64,000 nucleotides of DNA from Granulosicoccus antarcticus IMCC3135. Its GTDB lineage: Bacteria; Pseudomonadota; Gammaproteobacteria; Granulosicoccales; Granulosicoccaceae. Below, piece by piece: positions 1 through 64,000 of the stretch. The translations under genes and the position numbers were made by a program. Each line of letters starts with the position of its first letter. Positions within the stretch are counted from its first letter, which is position 1. The DNA is taken from the NCBI RefSeq assembly GCF_002215215.1, contig NZ_CP018632.1:1320001-1384000 (forward strand). The letters are read 5' to 3'. The notes under the pieces are model-generated. The model had not been told where the DNA came from and did not search any database. It saw only the letters and a program-made list of their open reading frames with translations.

Positions 1-2456
1 TCCTGGATACTTTCTTCATCGTAGTCAAGCTCTTGCAGGATAGCGCGGGTAGAGGCGCCGTATTTTTCTGCAGATTCCAACGCCAGAATCCTGCCGCGCA
101 AAGGTCGTACCGCGTAGGGATCCAGTTGGGTTACGGTGTGCCCACTCGGGTGGTCCTCGTATACCGAGAATGAATAGCTACCCTGAGCGATGCCCGGTGC
201 TCCATCTGCGGGACGGCTGTTATAGGTGCGGATAGTATCGATATTTTCGCAAATTGCCGCGGCGATATCGGCTTCCTGCAATCGCTCGACCCAGTCCGAG
301 GCCCTTGCAGTCATGAATGCCTGAGACAAAAAGGCGGCTCGCTCCTCGCTGGCTACCTGTGAAAAGCCTTGCAGGCCGTCCACATTCTCGAATCGCTCGG
401 TGTCGCTTTCATAAGCGCTGAGCAGCAAGAAAGCATCAGAAGAGGTGTAATAGAAACGGGAAAGATCGTCATAGCCCACCACTTCACGTCCGGCTGGCTC
501 GTTGAACAATTCCCGTTTGCCATAATCGAAGCAGAAAGGCATCTGTGCCAAGCCACTTAGTGCCGACAGGGAGGTGCGGGGCCGTCCCGTTCGTCCAGTC
601 TTGAGCTTCTGATACAAAGCTGCGGCCACACCGAGTGCTCCTCCGAATCCGCACATGACGTCGATAGTGCCAACATGGGCATGTTCTTCGGGCGTTTCCA
701 TGGAACCGCCGAATCGCGTCATGATGCCGGTGGTCGCTTGTACCAGATCGTCATAGCCCAGATAACCTGAGCGGGGGCCCGGTCTGGGTCCGCTGAAGCA
801 GTCCAGCTTGCAGAAAATTGCATCAGGATTCAGTTTCTCAAGATTCTCCAGATCCAGTCCCATATCTTTGACTTGCCGGTCCGGAGCATTCCAGACGATG
901 ACATCCACTGATTTCACCAGTTTTTCGAAAATAACCCTTCCCTCGGGGCTGGAGATATCTGCAAGCAGCGAGCGTTTACCACGCATATGCGAGATTCCGA
1001 AAATAACCGTGTTCCAGCAATCGTAACTCGGTGTTGCCGGGTCCAGTTTGATGACTTCTGCGCCGAATCGGGCCAGATAGCTGGCTGAGTGCGGACCGGC
1101 TATCACGTTGCACAGGTCCAGTACCCGGACACCGTCCAGCCAGCCATCTCGTGCATTCTTTTCACGTACCCGGGGTAGCTTGGTTTCAATGGCCGCAAGA
1201 GCACGTAGAGCTTGATCAAAGGTGACGTAGCGCCGTGGCGCTGGTTCAAGCATTCGCTCGCTGCTCTCTTCCAGCCAGACAACTGGTCCTGGCTGGGTCA
1301 TCGTGCCGAACTCGGGATCCTCGACTTCCAGCATCAGGCCTGCGGTTTCGGCGTGATCGTCATTGATCCATTCCTGCAGCCAGCGATGCGGGGCCCCGGG
1401 AAATTTGCCGCGTCCGAAAATGCGTTCCCATTCCTTGGAGGTACGCGTCATGAATACCTCCTTCATGCGTTCAGCGATCAGATCAGCCCATTTTTGAGGC
1501 AGTGGGTAAACACCGAGCGAGACATCGGATGTCCATTCACTGACTGGCAGGTAGGTGTCATCCTCTTCAGTCAAGCCCAGCTCTATCAATTCGTCATAGA
1601 GTCCTAAAGTTTGCAGGCAGCGTTTGGCATGCTGTTTATGGCTGGGGCAAACAACATAGAACATCCTGCCATCCTTGCAACGGTAGCTTCGGTAGAAGGG
1701 ATCAAGCAAGTCCTGCAAGTCATCATAGGACAGGTTCATTGGCAGACCTTCGGTGCGCCGTCGCTCGATCTCCTTCTCACGCTGTGTCTTGTAGCGTTCA
1801 GGATAGTTCTCGATCTTGATCGAGTTGTAGCAAAGCCCTTCCATGACGGCCGCTGCGAGCGGGACTTCAATCTGATCGCCCAATCCGGTACGTTCACGCG
1901 CTTGCAGCGCCAGCACCGTTGCCGAGGCGGCCAGCATGGTGCCATAAGCGGATGACAGAGGCAGAGGTGAGAAGGATGGGTTGATACCCATGAGCACACG
2001 GTTCAGCCCCATGTCCGTAAAGACGCCCGAGTTGGCCGCGATGACACTCTCATAGGCACGCCATTCACGTCGCAATGTGTCATTGGAGGCAAAGCCCGGG
2101 ATGGAGAGTGTGATCAGTTCGGGTCGAGCAGCGCGTAGCTCGATGAAATCCACACCCAGCCGTGACATGACTCCAGGTCGAAAACTTTCGAGCACGATGT
2201 CTGTTTCCTCAATCAGCGCTAATGCCTGTTCCAGGCCTTCTGCTGTCTTGAGATCGATGGTGATGCTCAGTTTGTTGCGATTCAACGTGGCGTTGGCTGG
2301 TGTTACCCACAGAGGCCCGCCAGGCGGGTCTATGTGGACAACGGTTGCGCCCAGATCCGCCAGAATCATCGCCACAGCAGGTCCTGCCATGTACTGACCG
2401 AAGTCAACGATCTTGACGCCGGCAAGTGGCAGCGGGGAGTTTGTAGTAGTAGCCAT
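1..2456 (-). CDS. dddD: DddD-type DMSP CoA-transferase/lyase (two CaiB domains), C-terminus cut by window edge
   Basis: The frame stays open from an ATG at 2456 to base 1, giving at least 818 residues, so the last few are missing. It holds two tandem class III CoA-transferase (CaiB/BaiF) domains, about residues 1-400 and 437 onwards. In class III enzymes the catalytic Asp precedes a G-rich helix and a TGR/TGxG turn. Domain 2 keeps it (GTIDVMCGFGG, Asp599), while domain 1 has Ser there (LPLSSAYG). One active Asp in the second domain near residue 600, with total length near 830, is the layout known for DddD, which adds CoA to DMSP and releases dimethyl sulfide. The next genes upstream are a BCCT transporter and a GMC alcohol dehydrogenase, as in other ddd clusters. 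A two-domain carnitine-type CoA-transferase is the alternative. Confidence 0.82.
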   Translation of the reverse strand, partial: MATTTNSPLPLAGVKIVDFGQYMAGPAVAMILADLGATVVHIDPPGGPLWVTPANATLNRNKLSITIDLKTAEGLEQALALIEETDIVLESFRPGVMSRLGVDFIELRAARPELITLSIPGFASNDTLRREWRAYESVIAANSGVFTDMGLNRVLMGINPSFSPLPLSSAYGTMLAASATVLALQARERTGLGDQIEVPLAAAVMEGLCYNSIKIENYPERYKTQREKEIERRRTEGLPMNLSYDDLQDLLDPFYRSYRCKDGRMFYVVCPSHKQHAKRCLQTLGLYDELIELGLTEEDDTYLPVSEWTSDVSLGVYPLPQKWADLIAERMKEVFMTRTSKEWERIFGRGKFPGAPHRWLQEWINDDHAETAGLMLEVEDPEFGTMTQPGPVVWLEESSERMLEPAPRRYVTFDQALRALAAIETKLPRVREKNARDGWLDGVRVLDLCNVIAGPHSASYLARFGAEVIKLDPATPSYDCWNTVIFGISHMRGKRSLLADISSPEGRVIFEKLVKSVDVIVWNAPDRQVKDMGLDLENLEKLNPDAIFCKLDCFSGPRPGPRSGYLGYDDLVQATTGIMTRFGGSMETPEEHAHVGTIDVMCGFGGALGVAAALYQKLKTGRTGRPRTSLSALSGLAQMPFCFDYGKRELFNEPAGREVVGYDDLSRFYYTSSDAFLLLSAYESDTERFENVDGLQGFSQVASEERAAFLSQAFMTARASDWVERLQEADIAAAICENIDTIRTYNSRPADGAPGIAQGSYSFSVYEDHPSGHTVTQLDPYAVRPLRGRILALESAEKYGASTRAILQELDYDEESIQ

Positions 2457-2484
2457 TGTGGTGGTCCTGACTCAGTCTGTAATA

Positions 2485-4086
2485 TCAGTCAATGGAGGGC
2501 GCTTTGGCAGCATCGCCAGCGGTTTCGCTGTCAGGGCTCCTGATCAGCATGTGTGCAGTTCGGCTCTGTTCGCCAAAATCTTCCTTTAGCCAGCGAAGCA
2601 GGGAGATTGTCAGAATGACCAGTACCGGAATCAGTGGCAGTGCCACCACGATGGTCGATGTCTGTACCGGTTTGAGGCCACCCAGCTGGATTAGTACAAT
2701 GCCGACCACCGCAAGAATAAGTGCCCACATGATGCGAATCCAGCGTTTGGGTTCCTGATAGCCGGAAAGCTTGTGTGAGGTAACCGAGGCCAGAACGTAG
2801 GCGGCCGAATCCAGTGTGGTAGCCAGAAAAATGAAACACAGTACGATGAACACGACGGTCACCAGCTGGGGCATCGGCATGGTATTCAAAATGGCCAGAA
2901 CCGTTGCGGGAATACCTTCTGTGGATAGAATGGCTGAGACATCCAGCGCGCCGCTGATTTGCAGATCCAGCGCATAACCACCCCAGACGGCGAAGAATAC
3001 CCAGCAGCCCAGCGAACCCCAGACAAGCTCTGCCACGATAAGCTCACGGATGGTTCGTCCTCTGGAGATTCGAGCAACGAACAGTCCCATCATCGGGGCA
3101 TAGGCAATCCACCAGGCCCAGTAGAAGATGGTCCAGTCCTGAGTGAAGGTTGATTGTGCCAGAGGGTCTGTTCGCGTACTCATGGTGACAAAGTTGCTGA
3201 GCATCTGTCCAAAGCCTTGCACCCAGCCATTGAGCATGAACAGCGTGGGGCCGATGACAGCCGTGAAAACAAGTAGCAGGATGGCCAGTATCACGTTGGT
3301 ATCGGACAAGATTCTGATGCCTTTGGAAAGACCAAACCAGACGCTGGCACCGAAAATGACGGTCCAGATTGCCAGTATCGAGAGATCAAGCCCCAGCGAG
3401 GGGCTGATGCCCAGCAGGGAGCCGGCCAGTTTCGAGACTAGTGGAATAGCCAGGCCCAATGAGGTGCCGACGCCACCGATTACACCAAATACGACAATCG
3501 AGTCCAGCAGTATGCCGGGCCATTTGTCTGTATACCGACCCAACACCCCTCGTGCAGCTTCGGACAATCGAACACCAGGCTGACGGCGGACATACATGGA
3601 GTAGGCGATGGGAATCGCTGGTAGGCAATAGATTGCCCAGGGGGTAAGGCCCCAGTGAAACTGGCCATAGGTCAGGGCCCACTCGGCAGCTTCGGGACTT
3701 TTGGGTTCGACGCCGAACGGTGGGCCAGTAAAATAGTAGATGGGTTCGACCCATGCCCAGTTGACAATGGCGATGCCAATGCCGCCACAGAAAATCATGG
3801 CGATCCAGCTGAAGTATGAAAATTCGGGTGCATCATCCGGGCCGCCGAGACGGACGTTGCCGTATTTGCTGAAGGCAAGACCGATAAGAAAAACGACGGC
3901 GCCAAAGCCTGCGAGCATATACAGCCAGCCGAACTGGCCTGTTGCAAAGCTGAATGCAGCATTGACCATTGCCGGGCCAGATTCGGGAAACAGGATTAAT
4001 GGTGCGATGACGGCGACAAGCACTGTCATTGCAGGAATAAAGACGCGCAGGTCAAGGCTGTCGCCTGGTTTGCTGTAGCGGGACAT
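2485..4086 (-). CDS. dddT: BCCT family transporter, probable DMSP/betaine uptake (DddT-like)
   Basis: A 533-residue inner-membrane protein with about 12 hydrophobic segments. The BCCT signature is clear near the middle: FYWAWWIAYAPMMGLFVARI followed by SRGRT. This family imports quaternary ammonium or sulfonium compounds (betaine, choline, carnitine, DMSP) with Na+ or H+. I chose the ATG at 4086 because AGGAGA lies 8-10 bases upstream; an in-frame ATG at 4128 would add 14 residues without a better ribosome site. Only 28 bases separate its stop from the DddD-like gene, so the two are probably one transcript. The DMSP assignment rests on that neighbour; a glycine betaine carrier is possible. 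Confidence 0.85.
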   Translation of the reverse strand: MSRYSKPGDSLDLRVFIPAMTVLVAVIAPLILFPESGPAMVNAAFSFATGQFGWLYMLAGFGAVVFLIGLAFSKYGNVRLGGPDDAPEFSYFSWIAMIFCGGIGIAIVNWAWVEPIYYFTGPPFGVEPKSPEAAEWALTYGQFHWGLTPWAIYCLPAIPIAYSMYVRRQPGVRLSEAARGVLGRYTDKWPGILLDSIVVFGVIGGVGTSLGLAIPLVSKLAGSLLGISPSLGLDLSILAIWTVIFGASVWFGLSKGIRILSDTNVILAILLLVFTAVIGPTLFMLNGWVQGFGQMLSNFVTMSTRTDPLAQSTFTQDWTIFYWAWWIAYAPMMGLFVARISRGRTIRELIVAELVWGSLGCWVFFAVWGGYALDLQISGALDVSAILSTEGIPATVLAILNTMPMPQLVTVVFIVLCFIFLATTLDSAAYVLASVTSHKLSGYQEPKRWIRIMWALILAVVGIVLIQLGGLKPVQTSTIVVALPLIPVLVILTISLLRWLKEDFGEQSRTAHMLIRSPDSETAGDAAKAPSID

Positions 4087-4255
4087 TTTTGTAATTCTCC
4101 TCTGTGAATCACTGTTTTCAGGTGACATTTGCTGCTGATGGCAAATGTCCCTGAAGACTGATTATTGGTGTAGTGGTTTTCTTGGGTGGTGGTGGCGACG
4201 ATGGTGGTACTACTTCTTTTTATTACTACAAGTGTGGGAGCTTCTCTTGATCTGT

Positions 4256-5917
4256 TCAGGCTGATTCACGGATCCAGCGCGCAGCTTTTTCGGCGATCAT
4301 CAGGGTGGGCGAATTGGTATTGCCGCTCACGATCGTCGGCATGATGCTCGCATCGACCACGCGCAAGCCATCGACCCCCCGAACTTGCAGACGTTCATTG
4401 ACAACAGCCAATGGGTCGTTGTCTGCTCCCATCTTTGCGGTACCCACCGGGTGAAAGATGGTGTTGGCAATATCGCCAGCAAGTTTGGCAAGCTCTTCGT
4501 CGCTTTGGAACTGGATGCCCGGTTTCCACTCTACCGGCTCGTATTTTGCCAGTGCTGGCTGGGCAACGATCTGTCTTACCTGGCGCAAACTGTCGGCTGC
4601 AATACGACGATCTTCATCGGTACTGAGATAATTGGGCGATATTGCGGGTGCGTCATCGAAACGATTGGAGCGTATCTGTACCTGGCCTCGGCTGGTCGGA
4701 TTAAGGTTGCATACGCTGGCCGTGAATGCGGGAAATGCATGCAGATCATCACCGAAGGCGTCAAGGCTCAGTGGTTGGACATGATATTCCAGGTTGGCAT
4801 GAGGCTGGCTCGGATCGGAGCGGGTGAAAGCGCCAAGCTGGCTGGGTGACATGCTCATGGGGCCGGTTCGCTTCAATGCGTATTCAAGACCGATTCTGGC
4901 TTTTCCGACCAGGCTGTTGGCCAGGGTATTGAGGGTGCTGGCACCTTTGACCTTGAATACGGCCCGGATTTGCAGGTGATCCTGCAGGTTCTCTCCCACG
5001 CCGGGCAAATCAACCAGTACCTCTATTCCATGCGCTTTCAAATGTGCAGCCGGACCGATGCCGGAATGCTGCAGAATCTGGGGAGATCCGATCGCACCCG
5101 CGGAAAGAATCACCTCTCTTGATGCGAGTACTGACACACTTTCGCCGCGACGTCTGACGATCGCTCCTGTGCAGCGTGGCTGACCATTTTCGCCAGTTTC
5201 GAACAAGAGGCGCTCGGTCTGAGCTTCGGTCCAGATGATCAGGTTGGGGCGATTGCGGGCAGGGCGCAAGAACGCTTTGGAGGTGTTCCAGCGCCAACCG
5301 GATTTCTGGTTGACCTCGAAGTACCCAACACCGGCATTGTCACCCGTGTTGAAATCATCGGTACGTTCGAAACCGGTTTCTTCCGCGGCCTCGGCAAATG
5401 CTTCAAGAATTTCCCAGCGCAGACGCTGTTTTTCGATGCGCCACTCACCGCCATTGCCATGCAGTTCGGAAAACTTTTCGCCCTTGCCGCTGGCAGGATC
5501 CGCGGCGTTGTCGAGTCGGTAGTGATCCTCATGTGCCTTGAAATCCTCCAGCGAATGCTCCCAGTTCCATTCAGGATCATTCATCAGTTCGGCCCAGTGA
5601 TCGTAGTCCCGCTTTTGTCCGCGCATGTAAATCATGCCGTTGATGGAGGAGCAGCCGCCGAGCGTCTTGCCACGAGGGTAGCGCAGTGTCCGGCCATTCA
5701 AACCCTGGCAGGCTTCAGTCTGATAAAGCCAGTCGGTGCGTGGATTGCCGATGCAGTAGAGATATCCCACCGGAATGTGGATCCACGGGTAATTGTCTTT
5801 TGTCCCGGCCTCAAGCAATAAAACACGCTTGGAGGGATCACTGCTCAGGCGATTGGCCAGCAAACAACCAGCGGTACCGGCACCAACAATGATGTAGTCG
5901 AATGGATCGGGTGACAT
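4256..5917 (-). CDS. GMC family FAD-dependent alcohol dehydrogenase (choline dehydrogenase-like; DddA candidate)
   Basis: A 553-residue glucose-methanol-choline oxidoreductase. The ADP-binding motif VGAGTAGCLLANRL is at the N-terminus, the GMC signature GKTLGGCSSINGMIYMRG lies near residue 90, and the C-terminal catalytic block reads HPVGTAKMG then DASIMPTIVSGNTN. Homologs oxidise choline or other alcohols to aldehydes. In some ddd clusters (Halomonas HTNK1) a GMC enzyme, DddA, oxidises 3-hydroxypropionate, the product of DddD. The neighbouring DddD- and DddT-like genes favour that role over betaine synthesis, and no betaine aldehyde dehydrogenase is nearby. It is the first gene of the minus-strand cluster, 169 bases ahead of the transporter and divergent from a LysR gene. 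Confidence 0.85.
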   Translation of the reverse strand: MSPDPFDYIIVGAGTAGCLLANRLSSDPSKRVLLLEAGTKDNYPWIHIPVGYLYCIGNPRTDWLYQTEACQGLNGRTLRYPRGKTLGGCSSINGMIYMRGQKRDYDHWAELMNDPEWNWEHSLEDFKAHEDHYRLDNAADPASGKGEKFSELHGNGGEWRIEKQRLRWEILEAFAEAAEETGFERTDDFNTGDNAGVGYFEVNQKSGWRWNTSKAFLRPARNRPNLIIWTEAQTERLLFETGENGQPRCTGAIVRRRGESVSVLASREVILSAGAIGSPQILQHSGIGPAAHLKAHGIEVLVDLPGVGENLQDHLQIRAVFKVKGASTLNTLANSLVGKARIGLEYALKRTGPMSMSPSQLGAFTRSDPSQPHANLEYHVQPLSLDAFGDDLHAFPAFTASVCNLNPTSRGQVQIRSNRFDDAPAISPNYLSTDEDRRIAADSLRQVRQIVAQPALAKYEPVEWKPGIQFQSDEELAKLAGDIANTIFHPVGTAKMGADNDPLAVVNERLQVRGVDGLRVVDASIMPTIVSGNTNSPTLMIAEKAARWIRESA

Positions 5918-6001
5918 GTTTATTCTCTACTGGACTGAATTCAAGGGTTGCACGTTACGAGTTGTCAGCAAGGAAATCCAATCACGAAGACACGAAAGCA
6001 T

Positions 6002-6007
6002 TATAAT
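6002..6007 (+). promoter_or_regulatory. Possible -10 box of the LysR gene, in the divergent dddA/lysR control region
   Basis: A perfect TATAAT ends only 8 bases before the LysR ATG and no Shine-Dalgarno sequence precedes that ATG. If it is used, the transcript would be nearly leaderless. The upstream -35 hexamer is poor. The 98-bp gap between the divergent genes is where the LysR protein would be expected to bind. Confidence 0.35.
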
Positions 6008-6015
6008 TTTGACTT

Positions 6016-6942
6016 ATGAAGCATCTGCCTGAGCTCCGAACTGTCCAGTGTTTTGCAGCCGTCGTTCGCGAAGGCAATGTGACCCGTGCGGCCGAAAAAC
6101 TGCATCTGAGCCAACCTGCCGTGACTCAGCAACTCAAGAACCTGTCAGAGAGAAGTGGCCTGACATTGTTCACCCGTACCTCAAAGGGGCTGCAGCTTAC
6201 GCCCGATGGCGCCATTCTGGCGCACAAAGCCGAGCAATTGCTGGCAATGCTCGATGAGTTTCGGCAAACTGCCCGGGACTTGGCTGGACAGGTTCGAGGC
6301 AGTTTGCGGATCGGTACGATACTCGACCCGGATTTCATACGGTTAGGTGCATTTTTCAACACTCTGGTGCGCAGAACACCGTCAATACGAGCTGAACTCA
6401 CCCATGGCATGAGCGGTGATGTGCCGGCCAGAATCCTGCGTGATGAACTGGATGCCGGCTTCTATCTGGGTGATGTCAATGCTGCTACACATAGCCCAAG
6501 CGTTGGGCGCGATGACGATGAAGCGCTGTTTCATCGAGTAGAGCTGGCATCGTTTCCTTACTGGGTGATTGCACCACCAGGATGGGAACATCGGATAGCA
6601 GGCCGCAATTGGGATGAACTAGCAGCCTTGCCCTGGATCGGTACGCCGCCAGCATCGGTGCATGCTCGTCTGCTTGAGCCGGTTTTCCGGCAGTTCGGAG
6701 TCACTCAAAACATTATTACTGTCGTTGATCAGGAGCCTTCGATGCTGGCCATGGTGCGATCCGGAGTCGGGCTGAGCCTGTGTCGTGATTCCATTGCACT
6801 GAACGAAAGGCAGACTCGAGGCATGGTAATCTCGGATACGGTCGAGATATGGACAACACTGGATTTCATTTGTCTCACTGCTCGCCGACAGGATCCGGTA
6901 ATCAGAACTGCTTGCGATATTCTGCTTCAGGTCTGGGAGTAG
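6016..6942 (+). CDS. LysR family transcriptional regulator (candidate DMSP-cluster regulator)
   Basis: A 308-residue LysR-type regulator. The winged helix-turn-helix occupies residues 1-65 (AAEKLHLSQPAVTQQLKNL, then LFTRTSKGLQLTPDG), followed by a periplasmic-binding-protein-like effector domain from about residue 90. It is transcribed away from the GMC–BCCT–DddD genes with a 98-bp shared control region, the classic arrangement in which a LysR protein controls the divergent operon. LysR proteins named DddR occur in known ddd clusters, so control by a DMSP breakdown product is plausible but not shown. The ATG at 6016 lacks an upstream ribosome site. Confidence 0.88.
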   Translation: MKHLPELRTVQCFAAVVREGNVTRAAEKLHLSQPAVTQQLKNLSERSGLTLFTRTSKGLQLTPDGAILAHKAEQLLAMLDEFRQTARDLAGQVRGSLRIGTILDPDFIRLGAFFNTLVRRTPSIRAELTHGMSGDVPARILRDELDAGFYLGDVNAATHSPSVGRDDDEALFHRVELASFPYWVIAPPGWEHRIAGRNWDELAALPWIGTPPASVHARLLEPVFRQFGVTQNIITVVDQEPSMLAMVRSGVGLSLCRDSIALNERQTRGMVISDTVEIWTTLDFICLTARRQDPVIRTACDILLQVWE

Positions 6943-7024
6943 TCAGTCTCATCGACGTGGTTTGATGGCTGAATTGCCAATGTAACTGTCAGTTGCGTAC
7001 CTTGTTGGCAGGCTGAAAACCACA

Positions 7025-8869
7025 ATGCCGCTGCACAAGCAAAATAATGGAAAACATATCGTGAATACTATTGCTGATTGGAGTGACTGCGCGGCCACGC
7101 TGGTAGATGTTGCTACCGGGCGCAAGCCTGCTGATACTGTCGTGCGTAACGGCCGTTGGGTTAATGTGCATTCTGGGGAAATCATTCCGAACACGGACAT
7201 TGCCATCAGTTGTGGCCGCTTTGCCTATGTCGGTCCGGATGCCAGCCATGCCATTGGTGAGGATACCGTTGTCATCGAGGCTAATGACCGGTATCTGGTG
7301 CCAGGACTGTGTGACGCTCATATGCATGTAGAGAGCGGCATGGTTACCGTGACGGAATTTGCACGTGCCGTCATTCCGCACGGCACAACATCGATGTTCA
7401 TCGATCCACACGAAATCGGTAATGTGCTGGGGCTGGAAGGTGTGCGATTAATGCACGATGAGGCCATGACACAGCCAGTCAATGTCTTTGTGCAGATGCC
7501 TAGCTGTGTACCTTCGGCACCAGGACTGGAGCATGCCGGCGCTGAGCTGGGGATCGATGAGGTTGCTGCTGCGATGCAGTGGCCGAATATCGTCGGTCTG
7601 GGGGAGGTCATGAACTTTCCCGGCGTCTCCAATAATGATCCTAAAATGCTCGGCGTGATTGCTGCCACCATGAAGGCCGGCAAGACGATCGGTGGTCATT
7701 ACGCCTCATCAGACCTTGGTTTGCCCTTTCACGGGTATGTGGCCGGCGGGCCGGCTGATGATCATGAAGGAACACAGCTTGAGGATGCGATTGCCCGCGT
7801 CCGGCAGGGCATGCGTTCCATGTTGCGCCTGGGCTCGGCCTGGTATGACGTGGCGCCGCAAATCAAGGCGGTGACAGAACATGGTCTGGATCCGCGTTAT
7901 TTCATTCTGTGTACCGATGATTGTCACTCTGGCACTCTGATCAACGATGGACATATGAACCGGGTTGTCCGACATGCCATTGCGCAGGGACTCAAACCGA
8001 TCACGGCCATTCAGATGGCAACACTCAATACGGCCGAACATTTTGGAATGGAGCGCGAGCTGGGTTCCATTACGCCGGGCCGCCGCGCTGACCTGATTAT
8101 CTCTTCTGATTTGGTGCAGCTGCCCATTGAGCTGGTTGTTGCCCGGGGTGAGGTGCTGGCTGAGAACGGTGAGTTGACATGTGACATTCCAGCTGCCAGT
8201 TATCCGGATTCTGCCAAAAATACCGTCAAACTTGGCAAGACTCTGGAAGCCGATGATTTCATGATTTCAGCACCCGAGGGGGCCGGCAAGACGGTTGAAG
8301 CACGCGTCATTGGCGTCATCGAGAATCAGGCACCAACGCGTGCCTTACAGAAAACCTTAGCCGTCAGTGAGGGGCAGGTGCAGATGGATCTGACCAATGA
8401 TGTGTGTCAGATCGCTCTGGTTGAGCGGCATCGGGCAACCGGTGAGGTGGTCAACGGTTTTGTATCCGGTTTTGGTTACAACACACCGTGTGCCATGGCC
8501 TCCACAGTTGCACATGATTCCCACCATATGATTGTGGTCGGTACCAACCAGGCAGACATGGCCCTGGCAGCCAATCGTCTGGGAGAAGTCGGTGGCGGTG
8601 TGACTCTTTTTGCAGACGGCAAGGAGCTGGCCATGGTGGAACTGAGTATCGCGGGCCTCATGTCCGAGGAGCGTGCCGAGATCGTTGCTGCCAAGGCACA
8701 GCAATTGGTGCAGGCGATGCTGGCGTGCGGCTGTAGTCTCAACAACGCTTATATGCAGCACTCTCTGTTGGCCCTGGTGGTCATACCTGAGCTGCGTATA
8801 TCTGATGTAGGGCTGATTGATGTGACCACATTTTCACCCGTATCACTTTTTGTAGAAGATACTCACTGA
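7025..8869 (+). CDS. ade: Adenine deaminase
   Basis: A 614-residue amidohydrolase-family enzyme converting adenine to hypoxanthine and ammonia in purine salvage. The metal-binding motif DAHMHVESGM lies near residue 100, with PHGTTSMFIDPHEIGNVLG after it. The middle has TDDCHSG and TLNTAEHFGMERELGSITPGR, and a C-terminal adenine-deaminase domain follows. Length and order match bacterial AdeC. The ATG at 7025 has no clear ribosome site; a GTG at 7061 preceded by GGAAA would remove 12 residues and is a fair alternative. A Na+-coupled AGCS symporter follows 73 bases later on the same strand. Confidence 0.9.
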   Translation: MPLHKQNNGKHIVNTIADWSDCAATLVDVATGRKPADTVVRNGRWVNVHSGEIIPNTDIAISCGRFAYVGPDASHAIGEDTVVIEANDRYLVPGLCDAHMHVESGMVTVTEFARAVIPHGTTSMFIDPHEIGNVLGLEGVRLMHDEAMTQPVNVFVQMPSCVPSAPGLEHAGAELGIDEVAAAMQWPNIVGLGEVMNFPGVSNNDPKMLGVIAATMKAGKTIGGHYASSDLGLPFHGYVAGGPADDHEGTQLEDAIARVRQGMRSMLRLGSAWYDVAPQIKAVTEHGLDPRYFILCTDDCHSGTLINDGHMNRVVRHAIAQGLKPITAIQMATLNTAEHFGMERELGSITPGRRADLIISSDLVQLPIELVVARGEVLAENGELTCDIPAASYPDSAKNTVKLGKTLEADDFMISAPEGAGKTVEARVIGVIENQAPTRALQKTLAVSEGQVQMDLTNDVCQIALVERHRATGEVVNGFVSGFGYNTPCAMASTVAHDSHHMIVVGTNQADMALAANRLGEVGGGVTLFADGKELAMVELSIAGLMSEERAEIVAAKAQQLVQAMLACGCSLNNAYMQHSLLALVVIPELRISDVGLIDVTTFSPVSLFVEDTH

Positions 8870-8942
8870 ATTGACCTGCCGGGAGCCTTTTCAACAATAC
8901 AAGTAACTGTATAGTGACAGCATCAAAAATGGAGATGTTGCA

Positions 8943-10373
8943 ATGTCAATACTGGAAGGTTTCTTCGGGCTGATCGGAGATCTGACCTGGGGGTGGGCGC
9001 TCGTCCCCCTGCTGGTCATATTCGGTTTGTTCATCACGGTGCTGACCGGATTCGCTCAGATCCGGTTCTTCAAGCGCATGTTCAGAGTGCTTTCCAATAG
9101 CAACCAGTCTGGCGATCCTAACGCTATATCGGCTCGCGAGGCGCTGCTGGTTTCTGTCGGTGGCAGAGTCGGCGGTGGCAATATTGCAGGGGTGGCAGTT
9201 GCCATCACACTGGGTGGGCCGGGAGCTGTATTCTGGATGTGGGCTATTGCCCTGGTCGGCATGGCAACCAGTCTGGTGGAATGTTCGCTGGCACAGTTGT
9301 ACAAGACTCGCCAGGCCGATGGCAGCTTTCGTGGTGGACCGGCGCGCTCCATTCTGCACGGTTTGGGCCAGGAGTTCCGCTGGTTGGCTATCGTCTATGC
9401 GGTGTGCCTGTTGTTGGCTTTTGGTTTGGGTTTCAATGCCTTCCAGGGCAATACCGTCGCTGGTGCCATGCAAGACAGCTTCGGTCTGGACCGACTCTAT
9501 ACGGGTAGTTTTCTTGCGGTAGTGACAGGTCTGATTGTTTTTGGTGGTATGCGTCGTATCGCCAAGGTATCCGATGTCATCGTACCGGTAATGGCCATCA
9601 GCTACATCACGATGGCACTGGTTGTCATTATTCTGAACATCACCTCCTTGCCTGCTGTCATCGCATCGATCTTTTCCAACGCCTTCGGTTTCGAAGAAGC
9701 TGTCGGTGGCGGCATGGGCGCCGCTATTGCACAAGGCCTGCGTCGCGGTCTGTTTTCCAATGAAGCCGGTCTCGGTTCAGCACCGAACGTTGCAGCCACT
9801 GCCGATGTGCGACATCCCGTGAGTCAGGGCATCACACAATCGTTCTCTGTTTTCATCGACACTATCTTCATCTGTAGCTGTACAGCATTCATTATCCTGC
9901 TGGGTGATGTCTATGTGCCTGGTGCCGAAGGGGTCGATGGGATTGTGCTGACACAGCAATCACTGGTCGCTCATCTAGGGTCCTGGACGCAGTACTTTCT
10001 GTCGATCATGGTGTTGTTGTTTGCCTTCAGTTCCATCATCTACAACTACTATCTGGGTGAGAATGCCATGACGGTCATCACCAAGAACCCGATGGCTATC
10101 AATGTTCTGCGACTGGTCATCATCGGTATCGTTTTTCTGGGTGCGACAGCACCAGATGCGACCGCTGTATTCTTCTTCGCTGATCCGTTGATGGGTCTAC
10201 TGGCGGTGGTGAATCTGATCGTTCTGATGATGCTGCTACCGACTTGTCTGCGTATCCTCAAGGATTTTCGCAAGCAACTGGATGCGGGTGTGGCACGACC
10301 CGTTCTGAATCCGGATGACTTCAGCGATCTTGATATTGATCGCACTGCATGGACTGGAAAGGTTCCAGACTAG
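8943..10373 (+). CDS. AGCS family sodium:alanine/glycine symporter
   Basis: A 476-residue inner-membrane protein of the alanine-or-glycine:cation symporter family. Family blocks are clear: SVGGRVGGGNIAGVAVAITL near residue 75, GPGAVFWMWAIALVGMATS, and GLRRGLFSNEAGLGSAPNVA in the middle. About ten hydrophobic helices are visible. It should import alanine, glycine or a related solute with Na+. The start is supported by a GGAG about 10 bases upstream. It follows adenine deaminase and may share its transcript; a functional link between the two is not obvious. Confidence 0.9.
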   Translation: MSILEGFFGLIGDLTWGWALVPLLVIFGLFITVLTGFAQIRFFKRMFRVLSNSNQSGDPNAISAREALLVSVGGRVGGGNIAGVAVAITLGGPGAVFWMWAIALVGMATSLVECSLAQLYKTRQADGSFRGGPARSILHGLGQEFRWLAIVYAVCLLLAFGLGFNAFQGNTVAGAMQDSFGLDRLYTGSFLAVVTGLIVFGGMRRIAKVSDVIVPVMAISYITMALVVIILNITSLPAVIASIFSNAFGFEEAVGGGMGAAIAQGLRRGLFSNEAGLGSAPNVAATADVRHPVSQGITQSFSVFIDTIFICSCTAFIILLGDVYVPGAEGVDGIVLTQQSLVAHLGSWTQYFLSIMVLLFAFSSIIYNYYLGENAMTVITKNPMAINVLRLVIIGIVFLGATAPDATAVFFFADPLMGLLAVVNLIVLMMLLPTCLRILKDFRKQLDAGVARPVLNPDDFSDLDIDRTAWTGKVPD

Positions 10374-10399
10374 AGTCCGGCAGCTAGTCATCAGTGAGA

Positions 10400-10472
10400 G
10401 GGATATCAGTTCAGATGAGCTGATATTCCCCTTGTCATTGAGACCTGTGCCGTGCTCCTGACGCACGGCACA
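10400..10472 (+). terminator. Two consecutive stem-loops after the AGCS symporter gene
   Basis: First stem: GGGATATCAG (10400-10409) pairs with CTGATATTCCC (10420-10430) with one bulge. Second stem: TGTGCCGTG (10446-10454) pairs perfectly with CACGGCACA (10464-10472). Neither is followed by a strong T run, so termination is likely but not certain. Confidence 0.5.
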
Positions 10473-10568
10473 GTCGTTCACTCACAATAATCACGATCTG
10501 GTCCGGATTCAGTTATTATTCTGCTCTCACCCCGCTCAAGGGTGCCGATATGAAGGCGGAAACGTAAC

Positions 10569-11279
10569 GTGAACGATGACGAGCACCATTACCTTGTCAT
10601 AGGCGGTGGCCAGATGGCAGATCACTGGTTTGCCTACCTCGGTATGCAGAATTTTTCCTGTTCCAGATGGGCACGCTCAACTCATGATGTGGCAACTCTT
10701 GTCTCGTTGCTGGATACAGCAGATCATGTTTTTCTGGCCATCTCCGATGATAGCCTCGAATCCTTTCATGACGAACACCTGAAGGATTATCACAACCCTG
10801 TCTACCATTTCAGCGGTTGTCATGTGTCCGGCAAAATGTACAGCTGCCATCCACTAATGACGTTCGGCAAAGCACTGTACGAGCCTGACATTTATCGAGG
10901 CATGACCCTGGTGCTTGAATCCGAGCACCTGCAGAGTGCAGGCTTGTTCAATCGATTTCCCAATACCATCGTCAGTATTCCCGCCGCCAGCAAGCCGCTG
11001 TATCACGCCTTGTGTGTGATGTCCTGCAACTTCCCCCAGATTATCTGGTCTCAAACGCTTGCACAGTTTGAAGAACTTGGCATTGCTGCGGACTCTGTGC
11101 AACCCTTGTTGCTGACAACTTTGCGAAATTCTATAAAGAACCCGCGTGGCAGTATTACTGGGCCGCTGGCCCGTAACGATAAATCGACCATGAAAAAGAA
11201 CATCCAGTCGCTGAAGAGCGATTCGGAAAAAGAGCTGTACCGAAGTTTCATGAAGTTGATGGATTGTCAGGGAACGTAA
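10569..11279 (+). CDS. panG: Rossmann-fold protein, probable PanG-type ketopantoate reductase
   Basis: A 236-residue protein starting at GTG 10569. It opens with a nucleotide-binding loop (VIGGGQMADHWF, residues 10-21), then a Rossmann half with DHVFLAISDDSLESF and a helical C-terminal half resembling the DUF2520-type domain. It is not a classical PanE. It lies 77 bases upstream of panB and panC, a setting like that of PanG, the alternative NADPH-dependent ketopantoate reductase described in Francisella. It would convert ketopantoate to pantoate, the step between PanB and PanC. The family assignment rests on fold motifs plus context, so moderate confidence is right. Confidence 0.65.
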   Translation: MNDDEHHYLVIGGGQMADHWFAYLGMQNFSCSRWARSTHDVATLVSLLDTADHVFLAISDDSLESFHDEHLKDYHNPVYHFSGCHVSGKMYSCHPLMTFGKALYEPDIYRGMTLVLESEHLQSAGLFNRFPNTIVSIPAASKPLYHALCVMSCNFPQIIWSQTLAQFEELGIAADSVQPLLLTTLRNSIKNPRGSITGPLARNDKSTMKKNIQSLKSDSEKELYRSFMKLMDCQGT

Positions 11280-11356
11280 AACAAACTCATTGAGATCGGT
11301 ACCGGAACCGGACGGGTTTCGAACAATCATCATGTCCATTAACGTGAGCACCGAAT

Positions 11357-12145
11357 TTGAAAATCACAGACTTCATCGAATACAAGCAGACAGGCAGAAA
11401 AATATCGATGCTGACCTGCTACGATTTCTGGACCGCAAAAATCGTGGACAATTCCTCGGTGGACTGTCTGCTGGTGGGGGACAGTCTGAGTATGGTCATG
11501 CATGGGCATGACAGTACTGTTACTGCAACCATGGAGATGATGGAGCTGCATACACAAGCGGTGTCACGAGGAGCTTCGTCAAAGTTCATTGTCGGCGATA
11601 TGCCTTTTCTGAGTAATCGTGGCTCGCTGGACAAGAGTCTGGATAATGTTCTGAGATTGATGCGAGCGGGTGCCCATGCGATCAAGCTTGAAGGCGTCAA
11701 AGGCAATGAGGCTCTGATACAACATCTGGTGGAATCAGGAGTGCCGGTCATGGGGCATCTGGGCCTTATGCCACAGAGTGTCAACACCCTGGGTGGATAC
11801 AAGGTTCAGGGCAAAAACCAGCAACAGGCAGATCAGATTACCGAACAGGCCTTGCTGGCTCAGGAGCTGGGGTGTTTTTCCATAGTGCTTGAATGTGTGC
11901 CGGAAACGTTGGGAAAATCGCTGAGCCAGGCCTTGCAGATTCCTGTCATAGGTATCGGGGCTGGTGTTGAAACCGATGGCCAGGTACTGGTCATGCAAGA
12001 CATGCTGGGAACCTCTGAGCACAAGGCCAGATTTGTCAGAACGTACTGTAATTTGCAGGAAACTCTCACACAGGCGTTTGACCAGTTTGATAACGACGTC
12101 AAGGCGCAGCAATACCCGAACGCCGATGAAAGTTATCCATCATGA
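11357..12145 (+). CDS. panB: 3-methyl-2-oxobutanoate hydroxymethyltransferase (ketopantoate synthesis)
   Basis: A 262-residue PanB. Motifs are MLTCYDFWTAKIVD, the metal-binding LLVGDSLSMVMHGHDST, AHAIKLEGVKG, and GHLGLMPQSVNTLGGYKVQG, then VIGIGAGVETDGQVLVMQDM. The enzyme makes ketopantoate from 2-oxoisovalerate and methylene-tetrahydrofolate, the first step of pantothenate synthesis. The best start is TTG at 11357, giving MKITDFIEYKQ as in other PanB proteins; nearby ATG and GTG codons are out of frame. The weak start and poor ribosome site suggest low translation. The stop overlaps the panC start as ATGA. Confidence 0.93.
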   Translation: MKITDFIEYKQTGRKISMLTCYDFWTAKIVDNSSVDCLLVGDSLSMVMHGHDSTVTATMEMMELHTQAVSRGASSKFIVGDMPFLSNRGSLDKSLDNVLRLMRAGAHAIKLEGVKGNEALIQHLVESGVPVMGHLGLMPQSVNTLGGYKVQGKNQQQADQITEQALLAQELGCFSIVLECVPETLGKSLSQALQIPVIGIGAGVETDGQVLVMQDMLGTSEHKARFVRTYCNLQETLTQAFDQFDNDVKAQQYPNADESYPS

Positions 12146-12915
12146 ATATCCATGAGAGTGTGGCGCAATGGATGGCGGCAGCGGATGCCAGTGATCCCCG
12201 GACGCGTGGACTGGTTCCGACCATGGGTGCCCTGCACGAGGGGCATGGGGCGCTAATTGCTCAATGCGTGGAGGAGAGTCGACAAAGTGTCGTGACCATC
12301 TACGTCAATCCTACCCAGTTTGAAAATCCTGACGATCTGAGCAATTACCCGGATAGCCTGCAGGACGATATCCGCTATCTGGAAAGCCTGGGTGTTACGG
12401 ATCTGGTCTTGCCGCAATACAAGGAACTGTACCCTTTTGATTTCACGATTTTTGTGGACGAGTCGCAGGATTCGATGGTGCTGTGTGGCAAGAACAGAAC
12501 GGGACATTTCAAGGGCGTACTGTCTGTCGTCATGAAGCTTATCAACCTGACGCAGGCCAGGCGCGTGTATTTTGGCAAGAAGGATTTTCAGCAGTATCGT
12601 CTGGTCAGTAAAATGGTCGAAGCCTATTTCATGCCGACAATCATTATCGGGCATGAAACCGTTCGGGACGAATATGGCCTCGCCCTGAGTTCTCGCAACC
12701 GGCGTCTGAGTCCCTCTGAGCTCACTGTTGCCAGGCAGTTGAATGTGCTTTTGCAAGACAGAGCGCTGTCGAGCTCCGAGGTCTCAATACAACTCGACAA
12801 ACTGGGTTTTCGCGTGGATTACTGTGAAGAACGCTGGGGCCGACGATTCGTTGCAGCCCATCTCGGAGCAGTCCGCCTGATCGATAATGTGGCGATGGCA
12901 GAGAGCACTCTCTAG
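12142..12915 (+). CDS. panC: Pantoate–beta-alanine ligase (pantothenate synthetase)
   Basis: A 257-residue PanC that joins pantoate and beta-alanine using ATP. It has the HIGH-like PTMGALHEGH motif near residue 28, YVNPTQFENPDDLSNYP, the active-site FGKKDFQQYRLV, and ALSSRNRRLSPSE. It is about 25 residues shorter than E. coli PanC, the difference lying in the C-terminal half. The ATG overlaps the panB stop by 4 bases (ATGA), indicating translational coupling. With the PanG-like protein, the operon would supply three consecutive pantothenate steps; panD is not in the window. Confidence 0.93.
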   Translation: MNIHESVAQWMAAADASDPRTRGLVPTMGALHEGHGALIAQCVEESRQSVVTIYVNPTQFENPDDLSNYPDSLQDDIRYLESLGVTDLVLPQYKELYPFDFTIFVDESQDSMVLCGKNRTGHFKGVLSVVMKLINLTQARRVYFGKKDFQQYRLVSKMVEAYFMPTIIIGHETVRDEYGLALSSRNRRLSPSELTVARQLNVLLQDRALSSSEVSIQLDKLGFRVDYCEERWGRRFVAAHLGAVRLIDNVAMAESTL

Positions 12916-12939
12916 CTTATCGTTGAACGCGTGAGGAGA

Positions 12940-14865
12940 TCAATTACGCGACAGTAAAGCGAGTAGATCATCGCGCCACTGAATCCATGCCGCGGATTCG
13001 CTCGGCCATGTCGGACTCTGATCACCGTGGGCGACCGCCTCGCCGAGCGCCCTGGGTATCAGAGTTTTGATCAACGCATCGGCTTCTTCAGGATGACGTT
13101 GCCGGGCAAGATGGTAGAGCTCCGCATCTTGCAAGCCGCGATGCCAGGCTTTGAGTCGCATGGACGGGATAGGTCCCGGGGCTGCCGGGAATCCAATGCG
13201 CGGCAATTGATTGCCGGGATAGACCATGACACCGTTACCGACTCGATCATCGTCAGGTTTGTAGCTGGGTTGGGCGAAGGGCAGCTCATCATTGCCCAGA
13301 TTGACCGCCCACATCAATTGACCCTGCAGGCCATATCGGGCACCGATCACACCCCAGCTACGCATGTCGGTACCTGGCAGGTTGATACTGTGTCCGCCCA
13401 CGGCAGGATGACCACTGTGATAAAACCAGGCTTGTTCACCCAATGCCATACGCTGGGCCAGGAACTGAGTATTGGCAGCATGTGCATTGGGTGCCCAGAG
13501 GCGCACTCGATCTACCAGGGTGGTTTGCGGATCTTTCAGCCAGACAGTCGGATCGGAGTGACTGGTCCACATCAGATCGATTGCCGGTTGTTCGCGGCCA
13601 TTGGCAGTTGTCCCCTTGTCAATGGCTTGCTGGATATGCTGCATGTCGCCATGGACTCGGGCAATGTATTGATGTCGCTCAGGTGCTGATTCTGCAAGTT
13701 TTGTCGGACCATCAACTTCATCGAAGGCATAGGCAAAGTATCGAGTGTCCTGCCAGCCATTGGTGTTGACCAGATCCGCCCAGACGTCAGCTCGCAGTGT
13801 ATAGGCAGCGAGTTCCGCCTCGCTCATTGATTCTTCGACCGTGACATCATGTTCCTGTGTCCACGGTGTTCGCCAGATGCTGATGGGGGTGTTGGTCCCT
13901 GTGCCGACATAACCTTGCGCTTTGCTGAAGAGCTCGCCGCTGAGCGCTGGTTGATAGGCGGCCAGATAATCCTGCCAATCCTGAGGGCTTACCGGCTCAT
14001 CTGGCGTTCGTTCGATAAAGACCATACGATGCTGATGGGCGAGTGTCTGGTAGCACTGTGCCATCTGTTGCCAGTTCTGCTGGCTGCGATCATCACCGAC
14101 GCCTTCAAGCCGATAGGAGCGATAGATTTCGCCAATTGCATCGATACTTGTACGATGCGGTATCGTTGCATCAATCACTGACAGCAGTACGGGTAACTCA
14201 ATGCTGACTGGCGAGTCCGACTCGGATGCCGGCGCATCGTCGAGCATATCTGTTACCTTGATTTTTATGAGGTGCTCGCCGGTGAGCGCATCATCGGGTA
14301 TGTACATCTCAACCCAGACACTCTGATTCAGGCCTTTTGCAGGAAGACGAATGGCGTCGAAGAGTTCGGTATTATCGGTTCCGCATTGTTGTTGCCGGGG
14401 AATGAGTGCATCCGGATAATCTGCCGGATAGGGTAGTACCCGGGTTGCAGGTCCCCATCGATAGCCCGCATTCTTCACTCGCAGATAATGAGCCTGATAC
14501 AGCGAAGCAGGAATGTCGCTGTCTGCGATGTCCACTGAAACCCGGTTCGTCGAGCCAAGGTCTTCACTGCGCAGTATCAGCTGAAACCCGATGGTTTCAT
14601 TACGAGCCACTGTCCAGTGAAGGCGCTGGGGGCTGGAGCTGGCCAGATCGAAGCGCGGATGTTCCAACTGGCTGATGCCATCGCGGGTAATTCGTGCCAT
14701 GTCGCTGGCAGCGCAGACAACCAGACCAGCAGGGCTGCTCAGACAACTATCGTCATAGACGGGGGCTGGTTTGTGTATCAGTCCCCAAGTGCACAATGCC
14801 AGGACCGGCAATGCCAATAAAAATTGCCGTGCTCGGCGGCCTGTCGTCGATACGATAAGTGGCAT
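12940..14865 (-). CDS. GH123-like/DUF4091 putative glycoside hydrolase, exported or membrane-anchored
   Basis: A 641-residue protein with an N-terminal hydrophobic segment (FLLALPVLALCTWGLIH, residues 15-31), so exported or anchored. Residues 60-240 resemble a beta-sandwich. The rest looks like a TIM barrel of the DUF4091/GH123 group: YFAYAFDEVDGP near residue 380 carries the adjacent Asp-Glu typical of GH123 hexosaminidases, and the C-terminal part reads MVYPG…PSMRLKAWHRGLQDAELY. The substrate is unknown; N-acetylhexosamine glycans are a guess from the family. It converges on panC (24 bp apart) and diverges from the chemoreceptor gene. Confidence 0.7.
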   Translation of the reverse strand: MPLIVSTTGRRARQFLLALPVLALCTWGLIHKPAPVYDDSCLSSPAGLVVCAASDMARITRDGISQLEHPRFDLASSSPQRLHWTVARNETIGFQLILRSEDLGSTNRVSVDIADSDIPASLYQAHYLRVKNAGYRWGPATRVLPYPADYPDALIPRQQQCGTDNTELFDAIRLPAKGLNQSVWVEMYIPDDALTGEHLIKIKVTDMLDDAPASESDSPVSIELPVLLSVIDATIPHRTSIDAIGEIYRSYRLEGVGDDRSQQNWQQMAQCYQTLAHQHRMVFIERTPDEPVSPQDWQDYLAAYQPALSGELFSKAQGYVGTGTNTPISIWRTPWTQEHDVTVEESMSEAELAAYTLRADVWADLVNTNGWQDTRYFAYAFDEVDGPTKLAESAPERHQYIARVHGDMQHIQQAIDKGTTANGREQPAIDLMWTSHSDPTVWLKDPQTTLVDRVRLWAPNAHAANTQFLAQRMALGEQAWFYHSGHPAVGGHSINLPGTDMRSWGVIGARYGLQGQLMWAVNLGNDELPFAQPSYKPDDDRVGNGVMVYPGNQLPRIGFPAAPGPIPSMRLKAWHRGLQDAELYHLARQRHPEEADALIKTLIPRALGEAVAHGDQSPTWPSESAAWIQWRDDLLALLSRN

Positions 14866-15003
14866 GCAGTTTTCAGTCGATTCTGGGTTATTGAGTAGCA
14901 GGTACCGTGCTTTATGGCCCGTGAGGGGGCGGGCGTTTCATCTCAAGATTATAGCGGCTCGGCCGTTAGTTCAATTTAAGTGAAATGTTGACAATTGCTA
15001 TCG

Positions 15004-17211
15004 ATGAACAACATTCCGCTGGTTGCGAAGCTGGCTGTTATTCCTGTCGTCCTGATTCTGGCACTGGCTGCAACCTGCCTTGCTGTGATTGATAATATCA
15101 ATGCCTCGCGTGAGGATGGGTTGTTGATCGATATCGCCGGCCGGCAGCGCATGCTCAATCAGCGCTATATTAAAGAAGTGCTGGTTGCCGCCCGGGCAGA
15201 AGAGCCGGCACGGCAGCTTGCTATTGAAAAAAGCGAGCAGTCGATCGGATTGTTCCAAACGACTCTGAGCCTTATGACTGATGGCGGGGAGTTAGCTGTC
15301 AGCTCCACCGATGGCGTGACGATCATCCATACCCTGAGGCCACCAGTTTCGCAGAAACTGCAGTCTATCCTGGTTGCTAACCAACAGCTCATGCCATTGC
15401 TTTCTGACGAAGCCAGGAATCTACTGGATGCGCCTGCGGACAGCGTTGCCGCCAGCCATGAGTCCTTGCTGGATATCTCGGCACGCTTGCACATACAAGC
15501 CAGCCTGGTTGTGGACACTCTTGTAGCCTTGTCCAGAGATAAAGCCGATGACCTGATTCGAGTCTGCCTGTGGATCAGCGCCGTGGCGGCACTGGTCAGT
15601 CTGCTGATCAGTTGGCTGACCGGACTCAGCATAGCCGTGCCGGTCAATAGAATGCAGAAGGCTCTCAAGAGAATGGCATCAGGCGATTTGTCTCGTCCTT
15701 TGAATATGACGAGGAAGGATGAATTTGGCAGAATTTCAGCAGACCTTGATGCACTGTTAGAGGGGATCAGTGTCGCGTTAGGTAGTCGGCAGGTTCGGTG
15801 GGATGAAGTGGGTACCTTCTTTCGCGATCTGAGAACAGACTTGCAGCAAGTGCGCGCCATCATTACGCAGTCCCCCTCACCAATGATGCTGGTAAATAGT
15901 GCCGGGGAAATAACTTATGCCAACCCTGCTGCCGCCAGAGAGGCGGACCAATTACATGTGGCAGGCCATTTGCCGAAAGTTCTGGACCCTGCGAACTTTC
16001 TGTCGCAGGGCGGGCTTGCACTGGCGGAGTTGTTAGCCTGTTGCAAGGAACAAAGTCGGTTACCGTGCTCTCTGCGGGTAGACCTGGGTTCTGAGAAGTT
16101 CAATGTGAATCTGGAGCCGATTCATGACACCGACGCAGATTCAACAGAGGCCTTGCTTACGTGGCAGAACATTACCCACGATCTGGCTCGGGGAAAAGAG
16201 CTGACTCAAAGCAATGCGGCTGCGGTGCTGAGCGCGCAGAATCTGAGTGCTCTGGTAGATCAGATACGCCAGGTTGTGCAATCGGCGGCTAATGGCGATC
16301 TAAGCCAGAAAATCGATGCCATGGCGGATGAGTCACTCAATGCCATTGCCGCCACCATCAACGAATTTCTGGCATCGTTGAACAAGGATTTTGCAGCAAT
16401 CAATGCCCATACCATTGAGTTGCTTGCCTGCTCTGTACAGTTGAAGAGAAGTGCTGTGCAGATTGAACGTAGCGCAGCCGATTCCAACGGGCACTGTGTC
16501 TCCGTGGCGCGGAGCACGGATGGTGTGAACAAACTGATGCGCAGTGCCGCAACAACGACTGAAGAGATGAATTCATCGATCAACGATATCTCTGGCAGTA
16601 TGCTGGGTGCTGATAAAGTGGTGTTTGATGCAGTGACACTTGCACGAAGCACCAGCGATACCATGCAGAAACTCTATGCATCAAGCACGGATATCGGCAG
16701 CGTGTTGAAGACAATTACCACCATCGCCGAACAGACAAACCTACTGGCTCTGAATGCGACCATCGAAGCGGCGCGAGCCGGAGATGCAGGAAAGGGGTTT
16801 GCCGTCGTAGCCAATGAGGTCAAGGAGCTGGCCAAGCAGACGGCGCTGGCCACCGATGAAATCGGTAGTCGTATCATCAGTATTCAAACGGACAGTACCA
16901 GCGCTGTACAGGCGATAGCCAGCATCAATGAAATCGTTCATGAAATCAGTGAACACCAGACCTCGGTTGCTGCTGCCTTGTCGCAGCAGAATTCGGCCTC
17001 CATGGAAATGAGTCAGACGGTGCAACGCACCTCAGATACAAGCGACAGCATTCATCGTGACCTGCAGGAGCTTGTGGAAAAGTCAGATGAGTCGTACAAG
17101 GCTGCCAGTGATAGCCTGGCAGCAAGCGAAGCGGTCGACTCGCGCGCCAGGGCTCTGGGTGAGCTGTTGAGTCGCTATCAACTACGCACTAGTCTGAGCG
17201 CAGACAGATAG
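15004..17211 (+). CDS. Methyl-accepting chemotaxis protein with PilJ-type sensor, HAMP and PAS domains
   Basis: A 735-residue chemoreceptor. One transmembrane helix (about 8-28) is followed by a type-IV-pili-transducer-like sensor region ([14 protein letters not shown], nitrate-sensor-like). A second helix (about 180-205), a HAMP domain, a PAS-like region (about 285-395, [19 protein letters not shown]) and a further HAMP-like segment come next. The signalling hairpin has the conserved tip [20 protein letters not shown] near residue 577. It relays a signal to CheA. I chose ATG 15004 over TTG 14995. No che genes are nearby, so it is an orphan receptor; its ligand is unknown. Confidence 0.9.
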
Positions 17212-17239
17212 GGAGATCAGTTGTTTAAGCATGTTTATT

Positions 17240-17264
17240 GTGCTGTCCGCGTCGCTGACAGCAC
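17240..17264. terminator. Stem-loop between the convergent chemoreceptor and 96-aa genes
   Basis: GTGCTGTC (17240-17247) pairs perfectly with GACAGCAC (17257-17264) around a 9-base loop. It sits between two converging stops and could end transcription from both sides, although no T tract follows. Confidence 0.5.
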
Positions 17265-17272
17265 CGTGACGG

Positions 17273-17563
17273 TTAACGCAGAATCGAGAAGCTGATTTCT
17301 GGCCGCTTGCCCACGCGTGGGGACAGGTTGAGTATGCTGAAGGAGTTGAGGTTGACTTGACGATTGGCTTCCAGATCATCAAGTATCGAACGGGCGAATT
17401 GGTCAGCCCACTCAGGTAACTCACCGAACATGATGAATTGTGAGAACAGAATGGTCAGATCTTCGTCATCAGCGCGATCACCAAACCAGGCAAGGTATGC
17501 TTCGCTGAATAATTTGAATTCACTGATGTTGAGAATATGCGCTGCTTTCGAAATCGTGTGCAT
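17273..17563 (-). CDS. Hypothetical 96-aa protein
   Basis: I do not recognise this 96-residue protein. It is acidic in the middle (FGDRADDEDLTILFSQFIMF), seems helical, and has no signal peptide, membrane segment or cysteine. The ATG at 17563 has an AGAGAG about 10 bases upstream, and a terminator-like stem lies just after its stop, which supports a real gene. It converges on the chemoreceptor gene. The composition would fit a small cytosolic partner protein, but nothing shows a function. Confidence 0.55.
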   Translation of the reverse strand: MHTISKAAHILNISEFKLFSEAYLAWFGDRADDEDLTILFSQFIMFGELPEWADQFARSILDDLEANRQVNLNSFSILNLSPRVGKRPEISFSILR

Positions 17564-17934
17564 GAGGCGTGTCTCTCTGGCGATTGTTATCAGTCAAGCT
17601 CCAATGGTTGCCAGGGCAACCAAATATAAAAGACACAAGCAGACAGGCAGATATTCAATGGCACGCTACCTGTTACTCGTGACGGCAAAGCGAATAAGTC
17701 CTTTCAGACGACTACGGGCACAAATCGTTCGATATAAGAGGCTAACGGCAGCGTTGTGATAGCTCTTGTCTTAAAAGTAGCAGTTATGCAACGAATTGTG
17801 TATTCAGAGAGTAGCCAAGTTGGTCGAAAAACATTAAAAACTGTAAACGAACACAGTTTTCCGGTTGCTTGTGACGGTAGAAGACAACATCTTGTCCGTG
17901 ACAGGCTTAAAAGTGCCTCAGGAACAGTGAACAG
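17564..17934. other. 371-bp intergenic gap with no convincing gene
   Basis: This lies between the divergent 96-aa gene and the Slp lipoprotein gene. The Slp-proximal third is AT-rich (around 17810-17860) and probably holds its promoter. A 33-codon frame starting at 17658 was seen but has no recognisable product. Confidence 0.5.
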
Positions 17935-18540
17935 ATGATCAGATCAAAAACCACCGTCGCCGTGCTAGTTCTTGGAAGCTGGTTGGCCAGTGCCTGTGCA
18001 ATCAGCAACCCGGCTCCGCCGGCTGAAGGCGGCAGCGTCACCGATATCACGGTCGCACAGGCACGCGATGATGAGGGGTTGGCATTATCGGTTGATGCAG
18101 CCAGCAGTCCCTCTGTTGAGGCTGCTTCGATAGTACGGTGGGGCGGCACCATCACACGGGTGCTCAACCGGGCAGATAACACGACGCTGGTCGAAATCGT
18201 CTCACGTCCTCTCTACAGCGGCGGACGCCCTATTCATGACGATCGTTCGGATGGTCGATTTCTGGCCGAAATTGACGAATTCCTGGATCCGCAGATCGTT
18301 GAGGCAGGTCGTGACATGACCGTGTTGGGAGGGCTGTCCGAGCGGCGTGTCGGGAAAATAGGCGAGGCTGAGTATCTCTTTCCTGTCGTTGCTGTCCAGA
18401 GTTACAAATACTGGAAGGAAATGGTTGTCGTACCTGCCAGCCATTTTCCTCACTGGAATCGTTACCCATCCTACGGTCGTAATGACCCACTCTGGCGCGA
18501 TTGGCCGTTCAACCCGGATAGTCATCCAAGTCGTCGCTAG
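17935..18540 (+). CDS. Slp family outer-membrane lipoprotein
   Basis: A 201-residue Slp-type lipoprotein. The signal peptide ends at a lipobox-like WLASAC, with Cys near residue 21 as the likely lipid site. The body has the Slp signature: VRWGGTITRVLNRADNTTLVEI, then PLYSGGRPIHDDRSDGRF and FLDPQIVEAGRDMTVLG, then GEAEYLFPVV. Slp proteins of enterobacteria are induced by starvation or carbon limitation and sit in the outer membrane; the exact role is unclear. The gene stands alone, followed 153 bases later by a secreted protease. Confidence 0.85.
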   Translation: MIRSKTTVAVLVLGSWLASACAISNPAPPAEGGSVTDITVAQARDDEGLALSVDAASSPSVEAASIVRWGGTITRVLNRADNTTLVEIVSRPLYSGGRPIHDDRSDGRFLAEIDEFLDPQIVEAGRDMTVLGGLSERRVGKIGEAEYLFPVVAVQSYKYWKEMVVVPASHFPHWNRYPSYGRNDPLWRDWPFNPDSHPSRR

Positions 18541-18693
18541 CAGCGATAAGTTATGCTGAAGCTTGAAGCATGGATGCCCCAGTGATACCTGGCCCACATT
18601 GCTGTTATGGCGAGTGTTGATGAGTGTCAACCACTCAGGGTTCTCGTCGATACCAGAAAGAAGCTGGATTGCTTTGATCGATGGAGTCTATAA

Positions 18694-19425
18694 ATGTTGA
18701 GTGCCCTGAAGAGAACAGGAGCATTAGCTGGTTTCATGGCGGGTCTGGCCCTCACCATTCCGGTCGCCTTGGCGGAGCGGGGGAGTGACTATCTTGTTGA
18801 TGGTCTTACTCAGAATCGCATTTGGGATGGGGCGCAGTCAGTTAACGTCCTGACTCGTAGGTCTTTGAGTTGCTCGCAACCTGACGCCAGTGCTCTGCAG
18901 GCAATCGTACCCGTATCGACCGATAACGGTAGCCATGCTTCGGGTGTGGTCTACGACATCAACCGGGTGTTGACCGCCGCGCATGCGGTTCAGGGTGACG
19001 GCCGGTTCTTTGTACGTATCGGCGATGCGTTCAGCGTTGCAGAGTTGCTGATGGTTGATCATGTGAACGATCTGGCTGTCCTGGCAGTAGACACAGCATC
19101 GATCGTACCCTTGCATATTTCAGGGTTTGATGCTGCCAAATCCCAGCCGGTATGGGCTGTAGGCTATCCGCGAGCACAGGCCATGATGACCTCAAGTGGC
19201 GTTGTTCAGGATAACCATGAAGGTGCTCTGTATGCCAGCGCCTCCATTGACCTGGGACAGTCCGGAGGTGGTTTGCTCAGTTGCCAGAATGGTGCCTGGG
19301 AAATACTGGGTATGCTACGTGGCTATGGCACCTACCTGCAGGGCGATCAATACGTCAAGCTGACAAACCACTCAGTCTCGGTGGCGGCTGCGACCATTAA
19401 CGAATTCCTGCGCGGTTATCGTTAG
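18694..19425 (+). CDS. Secreted trypsin-like serine protease (S1 family)
   Basis: A 243-residue exported protein with a signal peptide (hydrophobic stretch to about residue 27, cleavage near ALAE). The chymotrypsin-fold triad is visible: His in VLTAAHAVQG, Asp in DHVNDLAVLAVD, and Ser in DLGQSGGGLLSC. Spacing suits a short single-domain trypsin/HtrA-like protease without a PDZ domain. A cysteine pair (SLSCSQ near residue 55 and LLSC) may form a disulfide in the periplasm or outside the cell. It could be a substrate of the type II secretion genes at 24.6-30.6 kb, but nothing proves that. Confidence 0.78.
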   Translation: MLSALKRTGALAGFMAGLALTIPVALAERGSDYLVDGLTQNRIWDGAQSVNVLTRRSLSCSQPDASALQAIVPVSTDNGSHASGVVYDINRVLTAAHAVQGDGRFFVRIGDAFSVAELLMVDHVNDLAVLAVDTASIVPLHISGFDAAKSQPVWAVGYPRAQAMMTSSGVVQDNHEGALYASASIDLGQSGGGLLSCQNGAWEILGMLRGYGTYLQGDQYVKLTNHSVSVAAATINEFLRGYR

Positions 19426-19592
19426 AACTCTTGAACTTTGTGGCTGCAGCTTCAGCCTGAGAGACAGCTTGCTCTCATCAGAGCCAGATCGTGTCGTTCC
19501 GACTCGCTAGCAAGCCGTTTACAGATCATCTTTCTCTCAGGCAAATGCGTAAAGTGTGCCATCGCCTGTTGGATCAAGAGAACTCATTCTGT

Positions 19593-20996
19593 ATGGCTAT
19601 TAGCGTTTTCGACCTGTTCAAGAGTGGTATCGGCCCTTCCAGTTCGCATACGGTGGGACCCATGATTGCGGCCCGTCGGTTTGTCATGGCACTGGCAGAA
19701 GATGATCTGACCTCACAGGTTGCTCGCTGCAAGGTGGAGCTGTACGGTTCTCTGGGGGCAACAGGCAAGGGGCATGGCAGTGACACTGCTGTATTGCTGG
19801 GACTGGAAGGTGAGCACCCGACCAGTATTGTTGTTGAGACAATAGCCGGACGCCTCGAAGGCATTCGTCAGGCACGACAACTAACGTTGCCGGGAGCTCA
19901 TGTCATCGTATTTGATGAGAAGCGGGATCTGGTCATGCATAAAAGGCGTGCCTTGCCTTTTCATCCCAATGCCATGCAGTTTATAGCGACGGATTCGGCA
20001 GGCTCGGTCCTCTCGCAGCGCATCTATTATTCGGTGGGAGGTGGTTTCGTACTGGATGACACGGCCGCTGAAGGCGAGCCTGTGGTGAAGGCTGACGAGA
20101 CGCCAGTACGGTATCCGTTCACAACCGGTGATCGACTACTGGAGTTGTGTGCAGAGCACGATATGAGCATCTGTGAAATCATGATGCAAAATGAGCTCAG
20201 CTGGCGCACCGAGGCAGAGGTACGCGAAGAGTTGCTTGCCCTGTGGGAGGTAATGCAGGATTGTGTAAAAAGAGGATGTCAGGTGCACGGCATATTGCCT
20301 GGCGGCTTGAAGGTGAAGCGACGGGCAGCCGAGCTTTACGAAAAACTCAGCCTGCATCCGGAAGCGGCAATGCGTGATCCGCTCACGGTCATGGACTGGG
20401 TCAATCTGTATGCCCTGGCCGTGAATGAAGAAAATGCGGCCGGTGGCCGAGTGGTTACCGCGCCCACCAATGGTGCCGCGGGAATCATTCCGGCGGTATT
20501 ACATTATTACCATCGTTTTGTGTCCGGTGCTTCTGAAAAGGGCATTGTGGATTTTTTGCTGACAGCGGGCGCCATCGGCATCCTGTACAAGGAAAATGCC
20601 TCCATATCCGGAGCCGAGGTTGGTTGCCAGGGTGAGGTGGGTTCAGCCTGTTCGATGGCGGCTGGTGCACTGGCTGCCGTTCAGGGCGGTACGCCGGAAC
20701 AGGTGGAGAATGCCGCCGAGATCGGCATGGAGCATAATCTGGGTCTGACCTGTGATCCGGTGGGAGGTCTGGTTCAGGTGCCCTGCATCGAACGAAATGC
20801 AATGGGGTCAATCAAGGCTATCAATGCGGCGAGAATTGCTTTGCGAGGTGATGGCAAGCATTTTGTTTCGCTGGACAAGGTAATCAAGACCATGCGCGAA
20901 ACCGGTGCTGACATGAAAACAAAATACAAGGAAACTGCACGCGGTGGACTTGCCATAAATGTGATAGAAGTGCCCGTTAGTTTTCCTGATTGCTGA
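19593..20996 (+). CDS. sdaA: L-serine dehydratase (L-serine ammonia-lyase), iron–sulfur type
   Basis: A 467-residue single-chain enzyme turning L-serine into pyruvate and ammonia. The N-terminal domain opens with [20 protein letters not shown]. The catalytic domain has [17 protein letters not shown] and the Cys residues that hold the [4Fe-4S] cluster ([29 protein letters not shown]). The ATG at 19593 gives the family N-terminus; a GTG at 19491 would add 34 unrelated residues. It is cytosolic. The next gene begins 14 bases after the stop, so both may be co-transcribed. Confidence 0.93.
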
Positions 20997-21010
20997 GTAT
21001 TTTTCAAACG

Positions 21011-21472
21011 ATGAATTCACTAGCCATTGCACTACACGGCCTGGCCGCCGCTATATGGGTGGGCGGAATGTTTTTCGCCTATGTTGTTTTACGTCCAAGC
21101 GTTGCGCTGATGGAGCCTCATCGTCGCCTGACCTTATGGGCCGGTGCGTTTAAACGCTTCTTCCCCTGGGTCTGGATGTCTGTGGTGATTCTGCCTGTCA
21201 CCGGATACGGACTGGTATTCGGCGTTTTCGGCGGTTTTGCCACCAGCCCGGTCTATGTGCATATCATGCACTTACTCGGACTGCTCATGATCGCGCTGTT
21301 TGTCTATATGTACTACCGGCCCTATGCGCTCTTCAAGCAAACCGTTGAGGCTGAAGACTGGCAGGCTGCAGGAGCCGCGTTGAATCGGGTTCGGCACGTT
21401 GTTCTTGTCAACCTGGTCATGGGACTGATCTTGCTGGCGCTGGTCTATGCCGGACGTTACGGATTGTTCTGA
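21011..21472 (+). CDS. CopD-like four-helix membrane protein
   Basis: A 153-residue integral membrane protein with four predicted helices. It resembles the CopD domain: HGLAAAIWVGGMFFAYVVLRP at the N-terminus with a conserved His, then RFFPWVWMSVVILPVTGYGL and VYVHIMHLLGLLMIALFVYM with another His. Such proteins are linked to copper handling or heme-related redox, often without proof. I chose ATG 21011; TTG 20990 would overlap the serine dehydratase gene. It may be read through from sdaA. No copper-binding CopC partner is nearby. Confidence 0.75.
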   Translation: MNSLAIALHGLAAAIWVGGMFFAYVVLRPSVALMEPHRRLTLWAGAFKRFFPWVWMSVVILPVTGYGLVFGVFGGFATSPVYVHIMHLLGLLMIALFVYMYYRPYALFKQTVEAEDWQAAGAALNRVRHVVLVNLVMGLILLALVYAGRYGLF

Positions 21473-21488
21473 ATCCGATTCAATAGGT

Positions 21489-21522
21489 GGCCGGTGCCCG
21501 GGCTGAATGCCCGGTACCGGCC
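21489..21522. terminator. Long stem-loop between converging CopD-like and peroxiredoxin genes
   Basis: GGCCGGT-g-CCCGGGC pairs with GCCCGG-t-ACCGGCC around a 5-base loop. It is very GC-rich and lies between converging genes, so it probably ends transcription in both directions, though the T tract is weak. Confidence 0.6.
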
Positions 21523-21561
21523 GTCTAGTTCAATCTCGTAATAACTCAGAATTCAGAGCCT

Positions 21562-22107
21562 TCAAGCGCTTTTGAGTTGTGCCTGATTGATCCAGGCCAG
21601 CACTGTGTCGGCATCGGATGTTTCAAACGGATCATTACCGGCATTGTCACCAAACTCAGGTTCGATGAACATCTCCTCGATCTGGCCGTCGTTGACAACC
21701 ATGGCATAGCGCCATGAGCGAGGACCGAATCCCAGGTTCTCCTTTTTGACCAGCATTCCCATCTTGCGTGTGAATTCGGCATTGCCATCGGGCAGCATGC
21801 GGACTTTTTCGATGCCCTGAGCCTTGCCCCACTGGTACATGACGAATGCATCATTGACTGAGAGGCAGATGATCTCATCGACACCCGCGCTCATGAACTC
21901 ACCGTACAGCTCTTCATAACGTGGCAAATGGGTGGAAGAGCAGGTCGGTGTAAATGCGCCTGGAAGAGCAAAGAGTACGATTCGCTTGCCACTGAACAGC
22001 TCGTTTGTGGTGACGTCCTGCCACTTGAACGGGTTATCTCCCTCCAGCGCCTCATCACGTACTCGAGTCTTGAAAGTGACGTTGGGGACTTGACGTAGGA
22101 AACTCAT
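21562..22107 (-). CDS. Prx5-type peroxiredoxin
   Basis: A 181-residue thiol peroxidase of the atypical 2-Cys/Prx5 group. The peroxidatic Cys lies in LPGAFTPTCSSTHLPRYEEL near residue 50, and CLSVNDAFVMYQWGKAQG and RSWRYAMVVNDG follow. It reduces hydrogen peroxide and organic peroxides. The ATG at 22107 has AGAGAGA about 12 bases upstream and gives the family N-terminus; a longer in-frame extension up to 22284 is not supported. It is divergent from msrA and PPK2, so three stress-related genes sit together. Confidence 0.9.
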   Translation of the reverse strand: MSFLRQVPNVTFKTRVRDEALEGDNPFKWQDVTTNELFSGKRIVLFALPGAFTPTCSSTHLPRYEELYGEFMSAGVDEIICLSVNDAFVMYQWGKAQGIEKVRMLPDGNAEFTRKMGMLVKKENLGFGPRSWRYAMVVNDGQIEEMFIEPEFGDNAGNDPFETSDADTVLAWINQAQLKSA

Positions 22108-22671
22108 GATTGGCTTTCTCTCTCTTAATACTGACAGTAAATGTATTTGATCCCTGGTTGAACGATACGGTGTCATCGGTAGCTGGTCTGCCACCTCATG
22201 GAAAATCAGTTGTGACTGTTCGCAGTCGAGCAGTTTGGATGACGCAGAGCGTCGGTGGACAGCTCCACCAAGGGGGCGTAGCACTGATCTGCGGGTGAGA
22301 GCCTTTAAATCTTGTTTGCTGCGGATCGGGGCAGACTAGAGTGTTACTTTGGAGCCTGAGCTTGCCGTTGGCACTCGCTTTCCTCTGGGAGTGACCTACA
22401 CTTTGTTCGCCTGGAACTCGAAAGAGGTCCAGCAGATACGCTTGGTTCATCGACATTTCACCAGCCGACAGGCCGCTCTTGACTAAATCGGAGCTGCTGG
22501 AGGAGTTGCTGGCGCTGTATAACTGTTAAATGTGATGAATATCGTGCTTGAGCGGCAGTATTTCAGTTTCGTTTAAGCATCGTTAGGTAATGTTCGATCT
22601 GACCGTAGCTGTTCAGGGCTGCGGCCTTTCTGTGCTTGTGCTGATGGCATGAGCCCAAAGGAGTCGAACAG
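22108..22671. other. 564-bp gap between peroxiredoxin and msrA, structured but without a clear gene
   Basis: This shared upstream region of two divergent stress genes has no convincing coding sequence. It contains a perfect hairpin, GGTGGA (22254-22259) with TCCACC (22264-22269), and further short inverted repeats around 22370-22400. It should hold both promoters. An unrecognised small RNA is possible but unproven. Confidence 0.4.
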
Positions 22672-23346
22672 GTGTCTGCATTGGCAAGAAAATTCATTCT
22701 GCCCACTGCATCCGCGGCCTTGCCAGGTCGGGCGGAGGCCGTTACGGTTGCGCCTGTCAATGTCGTGACCGGCAACCCGATGAGCGCTCCTTATCCTGCC
22801 AACATGCAGCAATGCAGTTTCGGCATGGGTTGTTTCTGGGGCGTAGAGCCACTGTTCTTCAACTTGCCGGGTGTTTACACAACGGCGGCTGGTTTTACCG
22901 GTGGCCTGACACCCAACCCCAGATACGAAGAGGTTTGTTCCGGCGGAACAGGTCACAGTGAGGTCGTATTTGTAGTCTACGATCCAGCCAGAATCAGCTT
23001 CGGACAATTACTTGATCTCTTCTGGGAATCGCACAATCCGAGGCAGGGAATGAGGCAGGGGGCCGATCTGGGCACTCAATTTCGTTCTGGTATCTACGCC
23101 TCCACTGATGCGCAGTTGCGGCAGGCACAAGCCAGCCAGATGGCGCATCAGCGATCCATTTCCTCACGCGGTCTGGGTCCCATTACGACTGAAATCATGA
23201 TCGCTCCAACATTCTATTTTGCTGAAAATCATCATCAGCAATATTTGCACAAGAATCCGGATGGCTATTGCAGTCAGCAGGGCACAGACACGAGCTGTAT
23301 CTGGACTGTACCGACACACAAGAGTCAGCCCGAGGCACGCGTTTAG
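22672..23346 (+). CDS. msrA: Peptide methionine-(S)-S-oxide reductase
   Basis: A 224-residue MsrA, which repairs oxidised methionine. The catalytic Cys is in SFGMGCFWGVEPLFF near residue 50, and the family blocks GFTGGLTPNPRYEEVCSGGTG, HSEVV and FAENHHQQYL follow. The start is GTG at 22672, supported by a strong AAAGGAG eight bases upstream. The N-terminal 40 residues precede the domain as in E. coli-type MsrA. PPK2 follows after three bases, so both are surely one transcript. Confidence 0.93.
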   Translation: MSALARKFILPTASAALPGRAEAVTVAPVNVVTGNPMSAPYPANMQQCSFGMGCFWGVEPLFFNLPGVYTTAAGFTGGLTPNPRYEEVCSGGTGHSEVVFVVYDPARISFGQLLDLFWESHNPRQGMRQGADLGTQFRSGIYASTDAQLRQAQASQMAHQRSISSRGLGPITTEIMIAPTFYFAENHHQQYLHKNPDGYCSQQGTDTSCIWTVPTHKSQPEARV

Positions 23347-23349
23347 GTC

Positions 23350-24219
23350 ATGAAATTCGACTCACCTTATATCGTACCGTCCGATGGCCATTATTCCATC
23401 GCCGACGCCTCAACCAAGCCGCTCGAGAAAGCTTCCGACAAGAAGGCTCTCGAGGAGGAGCTAGCCCAGTGCGTCGCCGGTATCAGCGAGCTGCAGCGCA
23501 AGCTGTACGCTGATGATCGCTTCTCGTTGCTGTTGGTCTTCCAGGCTATGGATGCCGCGGGCAAAGACGGCACAATCCGCGCCGTCATGAGTGGCGTGAA
23601 TCCAGCGGGTTGTCAGGTCTCCTCGTTCAAGAGTCCTTCAGATGAAGAGCTTGAGCATGACTGGTTGTGGCGTACCGCTAAAAGGCTTCCCGAACGTGGC
23701 CGTATTGGCATTTTCAACCGCAGCTATTACGAAGAAGTGCTCGCAGTGAAGGTACACCCTGAGTTTCTTGCCAGTCAGCGGTTACCCCGTCATGAGCACA
23801 AGAAATTCTGGGATGAACGCTACGAATCCATCCGTGACCATGAAAAGCATTTGACTCGAAATGGCACGGTTGTATTGAAGTTTTGGCTGAATGTGTCGAA
23901 GGATGAACAGAAGAAACGATTTCTGAAACGTCTGACGACCCCCGAGAAGTACTGGAAATTTTCAAAAAGTGATCTGACGTCCCGTGAGCGTTGGGATGAG
24001 TACATGCAGGCTTATGAAAAGCTGTTGAATGAAACCTCAACCAAAGATGCACCCTGGTTTGCCATACCGGCAGATAACAAGCGGTACATGCGACTGCAGG
24101 TGGCTCGGATCATTGAACAGACGCTGGAATCACTGCCACTGCGTTATCCGCAGAAAAGCGCTGATGAAATCGCCTTGTTTGAAGAGCACATCGCCCGTTT
24201 GAACGGTGAGACGGACTAG
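23350..24219 (+). CDS. PPK2 family polyphosphate:nucleotide phosphotransferase
   Basis: A 289-residue PPK2-family kinase that moves phosphate from polyphosphate to a nucleotide. The Walker A motif is AMDAAGKDGTIRAVMSGVNP near residue 66; the lid and Walker B regions read FNRSYYEEVLAVKVHP and FLKRLTTPEKYWKFS. Length and the short N-terminus suit the single-domain groups acting on AMP or ADP; the exact nucleotide cannot be read from motifs alone. It follows msrA by three bases, linking polyphosphate energy use with oxidative-stress repair. Confidence 0.9.
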   Translation: MKFDSPYIVPSDGHYSIADASTKPLEKASDKKALEEELAQCVAGISELQRKLYADDRFSLLLVFQAMDAAGKDGTIRAVMSGVNPAGCQVSSFKSPSDEELEHDWLWRTAKRLPERGRIGIFNRSYYEEVLAVKVHPEFLASQRLPRHEHKKFWDERYESIRDHEKHLTRNGTVVLKFWLNVSKDEQKKRFLKRLTTPEKYWKFSKSDLTSRERWDEYMQAYEKLLNETSTKDAPWFAIPADNKRYMRLQVARIIEQTLESLPLRYPQKSADEIALFEEHIARLNGETD

Positions 24220-24318
24220 AGCTGGCATGTTGATAAAATATGATGCCAGGGTGGTCGAAGTCTTGCGTAGTAACGTTTATCACGCGAAAGCGTGGTGTGA
24301 GAGCAAAGGGACTGACTA

Positions 24319-24570
24319 ATGAAACAGTTGATTTCACTAAAGATCGAGACGCTTAAGCCGTTGCCCGAATCCATAACGGTGTGTGCCACGATTGACGAAT
24401 CGGGTGCAGAGCACGAGATAACCGATCTGATGATCCGGCGTGCCTGTGAGAAGATGGATGCAGATCAGCTCTGGCCATACGCCAGTCATGCCTTCTGCTC
24501 ACGTTCCAAGGCACTACCCGCGGGAGGGGCCAAGATAATCCCCTTCAAGCCGCGGTGTACATTGAATTGA
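24319..24570 (+). CDS. Hypothetical 83-aa protein
   Basis: I do not recognise this 83-residue protein. It begins MKQLISLKIETLKPLPESIT, has three cysteines (VCATID, RRACEK, AFCSR) and a basic end (KIIPFKPRCTLN). There is no signal peptide or membrane helix. AAAGG lies about 12 bases upstream of the ATG. It converges on gspF, and its stop sits just before a perfect 11-bp hairpin. It follows PPK2 by about 100 bases and could be on that transcript. Confidence 0.55.
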   Translation: MKQLISLKIETLKPLPESITVCATIDESGAEHEITDLMIRRACEKMDADQLWPYASHAFCSRSKALPAGGAKIIPFKPRCTLN

Positions 24571-24577
24571 TCGACTT

Positions 24578-24603
24578 AGTTGGTCAACCTTAGTTGACCA
24601 ACT
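24578..24603. terminator. Perfect 11-bp stem-loop shared by converging 83-aa gene and gspF
   Basis: AGTTGGTCAAC (24578-24588) pairs exactly with GTTGACCAACT (24593-24603) around a 4-base loop. The right arm encodes the last residues of gspF, so the stem overlaps its stop. It likely ends transcription of the 83-aa gene. Confidence 0.6.
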
Positions 24604-25843
24604 GGTTCATTTCGAAGATGGGCAGCAGTATGCCCAGTACGATAGTCAATACGACCCCGCCCATGATCAGGATGACCACGGGCTCGAACAGACCCAGAAA
24701 GATAGCCATAAGCGAATTCAGTTCGCGTTCCTGATGTGTCGCAGCCTTCTCCAGCATACTGTCCAGTTGGCCAGATGATTCTCCACTGGCGATAAGGTGC
24801 AGCAGCATGGGAGGGAAGTAGCCGGTGCGCTCCAGAGCACTACTCAGAGTAGAGCCTTCACGAACCTGAGCCGCTGCCGCGTTTACGGCCTTGCGCATAG
24901 GGCGGTTGGTTATGACCTGTGAGCCAATATCCAGAGCTTCCAGAACAGGCACGCCACTGGCGGCCAGAATGCTCAGTGTTCGTGCAAACTGTGCGGTGTT
25001 GAAGCCACGAATGAGTCGCTTGAACAGAGGTAATTTGAGTAACAAGCTATGTACGCGAGTCTTGAAGGCCTCGCCACGCATGGCTCGCTGGAAAGCGATT
25101 ACGCTGACAAAGCCCAGTCCGACGACCAAAAATCCCCACTGTCTGACAAAGGCACTGGCTGTCAGCATGGCCTGGGTCAGGGCGGGTAGTTCCTGGTCCA
25201 TCCCTTCGAATACCTGGACCACCTGCGGAACCACATAGGCCAGCAGAAAGCCGACAATCAGAATGGAGGCAACCACCAGTACGCTGGGGTAGATCAATGC
25301 TTTCTTGACGGTGGCATTGGCAGCCTGACGCTCTTCGGTGTAGTCGGCAAGGCGTTCCAGAACGGCGTCCAAATGCCCGGACTGTTCACCAGCCGAGACC
25401 GTGGACTGGTAGATTTCGGGAAAGACTTTGGGATAATCAGCCAATGCCGCAGCAAAGCTATGACCTTCGAGCACTTTCGCGCGCACTGACAACAGCAGGG
25501 ACTTGATGCGTGGTTTTTCGGTCTGACGACTAACCGCTGAGAGTGATTCTTCCAGTGGCGTACCAGCAGCACTCAATGTGGCAATCTGCCGAGTCAGCAG
25601 AGCGAGGTCATTGGTTTTAATGCCGCCACGGAACGTTGGAACGGATGCGTTGCTTCCCTTGCCTTTTTTGCCGTCTTTGGTACCTCGTTTGTTACGCTCA
25701 CGACCGGAGGTTTCAAAAATCTCCAGTGGCGTAAGGTCCTGCTGGCGAAGCTGCTGGCGTGCAAGCCTTGCTGTGTCTGCCTCGAGTACGCCTTTTTTCT
25801 CGCGTCCACGCGCATCCAGCGCCAGATATTCGTAGGCGGCCAT
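24590..25843 (-). CDS. gspF: Type II secretion inner-membrane protein GspF
   Basis: A 417-residue GspF/PilC-type platform protein. It has an N-terminal cytoplasmic helix (YEYLALDARGREKKGVLEAD), two T2SSF repeats (LLTRQIATLSAAGTPLEESL near residue 85; FARTLSILAASGVPVLEALD near residue 285), and three membrane helices ending in VILIMGGVVLTIVLGILLPI. A polar insert (KRGTKDGKKGKG) near residue 55 is longer than usual. Its ATG shares one base with the gspE stop (TAATG). It is the last gene of this gsp set: no gspG–M follow. Confidence 0.93.
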   Translation of the reverse strand: MAAYEYLALDARGREKKGVLEADTARLARQQLRQQDLTPLEIFETSGRERNKRGTKDGKKGKGSNASVPTFRGGIKTNDLALLTRQIATLSAAGTPLEESLSAVSRQTEKPRIKSLLLSVRAKVLEGHSFAAALADYPKVFPEIYQSTVSAGEQSGHLDAVLERLADYTEERQAANATVKKALIYPSVLVVASILIVGFLLAYVVPQVVQVFEGMDQELPALTQAMLTASAFVRQWGFLVVGLGFVSVIAFQRAMRGEAFKTRVHSLLLKLPLFKRLIRGFNTAQFARTLSILAASGVPVLEALDIGSQVITNRPMRKAVNAAAAQVREGSTLSSALERTGYFPPMLLHLIASGESSGQLDSMLEKAATHQERELNSLMAIFLGLFEPVVILIMGGVVLTIVLGILLPIFEMNQLVN

Positions 25844-27441
25844 TAGCTCTCTCGTGTCACACGCAGTACTTCTTCCAGAGAAGTTTTGCCTTCGAGAACA
25901 AGCCGCATGCCATCTTCAGTGATACCCGGGCTCAAAGTGCGAGCGTGTCGTTCGATTTCGTGTTCAGAGCCGCCATCATGGATCATGTTACGCATGGTGG
26001 TGTCCACCTCAACGACTTCGTAAATACCCTGGCGACCGGAATAGCCGGTATGTCCGCAGACTTCACAGCCGTGTGGTTCGTACATATTGTTGACTTCTTC
26101 GGCCGTTTTCTTCAGTGAATCCAATTCTGCAGGAGTAGGAACATGAGGCCGCTTGCATTCGACACAAAGCAGTCGGACCAGTCGTTGGGCCACAAGGCCT
26201 ACCAGACTTGATGACAGCAGAAACGGTTCGACGCCCATGTCCCGTAGACGAGTCACTGCACCGACTGCCGTATTGGTATGCAGGGTAGAGAGCACCAGGT
26301 GACCTGTGAGTGAGGCTTGAACGGCAATTTCGGCAGTTTCTCTGTCTCGTATTTCACCGATCATGACGATGTCCGGATCCTGTCGCAAAATAGCGCGCAG
26401 ACCACGGGCAAAGTCCAGATTCACCTTGTTATTGACCTGAGTCTGACCGATGCCATCGATGTAGTACTCGATAGGATCTTCAACAGTCAGAATCGAATAG
26501 CGTGTGGTATTGAGTTTGGCGAGGGCTGCATACAGCGTCGTGGTCTTGCCCGAACCAGTAGGGCCGGTTACCAGAATGATGCCGTGAGACAGGCCCAGCC
26601 CTTTCTGCAGAGACTTCAACGCCACCGGAGGCATACCTAGCTGCTCCAGATCCAATCGACCGGCCTGTTTGTCCAGCAAACGCAGAACCACACGCTCGCC
26701 ATGACCAGAAGGCAGTGTTGATACTCGAATGTCGACAGGGCGTCCGGCTACTCGCAGGCTGATACGTCCATCCTGAGGCAGGCGTCGCTCAGCGATATCG
26801 AGCTTGGCCATGACTTTCAGCCGCGAGATAATCATTGGCGCAATGGCGCGAGGCGGATCCAGTAACTTCTGCATCACACCATCGACCCGGTACCGTACGG
26901 CCAGGCGTTTTTCAAACGGCTCAATATGAATATCTGATGCTTGCTTGCGTACAGCTTCGGTCAGCATGGCATTGATCAGGCGAATGACGGGGGCATCATC
27001 CGTGGATTCGAGCAAGTCTTCGGGTTCAGGCAGGGATTCGGCCAGTTGGGCCAGATCCATGTCGTCACCGAAGTCGTCCATGATGTCCATTGCCTGGCCG
27101 GTTTCGCCTTCATAATGGCGCGTCAGGCGTGCATCGAAATCATCCGCTGATACCGGATCCAGCTTTAACGGTTGACCGGCCTTGCGCCTGGCTTCGGACA
27201 ATGCGCTCAGCTGGATGCCAGGGCGGTGTACCAGCAATAGTTCACCGGCCTTGTTCTGCTCCAGAATAACGCCGTGGCGCTTGGCAAACGTGTAGGGCAG
27301 GTCGGTGAAGGTGAGTGTTCCACCGGTCGGAAGCGGCTGGCTAGAGAGGCTGCGAGTGCCTTCCGGCCCAGGGTCCTCTCCAGTTACAGGCTCTTCCGAA
27401 GGGTCGCCAACGTCAATAAAATTCACTGAAGAAGCCACCAT
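25843..27441 (-). CDS. gspE: Type II secretion ATPase GspE
   Basis: A 532-residue secretion ATPase that powers the pseudopilus. Walker A is LVTGPTGSGKTTTLYAAL near residue 290; the Asp box, Walker B (RQDPDIVMIGEIRD) and His box (GHLVLSTLHTNTA) follow. The Zn-binding four-Cys element (CVECKRPH … CEVCGHTGYSGRQG) near residue 440 separates it from PilB-like proteins lacking the cysteines. The N-terminal domain contacts GspL in known systems, but no gspL is here. It starts three bases after the gspD stop. Confidence 0.94.
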   Translation of the reverse strand: MVASSVNFIDVGDPSEEPVTGEDPGPEGTRSLSSQPLPTGGTLTFTDLPYTFAKRHGVILEQNKAGELLLVHRPGIQLSALSEARRKAGQPLKLDPVSADDFDARLTRHYEGETGQAMDIMDDFGDDMDLAQLAESLPEPEDLLESTDDAPVIRLINAMLTEAVRKQASDIHIEPFEKRLAVRYRVDGVMQKLLDPPRAIAPMIISRLKVMAKLDIAERRLPQDGRISLRVAGRPVDIRVSTLPSGHGERVVLRLLDKQAGRLDLEQLGMPPVALKSLQKGLGLSHGIILVTGPTGSGKTTTLYAALAKLNTTRYSILTVEDPIEYYIDGIGQTQVNNKVNLDFARGLRAILRQDPDIVMIGEIRDRETAEIAVQASLTGHLVLSTLHTNTAVGAVTRLRDMGVEPFLLSSSLVGLVAQRLVRLLCVECKRPHVPTPAELDSLKKTAEEVNNMYEPHGCEVCGHTGYSGRQGIYEVVEVDTTMRNMIHDGGSEHEIERHARTLSPGITEDGMRLVLEGKTSLEEVLRVTRES

Positions 27442-27443
27442 GT

Positions 27444-29645
27444 TTATCGTACGAGAGTAGCGGTTCGAGGGGTCAGCGCGGTATCTGCCTTGCTGGTGTC
27501 CAGAACCTCGTCAAGTGCAGGTTGGGTTGTATCGGGCTGAGGCGCAAGTAGGTCACTAGCGTCAGAGGTCGGTAAAATAGTACCTAGCTCGGCACCTTGA
27601 CGACTGACGCGCTTGCCATCGAAATACAGGTGTAATTCGGGCAGATCAGGGCGGTCGTCATCATTGAAATTCTTGTCCTGATCAAATAGTCCAAGCTGCG
27701 CGCCGCGTAGATCGTCGTATTTGCTGCGACTGTAGAAATCGGCAGTCTCTGGATCACGCAGAATGGTCGGATGCAGGAAGACCATCAGATTACGCTTCGA
27801 CTTGCTGCTGGTACGATAGCGGAACAGCGAGCCGAGCAAGGGAATATCACCCAGGAAGGGGACCTTGCTGCGGGTGTCTTCGATCTGGTCATCGATCAGG
27901 CCACCTAGCACCAATGTCTGACCATCTTCTACCAGAACCGTTGTCTTGATGGATCGTTTGTTGGTCGTGATGTCCGTTGCGCCCGTGACGGCGGTGGCGC
28001 TCACATCAGACACTTCCTGTTCGATTTCCATCTTGATGTTGTCACCCTCATTGATCTGAGGTTTGACCTTGAGACTGATACCGATATCCTGACGCTCGAT
28101 GGTCTGGAATGGGTTGTCATTGGAGGAGGACAGCTGCTGGCCGGTGACAAAAGGTACATTCTGGCCGACAACGATCTCTGCTTCCTGATTGTCCATGGTG
28201 ACAAGTGTTGGCGTAGACAGTATGTTGTTGTCGGTATCCGAGGCAATGGCTGAGAGCAGAAAGCCAAAATCAATGCCATTGGAGCCGGCTCGGCCCAGTA
28301 GCAGAGATAGCCCCGAACTCAATGATGTACCTTCGCTGGCAATGGTGCCAATCAGGGCCTGAGTTGCGCCTCCCAGATTGGTATAGGCCGCAGGTCTGTC
28401 GCTGTCAGTGCCATTGACGGCGAAGTTGACGCCAAGCTGTGAACTGTTATCGGTTGAAAGCTCGGCAATGATGGCTTCCACCAGAACTTGCGCGCGACGA
28501 ATGTCCAGCTGTTCGACGACGGCAAGGATGCTGCGCATTTCATCAGGTGCTGCGGTGATGATCAGAGCATTGGTATCTTCGTCTGCCTGGATATCGACAC
28601 TGGGTCCGTCATCCTGCGTGGCACGACGAATCAGAGAAGCTGTCGGCACTTGGGCGGCTGCGCCATCGGGTGCCGCGGCAGGCGTGGCTGCGCCGCCTTC
28701 CAGATCACCGCTGGTACCGATCTGGGCCTGACCGGCAGAAACACCGGTAAGGATGGCCAGCAGGTCGGCGGCATTGGCAAAGCGCAGGTAGACAACCCGT
28801 GTATTACCGCCAGATTCCACCGGCGTGTCGAGATTGAGAATGGTTCCACGCATGCGCGTACGCGCTGCAGGATCACCACTTAGAAGAATGCTGTTGGTAC
28901 GTTCGTCAGCGGCGAAGCGTACAGAGCCGGGCGTACCATCAACCTGGCCACTTCGACTTTGCAAGGACTGAACGATACGAATGACCTCGCTGGCAGAAGC
29001 ATGACTGAGGCGTACCACTTCGACTTCATCGTTGTCCGGTCGGTCAATACCATTGATAATGTCGATCAGTCGATGGATGTTGGAAGCGCGGTCAGTGACG
29101 ATCAGTGTATTGGTCGAGGCGTAGGCAGCCAGATGGCCTTGCTGAGGCACTAGTGGGCGCAGGATTGGCACCAGCTGTGCGGCGGGAACGTTCTCAACCT
29201 TGATAACCTGGGTAACAAGCTGATCAGAGTTGTTGTTTTCATCAGAATAGGCTGGAACCGGGCCTTGCTTGGCATTGACATCCGGTACGATCTTTATCAG
29301 ATCACCGCTGGGCACTGCCGCATAACCATGGACCTGGAGTACGGAAAGAAAGGTCTCGTACAGCTCATCGGAATTGAGTGGTGCGGATGAGATGACCGTG
29401 ACACGAGCCTTGACGCGTGGATCCACGACGAAGTTTCGTCCGGATTGCCGCGATACGGTCTGTATCAGTGAGTGAATATCGGCATTCTTCAGATTGAGTG
29501 TGAAGGTGCCTTCCTGCGCCTGTACGGGTGTCACAACACCTGTCAGAGCGACGGTTCCAGTGATCACTGCCGTGAGTGCAACAAAGGATGCACGTAAAGC
29601 CAGTGCCGGGATCACGCGAGGGTAGTGCCTATTAAACATTGTCAT
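27444..29645 (-). CDS. gspD: Type II secretion outer-membrane secretin GspD
   Basis: A 733-residue secretin. A signal peptide (to about residue 43, VQAQEG) is followed by N0 (FTLNLKNADIHSLIQTVSRQ), then N1-N3 repeats (QVIKVENVPAAQLVPILRPL; VEVVRLSHASASEVIRIVQS). The secretin core has VGQNVPFVTGQQ and VPFLGDIPLLGSLFRYR. Between N2 and N3 there is a Gly/Ala-rich spacer (SGDLEGGAATPAAAPDGAAA). A C-terminal tail of about 90 residues may be an S-domain that binds a pilotin, although no pilotin gene is seen. It forms the outer-membrane pore for folded exoproteins. Confidence 0.94.
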   Translation of the reverse strand: MTMFNRHYPRVIPALALRASFVALTAVITGTVALTGVVTPVQAQEGTFTLNLKNADIHSLIQTVSRQSGRNFVVDPRVKARVTVISSAPLNSDELYETFLSVLQVHGYAAVPSGDLIKIVPDVNAKQGPVPAYSDENNNSDQLVTQVIKVENVPAAQLVPILRPLVPQQGHLAAYASTNTLIVTDRASNIHRLIDIINGIDRPDNDEVEVVRLSHASASEVIRIVQSLQSRSGQVDGTPGSVRFAADERTNSILLSGDPAARTRMRGTILNLDTPVESGGNTRVVYLRFANAADLLAILTGVSAGQAQIGTSGDLEGGAATPAAAPDGAAAQVPTASLIRRATQDDGPSVDIQADEDTNALIITAAPDEMRSILAVVEQLDIRRAQVLVEAIIAELSTDNSSQLGVNFAVNGTDSDRPAAYTNLGGATQALIGTIASEGTSLSSGLSLLLGRAGSNGIDFGFLLSAIASDTDNNILSTPTLVTMDNQEAEIVVGQNVPFVTGQQLSSSNDNPFQTIERQDIGISLKVKPQINEGDNIKMEIEQEVSDVSATAVTGATDITTNKRSIKTTVLVEDGQTLVLGGLIDDQIEDTRSKVPFLGDIPLLGSLFRYRTSSKSKRNLMVFLHPTILRDPETADFYSRSKYDDLRGAQLGLFDQDKNFNDDDRPDLPELHLYFDGKRVSRQGAELGTILPTSDASDLLAPQPDTTQPALDEVLDTSKADTALTPRTATLVR

Positions 29646-29718
29646 TGAGGACCGGAAGCTGTTCGCTGAGTGTAGCCGTTAATAAGAAACGGGGGCGGTT
29701 GGACATGACTTCTGTATC

Positions 29719-30621
29719 CTACTGAGCCAGCGAGATTGAAATGGGAACTTCGATACCGTCGCGTAAGATAACGACGTCGAGAGACTCTGCCTTGACTGCG
29801 TTACGCAAGGCGCGAATTCCCTGTTTTTGACTATTCAACTGGATATTGTTGACACTGGTAATGATATCTCCAGCCACAATACCCTGAGATTCGAGTATTT
29901 CAGGATTCTGCTTGGGGGTAATTCGGTAGCCCACCAGTTTGCCGTTTTCCTGATAGGGCTCGGCGGCAACCACGCGTCCCAGCATGGAGGGGTTGCGGGC
30001 CAGCGTATCGCGCAATTCGCGAGGGTTACTTGGTAATTCGACCGGTTGGCTGAAATCCTGTTCCTGACTCGCCTGGCTGCTGGCTCTTTCAACCGGGCGA
30101 GCTGCGGTCGGTTGAACATTCTCAGGCAGGGAAAGCTTTTCCAGCTTGCCGCGGTTGCGCAGTACGACATGATCGGTGTAGACCGCTTCCAGAGACGTCT
30201 CGCCACTGATTTTGTCACCAATGCCATAGGCATTCTGCTCGGCTGAGCCGGCGCTGATGATGGCAATAGCCTGATCTTGAGGCTCGTAGGCGAAGACCCC
30301 GGCCAGCTGCAGATTGAGACCCGTATCCTTGAGCGGCTCTTCAATCTTGACCTTTTCAACGGCCACCGGCTTTTTGCTGGCATCGCCAAACAGATGCAAG
30401 GAGGAAATTATGCCAGCCAGTTCAGTAGGGCCGGGAGAGTTGTTGGACACGGCGTTAACCGCTGTCACCGGAAGCAATGGGGCAGGGTCGGAGGCCGGTA
30501 GCAGTTTGAGCGTGATGACGGCCAGAGCCACCCCGATACCGGCCACGAGCACTGTATTGGCCAGGCGTGGAAGCCGGACATTGTTGTCGGAGGTCGCAAG
30601 CGATGATGCAGTCGCGCTCAT
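29719..30621 (-). CDS. gspC: Type II secretion inner-membrane protein GspC with PDZ domain
   Basis: A 300-residue bitopic protein. One membrane helix (about 21-43, TVLVAGIGVALAVITLKLL) is followed by the homology region (LQLAGVFAYEPQDQAIAII near residue 108, ending ENVQPT) and a C-terminal PDZ domain (YRITPKQNPEILESQGIVAG, then DIITSVNNIQLN). GspC links the inner-membrane platform to the secretin. It is the first gene of the gspCDEF operon, 73 bases ahead of gspD. The promoter should lie in the 375-bp gap upstream. Confidence 0.9.
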   Translation of the reverse strand: MSATASSLATSDNNVRLPRLANTVLVAGIGVALAVITLKLLPASDPAPLLPVTAVNAVSNNSPGPTELAGIISSLHLFGDASKKPVAVEKVKIEEPLKDTGLNLQLAGVFAYEPQDQAIAIISAGSAEQNAYGIGDKISGETSLEAVYTDHVVLRNRGKLEKLSLPENVQPTAARPVERASSQASQEQDFSQPVELPSNPRELRDTLARNPSMLGRVVAAEPYQENGKLVGYRITPKQNPEILESQGIVAGDIITSVNNIQLNSQKQGIRALRNAVKAESLDVVILRDGIEVPISISLAQ

Positions 30622-30996
30622 TGATGTTGGTCCTGGTAGGAGCCTGAATAGGGCAAGGTGCCCATTGTATTGTAGTTGTGCCCGATGAGACTCTGTTTCG
30701 AGCCCAAGGTTCGTTGCCAGTATGGCACCTGGCAGTTTGATGCCTTCCAGTTACCAATATCGGTCGAACTTACGCGAATTACTAACAATATTGACGCCAA
30801 CGCGGGGATCTGTGTTGTCAAATTCATGACGATACGGGAAGGCCTAAAGGAAATTGCCAACCTTTTACCGGGTTTTCGGAGAACTCACGAGTGACGTTTG
30901 TGCCGAACTATCGGCAATCAGTGTGGCTGACAGGCGTCATCACTAATCGACCCGGACCAAATGCAGTCCGGGTCTGGGGAGTAGCCGGGTAACCGG
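30622..30996. other. 375-bp gap between gspC and the HU-like gene
   Basis: It should contain the gspC promoter (gspC reads away leftward) and the end of the HU-like transcript. A 72-codon plus-strand frame at 30676-30894 shows no recognisable motif and opposes both neighbours, so I do not call it a gene. Confidence 0.5.
30949..30974 (-). terminator. Stem-loop downstream of the HU/H1-like gene
   Basis: GACCCGGAC (30949-30957) pairs perfectly with GTCCGGGTC (30966-30974) around an 8-base loop, 22 bases past the stop at 30997. On the minus strand the following bases are only mildly T-rich, so it is terminator-like rather than textbook. Confidence 0.55.
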
Positions 30997-31551
30997 TTAC
31001 ACCATGTCTTTCAGGTTTTTCAGAGGAGTTACTTTGACTACTTTGCGAGCTGGCTTTGCCTTGAACGTGGCTTCTTGACCCGTGAAAGGGTTGATGCCTT
31101 TGCGAGCTTTGGTAGCTGGCTTCTTGTTGACGCGGATTTTCATCAGGCCAGGAACGCTGAAGCTGCCTGGGCCACGTGGCTTGAGGTTGTCCTGAATCAG
31201 AGCATTCAATGCGTCGAATACTGAAATAACCTGCTTGCGGCTCAGTTCAGTAGATTCGGCAATGGAAGTCAGGATTTCTGATTTTGTAGGTGGCTTCTTC
31301 ACACCAGCCGCATTGACTGAAGGTGTGGCTTTTTTCTTGGCAACTGCTTTTGCAGCAGGGGCCTTTTTGGCGATTGCTTTTTTAGCTGTTGCTTTTGAAG
31401 CGGTAGCTTTTGAAGCAGTTGCTTTTGAAGCAGTGGCTCGTACGGCGGTTGCTTTCTTGGCAGTTGCCTTTTTGGCGACTGCTTTTTTAGCGGTCGCTTT
31501 TTTGCTTGCTACTGGTACTTTCTTGGCTACTGCTTTTTTCTTTGCCGCCAT
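30997..31551 (-). CDS. HU-family DNA-binding protein with Lys/Ala-rich histone-H1-like N-terminal tail
   Basis: A 184-residue nucleoid protein in two parts. Residues 1-75 are a low-complexity tail of Ala-Lys repeats (KKATAKKAVAKKATAKKA; SKATASKATASKATA). Residues 88-184 are an HU/IHF-like domain (TKSEILTSIAESTELSRKQV; GINPFTGQEATFKAKPARKV with the DNA-intercalating turn). The core residues match HU-type proteins, while the tail is like eukaryotic histone H1 and the bacterial AlgP/Hc1 group. It should bind and compact DNA. The DNA for the tail has 15-bp repeats that may vary by slippage. The gene stands alone. Confidence 0.85.
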   Translation of the reverse strand: MAAKKKAVAKKVPVASKKATAKKAVAKKATAKKATAVRATASKATASKATASKATAKKAIAKKAPAAKAVAKKKATPSVNAAGVKKPPTKSEILTSIAESTELSRKQVISVFDALNALIQDNLKPRGPGSFSVPGLMKIRVNKKPATKARKGINPFTGQEATFKAKPARKVVKVTPLKNLKDMV

Positions 31552-31882
31552 GGTTTATTCCTCTGCTGGATTCGGTTGATTGATAGTCATGCTGTAAATA
31601 AGGCTCGTATGGATAATGCTGTGTAGACGCACACCCATCGGCCGAGGCGCGCGAAAAATACCATACATACCGAGTTACAGTCAGCAGTTATAGAATATAA
31701 ATGTAAAAAAACACTACTATTGTAGGAAAAACCATCACGAGAAACGATTTTGGCCGGTTTTTTCAGGGAATTTACTTCAGCTGTCGTTATATCAACTGAG
31801 TTGAATAAACCTGGTCTCGAAGTTTTCGGGACCAGATTCGTGTTGTCAAACAAGGCGTTCTACGCAGGCAGATCGCTTGCGA
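31552..31882. other. 331-bp AT-rich gap upstream of the HU/H1-like gene
   Basis: This holds the likely promoter of the HU-like gene; bases 31660-31735 are very AT-rich (taaaaaaac, tatagaatataaatg). An 88-codon minus-strand frame (31587-31853) has no start signal or family motif and is rejected. Confidence 0.5.
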
Positions 31883-32485
31883 TCAAAGGCCAAAAATCTG
31901 TTGCAACATTCCCAGCAAAAATATGCGAATTGCGTAGAGACCTATGATGCTGAAGAACACGGTCAGGTCCAGACCGCCCATTGGCGGCAGACGTTTGCGT
32001 AAGGGCTGCAGTATGGGAGCACTGATTGATGTGGCCAGTGAATGAACCGGATTTCCGGTAGCACCTGGTAGCCAGCTCAGGATGGCCTGAATGATCAGGG
32101 CGAATATGAAAACATTGAATAACTGGTGAATCAGATCAAGCAAGGCAAGAATCACGATCTGAGCAATTCCGATTCCACCCACCATCAGAGATTGACCCAG
32201 AGCAGGTACATAGCCGAGGCTCAGAAGCTTGAATAACAGCAGTTTCAACAGCAGCACGGAAAAGCACAGTACCAGCGATGATGTGTCGTAGCGTTTGAAG
32301 CTGGGAATGATCCGACGTAACGGAAGCAGCAAGGGGTCGGTAATTTGCACGATACTCTGTGCGACAGGGTTGTAATAGTCAGCACGAACAATCTGCATGA
32401 CGAAGCGCACGGCCACGACAGTTGCATAAAGGTTGAATAAAATACCGAGAATGAAGCCGAGTGCATTGAGCGCGGGGTTGGCCAT
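31883..32485 (-). CDS. YggT family membrane protein
   Basis: A 200-residue membrane protein with two YggT repeats: ILFNLYATVVAVRFVMQIVR with DPLLLPLRRIIP near residue 55, and IFALIIQAILSWLPGATGNP with APILQPLRKRLPP near residue 160. YggT proteins are found in the yggS–proC neighbourhood of many bacteria and are implicated in ion or osmotic tolerance and division-site functions, without a firm biochemical role. It lies 162 bases after proC on the same strand, the usual order. Confidence 0.9.
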   Translation of the reverse strand: MANPALNALGFILGILFNLYATVVAVRFVMQIVRADYYNPVAQSIVQITDPLLLPLRRIIPSFKRYDTSSLVLCFSVLLLKLLLFKLLSLGYVPALGQSLMVGGIGIAQIVILALLDLIHQLFNVFIFALIIQAILSWLPGATGNPVHSLATSISAPILQPLRKRLPPMGGLDLTVFFSIIGLYAIRIFLLGMLQQIFGL

Positions 32486-32647
32486 GGTGGGAGGGTCTCC
32501 GAAATACGTCAGTTATGTTGGGGCGCAGAACGAGCCCGAAATCATGGGTGCGAACAGGGTGTTCGACTCACTGGCCCACGCTGTCGTGCACAGGTGGGCG
32601 CAGTTGAATCCGATCATGCAAGAACGGGTAGAGCCAGTGCTGCAGGT

Positions 32648-33505
32648 TTAGTCGGGTGCCAGTTGATCACCAAATTCCACAGCACGATCATGTGCAGCCT
32701 GCATCGCTTTGTGGATAATCGCCGGCGTACCCTCTTGGTCAAACACCTGAAGTGCAGCAGCAGTTGTGCCACCCTTGGATGTCACATTTTCACGTAACCT
32801 TGAAGGTGGCAGTTCACGAGTCCTGGCCATACTAGCTGCACCGAAAGCAGTTTCTATGGCCAGCTTTTCAGCTGTTTCAGCATCCAGACCTAGTGCCGTG
32901 CCTGCGGCACACATATGCTCTATCAGGTAGAAAAAATAGGCAGGTCCGCTGCCGGATACCGCCGTGACGGCATCCAGTTTCGCTTCTGCGTCTACCCACA
33001 GTGCCACGCCGGCAGAATCCATGAGTGACTGAGCCTGCTCCCGGTGTTTGTCAGAGGTGGCAGCATTTGCATATAGACCGGTTGCACCCAGGCCCAGCAA
33101 GGAGGGAGTGTTTGGCATGCAGCGCACAATCGCTGAGCCTTCGGGCAACCATGTTTCCATGCTACTTGCCCGCACGCCTGCAGCCACTGAAATGATCAGT
33201 GGCGACATGAGTTGCTGAGTCGAGGAGTCAAAATCGGCAAATACCGAGGCATACTCTACGCAGACCGCTTCCACGATATGCGGCTTGACAGCAATAACCA
33301 ACCCCAAAGGTGCGGTTGAAAATTGCTTCAACATGTCGCCCAGCGAGCTTGCTGAACGAATGCCGAAGCGTTCACTGGCACGTTCGCAGGAGGCCTGGTC
33401 AGGGTCTACAACAGCAATGCCGGAAGGTTCGGCGCCGCTGTTGATCAAGCCGCCAATAAGGCTGCTCGCCATATTGCCGGCACCGATGAATACCCACTGC
33501 ATCAA
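32648..33505 (-). CDS. proC: Pyrroline-5-carboxylate reductase
   Basis: A 285-residue enzyme making L-proline from pyrroline-5-carboxylate with NAD(P)H. The dinucleotide motif is VFIGAGNMASSLIGGLINSG at residues 5-24; the C-terminal signature reads LRENVTSKGGTTAAALQVFD. Length is normal. The ATG overlaps the transaldolase stop by 4 bases, showing tight coupling with that gene. The usual partner here would be yggS directly; transaldolase is inserted between them. Confidence 0.94.
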   Translation of the reverse strand: MMQWVFIGAGNMASSLIGGLINSGAEPSGIAVVDPDQASCERASERFGIRSASSLGDMLKQFSTAPLGLVIAVKPHIVEAVCVEYASVFADFDSSTQQLMSPLIISVAAGVRASSMETWLPEGSAIVRCMPNTPSLLGLGATGLYANAATSDKHREQAQSLMDSAGVALWVDAEAKLDAVTAVSGSGPAYFFYLIEHMCAAGTALGLDAETAEKLAIETAFGAASMARTRELPPSRLRENVTSKGGTTAAALQVFDQEGTPAIIHKAMQAAHDRAVEFGDQLAPD

Positions 33506-34629
33506 CTGGCTACCGTTTGGCGCTTTTCGGCCATAACTGCCAGTAGGCGATCAAATGCTTCAACAAAAGAACTGATACCGCCGCGCTCCAGCTCATCAGT
33601 GATATCGCTGAGTGAGATCCCAAGATCAGCCAGTGCCGAGATGTCGGTGTGTGCCTTGGCCAGATTGCGAAGCAATCTTGACTCGGCAACTCCGTGATCC
33701 TTGAAAGCATCCATGGTGGCAGGTGGCAAGGTGTTGACTGTGTCAGGGCCAATGAGTTCTTCTACATACATGACGTCTGAGTACTCGGGGTTCTTCACGC
33801 CGGTACTGGCCCAGAGCAAACGTTGTGGTCGGGCGCCTTCGGCTTTGAGTTTGCCGAATTGCTCGCTGCCGAACAGGTTGACGAAATGCCCGTAGGCAAC
33901 CTTGGCATTGGCGATGGCGATTTTGCCCAGCAATGCTTTTGCTGCATCACTGCCATTGGCATCCAGAGCCTTGTCTACGCTTACATCAACACGGCTGACG
34001 AAAAAGCTGGCGACTGAGGCAATACGATCGATTTTATGACCGTCATTGAGTCGTCGCTCCAGGCCACGGATATAAGCCTGAGCTATTTCGCGGTAACGGG
34101 AAATGCTGAACAGCAGGGTGACGTTGACATTGATTCCGAGGGCTGTCAGTGCTTCAAATGCCTTCACACCTTCGGTAGTGCCAGGTACCTTGATCATCAG
34201 ATTGGGGCGGTTGACTCGCTTGTGAAGCTCTACACCCATAGCAATAGTGCCAGCGGCATCATGGGCCAGATCGGGAGTGACCTCAAGGCTAACCATGCCA
34301 TCGACACCGTTTGTTTGCTCGTAGACCTCGGCAAAGGCATCTGCAGCAGCCTGAATGTCTGGAATGGCCAGCTGGTTGAATAATTCAAGTTGAGTGATAT
34401 CAGGAGACTGCTTGACGATGTCGATGATGACATTGTCGTACTCATTGGTTTTTGCAATGGCTTGTTCGAAGATGGCCGGGTTGGACGTCAGGCCCATAAG
34501 CTTGTCGTCGCGAATCATGGCTTGCAGATCGCCATCCATCAGACTCTTCTGGATGTAATCGAGCCACATGCTCTGACCGATCTCGTTGGCAGCTGCCAGA
34601 GGGTTTACTGAAGAGTTGGGATTGCTCAT
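33502..34629 (-). CDS. tal: Transaldolase (type 2, long form)
   Basis: A 375-residue transaldolase of the pentose phosphate pathway. Family motifs are GQSMWLDYIQKSLMDGDLQA and LMGLTSNPAIFEQAI at the N-terminus, and the Schiff-base lysine in PNLMIKVPGTTEGVKAFEAL near residue 145. The length fits the longer type found in actinobacteria, cyanobacteria and some proteobacteria, rather than the about 317-residue E. coli TalB. It runs in one operon between yggS and proC, overlapping proC by 4 bases. Confidence 0.92.
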   Translation of the reverse strand: MSNPNSSVNPLAAANEIGQSMWLDYIQKSLMDGDLQAMIRDDKLMGLTSNPAIFEQAIAKTNEYDNVIIDIVKQSPDITQLELFNQLAIPDIQAAADAFAEVYEQTNGVDGMVSLEVTPDLAHDAAGTIAMGVELHKRVNRPNLMIKVPGTTEGVKAFEALTALGINVNVTLLFSISRYREIAQAYIRGLERRLNDGHKIDRIASVASFFVSRVDVSVDKALDANGSDAAKALLGKIAIANAKVAYGHFVNLFGSEQFGKLKAEGARPQRLLWASTGVKNPEYSDVMYVEELIGPDTVNTLPPATMDAFKDHGVAESRLLRNLAKAHTDISALADLGISLSDITDELERGGISSFVEAFDRLLAVMAEKRQTVAS

Positions 34630-34742
34630 AACTACGGTGTCCTGGTGAGTGTGATTAGTTTAACAAGATTGGCTGTGAAACTGATGCTGTGCCCATCATT
34701 GCCAGGTGGGGTCTTGGCTGGCATGAATAGCGAAAGCTGTCA

Positions 34743-35447
34743 TCAATCAGCACGTGCTCCGAAAATGGCAGTACCGACTCTGACAATGGTGGCGCCCTCG
34801 GCGATGGCAGCTTCAAGATCTCCACTCATGCCCATCGACAAAGTGTCCATGCCCGGGTGTTCTGATTGCAGTGAATTCAGACATTCGCGAAGACGGGCGA
34901 ATGCCTGTCGTTGCTCGCTCAGTTCGGTACGAGGTGCCGGAATAGCCATGAGGCCTCGCAGCACAATACCTGGCAGAACAGCACAATCAGCAGCCAGTTG
35001 CCGGATATCGGCAAAGCTTGCACCGGCCTTGCCTGTTTCGTTATCGATATTGACTTGCAGGCATATGTTCAAAGGGGCAGAGCTTGCAGGTCGTTGATCG
35101 GACAGCCGTTGCGCCACCTTTAGTCTGTCAACACCATGCGCCCAGTGAAAATGCTCGGCAATGCTGGCTGTTTTTCTGGATTGAATCGCGCCGATGAAAT
35201 GCCATTGCAGCTCAGCATCGTCGATGCTCAGAATCTTCTCCACAGCCTCATCCAGATAATTCTCACCAAAGGCGCGCTGGCCTGCATCGATGGCTTCGCG
35301 AATTGCACTGACCGGTTTGCGCTTGCTCACGGCCAGCAACTGGATGCTCTGGGCAGTGCGGCCGTAGTGCTGCGCATGCGTTGAAATGTCCTGCCGTACG
35401 GTTTCAAGGGCCGAAGCCACCGCAAGTACGCTGTTGTTGTCAGTCAT
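34743..35447 (-). CDS. yggS: YggS/PROSC family PLP-binding protein
   Basis: A 234-residue PLP-homeostasis protein. Family blocks are IQLLAVSKRKPVSAIREAID (PLP lysine in VSKRKP), AFGENYLDEAVEKI, WHFIGAIQSRKTASIAEHF and LSMGMSGDLEAAIAEGATIV, then RVGTAIFG. The ATG at 35447 gives the normal N-terminus. An ATG at 35504 or TTG at 35516 would add a non-conserved 19-23 residues. The protein buffers pyridoxal phosphate and has no clear enzymatic activity. It is divergent from pilT (207 bp), the common gammaproteobacterial order. Confidence 0.92.
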   Translation of the reverse strand: MTDNNSVLAVASALETVRQDISTHAQHYGRTAQSIQLLAVSKRKPVSAIREAIDAGQRAFGENYLDEAVEKILSIDDAELQWHFIGAIQSRKTASIAEHFHWAHGVDRLKVAQRLSDQRPASSAPLNICLQVNIDNETGKAGASFADIRQLAADCAVLPGIVLRGLMAIPAPRTELSEQRQAFARLRECLNSLQSEHPGMDTLSMGMSGDLEAAIAEGATIVRVGTAIFGARAD

Positions 35448-35654
35448 GCTGGGTGTGTCTTGGTTCACGTTATACGATCTCTTCTGCAAGTTGTGTCCGA
35501 TCATGAGCTGAGACAAGGGTATTGCTGGCTAACAAAACCCTGACTCTGGCCGACACATGTGAGAGTGAGGCGAGTAAGACCTGAGTGGTCATCTTGTCCA
35601 ATATTCACTGGTGCGTGCAATGCGGGCACCTCGAAAAAACAAGGGTCAAGTTTC

Positions 35655-36692
35655 ATGGATATCGCTCAACTTCTGACATTCAGTGTCAAGAACGGTGCCT
35701 CGGATATGCATCTGTCAGCCGGCTTGCCGCCAATGATACGCGTGGATGGTGACATGCGGCGAGTCAACGTCCCTGCGCTAGACCACGCAGCTGTGCAGGC
35801 CATGGTGTATGACATCATGAATGACAAGCAGCGAAAAGACTTTGAAGAGAAGATGGAGACGGATTTCTCGTTTGAAATCCCCGATACCGCGCGTTTTCGT
35901 GTCAACGCTTTCAATCAGAACCGAGGCTGCGGTGCGGTATTCCGGACGATCCCCTCCGAGGTGCTGACACTGGAACAACTGGGTGCTCCGAAGATCTTCC
36001 AGGAAATATCATCTTTGCCACGAGGTATTGTGCTGGTTACCGGTCCGACAGGCTCAGGCAAGTCGACCACTCTGGCGGCGATGATGGATTACAAGAATGA
36101 TTCAGAATTGGGGCATATCCTGACCATTGAGGATCCGATTGAATTTGTTCATCAAAGCAAAAAGTGCCTGATTAATCAGCGCGAAGTACATCGAGATACC
36201 TTTGGCTTTTCCGAAGCTCTGCGCTCTGCACTTCGTGAAGATCCTGACGTTATTCTGGTTGGAGAAATGCGTGATATGGAAACCATCTCTCTGGCATTGA
36301 CGGCGGCTGAAACCGGTCACCTGGTATTCGGTACCCTGCACACCAGTTCTGCAGCGAAGACCGTGGATCGAATCGTGGATGTGTTCCCGGCTGGTGAAAA
36401 ACCGATGGTGCGCTCGATGTTGTCCGAATCGTTGAAGGCTGTCATATCGCAGACACTGTTGAAAAAGACCGGCGGCGGACGAATCGCTGCACATGAAATC
36501 ATGATTGGTACGCCGGCGATTCGTAACCTGATTCGTGAAGACAAGGTGGCCCAGATGTATTCGGCTATCCAGACCGGCCAGTCACATGGTATGCAAACAC
36601 TGGATCAGAACCTTAAAGAGCTGGTAAAGCGCGGGCAGGTGGATCTTGCCGAGGCTCGTAAAAAAGCTCAAAACCCCGACAGCTTGCAGTAG
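35655..36692 (+). CDS. pilT: Type IV pilus retraction ATPase PilT
   Basis: A 345-residue retraction ATPase. The start MDIAQLLTFSVKNGASDMHL (ATG 35655) matches PilT; an upstream in-frame extension from 35559 lacks similarity. It has Walker A GPTGSGKSTTLAAMMDY near residue 136, the Asp box (LTIEDPIEFVHQSKKCLINQ), Walker B (REDPDVILVGEMRD), His box GHLVFGTLHTSSA, and the PilT-specific C-terminal AIRNLIREDK. It drives pilus retraction and twitching motility. pilU follows after 54 bases. Confidence 0.95.
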   Translation: MDIAQLLTFSVKNGASDMHLSAGLPPMIRVDGDMRRVNVPALDHAAVQAMVYDIMNDKQRKDFEEKMETDFSFEIPDTARFRVNAFNQNRGCGAVFRTIPSEVLTLEQLGAPKIFQEISSLPRGIVLVTGPTGSGKSTTLAAMMDYKNDSELGHILTIEDPIEFVHQSKKCLINQREVHRDTFGFSEALRSALREDPDVILVGEMRDMETISLALTAAETGHLVFGTLHTSSAAKTVDRIVDVFPAGEKPMVRSMLSESLKAVISQTLLKKTGGGRIAAHEIMIGTPAIRNLIREDKVAQMYSAIQTGQSHGMQTLDQNLKELVKRGQVDLAEARKKAQNPDSLQ

Positions 36693-36746
36693 TCGGCCTG
36701 TCTGGATTCTAGTTCGACAACTAGCTTGTATAAGGGGGAATAGGGT

Positions 36747-37928
36747 ATGGATTTGAAGGTCGCCAAGCGATTCATGGATGAGCTGTTAGTCAGTCTGCAC
36801 AAGAAAGGCGGGTCTGATCTGTTCATCATCGCCGGAGCTCCGCCTTCGATGCGTATCCACGGCAAGGTAACTCCTGTCATGGAGAAGAAGCTGACCGCTG
36901 AACATACTCTGGCGCTGACGCAATGCCTCATGACCGACGCCGAGCGTGCGGATTTCAAGAAAACCAAGGAGTGCAATTTCGCCATTGCTCTGCCCAAGAT
37001 TTCTCGATTTCGTGTCAACGCTCTGGTGCAGCGGGGCAGTGCGGGTCTGGTTGTGCGAATCATTCCTAACGAGATACCCAGCTTCGCCGACCTGCATATG
37101 CCCGATATTCTCACTCAGGTAGCCATGAGCAAGCGTGGTCTGGTCATTTTTGTGGGTGGTACCGGTTCGGGCAAGTCCACCAGTCTTGCGGCAATGATCG
37201 ACTACCGGAATGAAAATTCCAACGGTCACATCATCACCATTGAGGATCCGGTGGAATTTGTGCATCACCACAAGGGTTGTATTGTCACCCAGCGTGAGGT
37301 CGGCACGGATACCGAGTCGTTTGAAATTGCTCTGAAGAACACATTGCGACAGGCACCCGATGTCATTCTCATCGGAGAAATACGCGATCAGAAGACGATG
37401 GAGCACGCCATTGCATTTGCCGAGACCGGGCATCTGTGTCTGGCCACCTTGCACGCGAACAATACCAATCAGGCGCTGGACAGAATCATCAACTTTTTCC
37501 CAGAAACCAGGCACAAGCAGTTATTGCTTGACCTGTCTTTGAATGTCAAGGCTTTCATTTCACAGCGCTTGTTGCCTACGCCCAGTGGTAAAGGGCGTCG
37601 AGCCGCGGTGGAAGTGCTACTCAATACGCCGTTGATGTCGGACATGATCATGAAAGGTGAAGTTCACGAGATCAAGGGCCTGATGAAGAAGAGTAAGGAT
37701 CAGGGAATGCAGACCTTTGATCAGGCGCTGTTCGACCTGCTCGGTAAAAACGCCATCACTATCGAAGAGGCCATGCGTAATGCGGATTCGGTGAACGATC
37801 TGCGTCTGCGTATCAAGCTTGCTGGCGGCGGTTCATCAGAGGTGGATGACATGATCAGCAATTCGATGAGCCTGGAGGATGACGGTATGGATGATGCCTC
37901 CGGTGGCGGTGCGCGAAAAACCGGATAG
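36747..37928 (+). CDS. pilU: PilT-like ATPase PilU
   Basis: A 393-residue PilT paralog. Walker A is VGGTGSGKSTSLAAMIDYRN near residue 140, with Walker B RQAPDVILIGEIRDQKTMEH. It has the PilU features of VKAFISQRLLPTPSGKGRRA and a Gly/Ser-rich acidic C-terminal tail (SLEDDGMDDASGGG). PilU supports retraction and works only with PilT in studied species. A stem-loop lies just past the stop, so pilT-pilU is probably a two-gene unit. Confidence 0.94.
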   Translation: MDLKVAKRFMDELLVSLHKKGGSDLFIIAGAPPSMRIHGKVTPVMEKKLTAEHTLALTQCLMTDAERADFKKTKECNFAIALPKISRFRVNALVQRGSAGLVVRIIPNEIPSFADLHMPDILTQVAMSKRGLVIFVGGTGSGKSTSLAAMIDYRNENSNGHIITIEDPVEFVHHHKGCIVTQREVGTDTESFEIALKNTLRQAPDVILIGEIRDQKTMEHAIAFAETGHLCLATLHANNTNQALDRIINFFPETRHKQLLLDLSLNVKAFISQRLLPTPSGKGRRAAVEVLLNTPLMSDMIMKGEVHEIKGLMKKSKDQGMQTFDQALFDLLGKNAITIEEAMRNADSVNDLRLRIKLAGGGSSEVDDMISNSMSLEDDGMDDASGGGARKTG

Positions 37929-37944
37929 CAATGTCGGCCGTTGC

Positions 37945-37973
37945 CAGGCAGCCTTTTTGTGCGGGGCTGCCTG
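37945..37973 (+). terminator. Stem-loop after pilU
   Basis: CAGGCAGCC (37945-37953) pairs perfectly with GGCTGCCTG (37965-37973); the loop begins with five T. It ends 17-45 bases beyond the pilU stop. No T run follows the right arm. Confidence 0.55.
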
Positions 37974-38059
37974 TGTTCGCGATGACTGTCTGCCAAAGCA
38001 CTACACTCAAGACGCGTTAGAATGCCAGCTCCTGAATTGGTCCGCCTGTGCTTTCTGAT

Positions 38060-39304
38060 ATGTCTCATCGCTCTTTATCCGCTCCTTCTATCGATACATT
38101 GACTGTCGAGGCCCTTGCACAGGCAAGGCAGCTCACAGGCATTGAAGGCGATGCACGCATTGTCGTGTCTCCCTACCGGTTCAATCCTCTGGGAGCACAT
38201 ATCGATCATCAGGGTGGGGCGGTGCTTGCCCGTTGCCTGAATCAATACACCATTCTGGTGTTCTGGCCGAGCGCTGACAGAAGCAGTACTGTGCATGCCT
38301 GTCTACAGCAAGGAGTCTGGCAAGACAGTCAGTTTGAACCCGAAGAGCTGGTGGAGGATCATGGTTGGGATGCCATGGCCAGAGCATCCGTTACGGCATT
38401 TGCCAATCATTCGCCCATGAGCCATGGCATCACAGCGGTGGTCACCGGGACCCTTGTCAGTGGTGGCTTGAGCTCATCTGCATCGGTTATTCTGGCCTAT
38501 CTGAGTGCATTGGCCGAAGCCAATGACGTCTGCCTGAGTCCGGTCGAACTGGTGGAGCTGGCTCGCCAGGTGGAAAATGACTACCGGGGCCTTAATAACG
38601 GAATTCAGGATCAGATGTCGATCGCTTTCGGTGAGCGGGATCATCTGTCCATATTGAATGTTGAAGAGGTCAGTGCCGAGCTTGTCGCCGACCCTGATTC
38701 GATTTCCCAGGTCTGTTTTCTGATGTGCTATTCAGGTATTTCCCGAGACCTGGCAGGCTCTCCCTTCAACACGCGTGTTGCGCAATGTCTGGAGGCGGCG
38801 CGGTTGCTCAGCTCCGATGCCGCTTCTCTGGGAGAGGTTCCGCTTGCATTGCGTACCAAGGATGCGATCGAACAATTACCGTCGATACAGGCTCGTCGTG
38901 CCCGGCATGTCTATTCGGAGATGCAACGGGTGCGTGATGGTGCGCTTGCCTGGAAATCGGGTGACTGGCAAGCCTTCGGACAGATGATGAATATGTCTTG
39001 TCAGAGTTCAATCAATGATTATGAAAGCGGCAGCGAATGGCTGATTGCTCTGCATGAGATTGCTTCGCAGTTGGAGGGGGTTTACGGAAACCGCTTCAGT
39101 GGCGGAGGGTATGGAGGTTGTTTGTTCATGCTGGTAGATGTGGAGGCTGTCGAGCAGATCGCCGATACTCTGCTGGAGCGTTATCTGGCGCGATATCCTG
39201 AATTGCAGGGCGAAGCTCGCATCATGATTGCCGAGTCCGAGAGTACCGTCAGAATCGTCAGCCCGGATTCCCTAAATTCAACATCAGTTTCCCATGGACA
39301 ATAA
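38060..39304 (+). CDS. GHMP sugar kinase resembling galacturonokinase
   Basis: A 414-residue GHMP-fold sugar kinase. The sugar-binding motif reads VSPYRFNPLGAHIDHQGGAV, unlike the RxNLIGEHxDY of galactokinase but like plant galacturonokinase (GalA-1-kinase). The ATP loop is LVSGGLSSSASVILAYL near residue 135, and the C-terminal GHMP motif is RFSGGGYGGCLFMLV. It likely phosphorylates a sugar or uronic acid at C1. The ATG at 38060 is chosen; GTG 38048 is possible. A nucleotidyltransferase overlaps its end, so the pair could make a UDP-sugar (or other NDP-sugar) from free monosaccharide. Confidence 0.75.
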   Translation: MSHRSLSAPSIDTLTVEALAQARQLTGIEGDARIVVSPYRFNPLGAHIDHQGGAVLARCLNQYTILVFWPSADRSSTVHACLQQGVWQDSQFEPEELVEDHGWDAMARASVTAFANHSPMSHGITAVVTGTLVSGGLSSSASVILAYLSALAEANDVCLSPVELVELARQVENDYRGLNNGIQDQMSIAFGERDHLSILNVEEVSAELVADPDSISQVCFLMCYSGISRDLAGSPFNTRVAQCLEAARLLSSDAASLGEVPLALRTKDAIEQLPSIQARRARHVYSEMQRVRDGALAWKSGDWQAFGQMMNMSCQSSINDYESGSEWLIALHEIASQLEGVYGNRFSGGGYGGCLFMLVDVEAVEQIADTLLERYLARYPELQGEARIMIAESESTVRIVSPDSLNSTSVSHGQ

Positions 39305-40025
39305 CAACATGAGTCATGAAGTCGTGAAAAGGGCTGTGCTTCTGGCTGCGGGCCGGGGCAAACGTCTTCAGCCTCACACTGATATCACACCCAAACCACT
39401 GCTGATACATAAAGGCAAGCCGACACTGGACTACCTGCTGGACTCATTACTGCTTGCAGGTATTGAGGAGGTGGTGCTGGTTACTCACCATCTGCACGAG
39501 CAAGTAGAACACTACGCAGCGTTGCGTTCTGCCAATCACAAGCAGCAAGTACGGTGCGTTTACCAATCACATCTGTTCGGTACCGCACATGCATTGCAGG
39601 CGGTCATTGAATCAGCACCGGATATTGTGGCTGCACCCTTTGTGCTTAGTGCAACAGATTATCTGGTTCCACGCGAGTTCTTTGGTGATCTGCTGCAGTT
39701 TCATGGTTCGCACGCAGGCGAATGCAGCGTCAGTATGAAGGAGCTGGATGCTGCGGAGCTTGCCAGTCGTTCCAGTATCAGATTCAACGACGATCAATCG
39801 ATTGCGGAAATAGTCGAAAAACCTGCAGCAGGTACAGCTCCCAGTTCTACAGGTGCGAATCTGACGTTTATATTACCGCCGGATATCATCCCTGATGTTC
39901 AAAATGTTCCGGTGTCGGAGCGTGGTGAACAGGAAGTTCAACACGCTATCAATGCCTGGATCAGTCGTGGCGGCCTGGCGTTTGGTCTGGTACAGGCAAT
40001 TCCACCCGAATGGCAGCCATCATGA
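39294..40025 (+). CDS. Sugar-1-phosphate nucleotidyltransferase
   Basis: A 243-residue enzyme of the NTP-transferase family. The activating loop is LLAAGRGKRLQPHTDITPKP near residue 15; a metal-site-like SATDYLVP and IAEIVEKPAAG follow. It is short, ending after the core domain, and lacks the left-handed helix domain of GlmU. The start overlaps the kinase gene by 11 bases; ATG 39309 is a close alternative. Translational coupling to the GHMP kinase argues that it uses that kinase's sugar-1-phosphate, perhaps galacturonate-1-P. The base and sugar are unknown. Confidence 0.82.
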   Translation: MDNNNMSHEVVKRAVLLAAGRGKRLQPHTDITPKPLLIHKGKPTLDYLLDSLLLAGIEEVVLVTHHLHEQVEHYAALRSANHKQQVRCVYQSHLFGTAHALQAVIESAPDIVAAPFVLSATDYLVPREFFGDLLQFHGSHAGECSVSMKELDAAELASRSSIRFNDDQSIAEIVEKPAAGTAPSSTGANLTFILPPDIIPDVQNVPVSERGEQEVQHAINAWISRGGLAFGLVQAIPPEWQPS

Positions 40026-40051
40026 CGTGCCATCACCAGGCGGCATCACTA

Positions 40052-41005
40052 CTAGTGATGGCCTCGTAAACGCTGAGCCGCAGTTCGGGTGAACAGCTCT
40101 CCGCTGGCAAGCCACTTGTTCAAATGCCTGCCTGGGCGGCGGTGGCGATGTCCATGGTCTGATTGAAGCAGGGATTCCAGTGAATCACCGACCGTGCTGA
40201 ATAGCTTGTCAGGTGCGTAGCTGGCCAGCCAGGCCTGGCGGGCTTCTTCACCACGATCGTGAGCCTCGTTGGCCAGAGAGCTCAGCAGACCGGGAATAGA
40301 GCTGACGCGGCGCTCCTCTACCTGAATGGCAAAGCTCCAGTCAGTCTCTGATGGCGGTGTCCATAGATCCGAGATGATCACCGGCACGCGACCGGCCTCC
40401 AGTGTTTCGTACAGTCGAATAGATGAGGTGCCGATGCCTCGCGGGCACAGAACAAACTGGCTGGATGAAATCGTACGGGCGTACTCCCGGCCACGAATCT
40501 TCATTTCAGTTTCGTCGCTATTCCAGACATTGAAGTCAGAGGTATCACGGACTAGCCCGTCCGGGTGCTTGAGCCGCATAATGGGGCGTCTGCAAGCATG
40601 GCTCATAGAGCCCATGAATGAGTACAGATAAGGTGTTTCACGATCCTCGGAGTAGACGTCGCTCACATAGGGGTTCGGTGAATACAAGTACGCACAGGCA
40701 CGATGACGTGCGGTGTCGATATGTCGCTTGGACAGGCAGCAATACAGCCCTGGCAATATATCCCAGGGACGATCCATTTCGTTGTACATGAACACCTTGC
40801 CCGGGTAGCGTTCTACATGGGGGTGGTGCATCAGCTGACTGAAGAACAGATCATCGAACTGCGTGTTTTCAACGAACAGGATTGCGTCCGCTTCCTCAGC
40901 GTCAGCGCAGATCTGGTGTTTTCCTACGGTGTCCATGGGCGCATAGGCGCATAGTGCATCAAGACCGGTGTGCCTGTCGTAGGCGGAAGTTAGAAGGATT
41001 TTCAT
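40052..41005 (-). CDS. Exostosin-type (GT47-like) glycosyltransferase
   Basis: A 317-residue protein with the exostosin C-terminal signature SSSQFVLCPRGIGTSSIRLY followed by ETLEAGRVPVIISD near residue 200. Such domains (GT47) are common in plants and animals, where they build xylan, pectin and heparan chains, and occur sporadically in bacteria. It has no signal peptide and should act in the cytoplasm or at the membrane face. It converges on the kinase/nucleotidyltransferase pair (26 bp), with a hairpin (CATCACT/AGTGATG, 40044-40060) over its stop. Confidence 0.78.
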   Translation of the reverse strand: MKILLTSAYDRHTGLDALCAYAPMDTVGKHQICADAEEADAILFVENTQFDDLFFSQLMHHPHVERYPGKVFMYNEMDRPWDILPGLYCCLSKRHIDTARHRACAYLYSPNPYVSDVYSEDRETPYLYSFMGSMSHACRRPIMRLKHPDGLVRDTSDFNVWNSDETEMKIRGREYARTISSSQFVLCPRGIGTSSIRLYETLEAGRVPVIISDLWTPPSETDWSFAIQVEERRVSSIPGLLSSLANEAHDRGEEARQAWLASYAPDKLFSTVGDSLESLLQSDHGHRHRRPGRHLNKWLASGELFTRTAAQRLRGHH

Positions 41006-41328
41006 GTCAGGTCCAGGTGTAGTTCTGCTGCCTCATATGAAATTTATATCCATATTTGGCTAAGCTGTATATCGACGATACGCCCGTAAAATTCACTTAA
41101 CAGGCATCTATTTGTCAAAATGACTGTGAGCAGCATCACTACTACTCGATAGTGTGAAGCCATCGAATTTTTTGCAGCTGACAATTTTCAGTATTAATTC
41201 ATTGCTTGTGAGGTTCATCCCAAATGTGAATGGCAGGTGAATCAAAGCACTCTGCCAGAGCCTATTTCAATCCTGCCCGCGACATAATCAGAACACCTGA
41301 AACCTTTAGATTATCTTGCGAGTCGCGT
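41006..41328. other. 323-bp gap, AT-rich, upstream of the DUF5060 gene
   Basis: It holds divergent promoters for the exostosin-type gene (left) and the secreted DUF5060 gene (right). Bases 41040-41210 are AT-rich. An in-frame ATG at 41230 would add 33 residues to the DUF5060 protein before its signal peptide, which argues against it. Confidence 0.5.
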
Positions 41329-43794
41329 ATGCATCGTTGTCACTATTTGTTGTTTTGCTTGTCTTTGGCTCTGGGCACAGTGTCTTCCCAGGCGTTCGCC
41401 GCAACAATCAATGGTGAGCTGTTCAAGTGGCATCCTGTGGAAATCGATTTCACCGGGCCGCTTGCCAGCGAGGCAGATACATCACCCAATCCCTTTCTGG
41501 ATTATCGTCTGACAGTTGAATTGACGAGCCCGTCAGGCAAGGTAACGAGGGTTCCGGGATATTTTGCCGGTGATGGACAGGGGCATGGTCGCGGGAATAT
41601 CTGGCGTGCACGCTTTTCTGCGGATGAAGTTGGGCAGTGGCATTATCACGCGCTCATACATAGCGGTTCTGAAATCGCTCTCAGTCTATCGCTCGATGAG
41701 GGTCTGGAGATCGAGCTGACGGGCAGTAGCGGTGATATGCAGATTGCTCCGGCACCCTACGATGCGCCTGAATTCTTGCGACATGGCAGGCTGGAATACG
41801 TGGGCGAGCATTATCTGAAGTTTCGCGACGGACCCTATTGGATCAAAGGTGGCACGGACAGCCCGGAGAATCTCCTGGGTTTTAGCGGTATTGATGGCAC
41901 GTTTGATCAAGGCGGTATAGATGAGCTGTTTTTGCACGACTACGCTGAACATCGCGGAGATTTTGTTGAAGGTGATCCTTTGTTCACACATTCGCAAACG
42001 GGCGCAGATAGCCGTGGTCTGATTGGTGCGCTCAATTATCTGGGAGCTCAAGGAGTCAATTCTGTCTTTTTTCTACCGATGAACCTGGGTGGCGATGGGC
42101 AGGATACCTATCCCTTTGTCGGGGCAAGCAAAGAGCGTTTTGATAAAACGCACTATGACATCAGTAAACTTCATCAGTGGAATCAAGTTCTGGCGCATGC
42201 CCAACGTCAGGGGATTGCGCTGAACATTGTGCTGAGCGAGACAGAAACTGCCAATGAGCAGTGGCTGGATGATGGGGCACTGGGCGTCGAACGCAAACTG
42301 TTCTTTCGAGAGCTGGTTGCTCGTTTCGGTTATCTGCTGGCTGCGAAGTGGAATCTGGGCGAGGAGAATGATTTTCCGCGGGTAGAGCTCGACAAGCATG
42401 CTGATTATCTGCAGGCATTGGATTGGAGTGGCAAACCGATTGCCGTACATACGCATATCAACCAGTTTTATCGCTACGGTGAGATCGTGGGCGACTCGCG
42501 CTATGGTGCCAGTTCGATTCAGTACGATGAGCAGTTTGCGGGGCAGTTTGTTGAGCAGTGGCGAACCAACTCGGCCAATGCTGGCCATCCCTGGGTGCTG
42601 GACATGGATGAAAATACCAATGGTCTGACACCCGAAAGCAATGCCGATCGACGTAAGCAGATTCTCTATGATGTACTTTTCAGTGGCGGCAATATCGAAT
42701 GGTATTTTGGTTACCATCCACAGCCGATAGGCGGAGATATTGATGCGGGCGACTTTCGTCAAAGAGAGTCCATGTGGCAACAGATGAGATTTGCCCGGGA
42801 GATGATGCAGAACGAGCTGCCATTTTGGGAAATGGAGCCTGCTGACTGGCGTGTATCCGGAGACAGCGATGCCTATGGCGGTGCCGAGGTGTTCGCTTTG
42901 ATGGGTGAAGCCTATGCCATTTATCTGCCTCAATCCACGGGTGCCGAAGTGCTCAACACGGGGAGCGTCAGTGGTCGGTTCGGGCTGCGTTGGTTTGATC
43001 CGAGAACCGGGGCGATGAGCAACGGTTCACAACAGTTGAGTGCCAGTGACAATCTTGCTCTGGGGTCTCCTCCTTACTCCATGGGCGAAGATTGGGTCGT
43101 GTTGATAAACCGCCTGGATCAGGCCATCGAGCAGGATGCGGTCTCGCAGAGCAGTAACGAGGCGCCAGTATTCAATGCATTGCCCGAACGCACAGTGTCC
43201 GTGGGTGAGTCTGTGTTGATTAAACTGACAGCCACCGATAGTGACGGTACTTTTCCTAGTGTAACCGTCGGTGCTTTGCCTGCTGGGATGAAGATAAACG
43301 GTCCGGGTAATGGCCTGCTGGAACTGATCTGGACAGTTCCGGGCGATGCTGCTGCCGAGTCTGTGGTTGAACTGATTGCCATTGATGCTCTGGATAGTTC
43401 ACTGAGAAGCACGCAGCAACTGATCATTAATGTGCGTGGGGGTGAAGCGGGCCTTGCTGAGACAGGCAATCCACTTATAGAGAGTTCGCCGGATGCGACC
43501 CTTCGTGATCTTGCACCAGTCTTTGAAACAATACCCTTGCAACAACTGGAAGCAGGCCGTGTTCTGGCATTGCGAGTGATCGCCAAAGGCGCTGACGGTG
43601 CCCCTCCCGCACTAATGCTTATTGACGGCCCGGAAGGGGCAGCCTTTGTCGACAATGGTGATGGTACCCGAACCTTTACCTGGCAGACCCGAGCCAGTGA
43701 TACAGGCAACCGCACAATTACGTTCATGGCTCGGGATCATGAATTGGCAAATCTGGTTTCAACACTGCAAGTTGAGGTGCAGATCACGCCTTGA
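41329..43794 (+). CDS. Secreted DUF5060/DUF4038-like putative glycoside hydrolase with Ig-like repeats
   Basis: An 821-residue exported protein. A signal peptide (YLLFCLSLALGTVSSQAFAA) is followed by a DUF5060 beta-sandwich (about 25-130; LFKWHPVEIDFTGP, then GHGRGNIWRARFSADEVGQW). A TIM-barrel-like catalytic region (about 150-570) has IKGGTDSPENLLGF, LAAKWNLGEENDF with a likely acid Glu, and HPWVLDMDENTNG. Two C-terminal Ig-like repeats (APVFNALPERTVSVGESVLI; APVFETIPLQQLEAG) end it. It resembles apiosidase/fucosidase-type families acting on complex plant or algal glycans. ATG 41329 is chosen for the signal peptide. The Kelch gene follows 74 bases later. Confidence 0.72.
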   Translation: MHRCHYLLFCLSLALGTVSSQAFAATINGELFKWHPVEIDFTGPLASEADTSPNPFLDYRLTVELTSPSGKVTRVPGYFAGDGQGHGRGNIWRARFSADEVGQWHYHALIHSGSEIALSLSLDEGLEIELTGSSGDMQIAPAPYDAPEFLRHGRLEYVGEHYLKFRDGPYWIKGGTDSPENLLGFSGIDGTFDQGGIDELFLHDYAEHRGDFVEGDPLFTHSQTGADSRGLIGALNYLGAQGVNSVFFLPMNLGGDGQDTYPFVGASKERFDKTHYDISKLHQWNQVLAHAQRQGIALNIVLSETETANEQWLDDGALGVERKLFFRELVARFGYLLAAKWNLGEENDFPRVELDKHADYLQALDWSGKPIAVHTHINQFYRYGEIVGDSRYGASSIQYDEQFAGQFVEQWRTNSANAGHPWVLDMDENTNGLTPESNADRRKQILYDVLFSGGNIEWYFGYHPQPIGGDIDAGDFRQRESMWQQMRFAREMMQNELPFWEMEPADWRVSGDSDAYGGAEVFALMGEAYAIYLPQSTGAEVLNTGSVSGRFGLRWFDPRTGAMSNGSQQLSASDNLALGSPPYSMGEDWVVLINRLDQAIEQDAVSQSSNEAPVFNALPERTVSVGESVLIKLTATDSDGTFPSVTVGALPAGMKINGPGNGLLELIWTVPGDAAAESVVELIAIDALDSSLRSTQQLIINVRGGEAGLAETGNPLIESSPDATLRDLAPVFETIPLQQLEAGRVLALRVIAKGADGAPPALMLIDGPEGAAFVDNGDGTRTFTWQTRASDTGNRTITFMARDHELANLVSTLQVEVQITP

Positions 43795-43868
43795 TTGAGC
43801 GGGCTGAAGCTGGCTTGAATCATGACGCGAACCCTAAGGCTGGTTGGGAAGATTGCCGATAGTTGAAC

Positions 43869-45098
43869 ATGAAACCCATATTGTATTTATTGACCAGCCT
43901 GATGCTGCTGGCTTCTGCACCTGTCAGTGCCGAGCAGTCTCAGGTTGAGGAATGGCAGTTGCTGCAAAGCACTGACGGTTCAAATCTGACTGCTCGTCAT
44001 GAGGCGGCGGCCGTGGTGCTCGGCGATGATATCTACCTGATGGGAGGACGGGGCAATCGGCCTGTTGAGCGCTATTCCCTGATCACCGGGCAGTGGGAAA
44101 ACCTGGGTCTTGCGCCTCTTGAGTTGCATCATGCACAGCCGGTTGTCATTGGTGATGACATCTATATTGCTGGTGCGTTTACCTGCTGTTATCCGCGTGA
44201 AACCAGCGTGGCAGAAATACATGTTCTGGACACTCTGACAAACACCTGGGATGTCGTCGGTAGCTTGCCGCCTGAGCGTGTGCGTGGCAGTACAGCTGCT
44301 GTCGTCTACTCAGGCAAACTGTATTTGCTGGGCGGTAATACACAGGGGCATGATGGTGGTGCCGTGGCGTGGTTCGACGAATATGATCCGGTTTCCGGTC
44401 AGTGGCGAATTCTGCCGGATGCACCCAACGCCCGCGATCATTTTTCTGCGGTAATGGCAGGCACCGAACTGGTCGCAGCATCCGGAAGGCAGACAACGCA
44501 ACCCAATCCTGCAGCCAATCCTGTCTCGGTCGTGGACATCTATGATTTCCAGACGGGACAATGGCGCAGCGGTGCACCGATACCTACCGTTAGAGGTGGG
44601 GCTGTGGTGGCCGCTTATGGGGTGGATGTCATCGTGGCAGGTGGTGAAATCAATACCTCCGATCTGGCATTGAATGTTGTCGAGGCTTACGATCTGAGCA
44701 AGGACGCCTGGCGCAGCTTGCCGACCATGATCAGCGGTCGGCACGGTAGCGGCGGGGGCATCTCCGGCCAACAGATGTATATGCTGTCGGGAGCTAACCT
44801 TATTGGCGGTTCGACCGAAAGCGACGATTCTGAAACGCTGCAGCTGCATGAAATGATCGTAATTGAAGAACCCGTTGAACCCGTTGAACCCGTTGAACCC
44901 GTTGAACCCGTAGATCCCGTAGATCCCGTAGATCCGGATGTCGATGAAATTGAGCCCGAAGAGCAGGGTGAAGATTCAGACGGTGAGCCGGTTTCAAGCT
45001 CCGGCGGTGGAGGGGCTTTTGAGCTGTCTATGTTGCTGTCCTTGTCAGGACTCCTGCTTTTACGCAGGCAACGTCGAAAAGGCTCTTGCTTTGCCTGA
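43869..45098 (+). CDS. Secreted Kelch-repeat protein with GlyGly-CTERM-type sorting tail
   Basis: A 409-residue protein with a signal peptide (LYLLTSLMLLASAPVSAEQ). Five or six Kelch repeats form a beta-propeller (GDDIYLMGGRGNRPVERYSL; SGKLYLLGGNTQGHDGGAV). An acidic linker of EPV/DPV triplets follows, then a Gly-rich GGGG motif, a hydrophobic helix (LSMLLSLSGLLLL) and a basic end (RRQRRK). The last three elements are the GlyGly-CTERM layout, which in other bacteria is cut by rhombosortase after export and linked to type II secretion. It likely binds glycans at the cell surface and may share a transcript with the DUF5060 gene. Confidence 0.8.
   Translation: MKPILYLLTSLMLLASAPVSAEQSQVEEWQLLQSTDGSNLTARHEAAAVVLGDDIYLMGGRGNRPVERYSLITGQWENLGLAPLELHHAQPVVIGDDIYIAGAFTCCYPRETSVAEIHVLDTLTNTWDVVGSLPPERVRGSTAAVVYSGKLYLLGGNTQGHDGGAVAWFDEYDPVSGQWRILPDAPNARDHFSAVMAGTELVAASGRQTTQPNPAANPVSVVDIYDFQTGQWRSGAPIPTVRGGAVVAAYGVDVIVAGGEINTSDLALNVVEAYDLSKDAWRSLPTMISGRHGSGGGISGQQMYMLSGANLIGGSTESDDSETLQLHEMIVIEEPVEPVEPVEPVEPVDPVDPVDPDVDEIEPEEQGEDSDGEPVSSSGGGGAFELSMLLSLSGLLLLRRQRRKGSCFA
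44868..44939 (+). repeat. Eight tandem 9-bp units encoding an EPV/DPV linker
   Basis: The first five units are gaacccgtt or gaacccgta, then two of gatcccgta and one degenerate copy. They encode five EPV, two DPV and one DPD triplet between the propeller and the C-terminal sorting tail. Near-identical DNA suggests copy-number change by slippage. Confidence 0.9.
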
Positions 45099-45143
45099 TC
45101 GGTCAGTTTAGGGTTGGCCCCTGATTCGGGCTAATGGAAATTC

Positions 45144-45605
45144 TTGACTGCTGTGTTGAAGACAATCAATCCGCTACTGAATGCCGATATTCTGTATGCC
45201 TTGGCCTCCATGGGGCATGGCGATTCAATTGTTCTGTGCGATGCCAACTTTCCAGGTGAGAGTGTCGCGCGCAAGACCTCTCTGGGACGCTTGTTACGTG
45301 TCGACGGTGCCAGCGTTGTTGAAGTCGCTGAGGCTGTACTCTCGCTGATGCCTCTGGATAATTTTATTGATGATGCTGCGCAGTGCATGGAGGTTGTCGG
45401 TGCTCCCGATGAATCACCGCAGGTGCAACGTGAGGTTCAGGCGGTCATTGATGCTAACGAGAATGAGTCGTTCAAGCTCATGCCGGTCGAGCGGTTCGCC
45501 TTCTATGCCAAGGCCAGTTCAGCTTATGCCGTTATCGCCAGTGGTGAGAGGCGCTTTTATGGCTGCTTCATACTGACTAAAGGCGTCCTGGCGCCAGAGG
45601 CCTGA
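45144..45605 (+). CDS. RbsD/FucU family sugar mutarotase, probable L-fucose mutarotase
   Basis: A 153-residue cytosolic protein of the RbsD/FucU family, which interconverts alpha and beta sugar anomers. The motifs are [20 protein letters not shown] with the conserved His, [15 protein letters not shown] and, near the C-terminus, [19 protein letters not shown]. The FucU branch (L-fucose) is favoured by length. The start is uncertain: TTG 45144 (used), GTG 45153 or TTG 45156. It follows secreted glycan-active proteins, hinting at sugar uptake and use. tdk begins seven bases downstream. Confidence 0.85.
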
Positions 45606-45612
45606 GAACTCA

Positions 45613-46197
45613 GTGGCACAACTCTATTTCTATTATTCGGCCATGAATGCCGGTAAATCGACAGCGCTCCTGCAGTCTGCTCATAACTACCGTGAGCAGG
45701 GCATGCAGGTGGCTTTGTATACCGCCGCAATCGATGACCGCTATGGTCAGGGTGTTATTCGCTCCCGCATCGGTTTGCAGGAAAATGCTCTGCAGTTCGG
45801 CGATGACACCGCATTTTTCGAGCCTATCGAGCTGCAGCATCTTGATACACCGCTGGCGTGTGTCTTGGTGGACGAGGCACAGTTTCTATCTCGCCAACAA
45901 GTGGATGAGCTTGCCAAGGTGGTGGATAAACTGGATATACCCGTGTTGTGCTTCGGCATACGCACAGATTTTCAGAGTGAGATGTTTCCCGGCTCGTCCC
46001 GATTGTTAGCTATCGCAGACAAGATTCAGGAGCTCAAGACCGTTTGCACTTGCGGTCGCAAGGCGACCATGATCGTGCGCCTGGATGAATCCGGACAGAT
46101 CGTCGCTGCGGGTGATCAGGTACAGATTGGCGGTAATGATCGCTACGTTTCAAAATGCAGGCGGCATTACCGGGAGCTGATGGATGGCGCCAGTTAG
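45613..46197 (+). CDS. tdk: Thymidine kinase
   Basis: A 194-residue type II thymidine kinase. The P-loop is [20 protein letters not shown]; the DxxQF-type catalytic/Walker B motif [13 protein letters not shown] and the lasso region with zinc cysteines (CTCGRKA; SKCRRHY) follow. It phosphorylates thymidine in salvage. The start is GTG at 45613; an ATG at 45652 would drop the P-loop. It is probably translated with the upstream mutarotase (seven-base gap). A bidirectional stem-loop follows. Confidence 0.94.
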
Positions 46198-46233
46198 GGG
46201 TCGTGAAATGATAGTTAATTATTTCACGATCCC
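46198..46233. terminator. Bidirectional stem-loop between tdk and the DUF2325 gene
   Basis: GGGTCGTGAAAT (46198-46209) pairs with ATTTCACGATCCC (46221-46233) with one bulged base. It lies between converging stops and is a good candidate terminator for both strands. Confidence 0.65.
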
Positions 46234-46245
46234 TTAGCTTCCTGA

Positions 46246-47013
46246 TCAGTCCTGGCCGAGAGTCTCGCGCAGGCTTCGAGTGAAGGCCGACATGCTGGAT
46301 CGCTGCATGAAGACGATGGGCTTGTCCTGTCTGGCACAGAGCGTTCGTGCTTTCTGCATGGCGCTGTGACTGATGCAGTTGGTCGGGCACATCACGACAT
46401 CGGCCTGGCTGACCAGCTCGGAAATGCGGTGAGGGCAGGTTTCCCGGCCGCCATCATGATGGAGGAATCGTCCGTCACATGACTCCACCAATGCTTGGAA
46501 ATGTCTGCGTTGCTGCGCCTTGCCGCCCAGGTAGAGTACGCACTGACCGCATAGCTTCAAATCCCCTGCGGTATTGGCAGAGGCGGTTTTCGGCATAGGC
46601 AGAGGGGGGGCAGATTGTTCTGCAACCAGAGTTTGCTGGAAAGCTTCCAGATGGGAAATGGTCTGAGTCTGCTGTTTGACGGTCTCTTTTTCAGCACTCA
46701 AGCTATTCTGTAGTTCGCTGAGACGATGGAGCAACTGCTCCATGCGAGGATCGTTGGCTGCCCGAGCCGATGAATCGTTTGTGATTGTTTTCTGTTCGAG
46801 TCGCTGAGCTTCCAGCATCTGCGCCTGAAGGCGTTGGCCTTTGAGTTTTTCCTGTTCTGTCAATCGTGTCTGTTCGCGCAGGGCATCGCTGGTGCTCTGA
46901 TAGCGCTGTCTCAGCGTCTGTACTTCTCGAGTCAGGGAGTCAATCTGGCGATCTTGTTTCGAGAGTCTGCCACGATCAACACAGGTACTGGCCCCGGATA
47001 AATGCGACATCAT
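46246..47013 (-). pseudogene. DUF2325 protein, C-terminal part cut off by an IS insertion
   Basis: 255 codons holding a coiled-coil region (LSKQDRQIDSLTREVQTLRQ) and the DUF2325 domain: CGQCVLYLGGKAQQRRHFQA, FLHHDGGRETCPHRISEL, then MCPTNCISHSAMQKAR. The DUF2325 domain has a conserved His/Asp patch and Cys residues of unknown function. It is the downstream half of a gene split by the IS at 47014-48031. Its first codons, MMSHLSGA, continue the N-terminal half's VFGQVH exactly. A strong AGGAGG seven bases before the ATG lies inside the IS end, so this half may still be translated alone. Confidence 0.85.
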
Positions 47014-47022
47014 TTGACATCC

Positions 47023-47044
47023 TCCTCTCCCTGAAGAAAGAGGA
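47023..47044 (-). other. IS right-end hairpin that also carries the ribosome site of the downstream fragment
   Basis: TCCTCT (47023-47028) pairs with AGAGGA (47039-47044) around a 10-base loop. In this family such a hairpin forms the 3' end of the tnpB-linked guide RNA. On the minus strand its 3' flank reads AGGAGG, ideally placed to initiate the DUF2325 C-terminal fragment. Confidence 0.7.
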
Positions 47045-47050
47045 TTCCCA

Positions 47051-47910
47051 CTAAGGAGCGCAATGTCCTGCGCCGAGACGGAGAATATTTCGAGCCGCGT
47101 TAACGTCACGATCATGCTGAACACCACATTCAACACATTGCCAGTCTCTTACCGAAAGAGCTCTTATTCCCTGCGGTCCGCACAGGCTTCCGCATTCGGA
47201 GCACGCTCGCGTGGTATAGGCTTCATTGATTTCTCGGTAGACAATACCGGCCTGCTGGCTCTTGTAGTCGAGCATTGTCTTGAAGCTGGCCCAGCTTGCG
47301 TCAAGCGCAGACTTGGCCATCGTGGTTTTTGTCAGCTTCGAGCTACTGACATCTCCCACGTAGATCTCGCCGCATCGATTGACCAGATTGCGGCTGTCTT
47401 GCCCCTTGGGACACGTGCGATCAACCGAGACACAGATGCAAAAATACCATCGACCGCGAGCATCCTCAGTGAAACAACCTGCCCTGAACCTGTATTGGCA
47501 AGACCGAAGCTGTCCCATACCTTGAAGTGAGAACCTGCAAAGAAGACCTGCCCGTGCTTCCAGTGAGCTGCCCGAGCCTTGAAGGGCACCCATCCCAACG
47601 AGCGTTTATCGCCAAAACTCTTGCGCCACCTCAGCTTGCGACGCTTTGCCGAATAGCGTTTGCTGGCGTAGTGTTCGGCCGTTTCCTGAATCGTACTGCT
47701 GCCAATGTGCTCGAACTGCTTCGAGGCACCCACCGTGTAAGCAGAGAAGTCAAATCCGGACATCCACCGACCACGCTCCCGAATCATACGATCAGACAGG
47801 TCGTTGCAGTAGTTCCATACCTGATTGACTTCTGTCGCCATGCTGCGCAAAAGCGGCGCATGGCGATCTTTTACCCTGACTTTGAGAACCTTGATGCATG
47901 TTGATTTCAC
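47051..47910 (-). pseudogene. tnpB: tnpB (IS605 OrfB) broken by a frameshift and an internal deletion
   Basis: The N-terminal part (from GTG 47910, KVRVKDRHAPLLRSMATEVN, to FKVWDSFGLAN) and the C-terminal part (FRAGCFTEDARGRWYF to the stop at 47051) lie in different frames, with the shift near 47500. In the second frame CPKGQ runs almost directly into IYVGDVSSSKLTKT. About 80 residues that should carry the first RuvC Asp (GIDLG) are missing. The zinc ribbon (CSECGSLCG … CVECG) and final HDRDVNAARNI remain. The nuclease cannot be functional as written. Confidence 0.88.
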
Positions 47911-47992
47911 AGCTCGATTGTATAACCGTTCCGCCCCCATTCACCCAGAAGAGTCAACAATAACTGACTATATATACAGCATTCCAATTCCT

Positions 47993-48012
47993 CCCCGCCC
48001 TGAACGACGGGG
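47993..48012 (-). other. IS left-end hairpin
   Basis: CCCCG (47993-47997) pairs with CGGGG (48008-48012); the loop contains CCTGAACGA. It is typical of the left end recognised by TnpA in IS200/IS605 elements. It lies 19 bases inside the element. Confidence 0.7.
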
Positions 48013-48031
48013 TATCCTTGGAATTGAAGGG

Positions 48032-48523
48032 ATGAACCTGTCCGAAGACAGTGATGATGATGATGCTGCGCGTGGCCTGGGGGTGTGTGATGAGGGCCCA
48101 CAGGCTGCCAGCAACATTGCCAGCCTTCCAGCCACTGTTCCAGAGTTCGCTGAGGGCTTCGGCGTCCTTGGCAGCACGAAACTGTTTGACCGTCAGCGCA
48201 AACTTTTGCTCCAACTGTTTTTGTAATCTGATTGTCAACGGGTGCTTGTTGTTCGCCGCACTCTCAACGGCCAGTTGATGAATGTCATAGTCGCTTTTGC
48301 CGGCAACCGGCAAACCCGCCTTGGAACCCAGTTGACGTACCTCGCTCAAGCTCAGACAGGTGCCGACGATCATGCAGTGCCAGCAATCCTGCAGTTCCCA
48401 CAGCTTATAGCGGGCACGGCGAGGCTCAAGCTGATTGAGCTGTGGTTGATAAGTCAGTGGGCTCACTGACAGATCGGCCGCAAGCGGTGTCCCGTTCAAC
48501 GGGTATTTTAGTGGGTTATCCAA
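48032..48523 (-). pseudogene. DUF2325 protein, N-terminal part, truncated by the IS
   Basis: 164 codons from a TTG at 48523 (GTG 48466 is possible) to the IS junction. It has the N-terminal region found with DUF2325: RYKLWELQDCWHCMIVGTCL, a central helical part, then AGNVAGSLWALITHPQATRS and VFGQVH. Past the junction the frame continues 26 codons into the IS and stops at 47954. Joined to 46246-47013 it would give one protein of about 419 residues. It starts 32 bases after the 348-aa gene, so both were one operon. Confidence 0.8.
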
Positions 48524-48555
48524 TTAGCGATGCTCTGCTGAAGAAACGGGCGAGC

Positions 48556-49602
48556 CTAGTGGATCATCGGGGTCTCTTTCACATGCCCGCACTGCCAATC
48601 CAGTTCATCACGGGCTTGCAGTTGTCGCATGTCCCACTGTCTTGTTGGCAGTGGTGTACCGATCTGACGCAAGATGCTCTGGAAGCCTTCTTTCTTTGAC
48701 AGCAGCTTATTGACTGATTCTAACGGTAGCCAGGCGCTGAGCTGGCGTGCGCATCGCTGGGTGTCGCCGCCTGCGAATTCGGCCAGAGAGCCCAGGAACA
48801 CAGCTTCATCAGCCGAGATGGCGGGGCAGCACAGGCAGCGGATGTCAGGTACGTGGGCACTGTGTCGAAGCGCTTCCACCATGTGGGCATCAACAACCGT
48901 CTGTAGTTCGGGTAGTGCCACATGCTGGCAGAGTAGAGGAACGACTCTGGCACCCAGACCGGAATAGGAGAGGGTACGCTTGCGCAGTCTGATGGTATTG
49001 AGAAGCAGGGACTCTCCCAGTGACAGTTCTTTGGTCAGTGTGACTGAGCGGTGTTCCGTCGGACCGTTGTGACTGGGCATGCCTCTCCAGCTGGGTGTAA
49101 AGACATGACTGCCACCACGCTTGAAGCACTCGGCACCGCATAGCGCGGTGGCTGCCTGACTGAAGGCTTCAAGGGTGTGCCCTTCGAGACAATGCCTGGC
49201 AATCAATGCGGCCTGTTCTGCTTGCCCGGCATTGATCTTACAAAGCATGCACAGGACGTGATTCTCAACAGTGGACAACCATTCGGGATTGGCAGGTGCA
49301 CGATCGTCGTCAAAATTCTGATTCAACAAGACATCGGCGAGCATGTTGACCGCCTCGATGGTGTGTTTGCGATCAGGACCGCCGTCAATGATTCTGCCCA
49401 ATGTGTCGAGAACATATCGCTCGGCAATCGGTGCTGTTGCCGAACGACCACGGGCGCGTGGTACGGCCAGTAACAAACGGGCTGGCAAAGGGAGATCGCT
49501 GAATCGTGTCTGTCTGGCGGCTGATGTGCTCATCAGGCCAGGCTGGGTCAATGCGCGAGGAGCGTTGCGCAAGGCTTCCGTGGAAATAATGACAGGATTC
49601 AT
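48556..49602 (-). CDS. Hypothetical 348-aa protein upstream of DUF2325, probably iron-regulated
   Basis: I do not recognise this 348-residue protein. There is no signal peptide or membrane helix. It looks helical, with scattered Cys pairs (CMLCKINAG; DIRCLCCPAISADEAVF) that might bind a metal or be redox-active, and a Ser/Thr-rich start (PVIISTEALRNAPRALTQPG). A Fur-box-like site lies 27 bases before its ATG. The DUF2325 gene follows after 32 bases on the same strand, so the two probably formed an iron-controlled pair before the IS insertion. Confidence 0.65.
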   Translation of the reverse strand: MNPVIISTEALRNAPRALTQPGLMSTSAARQTRFSDLPLPARLLLAVPRARGRSATAPIAERYVLDTLGRIIDGGPDRKHTIEAVNMLADVLLNQNFDDDRAPANPEWLSTVENHVLCMLCKINAGQAEQAALIARHCLEGHTLEAFSQAATALCGAECFKRGGSHVFTPSWRGMPSHNGPTEHRSVTLTKELSLGESLLLNTIRLRKRTLSYSGLGARVVPLLCQHVALPELQTVVDAHMVEALRHSAHVPDIRCLCCPAISADEAVFLGSLAEFAGGDTQRCARQLSAWLPLESVNKLLSKKEGFQSILRQIGTPLPTRQWDMRQLQARDELDWQCGHVKETPMIH

Positions 49603-49628
49603 GAAAGGGTCCTTTAGGCAATGTTACT

Positions 49629-49647
49629 AATAATCATTCTCATTCAA
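49629..49647 (-). promoter_or_regulatory. Fur-box-like site ahead of the 348-aa/DUF2325 genes
   Basis: On the minus strand TTGAATGAGAATGATTATT matches the 19-bp Fur consensus GATAATGATAATCATTATC at 13 positions, including the core GAATGATTAT pattern. It sits 27-45 bases before the 49602 start, where Fur would block transcription when iron is plentiful. Confidence 0.6.
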
Positions 49648-49875
49648 ATTCTAGAATAATTTTCATTTCCTGTCAGCAAACAGCGGCAATGAGTTCGCAA
49701 TGATGTCTCATGAGTAGCATGTCAGGGCGTATTACTCAGCTGCTTTTCTGCACAGAAGCGTAGTCTGTGTTGCACGATGGATGAGTAATGGGATGTACGG
49801 CTATGGGGTTAGTTTTTAAAGCCGCGCCGCGTTACAAGCCTGCAAGTCCTCAAATTCAGTCACTACGAGTCGAGC

Positions 49876-50604
49876 ATGTCCCAGAAAATGAATGAATACG
49901 GTCAGCCCATTGGTGAGACGGTGAGCGAGTGGGGGCCAGCACAGCTTCCTCCAAGGGTGCTCATGCAAGGGCGATTCTGTCGACTGGAACCACTGGATAT
50001 TCTGACCCATGTCGATGAGTTGTTCGAGGCTTTTTCGAGCGGGGAGGCAGGGGGGTTGTGGACCTATATGCCTATGGGGCCGTTTGCTGAGGTGGCCGAG
50101 CTGAAGAGCTGGATGGACGCTGCCTGTGCCGGTGAAGACCCTGTGTTCTATGCGGTTATCAATGAGCTGACTGGCAAGGCTGTGGGATTCGCCAGTTATT
50201 TGCGAATCAATCCCGCTGTAGGTCTGATTGAGGTTGGTTTTATAGTGTTTTCGCCGCAGTTACAAAAAACTGCCATGGCAACCGAGGCCATGTACCTGAT
50301 GATGCGTTGTGTCTTTGACGAACTGGGTTATCGACGTTATGAATGGAAGTGCGATGCCCTGAATGCGCCATCACGCAAGGCGGCGCTCAGGTTCGGATTC
50401 AGCTTTGACGGCATTTTCGAACAGGCAACCATTTATAAAGGTCGCAATCGTGACACGGCCTGGTATTCAATTCTGGATAGAGACTGGCCGACAATGAAAA
50501 CAGCGTTTACACAGTGGCTGGCTGAGGATAACTTTGACGAGCAAGGTCAACAGAAGCAGGTTTTGTCACAGCCTCTGGCAAAAGCACAGTCGAATCAAGT
50601 GTGA
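49876..50604 (+). CDS. GNAT family N-acetyltransferase (RimJ/RimL-like)
   Basis: A 242-residue GNAT acetyltransferase of the RimJ/RimL type. The fold is seen in GKAVGFASYLRINPAVGLIE, LQKTAMATEAMYLMMRCVFD (acetyl-CoA loop region) and YRRYEWKCDALNAPSRKAAL, followed by RFGFSFDGIF. It should acetylate a protein N-terminus or small molecule; the substrate is unknown. A 40-residue tail beyond the domain (EDNFDEQGQQKQVLSQ) is polar. It is alone on the plus strand, converging on the CMD-family gene. Confidence 0.88.
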   Translation: MSQKMNEYGQPIGETVSEWGPAQLPPRVLMQGRFCRLEPLDILTHVDELFEAFSSGEAGGLWTYMPMGPFAEVAELKSWMDAACAGEDPVFYAVINELTGKAVGFASYLRINPAVGLIEVGFIVFSPQLQKTAMATEAMYLMMRCVFDELGYRRYEWKCDALNAPSRKAALRFGFSFDGIFEQATIYKGRNRDTAWYSILDRDWPTMKTAFTQWLAEDNFDEQGQQKQVLSQPLAKAQSNQV

Positions 50605-50674
50605 CCCGACCGTGCTGCAAACTGGTTTAAAAGGCGCGTAAAGCTTGGCCGATTAAATCAGATCATTGGTCAAA

Positions 50675-51229
50675 TCAAGAAGCTTTGTGCCATTCAAACG
50701 GCTGGAACGCCTTGTCAACGGGCGTGTTGGCCAGATGATTGGTGTAGTTGGACATGATCTTCTGAGACAGACCAAGAACCACTTCAAGTACATGGCGTTT
50801 GGTGAAGCCTGCATCCAGAAAAGTCTGTACAGCCGCATCATCAACGTTGCCACGCTCACGCACGACAATAAGCGTGAAATCTCGCAGTGCTTCCAGATGA
50901 GCATTAGGCAGTGGCGTGACGTTGCGTAGAGCTTCGGTAATGGCATCGTCGACGCCCATCATTTTGGCAATACCCGTGTGAGCCGGAACGCAGTAATGAC
51001 ACGCATTTTCGACATTGATTGTCTGCCAGACAACCGTCATCTCATCCTTGTCGAAGCTGGAGTTGAGGAACAGTTCATGTGCCTCTTGGTAAGCCTTGAG
51101 TAAGCCGGGTGATTCAGCCATGACAGCATGCAGGCCTGGAATCATGCCAAAGGCTTTCAGTGAGCCTTCCAGCAGTGGTTTGCTGTCTTCAGGAGCGCTT
51201 TCTATGGTATGTAGTGTGAAATCGGTCAT
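50675..51229 (-). CDS. Carboxymuconolactone decarboxylase/AhpD-like protein
   Basis: A 184-residue all-helical protein of the CMD/AhpD family. The redox motif is ENACHYCVPAHTGIAKMMG near residue 80 with CxxC and the conserved His. Family members with this motif are peroxidase-type reductases; others are decarboxylases. The C-terminal half (DAGFTKRHVLEVVLGLSQKI) completes the bundle. No AhpC is next to it. The 280-bp gap that follows, before tctA, holds a small GGAGGC/GCCTCC stem (51424-51441). Confidence 0.85.
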   Translation of the reverse strand: MTDFTLHTIESAPEDSKPLLEGSLKAFGMIPGLHAVMAESPGLLKAYQEAHELFLNSSFDKDEMTVVWQTINVENACHYCVPAHTGIAKMMGVDDAITEALRNVTPLPNAHLEALRDFTLIVVRERGNVDDAAVQTFLDAGFTKRHVLEVVLGLSQKIMSNYTNHLANTPVDKAFQPFEWHKAS

Positions 51230-51509
51230 GGGTAGTTCCTCGATAGTCAGCCCGTTGATTGGGCTAGAGTTGGAAATGATGTTGTTTAAACCTATCGGTA
51301 CAAACTACTCTAATCTGAAACTTTTGGTGTATACGGATTTGTAAAGTCGCGGCTGTTTTGAATGGATCAACGCCGTGATGCTCAGGGGGACGGGCGCATC
51401 GACAGCCGGGTCGGTAATACGGTGGAGGCCTCCTTGCCTCCGGGGTCATGATGAAACATGGACCTGATGACGACACCGACACTTAATGTGCAGTGCCGGT
51501 GCGCTGGTT

Positions 51510-53045
51510 TCAGTCCTTAACAGCACCGATGTCGTCGCGGCGCATGCGTCGACGGATAATTCCGCCCAGCAAGATGGGCAGTACGAAGCCGGTGATTGAG
51601 ACGATCCAGAGACCAATGGCCAGCGGCGAACTGAGCAGAGCGCTCCAGTCACCATCGGATATGGTCATGGCACGACGCAGATTGTCTTCCATGTTGTTGC
51701 CCAGCAGAATGCCCAGAATGACGGGTACCAGTGGAACATCGAGTTTGCGCAGTACCCAACCCAGGAGACCGAAGACGATCATGACCATCAGATCGAAAGT
51801 GGAACCTGAGATGCCATAAATACCGACAAAGGAGATCATGGCAACAATCGGCATCAGAATGCGAGGTGGAATCAGCAGCACTCTGACAAACATGCCGACC
51901 ATGGGGATGTTCATGGCCAGCAACATGAAGTTGCCCAGAAACAGCGCTGCGATCAGGCCCCAGACCACATCAGGATTGGAGATGAACAGCAGTGGTCCTG
52001 GCGTGATGTTCAGTGCCAGCAACATGGCCAGAAGTACCGCTGTAGTACCCGAACCCGGTACGCCCAGTGCCAGCATGGGAACCAGAGCGCCACCCGCGGC
52101 TGCATTGTTACCCGCTTCGGGTGCCGCAACACCTCGCGGATCACCTGTGCCGAAAGTGCCATCCTTGTCGACCATTTTCTTTTCCAGTGAATAGGAAATG
52201 AAAGATCCCAGGGATGCTCCGGCACCTGGCAGTACACCAGCGATGAAGCCGATGAATGAGGAGCGCAACATGGTTGGCGTACAGCTCTTGAGCAGTGCCC
52301 AGGAAGGGGTTATGCGCCCAATGCTGACTTTTGCAGACTTGCCTTCGCCGGTACCATCACCGCGATGTTCCAGAAACAGGAAAACCTCGGACAGGGCAAA
52401 CAATCCGACAATGGCCACCAGAAAGTCGATGCCGTCATACAGATGAACTTCACCGAAAGTGAATCGTGGCACACCGGTCTGTCCGTCAACGCCGACCATG
52501 GCGATCACGATACCCAGGGCCGCAGCAAATGCAGCCTTGGCCTGATTTTTCGAAGTGATGCCACCCAGAGTGGCAAAAGCCAGGGCAAACAGAGCAAAGT
52601 ATTCAGCCGGTCCAAACAACAGGGCAACCTTGACCAGTTGTGGGGCAAGAAATACCAACCCCCAGGTGGCAAAGAAGGCCCCGACAAATGAGGCCACCCC
52701 TGATAGAGACAGGGCTTCTCCGGCGCGTCCCTGCTGCGCCATCGGATAGCCATCCAGTGTGGTCATCAACGCCGGTTCGTCCCCCGGAATGTTGAGCAAG
52801 ATCGAAGAGATACGCCCACCGTACATCGCTCCGTAATAAACGGAGGTCAGTAGAATCATGGCGGCCGTAGGTTCCAGTCCCAGCGTGAAGGCCAGGGGTA
52901 TGAGTATGGCGACACCGTTGGATGGGCCAAGTCCGGGAAGGGCGCCGATGATGGTGCCCAGAAAGCAGCCTACAAAGGCCAGAAATATATGCTGCCACGT
53001 CAATGCAACGGCAAAGCCGTTGAGCAGGGAGTTTAGTGATTCCAT
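51510..53045 (-). CDS. tctA: Tripartite tricarboxylate transporter large membrane subunit (TctA), system 1
   Basis: A 511-residue protein with about 12 membrane helices. TctA marks are GALPGLGPSNGVAILIPLAF near residue 35, YGAMYGGRISSILLNIPGDE and ALMTTLDGYPMAQQGRAGEA in the first half, and PGAGASLGSFISYSLEKK near residue 260. It forms the membrane channel of a TTT transporter for a carboxylate. It is the last gene of tctC-tctB-tctA (15 bases after tctB). The substrate is unknown; citrate and other di- or tricarboxylates are typical. Confidence 0.93.
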   Translation of the reverse strand: MESLNSLLNGFAVALTWQHIFLAFVGCFLGTIIGALPGLGPSNGVAILIPLAFTLGLEPTAAMILLTSVYYGAMYGGRISSILLNIPGDEPALMTTLDGYPMAQQGRAGEALSLSGVASFVGAFFATWGLVFLAPQLVKVALLFGPAEYFALFALAFATLGGITSKNQAKAAFAAALGIVIAMVGVDGQTGVPRFTFGEVHLYDGIDFLVAIVGLFALSEVFLFLEHRGDGTGEGKSAKVSIGRITPSWALLKSCTPTMLRSSFIGFIAGVLPGAGASLGSFISYSLEKKMVDKDGTFGTGDPRGVAAPEAGNNAAAGGALVPMLALGVPGSGTTAVLLAMLLALNITPGPLLFISNPDVVWGLIAALFLGNFMLLAMNIPMVGMFVRVLLIPPRILMPIVAMISFVGIYGISGSTFDLMVMIVFGLLGWVLRKLDVPLVPVILGILLGNNMEDNLRRAMTISDGDWSALLSSPLAIGLWIVSITGFVLPILLGGIIRRRMRRDDIGAVKD

Positions 53046-53060
53046 CAGGATAGGTGCTCG

Positions 53061-53492
53061 CTAGAATCCAAACGGGCCGCGCGCTAGCGACAGTCCGAGA
53101 ATCAGGTGAAAGACGGTGTAGATACCAATTGAGGTCAGTGTTCCGGAGACAATCGACCATAACGGCGTCGTGCCTAGTCGCCAGGTCAGGAAGGCGGCGG
53201 CAACAGCGGTTGCAATCAGAAATCCGGCAATAGGCAGAGCCAGGGCGTAAGCCACCATGACACCGGCAGCAGCGAGTATTTCCATCATCCGGCCAAGACG
53301 TGGCCACTCTGGCTCCACATCGGGTTTGAAGATGATAAACACGCTGGATATGGCCATGACGATGGCAATGATGATTGGAAAGGTTCTCGGACCGACCGGA
53401 TCCGATATAAAACTCAGTTCAATGTGGAAGGCCGCCCAGATGAAAAGCGACGCGAACAAAAGTCCGACGCCACCAAAGATGCGATCACTCAT
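53061..53492 (-). CDS. tctB: Tripartite tricarboxylate transporter small membrane subunit (TctB), system 1
   Basis: A 143-residue protein with four membrane helices (MSDRIFGGVGLLFASLFIWA; FPIIIAIVMAISSVFII; AAGVMVAYALALPIAGFLIA; IGIYTVFHLILGLSLA). TctB is poorly conserved, so the call rests on length, helices and position between tctC and tctA. The ATG at 53492 gives the usual short N-terminus; the in-frame extension to 53591 is polar and unlike the family. It partners with TctA in the membrane. Confidence 0.9.
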   Translation of the reverse strand: MSDRIFGGVGLLFASLFIWAAFHIELSFISDPVGPRTFPIIIAIVMAISSVFIIFKPDVEPEWPRLGRMMEILAAAGVMVAYALALPIAGFLIATAVAAAFLTWRLGTTPLWSIVSGTLTSIGIYTVFHLILGLSLARGPFGF

Positions 53493-53591
53493 GATGAAAA
53501 ACTCTGGAGTAGGGTGTTTTAAGGGGGAGCAGAGGGGCGACAGAGGGCGGTGCGTTACACCTGAGCCTCGTTCACGTCGCCCGTCTGCCAA

Positions 53592-53609
53592 GAGCCTGAA
53601 AACAGGCTC
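53592..53609 (-). terminator. Stem-loop between tctC and tctB
   Basis: GAGCCTG (53592-53598) pairs exactly with CAGGCTC (53603-53609) around a 4-base loop. Placed right after tctC, it may stop most transcripts or protect the tctC mRNA so that the binding protein is made in excess. Confidence 0.6.
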
Positions 53610-53619
53610 CTGGTTACAA

Positions 53620-54606
53620 CTACTTGATCAGGCCAATCTGCTTGGAAAGCTCAGTGATCGAGGCTACTGAGTCAGCCACAAAGGCTTGAAAATCATCACC
53701 TTGCAAGTCAAGTGGCGCCAGGCCGCTGTCTGCCATTTCCTGCTTCCATTCGTCAGAAGCGTAGACCTTGCCGACTGTTTCTACCCAATAGTCATAAGCT
53801 TCATCACTCATGCCGCCCGGGGCATAGAAGCCGCGCCAGTTTGCACCGATCACATCAACACCCTGTTCTCTGGCTGTCGGGAAAGCGGCGAAATCACCGG
53901 CGAGACGCTCAGGTGCCAGTACGGCGATGACACGGATGTCACCAGAATCTACAAAACCCTTGGCTTCGGAGGCGTCGCCCGTGAAGGCCTGTACAGAACC
54001 ACCGAGTACTTGCGTGATGGCCTCGCCACCGCCGTCAAAAGCTACGTATTTGACAGTACGGACATCTTCGATACCGGCTTTGTTAGCTGCCAACAGTACT
54101 TTCAGGTGATCCCATCCACCCACCGCTGAACCACCGGCGATTGCCACTGATCGTGGATCGGTCTTGATCTGGTCAAGCAGTTCGGGCAAGGTTTTGATGG
54201 GGCTGTCCTGAGCGACGGCGATGATGCCATAGTCGGCGCCAACGGAGCCAATCCAGCGAACCTGACTCATATCGTTGCCAGGATACGCACCCTGGGCCAG
54301 TCGAGTCGCGGTCGCAGAAGAGGCTGCTACAATCAGATCGTTGTCACTGTTACGCTTGTTGACTACGGCTGCAAACGCAACGCCACCGCCGCCGCCAGAC
54401 ATGTTAGTGACCTGAAGTGTGCCGGGAATGGCTTCCAGATCCTGCATGGTCTTGCCAACTTGACGACAAGTGAAATCCCAACCGCCGCCCGGATCAGCCG
54501 GTGCAATGCATTCGGTGTTTTCAGGTTCGTAGGCCTGCAGGCTGGTGCTTGCGAGCAGGGCGAGAGACGCCAGAAGCAGTCTGTTCTTGTTCCGAGTGAT
54601 AATCAT
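53620..54606 (-). CDS. tctC: Tripartite tricarboxylate transporter periplasmic binding protein (TctC), system 1
   Basis: A 328-residue TctC-type binding protein. The signal peptide (LLLASLALLASTSLQAYEPE) is followed by CIAPADPGGGWDFTCRQVGK, the family's substrate loop, and NMSGGGGGVAF. AIAGGSAVGGWDHLKVLLAA and GANWRGFYAPGGMSDEAYDY follow. It captures a carboxylate in the periplasm. AGGA lies 10 bases before the ATG. It heads the tctCBA operon and is divergent from a response regulator, suggesting that the two-component system controls it. Confidence 0.93.
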   Translation of the reverse strand: MIITRNKNRLLLASLALLASTSLQAYEPENTECIAPADPGGGWDFTCRQVGKTMQDLEAIPGTLQVTNMSGGGGGVAFAAVVNKRNSDNDLIVAASSATATRLAQGAYPGNDMSQVRWIGSVGADYGIIAVAQDSPIKTLPELLDQIKTDPRSVAIAGGSAVGGWDHLKVLLAANKAGIEDVRTVKYVAFDGGGEAITQVLGGSVQAFTGDASEAKGFVDSGDIRVIAVLAPERLAGDFAAFPTAREQGVDVIGANWRGFYAPGGMSDEAYDYWVETVGKVYASDEWKQEMADSGLAPLDLQGDDFQAFVADSVASITELSKQIGLIK

Positions 54607-54781
54607 TTATTATTCCTGTGGTGAGTCAGTTCCGCCATTTCAGCAATTCATCTGTGACGGCACGTCGTATGTTTTATACTTTGAACCTGTCATGAGCCTG
54701 TCAGTGAGATGAATCCATCGATCAATCGACTGACGAAAAGCCTGTCTTTACAGCCTTGCTGCTGTCCGGAGATCTGATCAA

Positions 54782-55453
54782 ATGCGCCTGTTGCTGGTAG
54801 AGGACACGCCAGATGTTGCCGAAGCCATCGCTGTGAGTTTTGCGCGTGCGGGAGACACACTGGATTGTGCCGCTGATCTGAAACAGGCGCGCGCCAGTCT
54901 CCACGTGCAGCAATACGATGTCCTGATCCTTGATATCAATCTGCCCGATGGCAGCGGTCGAGATCTGTTGGCCGAACTGCGTCGCGAGCGCAACGCCGTT
55001 CCGGTGCTGATGCTCACCGCCAGGCTGGGTATCGAGGAGCGTGTCGCCTCCCTTGATGGTGGTGCCGATGACTACCTGACCAAACCCTTTGATCTGCGCG
55101 AGTTGCAGGCGCGGGTTCGAGCCCTGCATCGGCGTTCGCCGGCGGTGCGCGAACCGACCATTGAGTTCGGTTCGCTGGTGATTGATGTTGCCGGCAAGAC
55201 ACTGACGTGCAACGGTGATGCTCTCGTTCTGACTCGACGTGAATTCAGTCTGCTCGAAGCACTACTTGATCGTCGTGGCAGGGTGGCTTCGAAGGAGCAT
55301 ATTCTGAGTCGCATGTTCTCGTTCGATGAGGCAGAAGTGGGAACCAATGCCATTGAGCTTTATGTGTCGCGCTTGCGGCGTAAACTGGCAGGCAGTCAGG
55401 TTGCCATTCGTACGTTGCGTGGTCTTGGGTACCAGCTTGTTGATGAAGCCTGA
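54782..55453 (+). CDS. OmpR-family response regulator (TctD/PgtA-like)
   Basis: A 223-residue two-domain regulator. The receiver has acidic residues in LLVEDTPDVAEA, the phospho-acceptor Asp51 in VLILDINLPDGSGRDLL, and TKPFDLRELQARVRALHRR. The C-terminal winged helix (about 130-220; LTRREFSLLEALL, TLRGLGYQLVDE) is of OmpR type. CGGAGA lies about 9 bases before the ATG. It is divergent from tctC (175 bp) and overlaps the kinase gene by 11 bases. Likely role: switching on tctCBA when the carboxylate is present. Confidence 0.92.
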   Translation: MRLLLVEDTPDVAEAIAVSFARAGDTLDCAADLKQARASLHVQQYDVLILDINLPDGSGRDLLAELRRERNAVPVLMLTARLGIEERVASLDGGADDYLTKPFDLRELQARVRALHRRSPAVREPTIEFGSLVIDVAGKTLTCNGDALVLTRREFSLLEALLDRRGRVASKEHILSRMFSFDEAEVGTNAIELYVSRLRRKLAGSQVAIRTLRGLGYQLVDEA

Positions 55454-56828
55454 ATCCGGCACCTCGCTGACTCGGCGTCTGGCCTTGTCGATTTCAATGT
55501 TGCTGATTGCAGGTGGCGCGCTGGTCAGTCTGGCGGCGCTGGCCTACGGACGCCAGGCGGCACAGACAGCCTTTGATCGTTTGCTACTGGGATCCGCCCG
55601 TCAGATAGAGGCGAGCACCAGTGTACTGGATGGTCAGGTGATGGCCGATATTCCAGTCTCGGCATTTGAACTGTTGGCACTGGCACCTGAGGACCGGGTC
55701 GTCTATCGTATCGTTGGTCATGATGGCAAGACGTTGACCGGTTATGACTCTCTGGTCATTCCAAAAGAGAACATGGCTGAAGTGGCTTACTACGATCTGG
55801 AGTTCGGCGGAGAGCCGATTCGGGTCGTTGCCTTGTCACACCGATTTGCCGAACGAGCATTCAGCGGCACCATTCAAGTGCTGGTAGGCCATACCTTGCG
55901 GGCACGCAAAGCGCTGGCTCAGGAATTGGTGGGCAGTGCCATACTTGTAGTGGCGCTGGTGGGCGTGAGCATGGCAGGCCTTGCCATTTTTGCAGTTTAT
56001 TCGGCGTTACGCCCATTGCACCGTATTGAACGCAGTTTCAGCTCTCGCGATCCACGCGATCTGACCCCCCTTGACGTTGCGGTGCCCAGTGAGCTGACCC
56101 CGGTGGTGAATGCCATCAATCGGTTCATGTCACGTCTGGGTCGACAGATGGAGACGACAAATAATCTCATTGCAGACTCGGCTCACCAACTGCGTACCCC
56201 CGTGGCGGCCCTGCGAGCGCAGACCGAACTAGCCACCGAAGAGTCTGACCCTGCGGCTCTGGCCAAGGCACTGGCCAGGATTCATGCACGCAGTCGCAGC
56301 CTGAGTCGGCTCACTGATCAATTGCTGAATCGTGCGCTGGTCATTCATCGTAATGATTCGGCTGTTCGAACCCTGGTTGATGTCCGCACTGTCGCTATTG
56401 AAACTGTCGATGAGTTCGATATCGACAGTCAGGGTCGATCCCGGGAGCTCAGACTTCAGCTTCCTGAGCATGCTGTGTGGGTGCGTGGCGATGTGCTATC
56501 GCTGCGCGAAGCCTGCAAGAATCTTGTCAATAATGCCTTTGCGCATGGTCAGCCGCCGGTAACGCTGAGCGTCTTTGCGGAGCAGGGCAAGGTCATACTG
56601 GCGGTGGAAGATCGGGGCAAAGGCATGGATCCGCAGACGACATCGAGGGCAGGAGAGCGCTTTTTACAGTCAGAAGAGACTGGGCGATCCGGTAGTGGCA
56701 TTGGTCTGGCCATTGTTCATGAGGTGACCCGGGCACACGAGGGAAGCTTGCGATATTCGGTAGATGAGGTGCAGGGTTTCAAGGTATCCATGGTGCTACC
56801 TGGAGAGAATAATGCCAGCAAAGACTGA
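55443..56828 (+). CDS. Sensor histidine kinase (TctE-like)
   Basis: A 461-residue membrane kinase. Two helices (about 15-37 and 163-187) flank a periplasmic sensor of the TctE type (FDRLLLGSARQIEASTSVLD). A HAMP segment, the HisKA box with His248 (LIADSAHQLRTPVAALRAQ), the N box EACKNLVNNAFAHG, and G boxes VEDRGKGMD and GSGIGLAIVHEVTRAHEG complete it. The ATG at 55443 overlaps the regulator gene by 11 bases and its end overlaps the binding-protein gene by 17, so all three are coupled. Confidence 0.92.
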   Translation: MKPESGTSLTRRLALSISMLLIAGGALVSLAALAYGRQAAQTAFDRLLLGSARQIEASTSVLDGQVMADIPVSAFELLALAPEDRVVYRIVGHDGKTLTGYDSLVIPKENMAEVAYYDLEFGGEPIRVVALSHRFAERAFSGTIQVLVGHTLRARKALAQELVGSAILVVALVGVSMAGLAIFAVYSALRPLHRIERSFSSRDPRDLTPLDVAVPSELTPVVNAINRFMSRLGRQMETTNNLIADSAHQLRTPVAALRAQTELATEESDPAALAKALARIHARSRSLSRLTDQLLNRALVIHRNDSAVRTLVDVRTVAIETVDEFDIDSQGRSRELRLQLPEHAVWVRGDVLSLREACKNLVNNAFAHGQPPVTLSVFAEQGKVILAVEDRGKGMDPQTTSRAGERFLQSEETGRSGSGIGLAIVHEVTRAHEGSLRYSVDEVQGFKVSMVLPGENNASKD

Positions 56829-57909
56829 TCGAAGTTCTGTCCGCCGCTGGTGCCTCATCTTGTGTCTGCTGGTACTATCCGCAAGCGCCTGTGCTCTGGA
56901 AGATGTACGCGAGTTTGGTGTCGAGAATGCCTCTCGCACACTGTTGGTCAGAGGCACTACTGATATCGAAGCGTTTGCACCCGTGATGCTGGCGTTTCTT
57001 GAAACCAGTGTCGACACGCGCATTCGCTACGAGCAATGGGGCTCGAATGCGCTATTCGAGAAAACCGACAATCAATGCCGTCAATCAGAGGCGGGTGCCG
57101 ATGTGGTGATCAGCTCGGCCATCGACCAGCAAGTCAAGCTGGTCAATGATGGTTGCGCCCAGGCTCATCGTTCTGTCTACACACGACGCCTGCCTGAACA
57201 TGCCATCTGGCGTGATGAGCTTTTCGGCATAACGCTGGAACCTGCGGTGCTGGTTTATAACCGGGAGCAGTTGTCGGAAGATGAGGTGCCGCTCAGTCGG
57301 TTCGATCTTATTGACCGACTGCGTCCCAACGACAGTCGCTTTGCGGGACGCGTGGCCACCTACGATATCGAGAAATCTGGTCTGGGGTATTTATTCGCCT
57401 TTGCAGACGCGCAGCAAGCCAGTACTTTTGGAGCCCTGCTCGAAGCTTTCGGCCGCACCGGTGCTGTTGCTACCTGCTGTTCTGCCGAGCTTATCGATGC
57501 CGTTGCCGAGGGACGTTTTCTGGTCGCATACAACGTTCTGGGTTCGTATGCACTGGCGCGAGCCGCCACAGATTCTCGTATTGGCATTGTCGCGCCACAG
57601 GACTACACCTTGACCTTGTCTCGGGGAGCGATGATTCCCAAGGGGACCAGACAAATCGAGATAGCGCGTGCATTCCTGGATTTTCTGCTATCCGACAACG
57701 GGCGGGCAGTGCTCAGCCAGTCGCATTTGATTGCAACTTTCGATGACAGTGATACGGCAGATTTTCCATCGCTAGAAGGTGCCATTCCTGTATTGAGACC
57801 CATACCGCTGTCGCCGACGCTACTGGTCGGGCTGGATCAGATGAAGCGTGAGCTTTTCATTCGTCAGTGGCGTGAAAAGATGGTGTTGCTGCCAGACGAA
57901 AATGAGTAA
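56812..57909 (+). CDS. Periplasmic solute-binding protein coupled to the two-component system (PgtC-like)
   Basis: A 365-residue exported protein of the iron/spermidine-type solute-binding superfamily. The signal region is WCLILCLLVLSASACALEDV, with a possible lipid-attachment Cys near residue 31. Lobe motifs are LLVRGTTDIEAFAPVMLAFL, GADVVISSAIDQQVKLVNDG and FGITLEPAVLVYNREQL. The order response regulator–kinase–binding protein matches Salmonella PgtA-B-C, where the third protein is needed for induction. It overlaps the kinase gene by 17 bases, with GGAGAG upstream. No ABC permease or ATPase follows, so a sensing role is favoured over transport. Confidence 0.78.
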   Translation: MPAKTDRSSVRRWCLILCLLVLSASACALEDVREFGVENASRTLLVRGTTDIEAFAPVMLAFLETSVDTRIRYEQWGSNALFEKTDNQCRQSEAGADVVISSAIDQQVKLVNDGCAQAHRSVYTRRLPEHAIWRDELFGITLEPAVLVYNREQLSEDEVPLSRFDLIDRLRPNDSRFAGRVATYDIEKSGLGYLFAFADAQQASTFGALLEAFGRTGAVATCCSAELIDAVAEGRFLVAYNVLGSYALARAATDSRIGIVAPQDYTLTLSRGAMIPKGTRQIEIARAFLDFLLSDNGRAVLSQSHLIATFDDSDTADFPSLEGAIPVLRPIPLSPTLLVGLDQMKRELFIRQWREKMVLLPDENE

Positions 57910-58020
57910 GAGTATTTGTCATCCGGGCTGTAAAAGTTACCGATTGCCATGACGTCATGCCAACTAACTCATCCTCTGGCGGTGCTGATTGTAGAATAAG
58001 AGAACATCACCAATGGTCGA

Positions 58021-59376
58021 ATGCCACTCTTGAAGCCTTTTGGACGTTTATTCCTCACAATCTTTCTGCCCGTTTTTCTGTTCTTCAATACGGGGTTCGC
58101 TGTGGCTGCATCCAAAGTCGAGATCCTGCACTGGGGTGATGACTGGTCCATTGAAGTGGACGGTCAGCCCTTCGAGCTAAAAGGCGCGGGTATGGGGTAC
58201 TCCGATGAAGCCGGTATTGCCATTCTGGCTAAAGCCGGTGGCAACGCTTTTCGTACCTGGGGCACCGAGCATCTGGATGTGCAACTGGCGGCAGCCGAAC
58301 GTCATGGACTCAAGGTGTTGGTAGGTCTCGACATGCAAAAGCAGCTACAAGGTTTTGATTACAACGACAGCGCTGCCGTGGCTGCCCAGCTGGCCATGCT
58401 GAAAGCCAGTATTGATCGCTACAAGTCGCATCCGAGCTTGTTGGGCTGGATCATTGCCAACGAGCCGAACCTCATGATTGGTGCCGATGGTGGTGCGGTG
58501 CAGCCAAACCCGAAGGTCTACGCGGCGATGGGGGATGTTCTGGATTACATTCATGAGCACGACCCTGATCATCCGGCAACCGTGGCATTCGCCTTCACCG
58601 GGACACTGGCAGACGACGTCAATCTGGCTTTAAAATCCATGCCGACACTCGATTTTCTGTCATTTCAAGCTTACGGTGCTCTACCGGCCATTGCGCCCTT
58701 GGTTGAAGAACTCGCTGTCGAACTGCCGTATATGGTCACTGAGTTCGGACCGTTGGGACACTGGGAAATGCCAGCGACGCAATGGGGGCGTGAAATTGAA
58801 GAGGCTAGTGGCGCCAAGGCTGCTGGTCTGGTTGATCGGATGTATCAGGCCGGACTGAACAATCCAGAAGGACAGCTACTGGGCGGCTTTGCCTTTCTTT
58901 GGGGGCACAAGCAGGAACGCACACCAACCTGGTATGGCCTGTTTACCGAAGATGGCGGTCGCACCGCTGCGGTGGATGAGCTTACCCGTCTGTGGACAGG
59001 TCAATATTCTGAGCAACGGGCCCCTTCGGCATGGGGCCTGAGGCTGAATGAACTGCAGGCGACAGAAAATATTGTGCTGGCGCCCGGTGAGTCGGTACAT
59101 GCCAGGCTGCAGGCGAGTGATCCTGAAGGCGACTCCCTGAGTATTCGCTGGCAACTCATGCATGAGGTGCAGGCGCGCAGTCATGGTGGTCATTTTGAGG
59201 CGGAACCTGATGCGGTGAGGCTTGATGCTGGAAAAACCACCAGCGTCGGTGATGTCCATGAAATGATGCTGCGGGCACCGCTGCAGCCGGGAGAGTATCG
59301 GCTCTACGCCTGGGCGCAAGATGGCTCTGGGGGAGTGGCCACGGCAAACTTTCCATTTCTGGTGGCCGCTCCCTGA
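58021..59376 (+). CDS. Secreted GH2-type TIM-barrel glycosidase-like protein
   Basis: A 451-residue exported protein. The signal peptide (FLTIFLPVFLFFNTGFAVAA) is followed by a TIM barrel like the catalytic domain of GH2/GH5. WGDDWSIEVDGQPFELKGAG opens it, GWIIANEPN carries the acid/base Glu148, and PYMVTEFGPLGHWE carries the nucleophile Glu241. A C-terminal beta domain (about 345-451; APGESVHARLQASDPEGDSL) resembles a carbohydrate-binding or Ig-like fold. Activity is likely a beta-glycosidase (galactosidase, mannosidase or glucanase); the substrate is unknown. It converges on the sulfatase-maturation gene, suggesting a shared role in sulfated polysaccharide use. Confidence 0.75.
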   Translation: MPLLKPFGRLFLTIFLPVFLFFNTGFAVAASKVEILHWGDDWSIEVDGQPFELKGAGMGYSDEAGIAILAKAGGNAFRTWGTEHLDVQLAAAERHGLKVLVGLDMQKQLQGFDYNDSAAVAAQLAMLKASIDRYKSHPSLLGWIIANEPNLMIGADGGAVQPNPKVYAAMGDVLDYIHEHDPDHPATVAFAFTGTLADDVNLALKSMPTLDFLSFQAYGALPAIAPLVEELAVELPYMVTEFGPLGHWEMPATQWGREIEEASGAKAAGLVDRMYQAGLNNPEGQLLGGFAFLWGHKQERTPTWYGLFTEDGGRTAAVDELTRLWTGQYSEQRAPSAWGLRLNELQATENIVLAPGESVHARLQASDPEGDSLSIRWQLMHEVQARSHGGHFEAEPDAVRLDAGKTTSVGDVHEMMLRAPLQPGEYRLYAWAQDGSGGVATANFPFLVAAP

Positions 59377-59428
59377 GGGAGTAATCAGTGACGCTCAGAC
59401 AAGAGACCTGTCACTTGGTCTCCTGTTT

Positions 59429-60496
59429 TCAAGCTTCGTCCCAGACGACCCTGAAGCTCTGATGTGTTGTGGTGCTATCCGGAGTTGAACCTGTTCGAGC
59501 CGCTATCCGGTAACGATAACAATAACTCTTGTGGCACAAGAAGGACCCACCCTTGGCCAGTTTGTAGTCTTTCATCGAGCGTATGCGTGAGCGGGCCTTC
59601 GGGTTGCGGGATTTGTTGCTGTAGTTATCCGCTGTCCACTCCCAGACATTACCGCACAGGTTGTACAGTTCATAACCGTTGGGTTCGAAAGAGCGAGCTG
59701 GTGCGGTGCTCAGGTAGCCATCGGCTCCGGAGTTGGTATCGGGAAAAGTCCCCTGCCAGATATTACAAGGCAGGGTGTCGGTGTCGTCCGGCTCTGTATC
59801 TCCCCAGGGAAATTTGACATCGCCCAGCCCGCCGCGGGCCGCATGTTCCCACTCCGCTTCGCTGGGCAGTCGACCGCCGGCCCACCGGGCATAGATCGTC
59901 GCATCATTCCACGACACATGTACCACCGGATGATCAGGATGCCAGCCCCTAGCCTGGGTTCCCGGGCCATTCACATCTCGCCAGTTAGCTCCGTTGACCC
60001 GCCGCCACCATTCGATGCCCGGTATTCCTTGCGTACGCTCAATGTCTTCGGGTACCTGTTGCCAGAACACATACGACCAGCCAAAACGTTCTGCTTCAGT
60101 GACATACCGGGTCTGTTCGATGAATTGAAGAAACTGGGTATTGCTTATCGCGGTCTGGCTGATACGGAACGGTTTCATACGAACGCGACGCAGTGGCGTT
60201 TCGCCATCATCGCGAACCCCCGGATCTGAGGTGCCTACCAAGGCGCTACCACCGGGAATCGATCGGGCTGCTGGTCTGAGTGATACTTCACAGCGCAGCG
60301 TGCTGAATGCGGCCGAAACGCCAGGGCTTGTCGCTTGCTCGCCGCGCACAGGCGCGCAGCAGGCATGTTCGGAACCGGTGTCGAACTGGCTGACAGCCGG
60401 AGCGGGCCTGGTCGGGGAGCAGCAACTGTCGCTGTGCGTGGCAACTGCCTGCAAGCGACGATCACTGGAGGCGTTGTTGCACTTCGCAGGGATCAT
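59429..60496 (-). CDS. Formylglycine-generating enzyme (sulfatase modifying factor) with a CC-rich N-terminus
   Basis: A 355-residue FGE, which oxidises the active-site Cys of sulfatases to formylglycine. The core is typical: FRISQTAISNTQFLQFIEQT, GRLPSEAEWEHAARGG and NLCGNVWEWTADNYS. The two active-site Cys, near 321 and 326, lie in GGSFLCHKSYCYRYRIAAR, as in human FGE. The first 80 residues are unusual, with paired cysteines (SDSCCSP; EHACCAPVRG) and no signal peptide. The ATG overlaps the sulfatase stop (ATGA at 60493-60496); ATGs at 60508 and 60520 are also possible. Confidence 0.9.
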   Translation of the reverse strand: MIPAKCNNASSDRRLQAVATHSDSCCSPTRPAPAVSQFDTGSEHACCAPVRGEQATSPGVSAAFSTLRCEVSLRPAARSIPGGSALVGTSDPGVRDDGETPLRRVRMKPFRISQTAISNTQFLQFIEQTRYVTEAERFGWSYVFWQQVPEDIERTQGIPGIEWWRRVNGANWRDVNGPGTQARGWHPDHPVVHVSWNDATIYARWAGGRLPSEAEWEHAARGGLGDVKFPWGDTEPDDTDTLPCNIWQGTFPDTNSGADGYLSTAPARSFEPNGYELYNLCGNVWEWTADNYSNKSRNPKARSRIRSMKDYKLAKGGSFLCHKSYCYRYRIAARTGSTPDSTTTHQSFRVVWDEA

Positions 60497-61935
60497 TCGT
60501 ATTCCCATTTGTGCAACCATGGATCGTCGGTCAACGACTGGTAATGCCGGATTCTTGCGCAGAAATGCTCGACCAGCTCGGCTCTGTCGGGCAAGGCTGC
60601 CAGGTTGACAAGTTCGTCCGGATCCTCTTCCAGGTCGTATAGTTCAAATTTCGGTCGGTTCAGATAATGTTCCATTTCCCGATGACCGATCGTTGTACCT
60701 GCACGGCGAGCACTTTGCCAGGATGCGGAAGACCACAAGTCGGCTGCCGTAGGAAAGGTAATCTGCCAGGCGATGTTGTAGATGAATTTATATTGCTGTG
60801 TCCTGATCACGCGCATCGGGTAGTAGTTGGTGATCTGGTGAAACGAGTGCGCTGCAAACAGCTCCTCGCGCCAGTGATAAGCGTCAGAATCATTCAGGGT
60901 CGGAATGATGCTGCTGCCCAGCATGCGCGGATCCTCTGGAAGTGTTGCTCCGGCGAAGTCCAGAATGGTCGGAACGATATCGGCCCAGTTCACCAGTGCC
61001 TTGTTTCTGGTTCCGGCGGCGGCCGTGTGCAATGGGCTGTAGAGAATGAAAGGCAGTCGCATGCCTGGCTCGTAAAGAGTGGTCTTGGCGACCGGAAAAG
61101 CACCACCGTTATCGGAGATATAGAGTATGACGGTGTTGTCCATCTGCCCGCATGCTTCCAGATGATGAATCAGACGTCCCACACCTCGGTCCAGGCGATG
61201 GATGGATTGGTAGTACTCGGCAATCTCTGCTCGTGTGCCGGCGGTGTCTTCCAGGTACTCGGGAACCACGATGGTGTCAGGGTCGAAAAATACTTCCTCG
61301 TCGTCGGGAAAGTTTTCTGGCGGATTGCCAAAGTCATCCGGTTTTAGAGGATGGTCCAGTCGTAGCTTTTCGCGATGCGGATTGTAGGAGGCGTAATAAA
61401 GGAAGAAGGGCTCTTCGGTATCGGCGCTTACAAATGGCTGGCAGCGATCAGCCTTCCAGATATCGTCCCGTAAACGTCTGAACTCCTCGTCATCGTCATG
61501 TGTATGCTCGGACGCATCGTCATAGGAGGCAACGCTTTTGGTTGACTCGTTCGGATCCCAGTCGAATGGAAACTGTTCCACGGGACGATAGTGTTGCTTG
61601 CCGATTCTGCCGGTTCGATAGCCGGCCTGCTTGAGATAGACAGGCAGGGTAGTAATGCCTGCAGCCAGTGAGAAGTTGTGGGGGGAGTGAGTATGGCCGA
61701 ACGTACGGTTCGTATGATTGTGCAGTCCGGTCAGGATGACAGATCGTGAGGAGGCGCAGGAGGCCGTGGTACAAAAGGCGGTGTCGAATACGACCCCCTT
61801 GTTTGCCAGTGCGTCCAGGTTCGGTGTTTGCACCACGGCGTTGCCATAACAGCCCAGTGCCTCTCGGCCATGGTCGTCACTGACAATCAGGATGATATTG
61901 GGGCGTTTTCGATCAGGTTTTTGCATGGAAGTCAT
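60493..61935 (-). CDS. Type I sulfatase (S1 family), cytoplasmic
   Basis: A 480-residue sulfatase. The metal ligands start with IILIVSDDHGREALGCYGNA, and the modified Cys60 lies in CASSRSVILTGLHNHTN (C-x-S-x-R instead of the usual C-x-P-x-R). DNTVILYISDNGGAFPVAKT near residue 270 and IGKQHYRPV supply further metal and sulfate ligands. It resembles the heparan N-sulfatase/SGSH-like part of the S1 family. No signal peptide is seen, so the substrate must be imported, probably after trimming. It lies 66 bases after a TTT tctA and is directly coupled to the FGE gene. Confidence 0.88.
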   Translation of the reverse strand: MTSMQKPDRKRPNIILIVSDDHGREALGCYGNAVVQTPNLDALANKGVVFDTAFCTTASCASSRSVILTGLHNHTNRTFGHTHSPHNFSLAAGITTLPVYLKQAGYRTGRIGKQHYRPVEQFPFDWDPNESTKSVASYDDASEHTHDDDEEFRRLRDDIWKADRCQPFVSADTEEPFFLYYASYNPHREKLRLDHPLKPDDFGNPPENFPDDEEVFFDPDTIVVPEYLEDTAGTRAEIAEYYQSIHRLDRGVGRLIHHLEACGQMDNTVILYISDNGGAFPVAKTTLYEPGMRLPFILYSPLHTAAAGTRNKALVNWADIVPTILDFAGATLPEDPRMLGSSIIPTLNDSDAYHWREELFAAHSFHQITNYYPMRVIRTQQYKFIYNIAWQITFPTAADLWSSASWQSARRAGTTIGHREMEHYLNRPKFELYDLEEDPDELVNLAALPDRAELVEHFCARIRHYQSLTDDPWLHKWEYE

Positions 61936-62001
61936 GTCACGTGTTTGTACATCTGGAAAATGATCTGATGGAGTCGCGTTAGCGAGTAGTCTGCGAGCAG
62001 G

Positions 62002-63480
62002 CTAGCGTTTCCTTTTTCGTAGCGAGGAGACAAGAGGCAATAGTAATGCGATGGCCGTTAGCCCAATGAAGAAGGTAAAGATAGGCTTTTGGAAAAAAAG
62101 CCAGACATTGCCGTCACTGAGCAACAAGCCTCTGCGCAAGCTCTCCTCGAAGGGTTTTCCCAACACAAAGCCAATGACAACAGGGGCGAGCTGATAGCCG
62201 CCATAACGCATCAGCAAACCGATGCCGCCAGCAATGATGGCGATAAAGATATCCATGACGCTGGATCGTACCGTGTAGGCACCCACCAGTGACAGCATTA
62301 CCACCATGGGCATCAGAATCGAGGCCGGTATTCTCAGGACGCGGGTGAATAACTGTGCGCTGAGTGCTCCCACCAGCAGAATAAGCAGATTGGCGAACAG
62401 CAGTGCCATGAACATCATGTTGACCAGTACGGGCTCGTCGACATACAGCCGAACGCCAGGGGTAACACCATGTATTATCAGCGCACCTATCAGGACGGCT
62501 GTGCCGCCGTCACCCGGAATACCCAAAGCCAGAGTCGGTACCAGCGCACCTCCTGTGACAGCGTTGTTGGAGGCCTCGGATGCAATAAGGCCATCCGGTT
62601 CTCCCTTGCCAAAGTTCTCCCGGTTGGGTGATGAGCGCTTGCCATCGGCGTAGCTGACAAAGGCCGCTGTGACGGCACCGACGCCGGGCAATATGCCGAT
62701 GAACGAGCCTATGGCGCTGGCTCGAATCAGTGGCATCTTTCTGCTTTTCCATTCCTGCCAGCTCGGAAAACTGAAACCGATCTTGCTGGGCACCAGTGAC
62801 GCTGTCTTGTCTCCGGTACAGGTCTGATGCAGCACTTCGGAAAGCGCGAAAACGCCGATCAGAATAGGTACGACATGGAATCCGGCTGTCAGCTCGAAGT
62901 AATCAAAGTCGAAACGCGAGCTTCCGGTGAAGGCATCCTGGCCGACGGTTGAAAGAAACAAGCCGAGCAAGGCGGCAATAAGGCCCTTGACCGTGTTGCC
63001 TTGCGAGACCCATGCAATCGTTGTCATCGAGAAGATGATGAGAGCCAGTATTTCGATCGATCCGAACTTGATGGCAACCTGGGACAGGGGCGGGGCGGCA
63101 ACCATCAGGATAATCACCGAGAAGATACCGCCGAAAACAGATGCCCCCGTGGCCCAGCCCAGAGCTCTGTCTGCCTTGCCCTGTTGTGCCATGGGGTAGC
63201 CATCAAGAACCGTTGCGGCCGATTGCGGAGTGCCGGGTACATTGATGAGTATGGCGCTGATAGAGCCGCCGTAAACCGATGATACATACACAGATAGCAA
63301 CAGGACGATAGCCGGGCCACTGTCGAGGGCGAAAGTCAGTGGCAGCATCATCGCCAGAGCCACGACGGTACCAAGACCAGGCATGGCGCCGACAAAGGTA
63401 CCGATGACGACACCACTGACTAGTGCCGTTATTCCCTGTACGTTGAATATGAGTGCCAGTGCTAGATAGAGATCTTGCAT
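62002..63480 (-). CDS. Tripartite tricarboxylate transporter large membrane subunit (TctA), system 2
   Basis: A 492-residue TctA-type protein. It has GTFVGAMPGLGTVVALAMML near residue 27, SSVYGGSISAILINVPGTPQ and SAATVLDGYPMAQQGKADRA, then GSFIGILPGVGAVTAAFVSY near residue 260. About 11 helices are visible. It clearly differs from system 1 (tctA at 51510) and is of its own TTT branch. Its gene lies 9 bases after tctB and 66 bases before the sulfatase, so transporter and sulfatase are probably one operon. The tctC gene is likely just past the window edge. Confidence 0.92.
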   Translation of the reverse strand: MQDLYLALALIFNVQGITALVSGVVIGTFVGAMPGLGTVVALAMMLPLTFALDSGPAIVLLLSVYVSSVYGGSISAILINVPGTPQSAATVLDGYPMAQQGKADRALGWATGASVFGGIFSVIILMVAAPPLSQVAIKFGSIEILALIIFSMTTIAWVSQGNTVKGLIAALLGLFLSTVGQDAFTGSSRFDFDYFELTAGFHVVPILIGVFALSEVLHQTCTGDKTASLVPSKIGFSFPSWQEWKSRKMPLIRASAIGSFIGILPGVGAVTAAFVSYADGKRSSPNRENFGKGEPDGLIASEASNNAVTGGALVPTLALGIPGDGGTAVLIGALIIHGVTPGVRLYVDEPVLVNMMFMALLFANLLILLVGALSAQLFTRVLRIPASILMPMVVMLSLVGAYTVRSSVMDIFIAIIAGGIGLLMRYGGYQLAPVVIGFVLGKPFEESLRRGLLLSDGNVWLFFQKPIFTFFIGLTAIALLLPLVSSLRKRKR

Positions 63481-63489
63481 GTCTGGGTG

Positions 63490-63978
63490 TCAACCTTGTA
63501 AAAGTATGCCTGCAGGCAGGCTGAGTTCAGCCAGCTGCACGATGATGTACCAGGTGGCTAAGGGGGCCAGCAGGCCGACAATCAGTAGTGCCAGCTTGTT
63601 GCGACAGCCCATGGTCCACCCGGTAGTGAGTATGCCAAGGGCCATGGTTGCGTAAAATCCGAGCGTATCCTGAATACTGGCCATCACCAGCAAGATGAAA
63701 AATACCGTCATGACCCGAATGATGGCCCTCTTGCGCTCCTGCTTGTCGACAGCTTGGGCACCATCGGCTCGCGTGCCAGCTGGCATTCTCAAGGCACGCA
63801 CAAGCAACAAGGTTGCCAGCGTGAACAGCAGTATCAACAGAATTCGAGGTACGAAGACGGTGGATATCTCGTCGGGGTCCGAAAAGGCTGTGTAGCGATC
63901 GCTGAAAGTGTGTAACAGCAATAAGCCTGAGATCAGCAGAAAAGTAATCGCCGAACAGATGTTGTTGCGGCGACTCAC
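63490..63978 (-). CDS. Tripartite tricarboxylate transporter small membrane subunit (TctB), system 2
   Basis: A 162-residue protein with four membrane helices (ITFLLISGLLLLHTF; VPRILLILLFTLATLLLVRA; VMTVFFILLVMASIQ; LALLIVGLLAPLATWYIIVQ). Between the first helices it has FSDPDEIS, common in TctB proteins. The call rests on size, topology and position in front of tctA. It starts at GTG 63978, close to the right edge of the window. It is the small membrane partner of the second TTT transporter. Confidence 0.85.
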   Translation of the reverse strand: MSRRNNICSAITFLLISGLLLLHTFSDRYTAFSDPDEISTVFVPRILLILLFTLATLLLVRALRMPAGTRADGAQAVDKQERKRAIIRVMTVFFILLVMASIQDTLGFYATMALGILTTGWTMGCRNKLALLIVGLLAPLATWYIIVQLAELSLPAGILLQG

Positions 63979-64000
63979 TGCATATCCGGTATGTTCAGTC

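What the first reader, a model, noticed from the sequence alone, without database searches (positions are those of the whole stretch)
59429..63978. TTT transporter genes in one run with a cytoplasmic sulfatase and its activating enzyme
tctB, tctA, sulfatase and FGE are on one strand with gaps of 9 bases, 66 bases and a 4-base overlap. The sulfatase has no signal peptide, so its substrate must be imported; TTT systems normally carry carboxylates. Together this suggests uptake of a sulfated carboxylate, for example a sulfated uronic acid or other sulfo-organic acid, followed by desulfation inside.
Basis: inference. Interest (0 to 1): 0.55.

Follow-up and report, generated by a model that had tools for sequence, protein, structure and literature searches.

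The report
Import-and-desulfation operon for sulfated acids
A marine bacterium carries a six-gene operon that most likely pulls a sulfated sugar acid into the cell and strips its sulfate inside, and the enzyme that activates its sulfatases carries at its front end a conserved copy of its own target sequence, in a kind of extension that a review says only higher eukaryotes have.

Summary
Past the window edge the run continues with tctC and a second sulfatase up to a divergent RpiR-family regulator: sulf2-tctC-tctB-tctA-sulf1-FGE. A 14-base operator-like sequence occurs twice in the divergent gap and nowhere else in the genome.

Uptake of a sulfated carboxylate with desulfation inside is supported. 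In four genomes of the genus, 17 of 59 sulfatases lie within 6 kb of a tctA (1.7 expected). Relatives of this tctA sit beside threonate, aldonate or hydroxyacid genes. Best guess: an O-sulfated C4-C6 sugar acid. Against: of ten close tctA relatives, only one has a sulfatase beside it; the substrate is not shown.

Unexpected: the FGE carries CCSPTR and CCAPVR near its N-terminus, matching FGE's own target CxPxR. Of 97 FGEs examined (bacteria, haloarchaea), 85 carry CC there (10.7 in shuffles) in a tail otherwise near random identity. A review calls the cysteine-bearing extension unique to higher eukaryotes, and FGE's physiological reductant is unknown; this dithiol is a testable candidate.

The parts
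59429..60496 (-). FGE gene, 355 aa from the ATG in the ATGA overlap (longest frame 59429-60520)
   Evidence: PF03781 1.7e-67; best solved matches 5nxl 5.9e-86 (deposited under a kinase name) and 6s07 6.2e-86, named FGE; CHKSYC-YRYR
60344..60361 (-). N-terminal box CCAPVR of the FGE, the conserved copy, 27 residues before the core used as query
60407..60424 (-). second box CCSPTR; of 97 FGEs examined only this one has two CCxP boxes
60493..61935 (-). sulf1: cytoplasmic sulfatase, closest in sequence and fold to human N-sulfoglucosamine sulfohydrolase (sulfamidase)
   Evidence: PF00884 3.5e-49 and PF16347 3.9e-19; 4mhx 1.3e-72 over residues 10-474; fold 4miv E 2.7e-33, TM 0.78
61744..61758 (-). 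CASSR, the formylglycine site of sulf1; the proline of CxPxR is replaced
   Evidence: C-A-[AS]-S-R in all 10 sequences aligned
62002..63480 (-). tctA, large TTT membrane subunit
   Evidence: PF01970 3.8e-142; groups with a sulfatase-linked Paracoccus seriniphilus TctA and a sulfatase-free TctA of the genus, support 100/98
63490..64000 (-). tctB, small TTT membrane subunit; its ATG lies 2 bases past the window edge
   Evidence: PF07331 6.8e-12; L009:4490-5002

Best explanation
The operon sulf2-tctC-tctB-tctA-sulf1-FGE is a dedicated import-and-desulfation unit. TctC binds a small sulfated organic acid in the periplasm, TctAB carries it in, the two cytoplasmic sulfatases remove sulfate (from two positions or two related substrates), and the co-encoded FGE makes the formylglycine in both, including the unusual CASSR site of sulf1. 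The freed acid, most likely a C4-C6 sugar acid (tetronate or aldonate), enters central metabolism, and sulfate is released. The divergent RpiR-family regulator acts through two copies of TGTATAAAATATAC. Shown: gene order, families, spacing, uniqueness of the 14-mer, recurrence of TTT-sulfatase neighbourhoods, no room for a signal peptide on sulf1. Inferred: co-transcription, transport, substrate class, role of the 14-mer.
For: Spacing 52, 23, 9, 66, -4 on one strand. The 14-mer has 2 places in 7.78 Mb with up to 1 mismatch, both in the divergent gap; reversed control 0. 17 of 59 sulfatases within 6 kb of a tctA against 1.67 expected, 13 of 65 tctA involved. 30 sulfatases from TTT clusters form 12 groups at 45% identity; 24 of 30 have under 16 residues before the first strand. 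TctA relatives: sulfatase-tctC-tctB-tctA-ltnD-otnK-aldolase in Paracoccus seriniphilus (57%); beside 2-hydroxyacid dehydrogenase and DHDPS-family genes in a genus member (57%); beside ltnD; beside arabinonate dehydratase and a mandelate racemase-family gene. Sulfatase (52% to sulf2)-tctC-tctB-tctA with FGE, sugar kinase and IlvD/Edd dehydratase in Salipiger abyssi. Alpha-hydroxy-acid oxidase in two Rhodobacterales clusters; MR_MLE and GD_AH dehydratase domains in genus clusters. A TTT for a sulfur-bearing acid is known: SlcHFG, sulfolactate (PMC5812351, passages).
Against: In the TctA clade that holds the window's (11 rows), only it and the Paracoccus one have a sulfatase beside them. No threonate or aldonate pathway gene lies inside this operon; the two tetronate-kinase-family genes of the genome are elsewhere. 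In 47 other genomes of the order the best-scoring matches to sulf1 have 31-32% identity (shorter local matches reach 45%), so this exact operon is not conserved there. Sulf1's nearest structure is a sulfamidase, which would point to N-sulfate. Sulf2 relatives also pair with ABC importers. Four other sulfatases of the genome, not within 9 kb of a tctA, also read as lacking a signal peptide (L002, L004, L006, L008, by eye), so a cytoplasmic sulfatase alone does not imply TTT import. The promoter scan found fewer sites than shuffles.
Confidence: 0.52

Rival explanations
1. Sulf1 is a sulfamidase: the imported compound carries an N-sulfate (sulfamate), for example an N-sulfated amino sugar acid, rather than an O-sulfate.
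For: Best match in sequence and fold is human sulfamidase over nearly the full length, well ahead of the next fold (E 4.6e-24, TM 0.60).
Against: 29% identity only; lambda-carrageenan sulfatases of family S1_8 are also among the matches; the formylglycine motif differs (CASSR); the neighbours seen in related clusters point to hydroxy acids, not amino sugars.
Confidence: 0.2
2. The TTT carries an unsulfated sugar acid and the sulfatases serve general sulfur scavenging; the genes are joined because both are induced by the same algal material.
For: Nine of the 11 TctAs in the window's clade have no sulfatase beside them. Four non-TTT sulfatases of the genome also read as lacking signal peptides.
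Against: TTT-sulfatase neighbourhoods with 12 sulfatase groups, at least 6 changes of the label forced on the TctA trees, tight spacing, and a 14-mer found only at this operon.
Confidence: 0.2
3. Sulf2 is not a sulfatase but a phosphonate monoester or phosphodiester hydrolase of the same superfamily.
For: Solved relatives include phosphonate monoester hydrolases 2w8s (4e-24) and 4upk (2e-23); the best match, 4upl (1.9e-26), is named only sulfatase family protein. CxPAR is shared with them (recalled).
Against: The matches are partial and weak; a sulf2-like gene sits beside TTT, FGE and another sulfatase in Salipiger abyssi.
Confidence: 0.08

Closest known systems
SlcHFG, TTT for 3-sulfolactate (Roseovarius nubinhibens, Chromohalobacter salexigens; PMC5812351, passages)
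   Same: TTT importing a sulfur-bearing hydroxy acid
   Different: C-S sulfonate cleaved by other enzymes; no sulfatase or FGE (recalled)
atsRBC with atsA/atsK sulfate-ester uptake of Pseudomonas putida (recalled, no call)
   Same: importer encoded with a cytoplasmic sulfatase
   Different: ABC importer; aryl or alkyl sulfates; sulfur scavenging
L-threonate/D-erythronate pathway ltnD-otnK-aldolase (annotation)
   Same: next to close TctA relatives, in one case with a sulfatase
   Different: pathway genes are not in the window operon
Human N-sulfoglucosamine sulfohydrolase (4mhx, 4miv)
   Same: closest fold and sequence match of sulf1 among solved structures
   Different: lysosomal, CSPSR site (recalled) against CASSR here; 29% identity
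Human FGE (SUMF1) N-terminal extension with C50 and C52 (PMC7279497 and PMC4505483, passages)
   Same: cysteine pair ahead of the FGE core; recalled sequence S-C50-G-C52-G-T-P-Q-R resembles S-C-C-T-P-x-R
   Different: two inserted glycines, longer linker, ER enzyme; the comparison rests on a recalled sequence

Membership tests
Tripartite tricarboxylate transporter (TTT) | TctA, TctB and TctC encoded together | tested here: met
   PF01970, PF07331 and PF03401 in three adjacent genes
Tripartite tricarboxylate transporter (TTT) | transport of a carboxylate | not testable with these tools
   needs binding or uptake assay
Aerobic FGE (SUMF1 type) | FGE-sulfatase domain with the active-site pair C-x4-C followed by R-[YF]-R | tested here: met
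Aerobic FGE (SUMF1 type) | copper-dependent conversion of CxPxR to formylglycine | not testable with these tools
   needs protein chemistry
Type I sulfatase (S1) | Sulfatase domain | tested here: met
   both proteins, PF00884
Type I sulfatase (S1) | formylglycine motif CxPxR | tested here: inconclusive
   sulf2 CMPAR meets it; sulf1 CASSR does not, though C and R are invariant in 10 sequences
Sulfamidase (SGSH) | closest solved relative by sequence and fold | tested here: met
Sulfamidase (SGSH) | hydrolysis of N-sulfoglucosamine | not testable with these tools
   not filed as a sulfamidase
HexR (KDPG-sensing regulator) | score above the NCBIfam cut-off | tested here: not met
   214.7 bits against 296; filed only as RpiR-family (PF01418, PF01380)
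SlcHFG sulfolactate system | sulfolactate catabolic genes beside the TTT | not tested
   no model for them was run

The most novel reading that the evidence does not exclude
The N-terminal CCxPxR box of FGE is an ancient built-in arm present in bacteria, archaea and (as C50-G-C52-G-T-P-Q-R, recalled) human FGE. It imitates the enzyme's own substrate so that its dithiol reaches the Cu(I) site, where it acts as the missing physiological two-electron reductant (or as the copper loader) between turnovers. This would explain why the human extension is needed in cells but not in vitro with a thiol reductant, and it would mean that ER retention was added later.
Probability: 0.35. Interest if true: 0.82.

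Novelty: new variant of a known kind. Interest (0 to 1): 0.62.

Why it matters
TTT-fed cytoplasmic sulfatases would be a route by which marine bacteria take up small sulfated acids whole, keeping the sulfate and carbon for themselves instead of desulfating outside. Clusters with threonate and aldonate genes give definite candidate substrates. [quoted passage not shown]

Tried and rejected
A viral-contig scan gave two FGE-like matches at 27%, not used. The promoter/terminator scan was uninformative: 3 promoter-like sites against a mean of 6.5 in shuffles, 10 terminator-like against 7.7. Clusters with ABC importers beside FGE or sulfatase genes were looked at as the rival importer. Acesulfame degradation in Shinella was considered because FGEs on two Shinella plasmids matched; in the 21-kb stretch read on one of them, ABC genes and sulfatases are annotated but no TTT gene.

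My first TctA tree (50 rows) made the Paracoccus TctA sister of the window's. Adding seven closer relatives from the order changed that: the Paracoccus TctA pairs with a sulfatase-free one of the genus (100/99) and the window's TctA lies beside that pair (37 rows). The confidence was lowered from 0.58 to 0.52 for this reason. Both trees warn of long branches.

Literature: no paper on a TTT-sulfatase operon or on a bacterial FGE CC box was seen in the listings. Several listings show only the top rows (15 of 1,652, 20 of 420, 10 of 671), and the library holds open-licence papers only, so this is weak evidence of absence.

FGE counts: 97 distinct proteins with C....C.R[YF]R, from all matches at E 1e-60 or better plus weaker ones that came with loci, all but one (G688) of the 62 matches, and 13 of 259 plasmid records. 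By source CC is in 25 of 31 (order), 6 of 6 (phylum), 41 of 47 (family f56), 13 of 13 (plasmids). Of the 12 without CC, by my reading two are cut by contig ends (L041, L167), three have a hydrophobic N-terminus (L157, L158, L159), and seven are unexplained (L118, L033, L034, L139, L035, L141, L042). A further 20 FGE-domain hits failed the regex: the 11 scoring 171 bits or more all have CC; of the 9 scoring 133 or less, 2 have CC and 0 CCxP. Distances printed run one residue too high. Sampling leans to relatives of the query. That the Streptomyces coelicolor and Thermomonospora curvata FGEs lack the box is recalled; only fails to contradict it. An ACCAPVK stretch inside the Mycobacterium tuberculosis FGE is recalled and untested.
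Full report
OBSERVATION. The window is bases 1320001-1384000 of a 7.78-Mb single-contig genome; its size, as I recall it, fits Granulosicoccus antarcticus, which is inference (taxonomy look-up only). Past the right edge (L009) come tctC (L009:5026-5967) and a second sulfatase, sulf2 (L009:6020-7609 from a TTG; relatives suggest the internal ATG at about 7540), on the same strand with gaps of 23 and 52, then a divergent RpiR-family gene (L009:7886-8776). Pfam confirms TctC, TctB, TctA, two sulfatases, FGE, and HTH_6 plus SIS. So the operon is sulf2-tctC-tctB-tctA-sulf1-FGE.

REGULATION. The gap between sulf2 and the regulator holds TGTATAAAATATAC twice. With up to one mismatch it occurs at these two places only in the genome; the reversed control has none. 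This suggests a dedicated regulator. Its best NCBIfam model is HexR, below the cut-off. A kinase whose best model is KdgK, also below its cut-off, lies about 2.7 kb beyond the regulator.

SULFATASES. Sulf1 has no room for a signal peptide. Its nearest solved structure is human sulfamidase by sequence (1.3e-72, residues 10-474) and by fold (AlphaFold2 on 10 sequences, pLDDT 74, pTM 0.84; 4miv E 2.7e-33, TM 0.78, 29% identity). Eleven relatives at 50-55% by tblastn are in records titled Bacillota, Phycisphaerae, Verrucomicrobiia, Victivallales, Lentisphaeria, Spirochaetia, Poribacteria, unnamed bacteria and Pelagicoccus mobilis. All ten aligned sequences (nine relatives, 52-58%) have C-A-[AS]-S-R, without the proline of CxPxR. 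In the other 47 genomes of the order the best-scoring matches have 31-32% identity, so sulf1 may have been acquired. Sulf2 has CMPAR; relatives at 47-49% occur in the genus in TTT neighbourhoods, and the 25 best plasmid records listed have 50-58%.

TTT-SULFATASE NEIGHBOURHOODS RECUR. In four genomes of the genus, 65 tctA and 59 sulfatase matches put 17 sulfatases within 6 kb of a tctA against 1.67 expected; 13 tctA are involved. The genomes share islands, so the counts are not independent. Gene maps of 22 loci show several layouts. Thirty sulfatases from these clusters form 12 groups at 45% identity; 24 of 30 have fewer than 16 residues before the first strand; the other six have longer open frames, for most of which I judge an internal start likelier. 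On a tree of 50 TctAs chosen by me (27 sulfatase-linked, 23 not), the label needs 9 changes, at least 6 forced by well-supported branches, against 16.8 in shuffles; on the second tree of 37 rows, 8 changes, at least 6 forced, against 12.7. The link thus seems to have arisen or been lost several times. Similar clusters occur on Rhodobacterales plasmids.

SUBSTRATE. Two TctAs are about equally close to the window's (57%). One is on a Paracoccus seriniphilus plasmid, in sulfatase-tctC-(tctB, annotated hypothetical)-tctA-ltnD-otnK-aldolase, with a second TTT-sulfatase set beside it. The other is in genus member G044, without a sulfatase in 16 kb, near genes with NAD_binding_2, 2-hydroxyacid dehydrogenase and DHDPS-family domains. 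These three form a supported group (100/98). The rest of the clade has no sulfatase beside it: ltnD in Dinoroseobacter shibae, arabinonate dehydratase and a mandelate racemase-family gene in Salipiger profundus, and six loci of the order, most of them little more than a LacI-type gene and tctCBA (LacI tested in two). Salipiger abyssi has FGE, LysR, sulfatase (52% to sulf2)-tctC-tctB-tctA, sugar kinase and IlvD/Edd dehydratase, with a TctA of another clade. Other TTT-sulfatase clusters carry FMN-dependent hydroxyacid oxidase, MR_MLE, GD_AH (galactarate/altronate dehydratase-like) or split transketolase genes. A review says that characterised TTT ligands, one excepted, have two carboxylates or other groups such as sulfate and amide, and lists sulfolactate (PMC5812351, passages). 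The common reading is a sugar or hydroxy acid for this TTT clade, and, from the operon, a sulfated one here. The genome holds two tetronate-kinase-family genes elsewhere, one about 2.5 kb beyond another tctA.

THE FGE BOX. Pfam's FGE domain match starts at residue 87. Ahead of it the protein has CCSPTR (33-38) and CCAPVR (54-59). FGE's target is CxPxR (PMC4505483, passages). In 97 distinct FGEs from the order, Pseudomonadota, one unnamed family (f56) of the same phylum, and annotated plasmids that include Bacillota, Actinomycetota and haloarchaea, 85 have CC upstream of the core (shuffled mean 10.7), 74 CCxP and 38 CCxPxR (shuffled 0.09). In 82 of the 85 the script's distance from CC to the core start is 22-33, which runs one too high. 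Pairwise identity is 1.00 at both C by selection, 0.74 at P and 0.27 at R, 0.12-0.18 at the positions between and just before, and 0.07-0.10 further out on either side. The box is near the protein's start: in 11 of 13 annotated genes CC is at residue 4-23; in the other two (Nocardia, Arthrobacter) the annotated start lies downstream of an in-frame box. Of 97, only the window FGE has two CCxP boxes. Misses and limits are under Tried and rejected.

Reading of the box. A review states that the extension with C50 and C52 is found only in FGE of higher eukaryotes and that mutating these cysteines abolishes sulfatase activation and ERp44 interaction (PMC7279497, passages); another paper finds the extension not required for activity in vitro (PMC4505483, passages). 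A 2025 study shows that a two-electron reductant, supplied as DTT, closes the FGE cycle, that glutathione also works, and says the physiological reductant is unknown (PMC12123546, passages). A dithiol inside a copy of the substrate motif, conserved in FGEs that have no ER, fits a built-in reductant or copper-loading arm; pseudosubstrate inhibition and self-modification are not excluded. The comparison with human C50/C52 rests on a recalled sequence whose cysteine numbering agrees with the papers. Conservation in the set examined: shown. Mechanism: inference.

VERDICT. The operon is a new variant of known parts: a TTT importer joined to cytoplasmic sulfatases and their activator. The box is the more surprising element, and it is testable.

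Noticed in passing
window 51510-54606: A second tctA-tctB-tctC set lies about 5 kb left of the operon, followed by what reads as a two-component regulator pair (54782-56828, not tested by model); its TctA is 97% identical to one in another genome of the genus.
   Followed up: partly
G000:C1:197865-198839 (L053, L070): A third FGE paralog of the genome (70% identity) is interrupted by an in-frame TGA; in the 19 kb around it no other match to the operon's proteins was seen, so it looks like a decaying copy.
   Followed up: no
L058, L061, L097, L101, L102: Recurring cluster of TTT, sulfatase and split transketolase genes with FMO-like and/or SDR genes, in 4 of 5 with an FGE in the stretch: perhaps a separate pathway for another sulfated acid.
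   Followed up: partly
G043:C5, G044:C8, G045:C5 (L090, L091, L104, L105): Islands with two or three TTT sets and two to four sulfatases, with an MR_MLE gene (L091) and a galactarate/altronate dehydratase-like gene (L105).
   Followed up: partly
L098, L099, L100: TTT-sulfatase clusters with a phosphoesterase (calcineurin-type by Pfam in L098; similar N-termini in the other two) instead of an obvious sugar-acid enzyme.
   Followed up: no
L085, L086: Annotated FGE starts in Nocardia sp. NBC_00511 and Arthrobacter sp. Rue61a lie downstream of an in-frame CCxPxR box and are probably called too short.
   Followed up: yes
window 58021-59376: A convergent gene (weak DUF4434 match, below cut-off) with a signal-peptide-like start ends 52 bases from the FGE end.
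   Followed up: no
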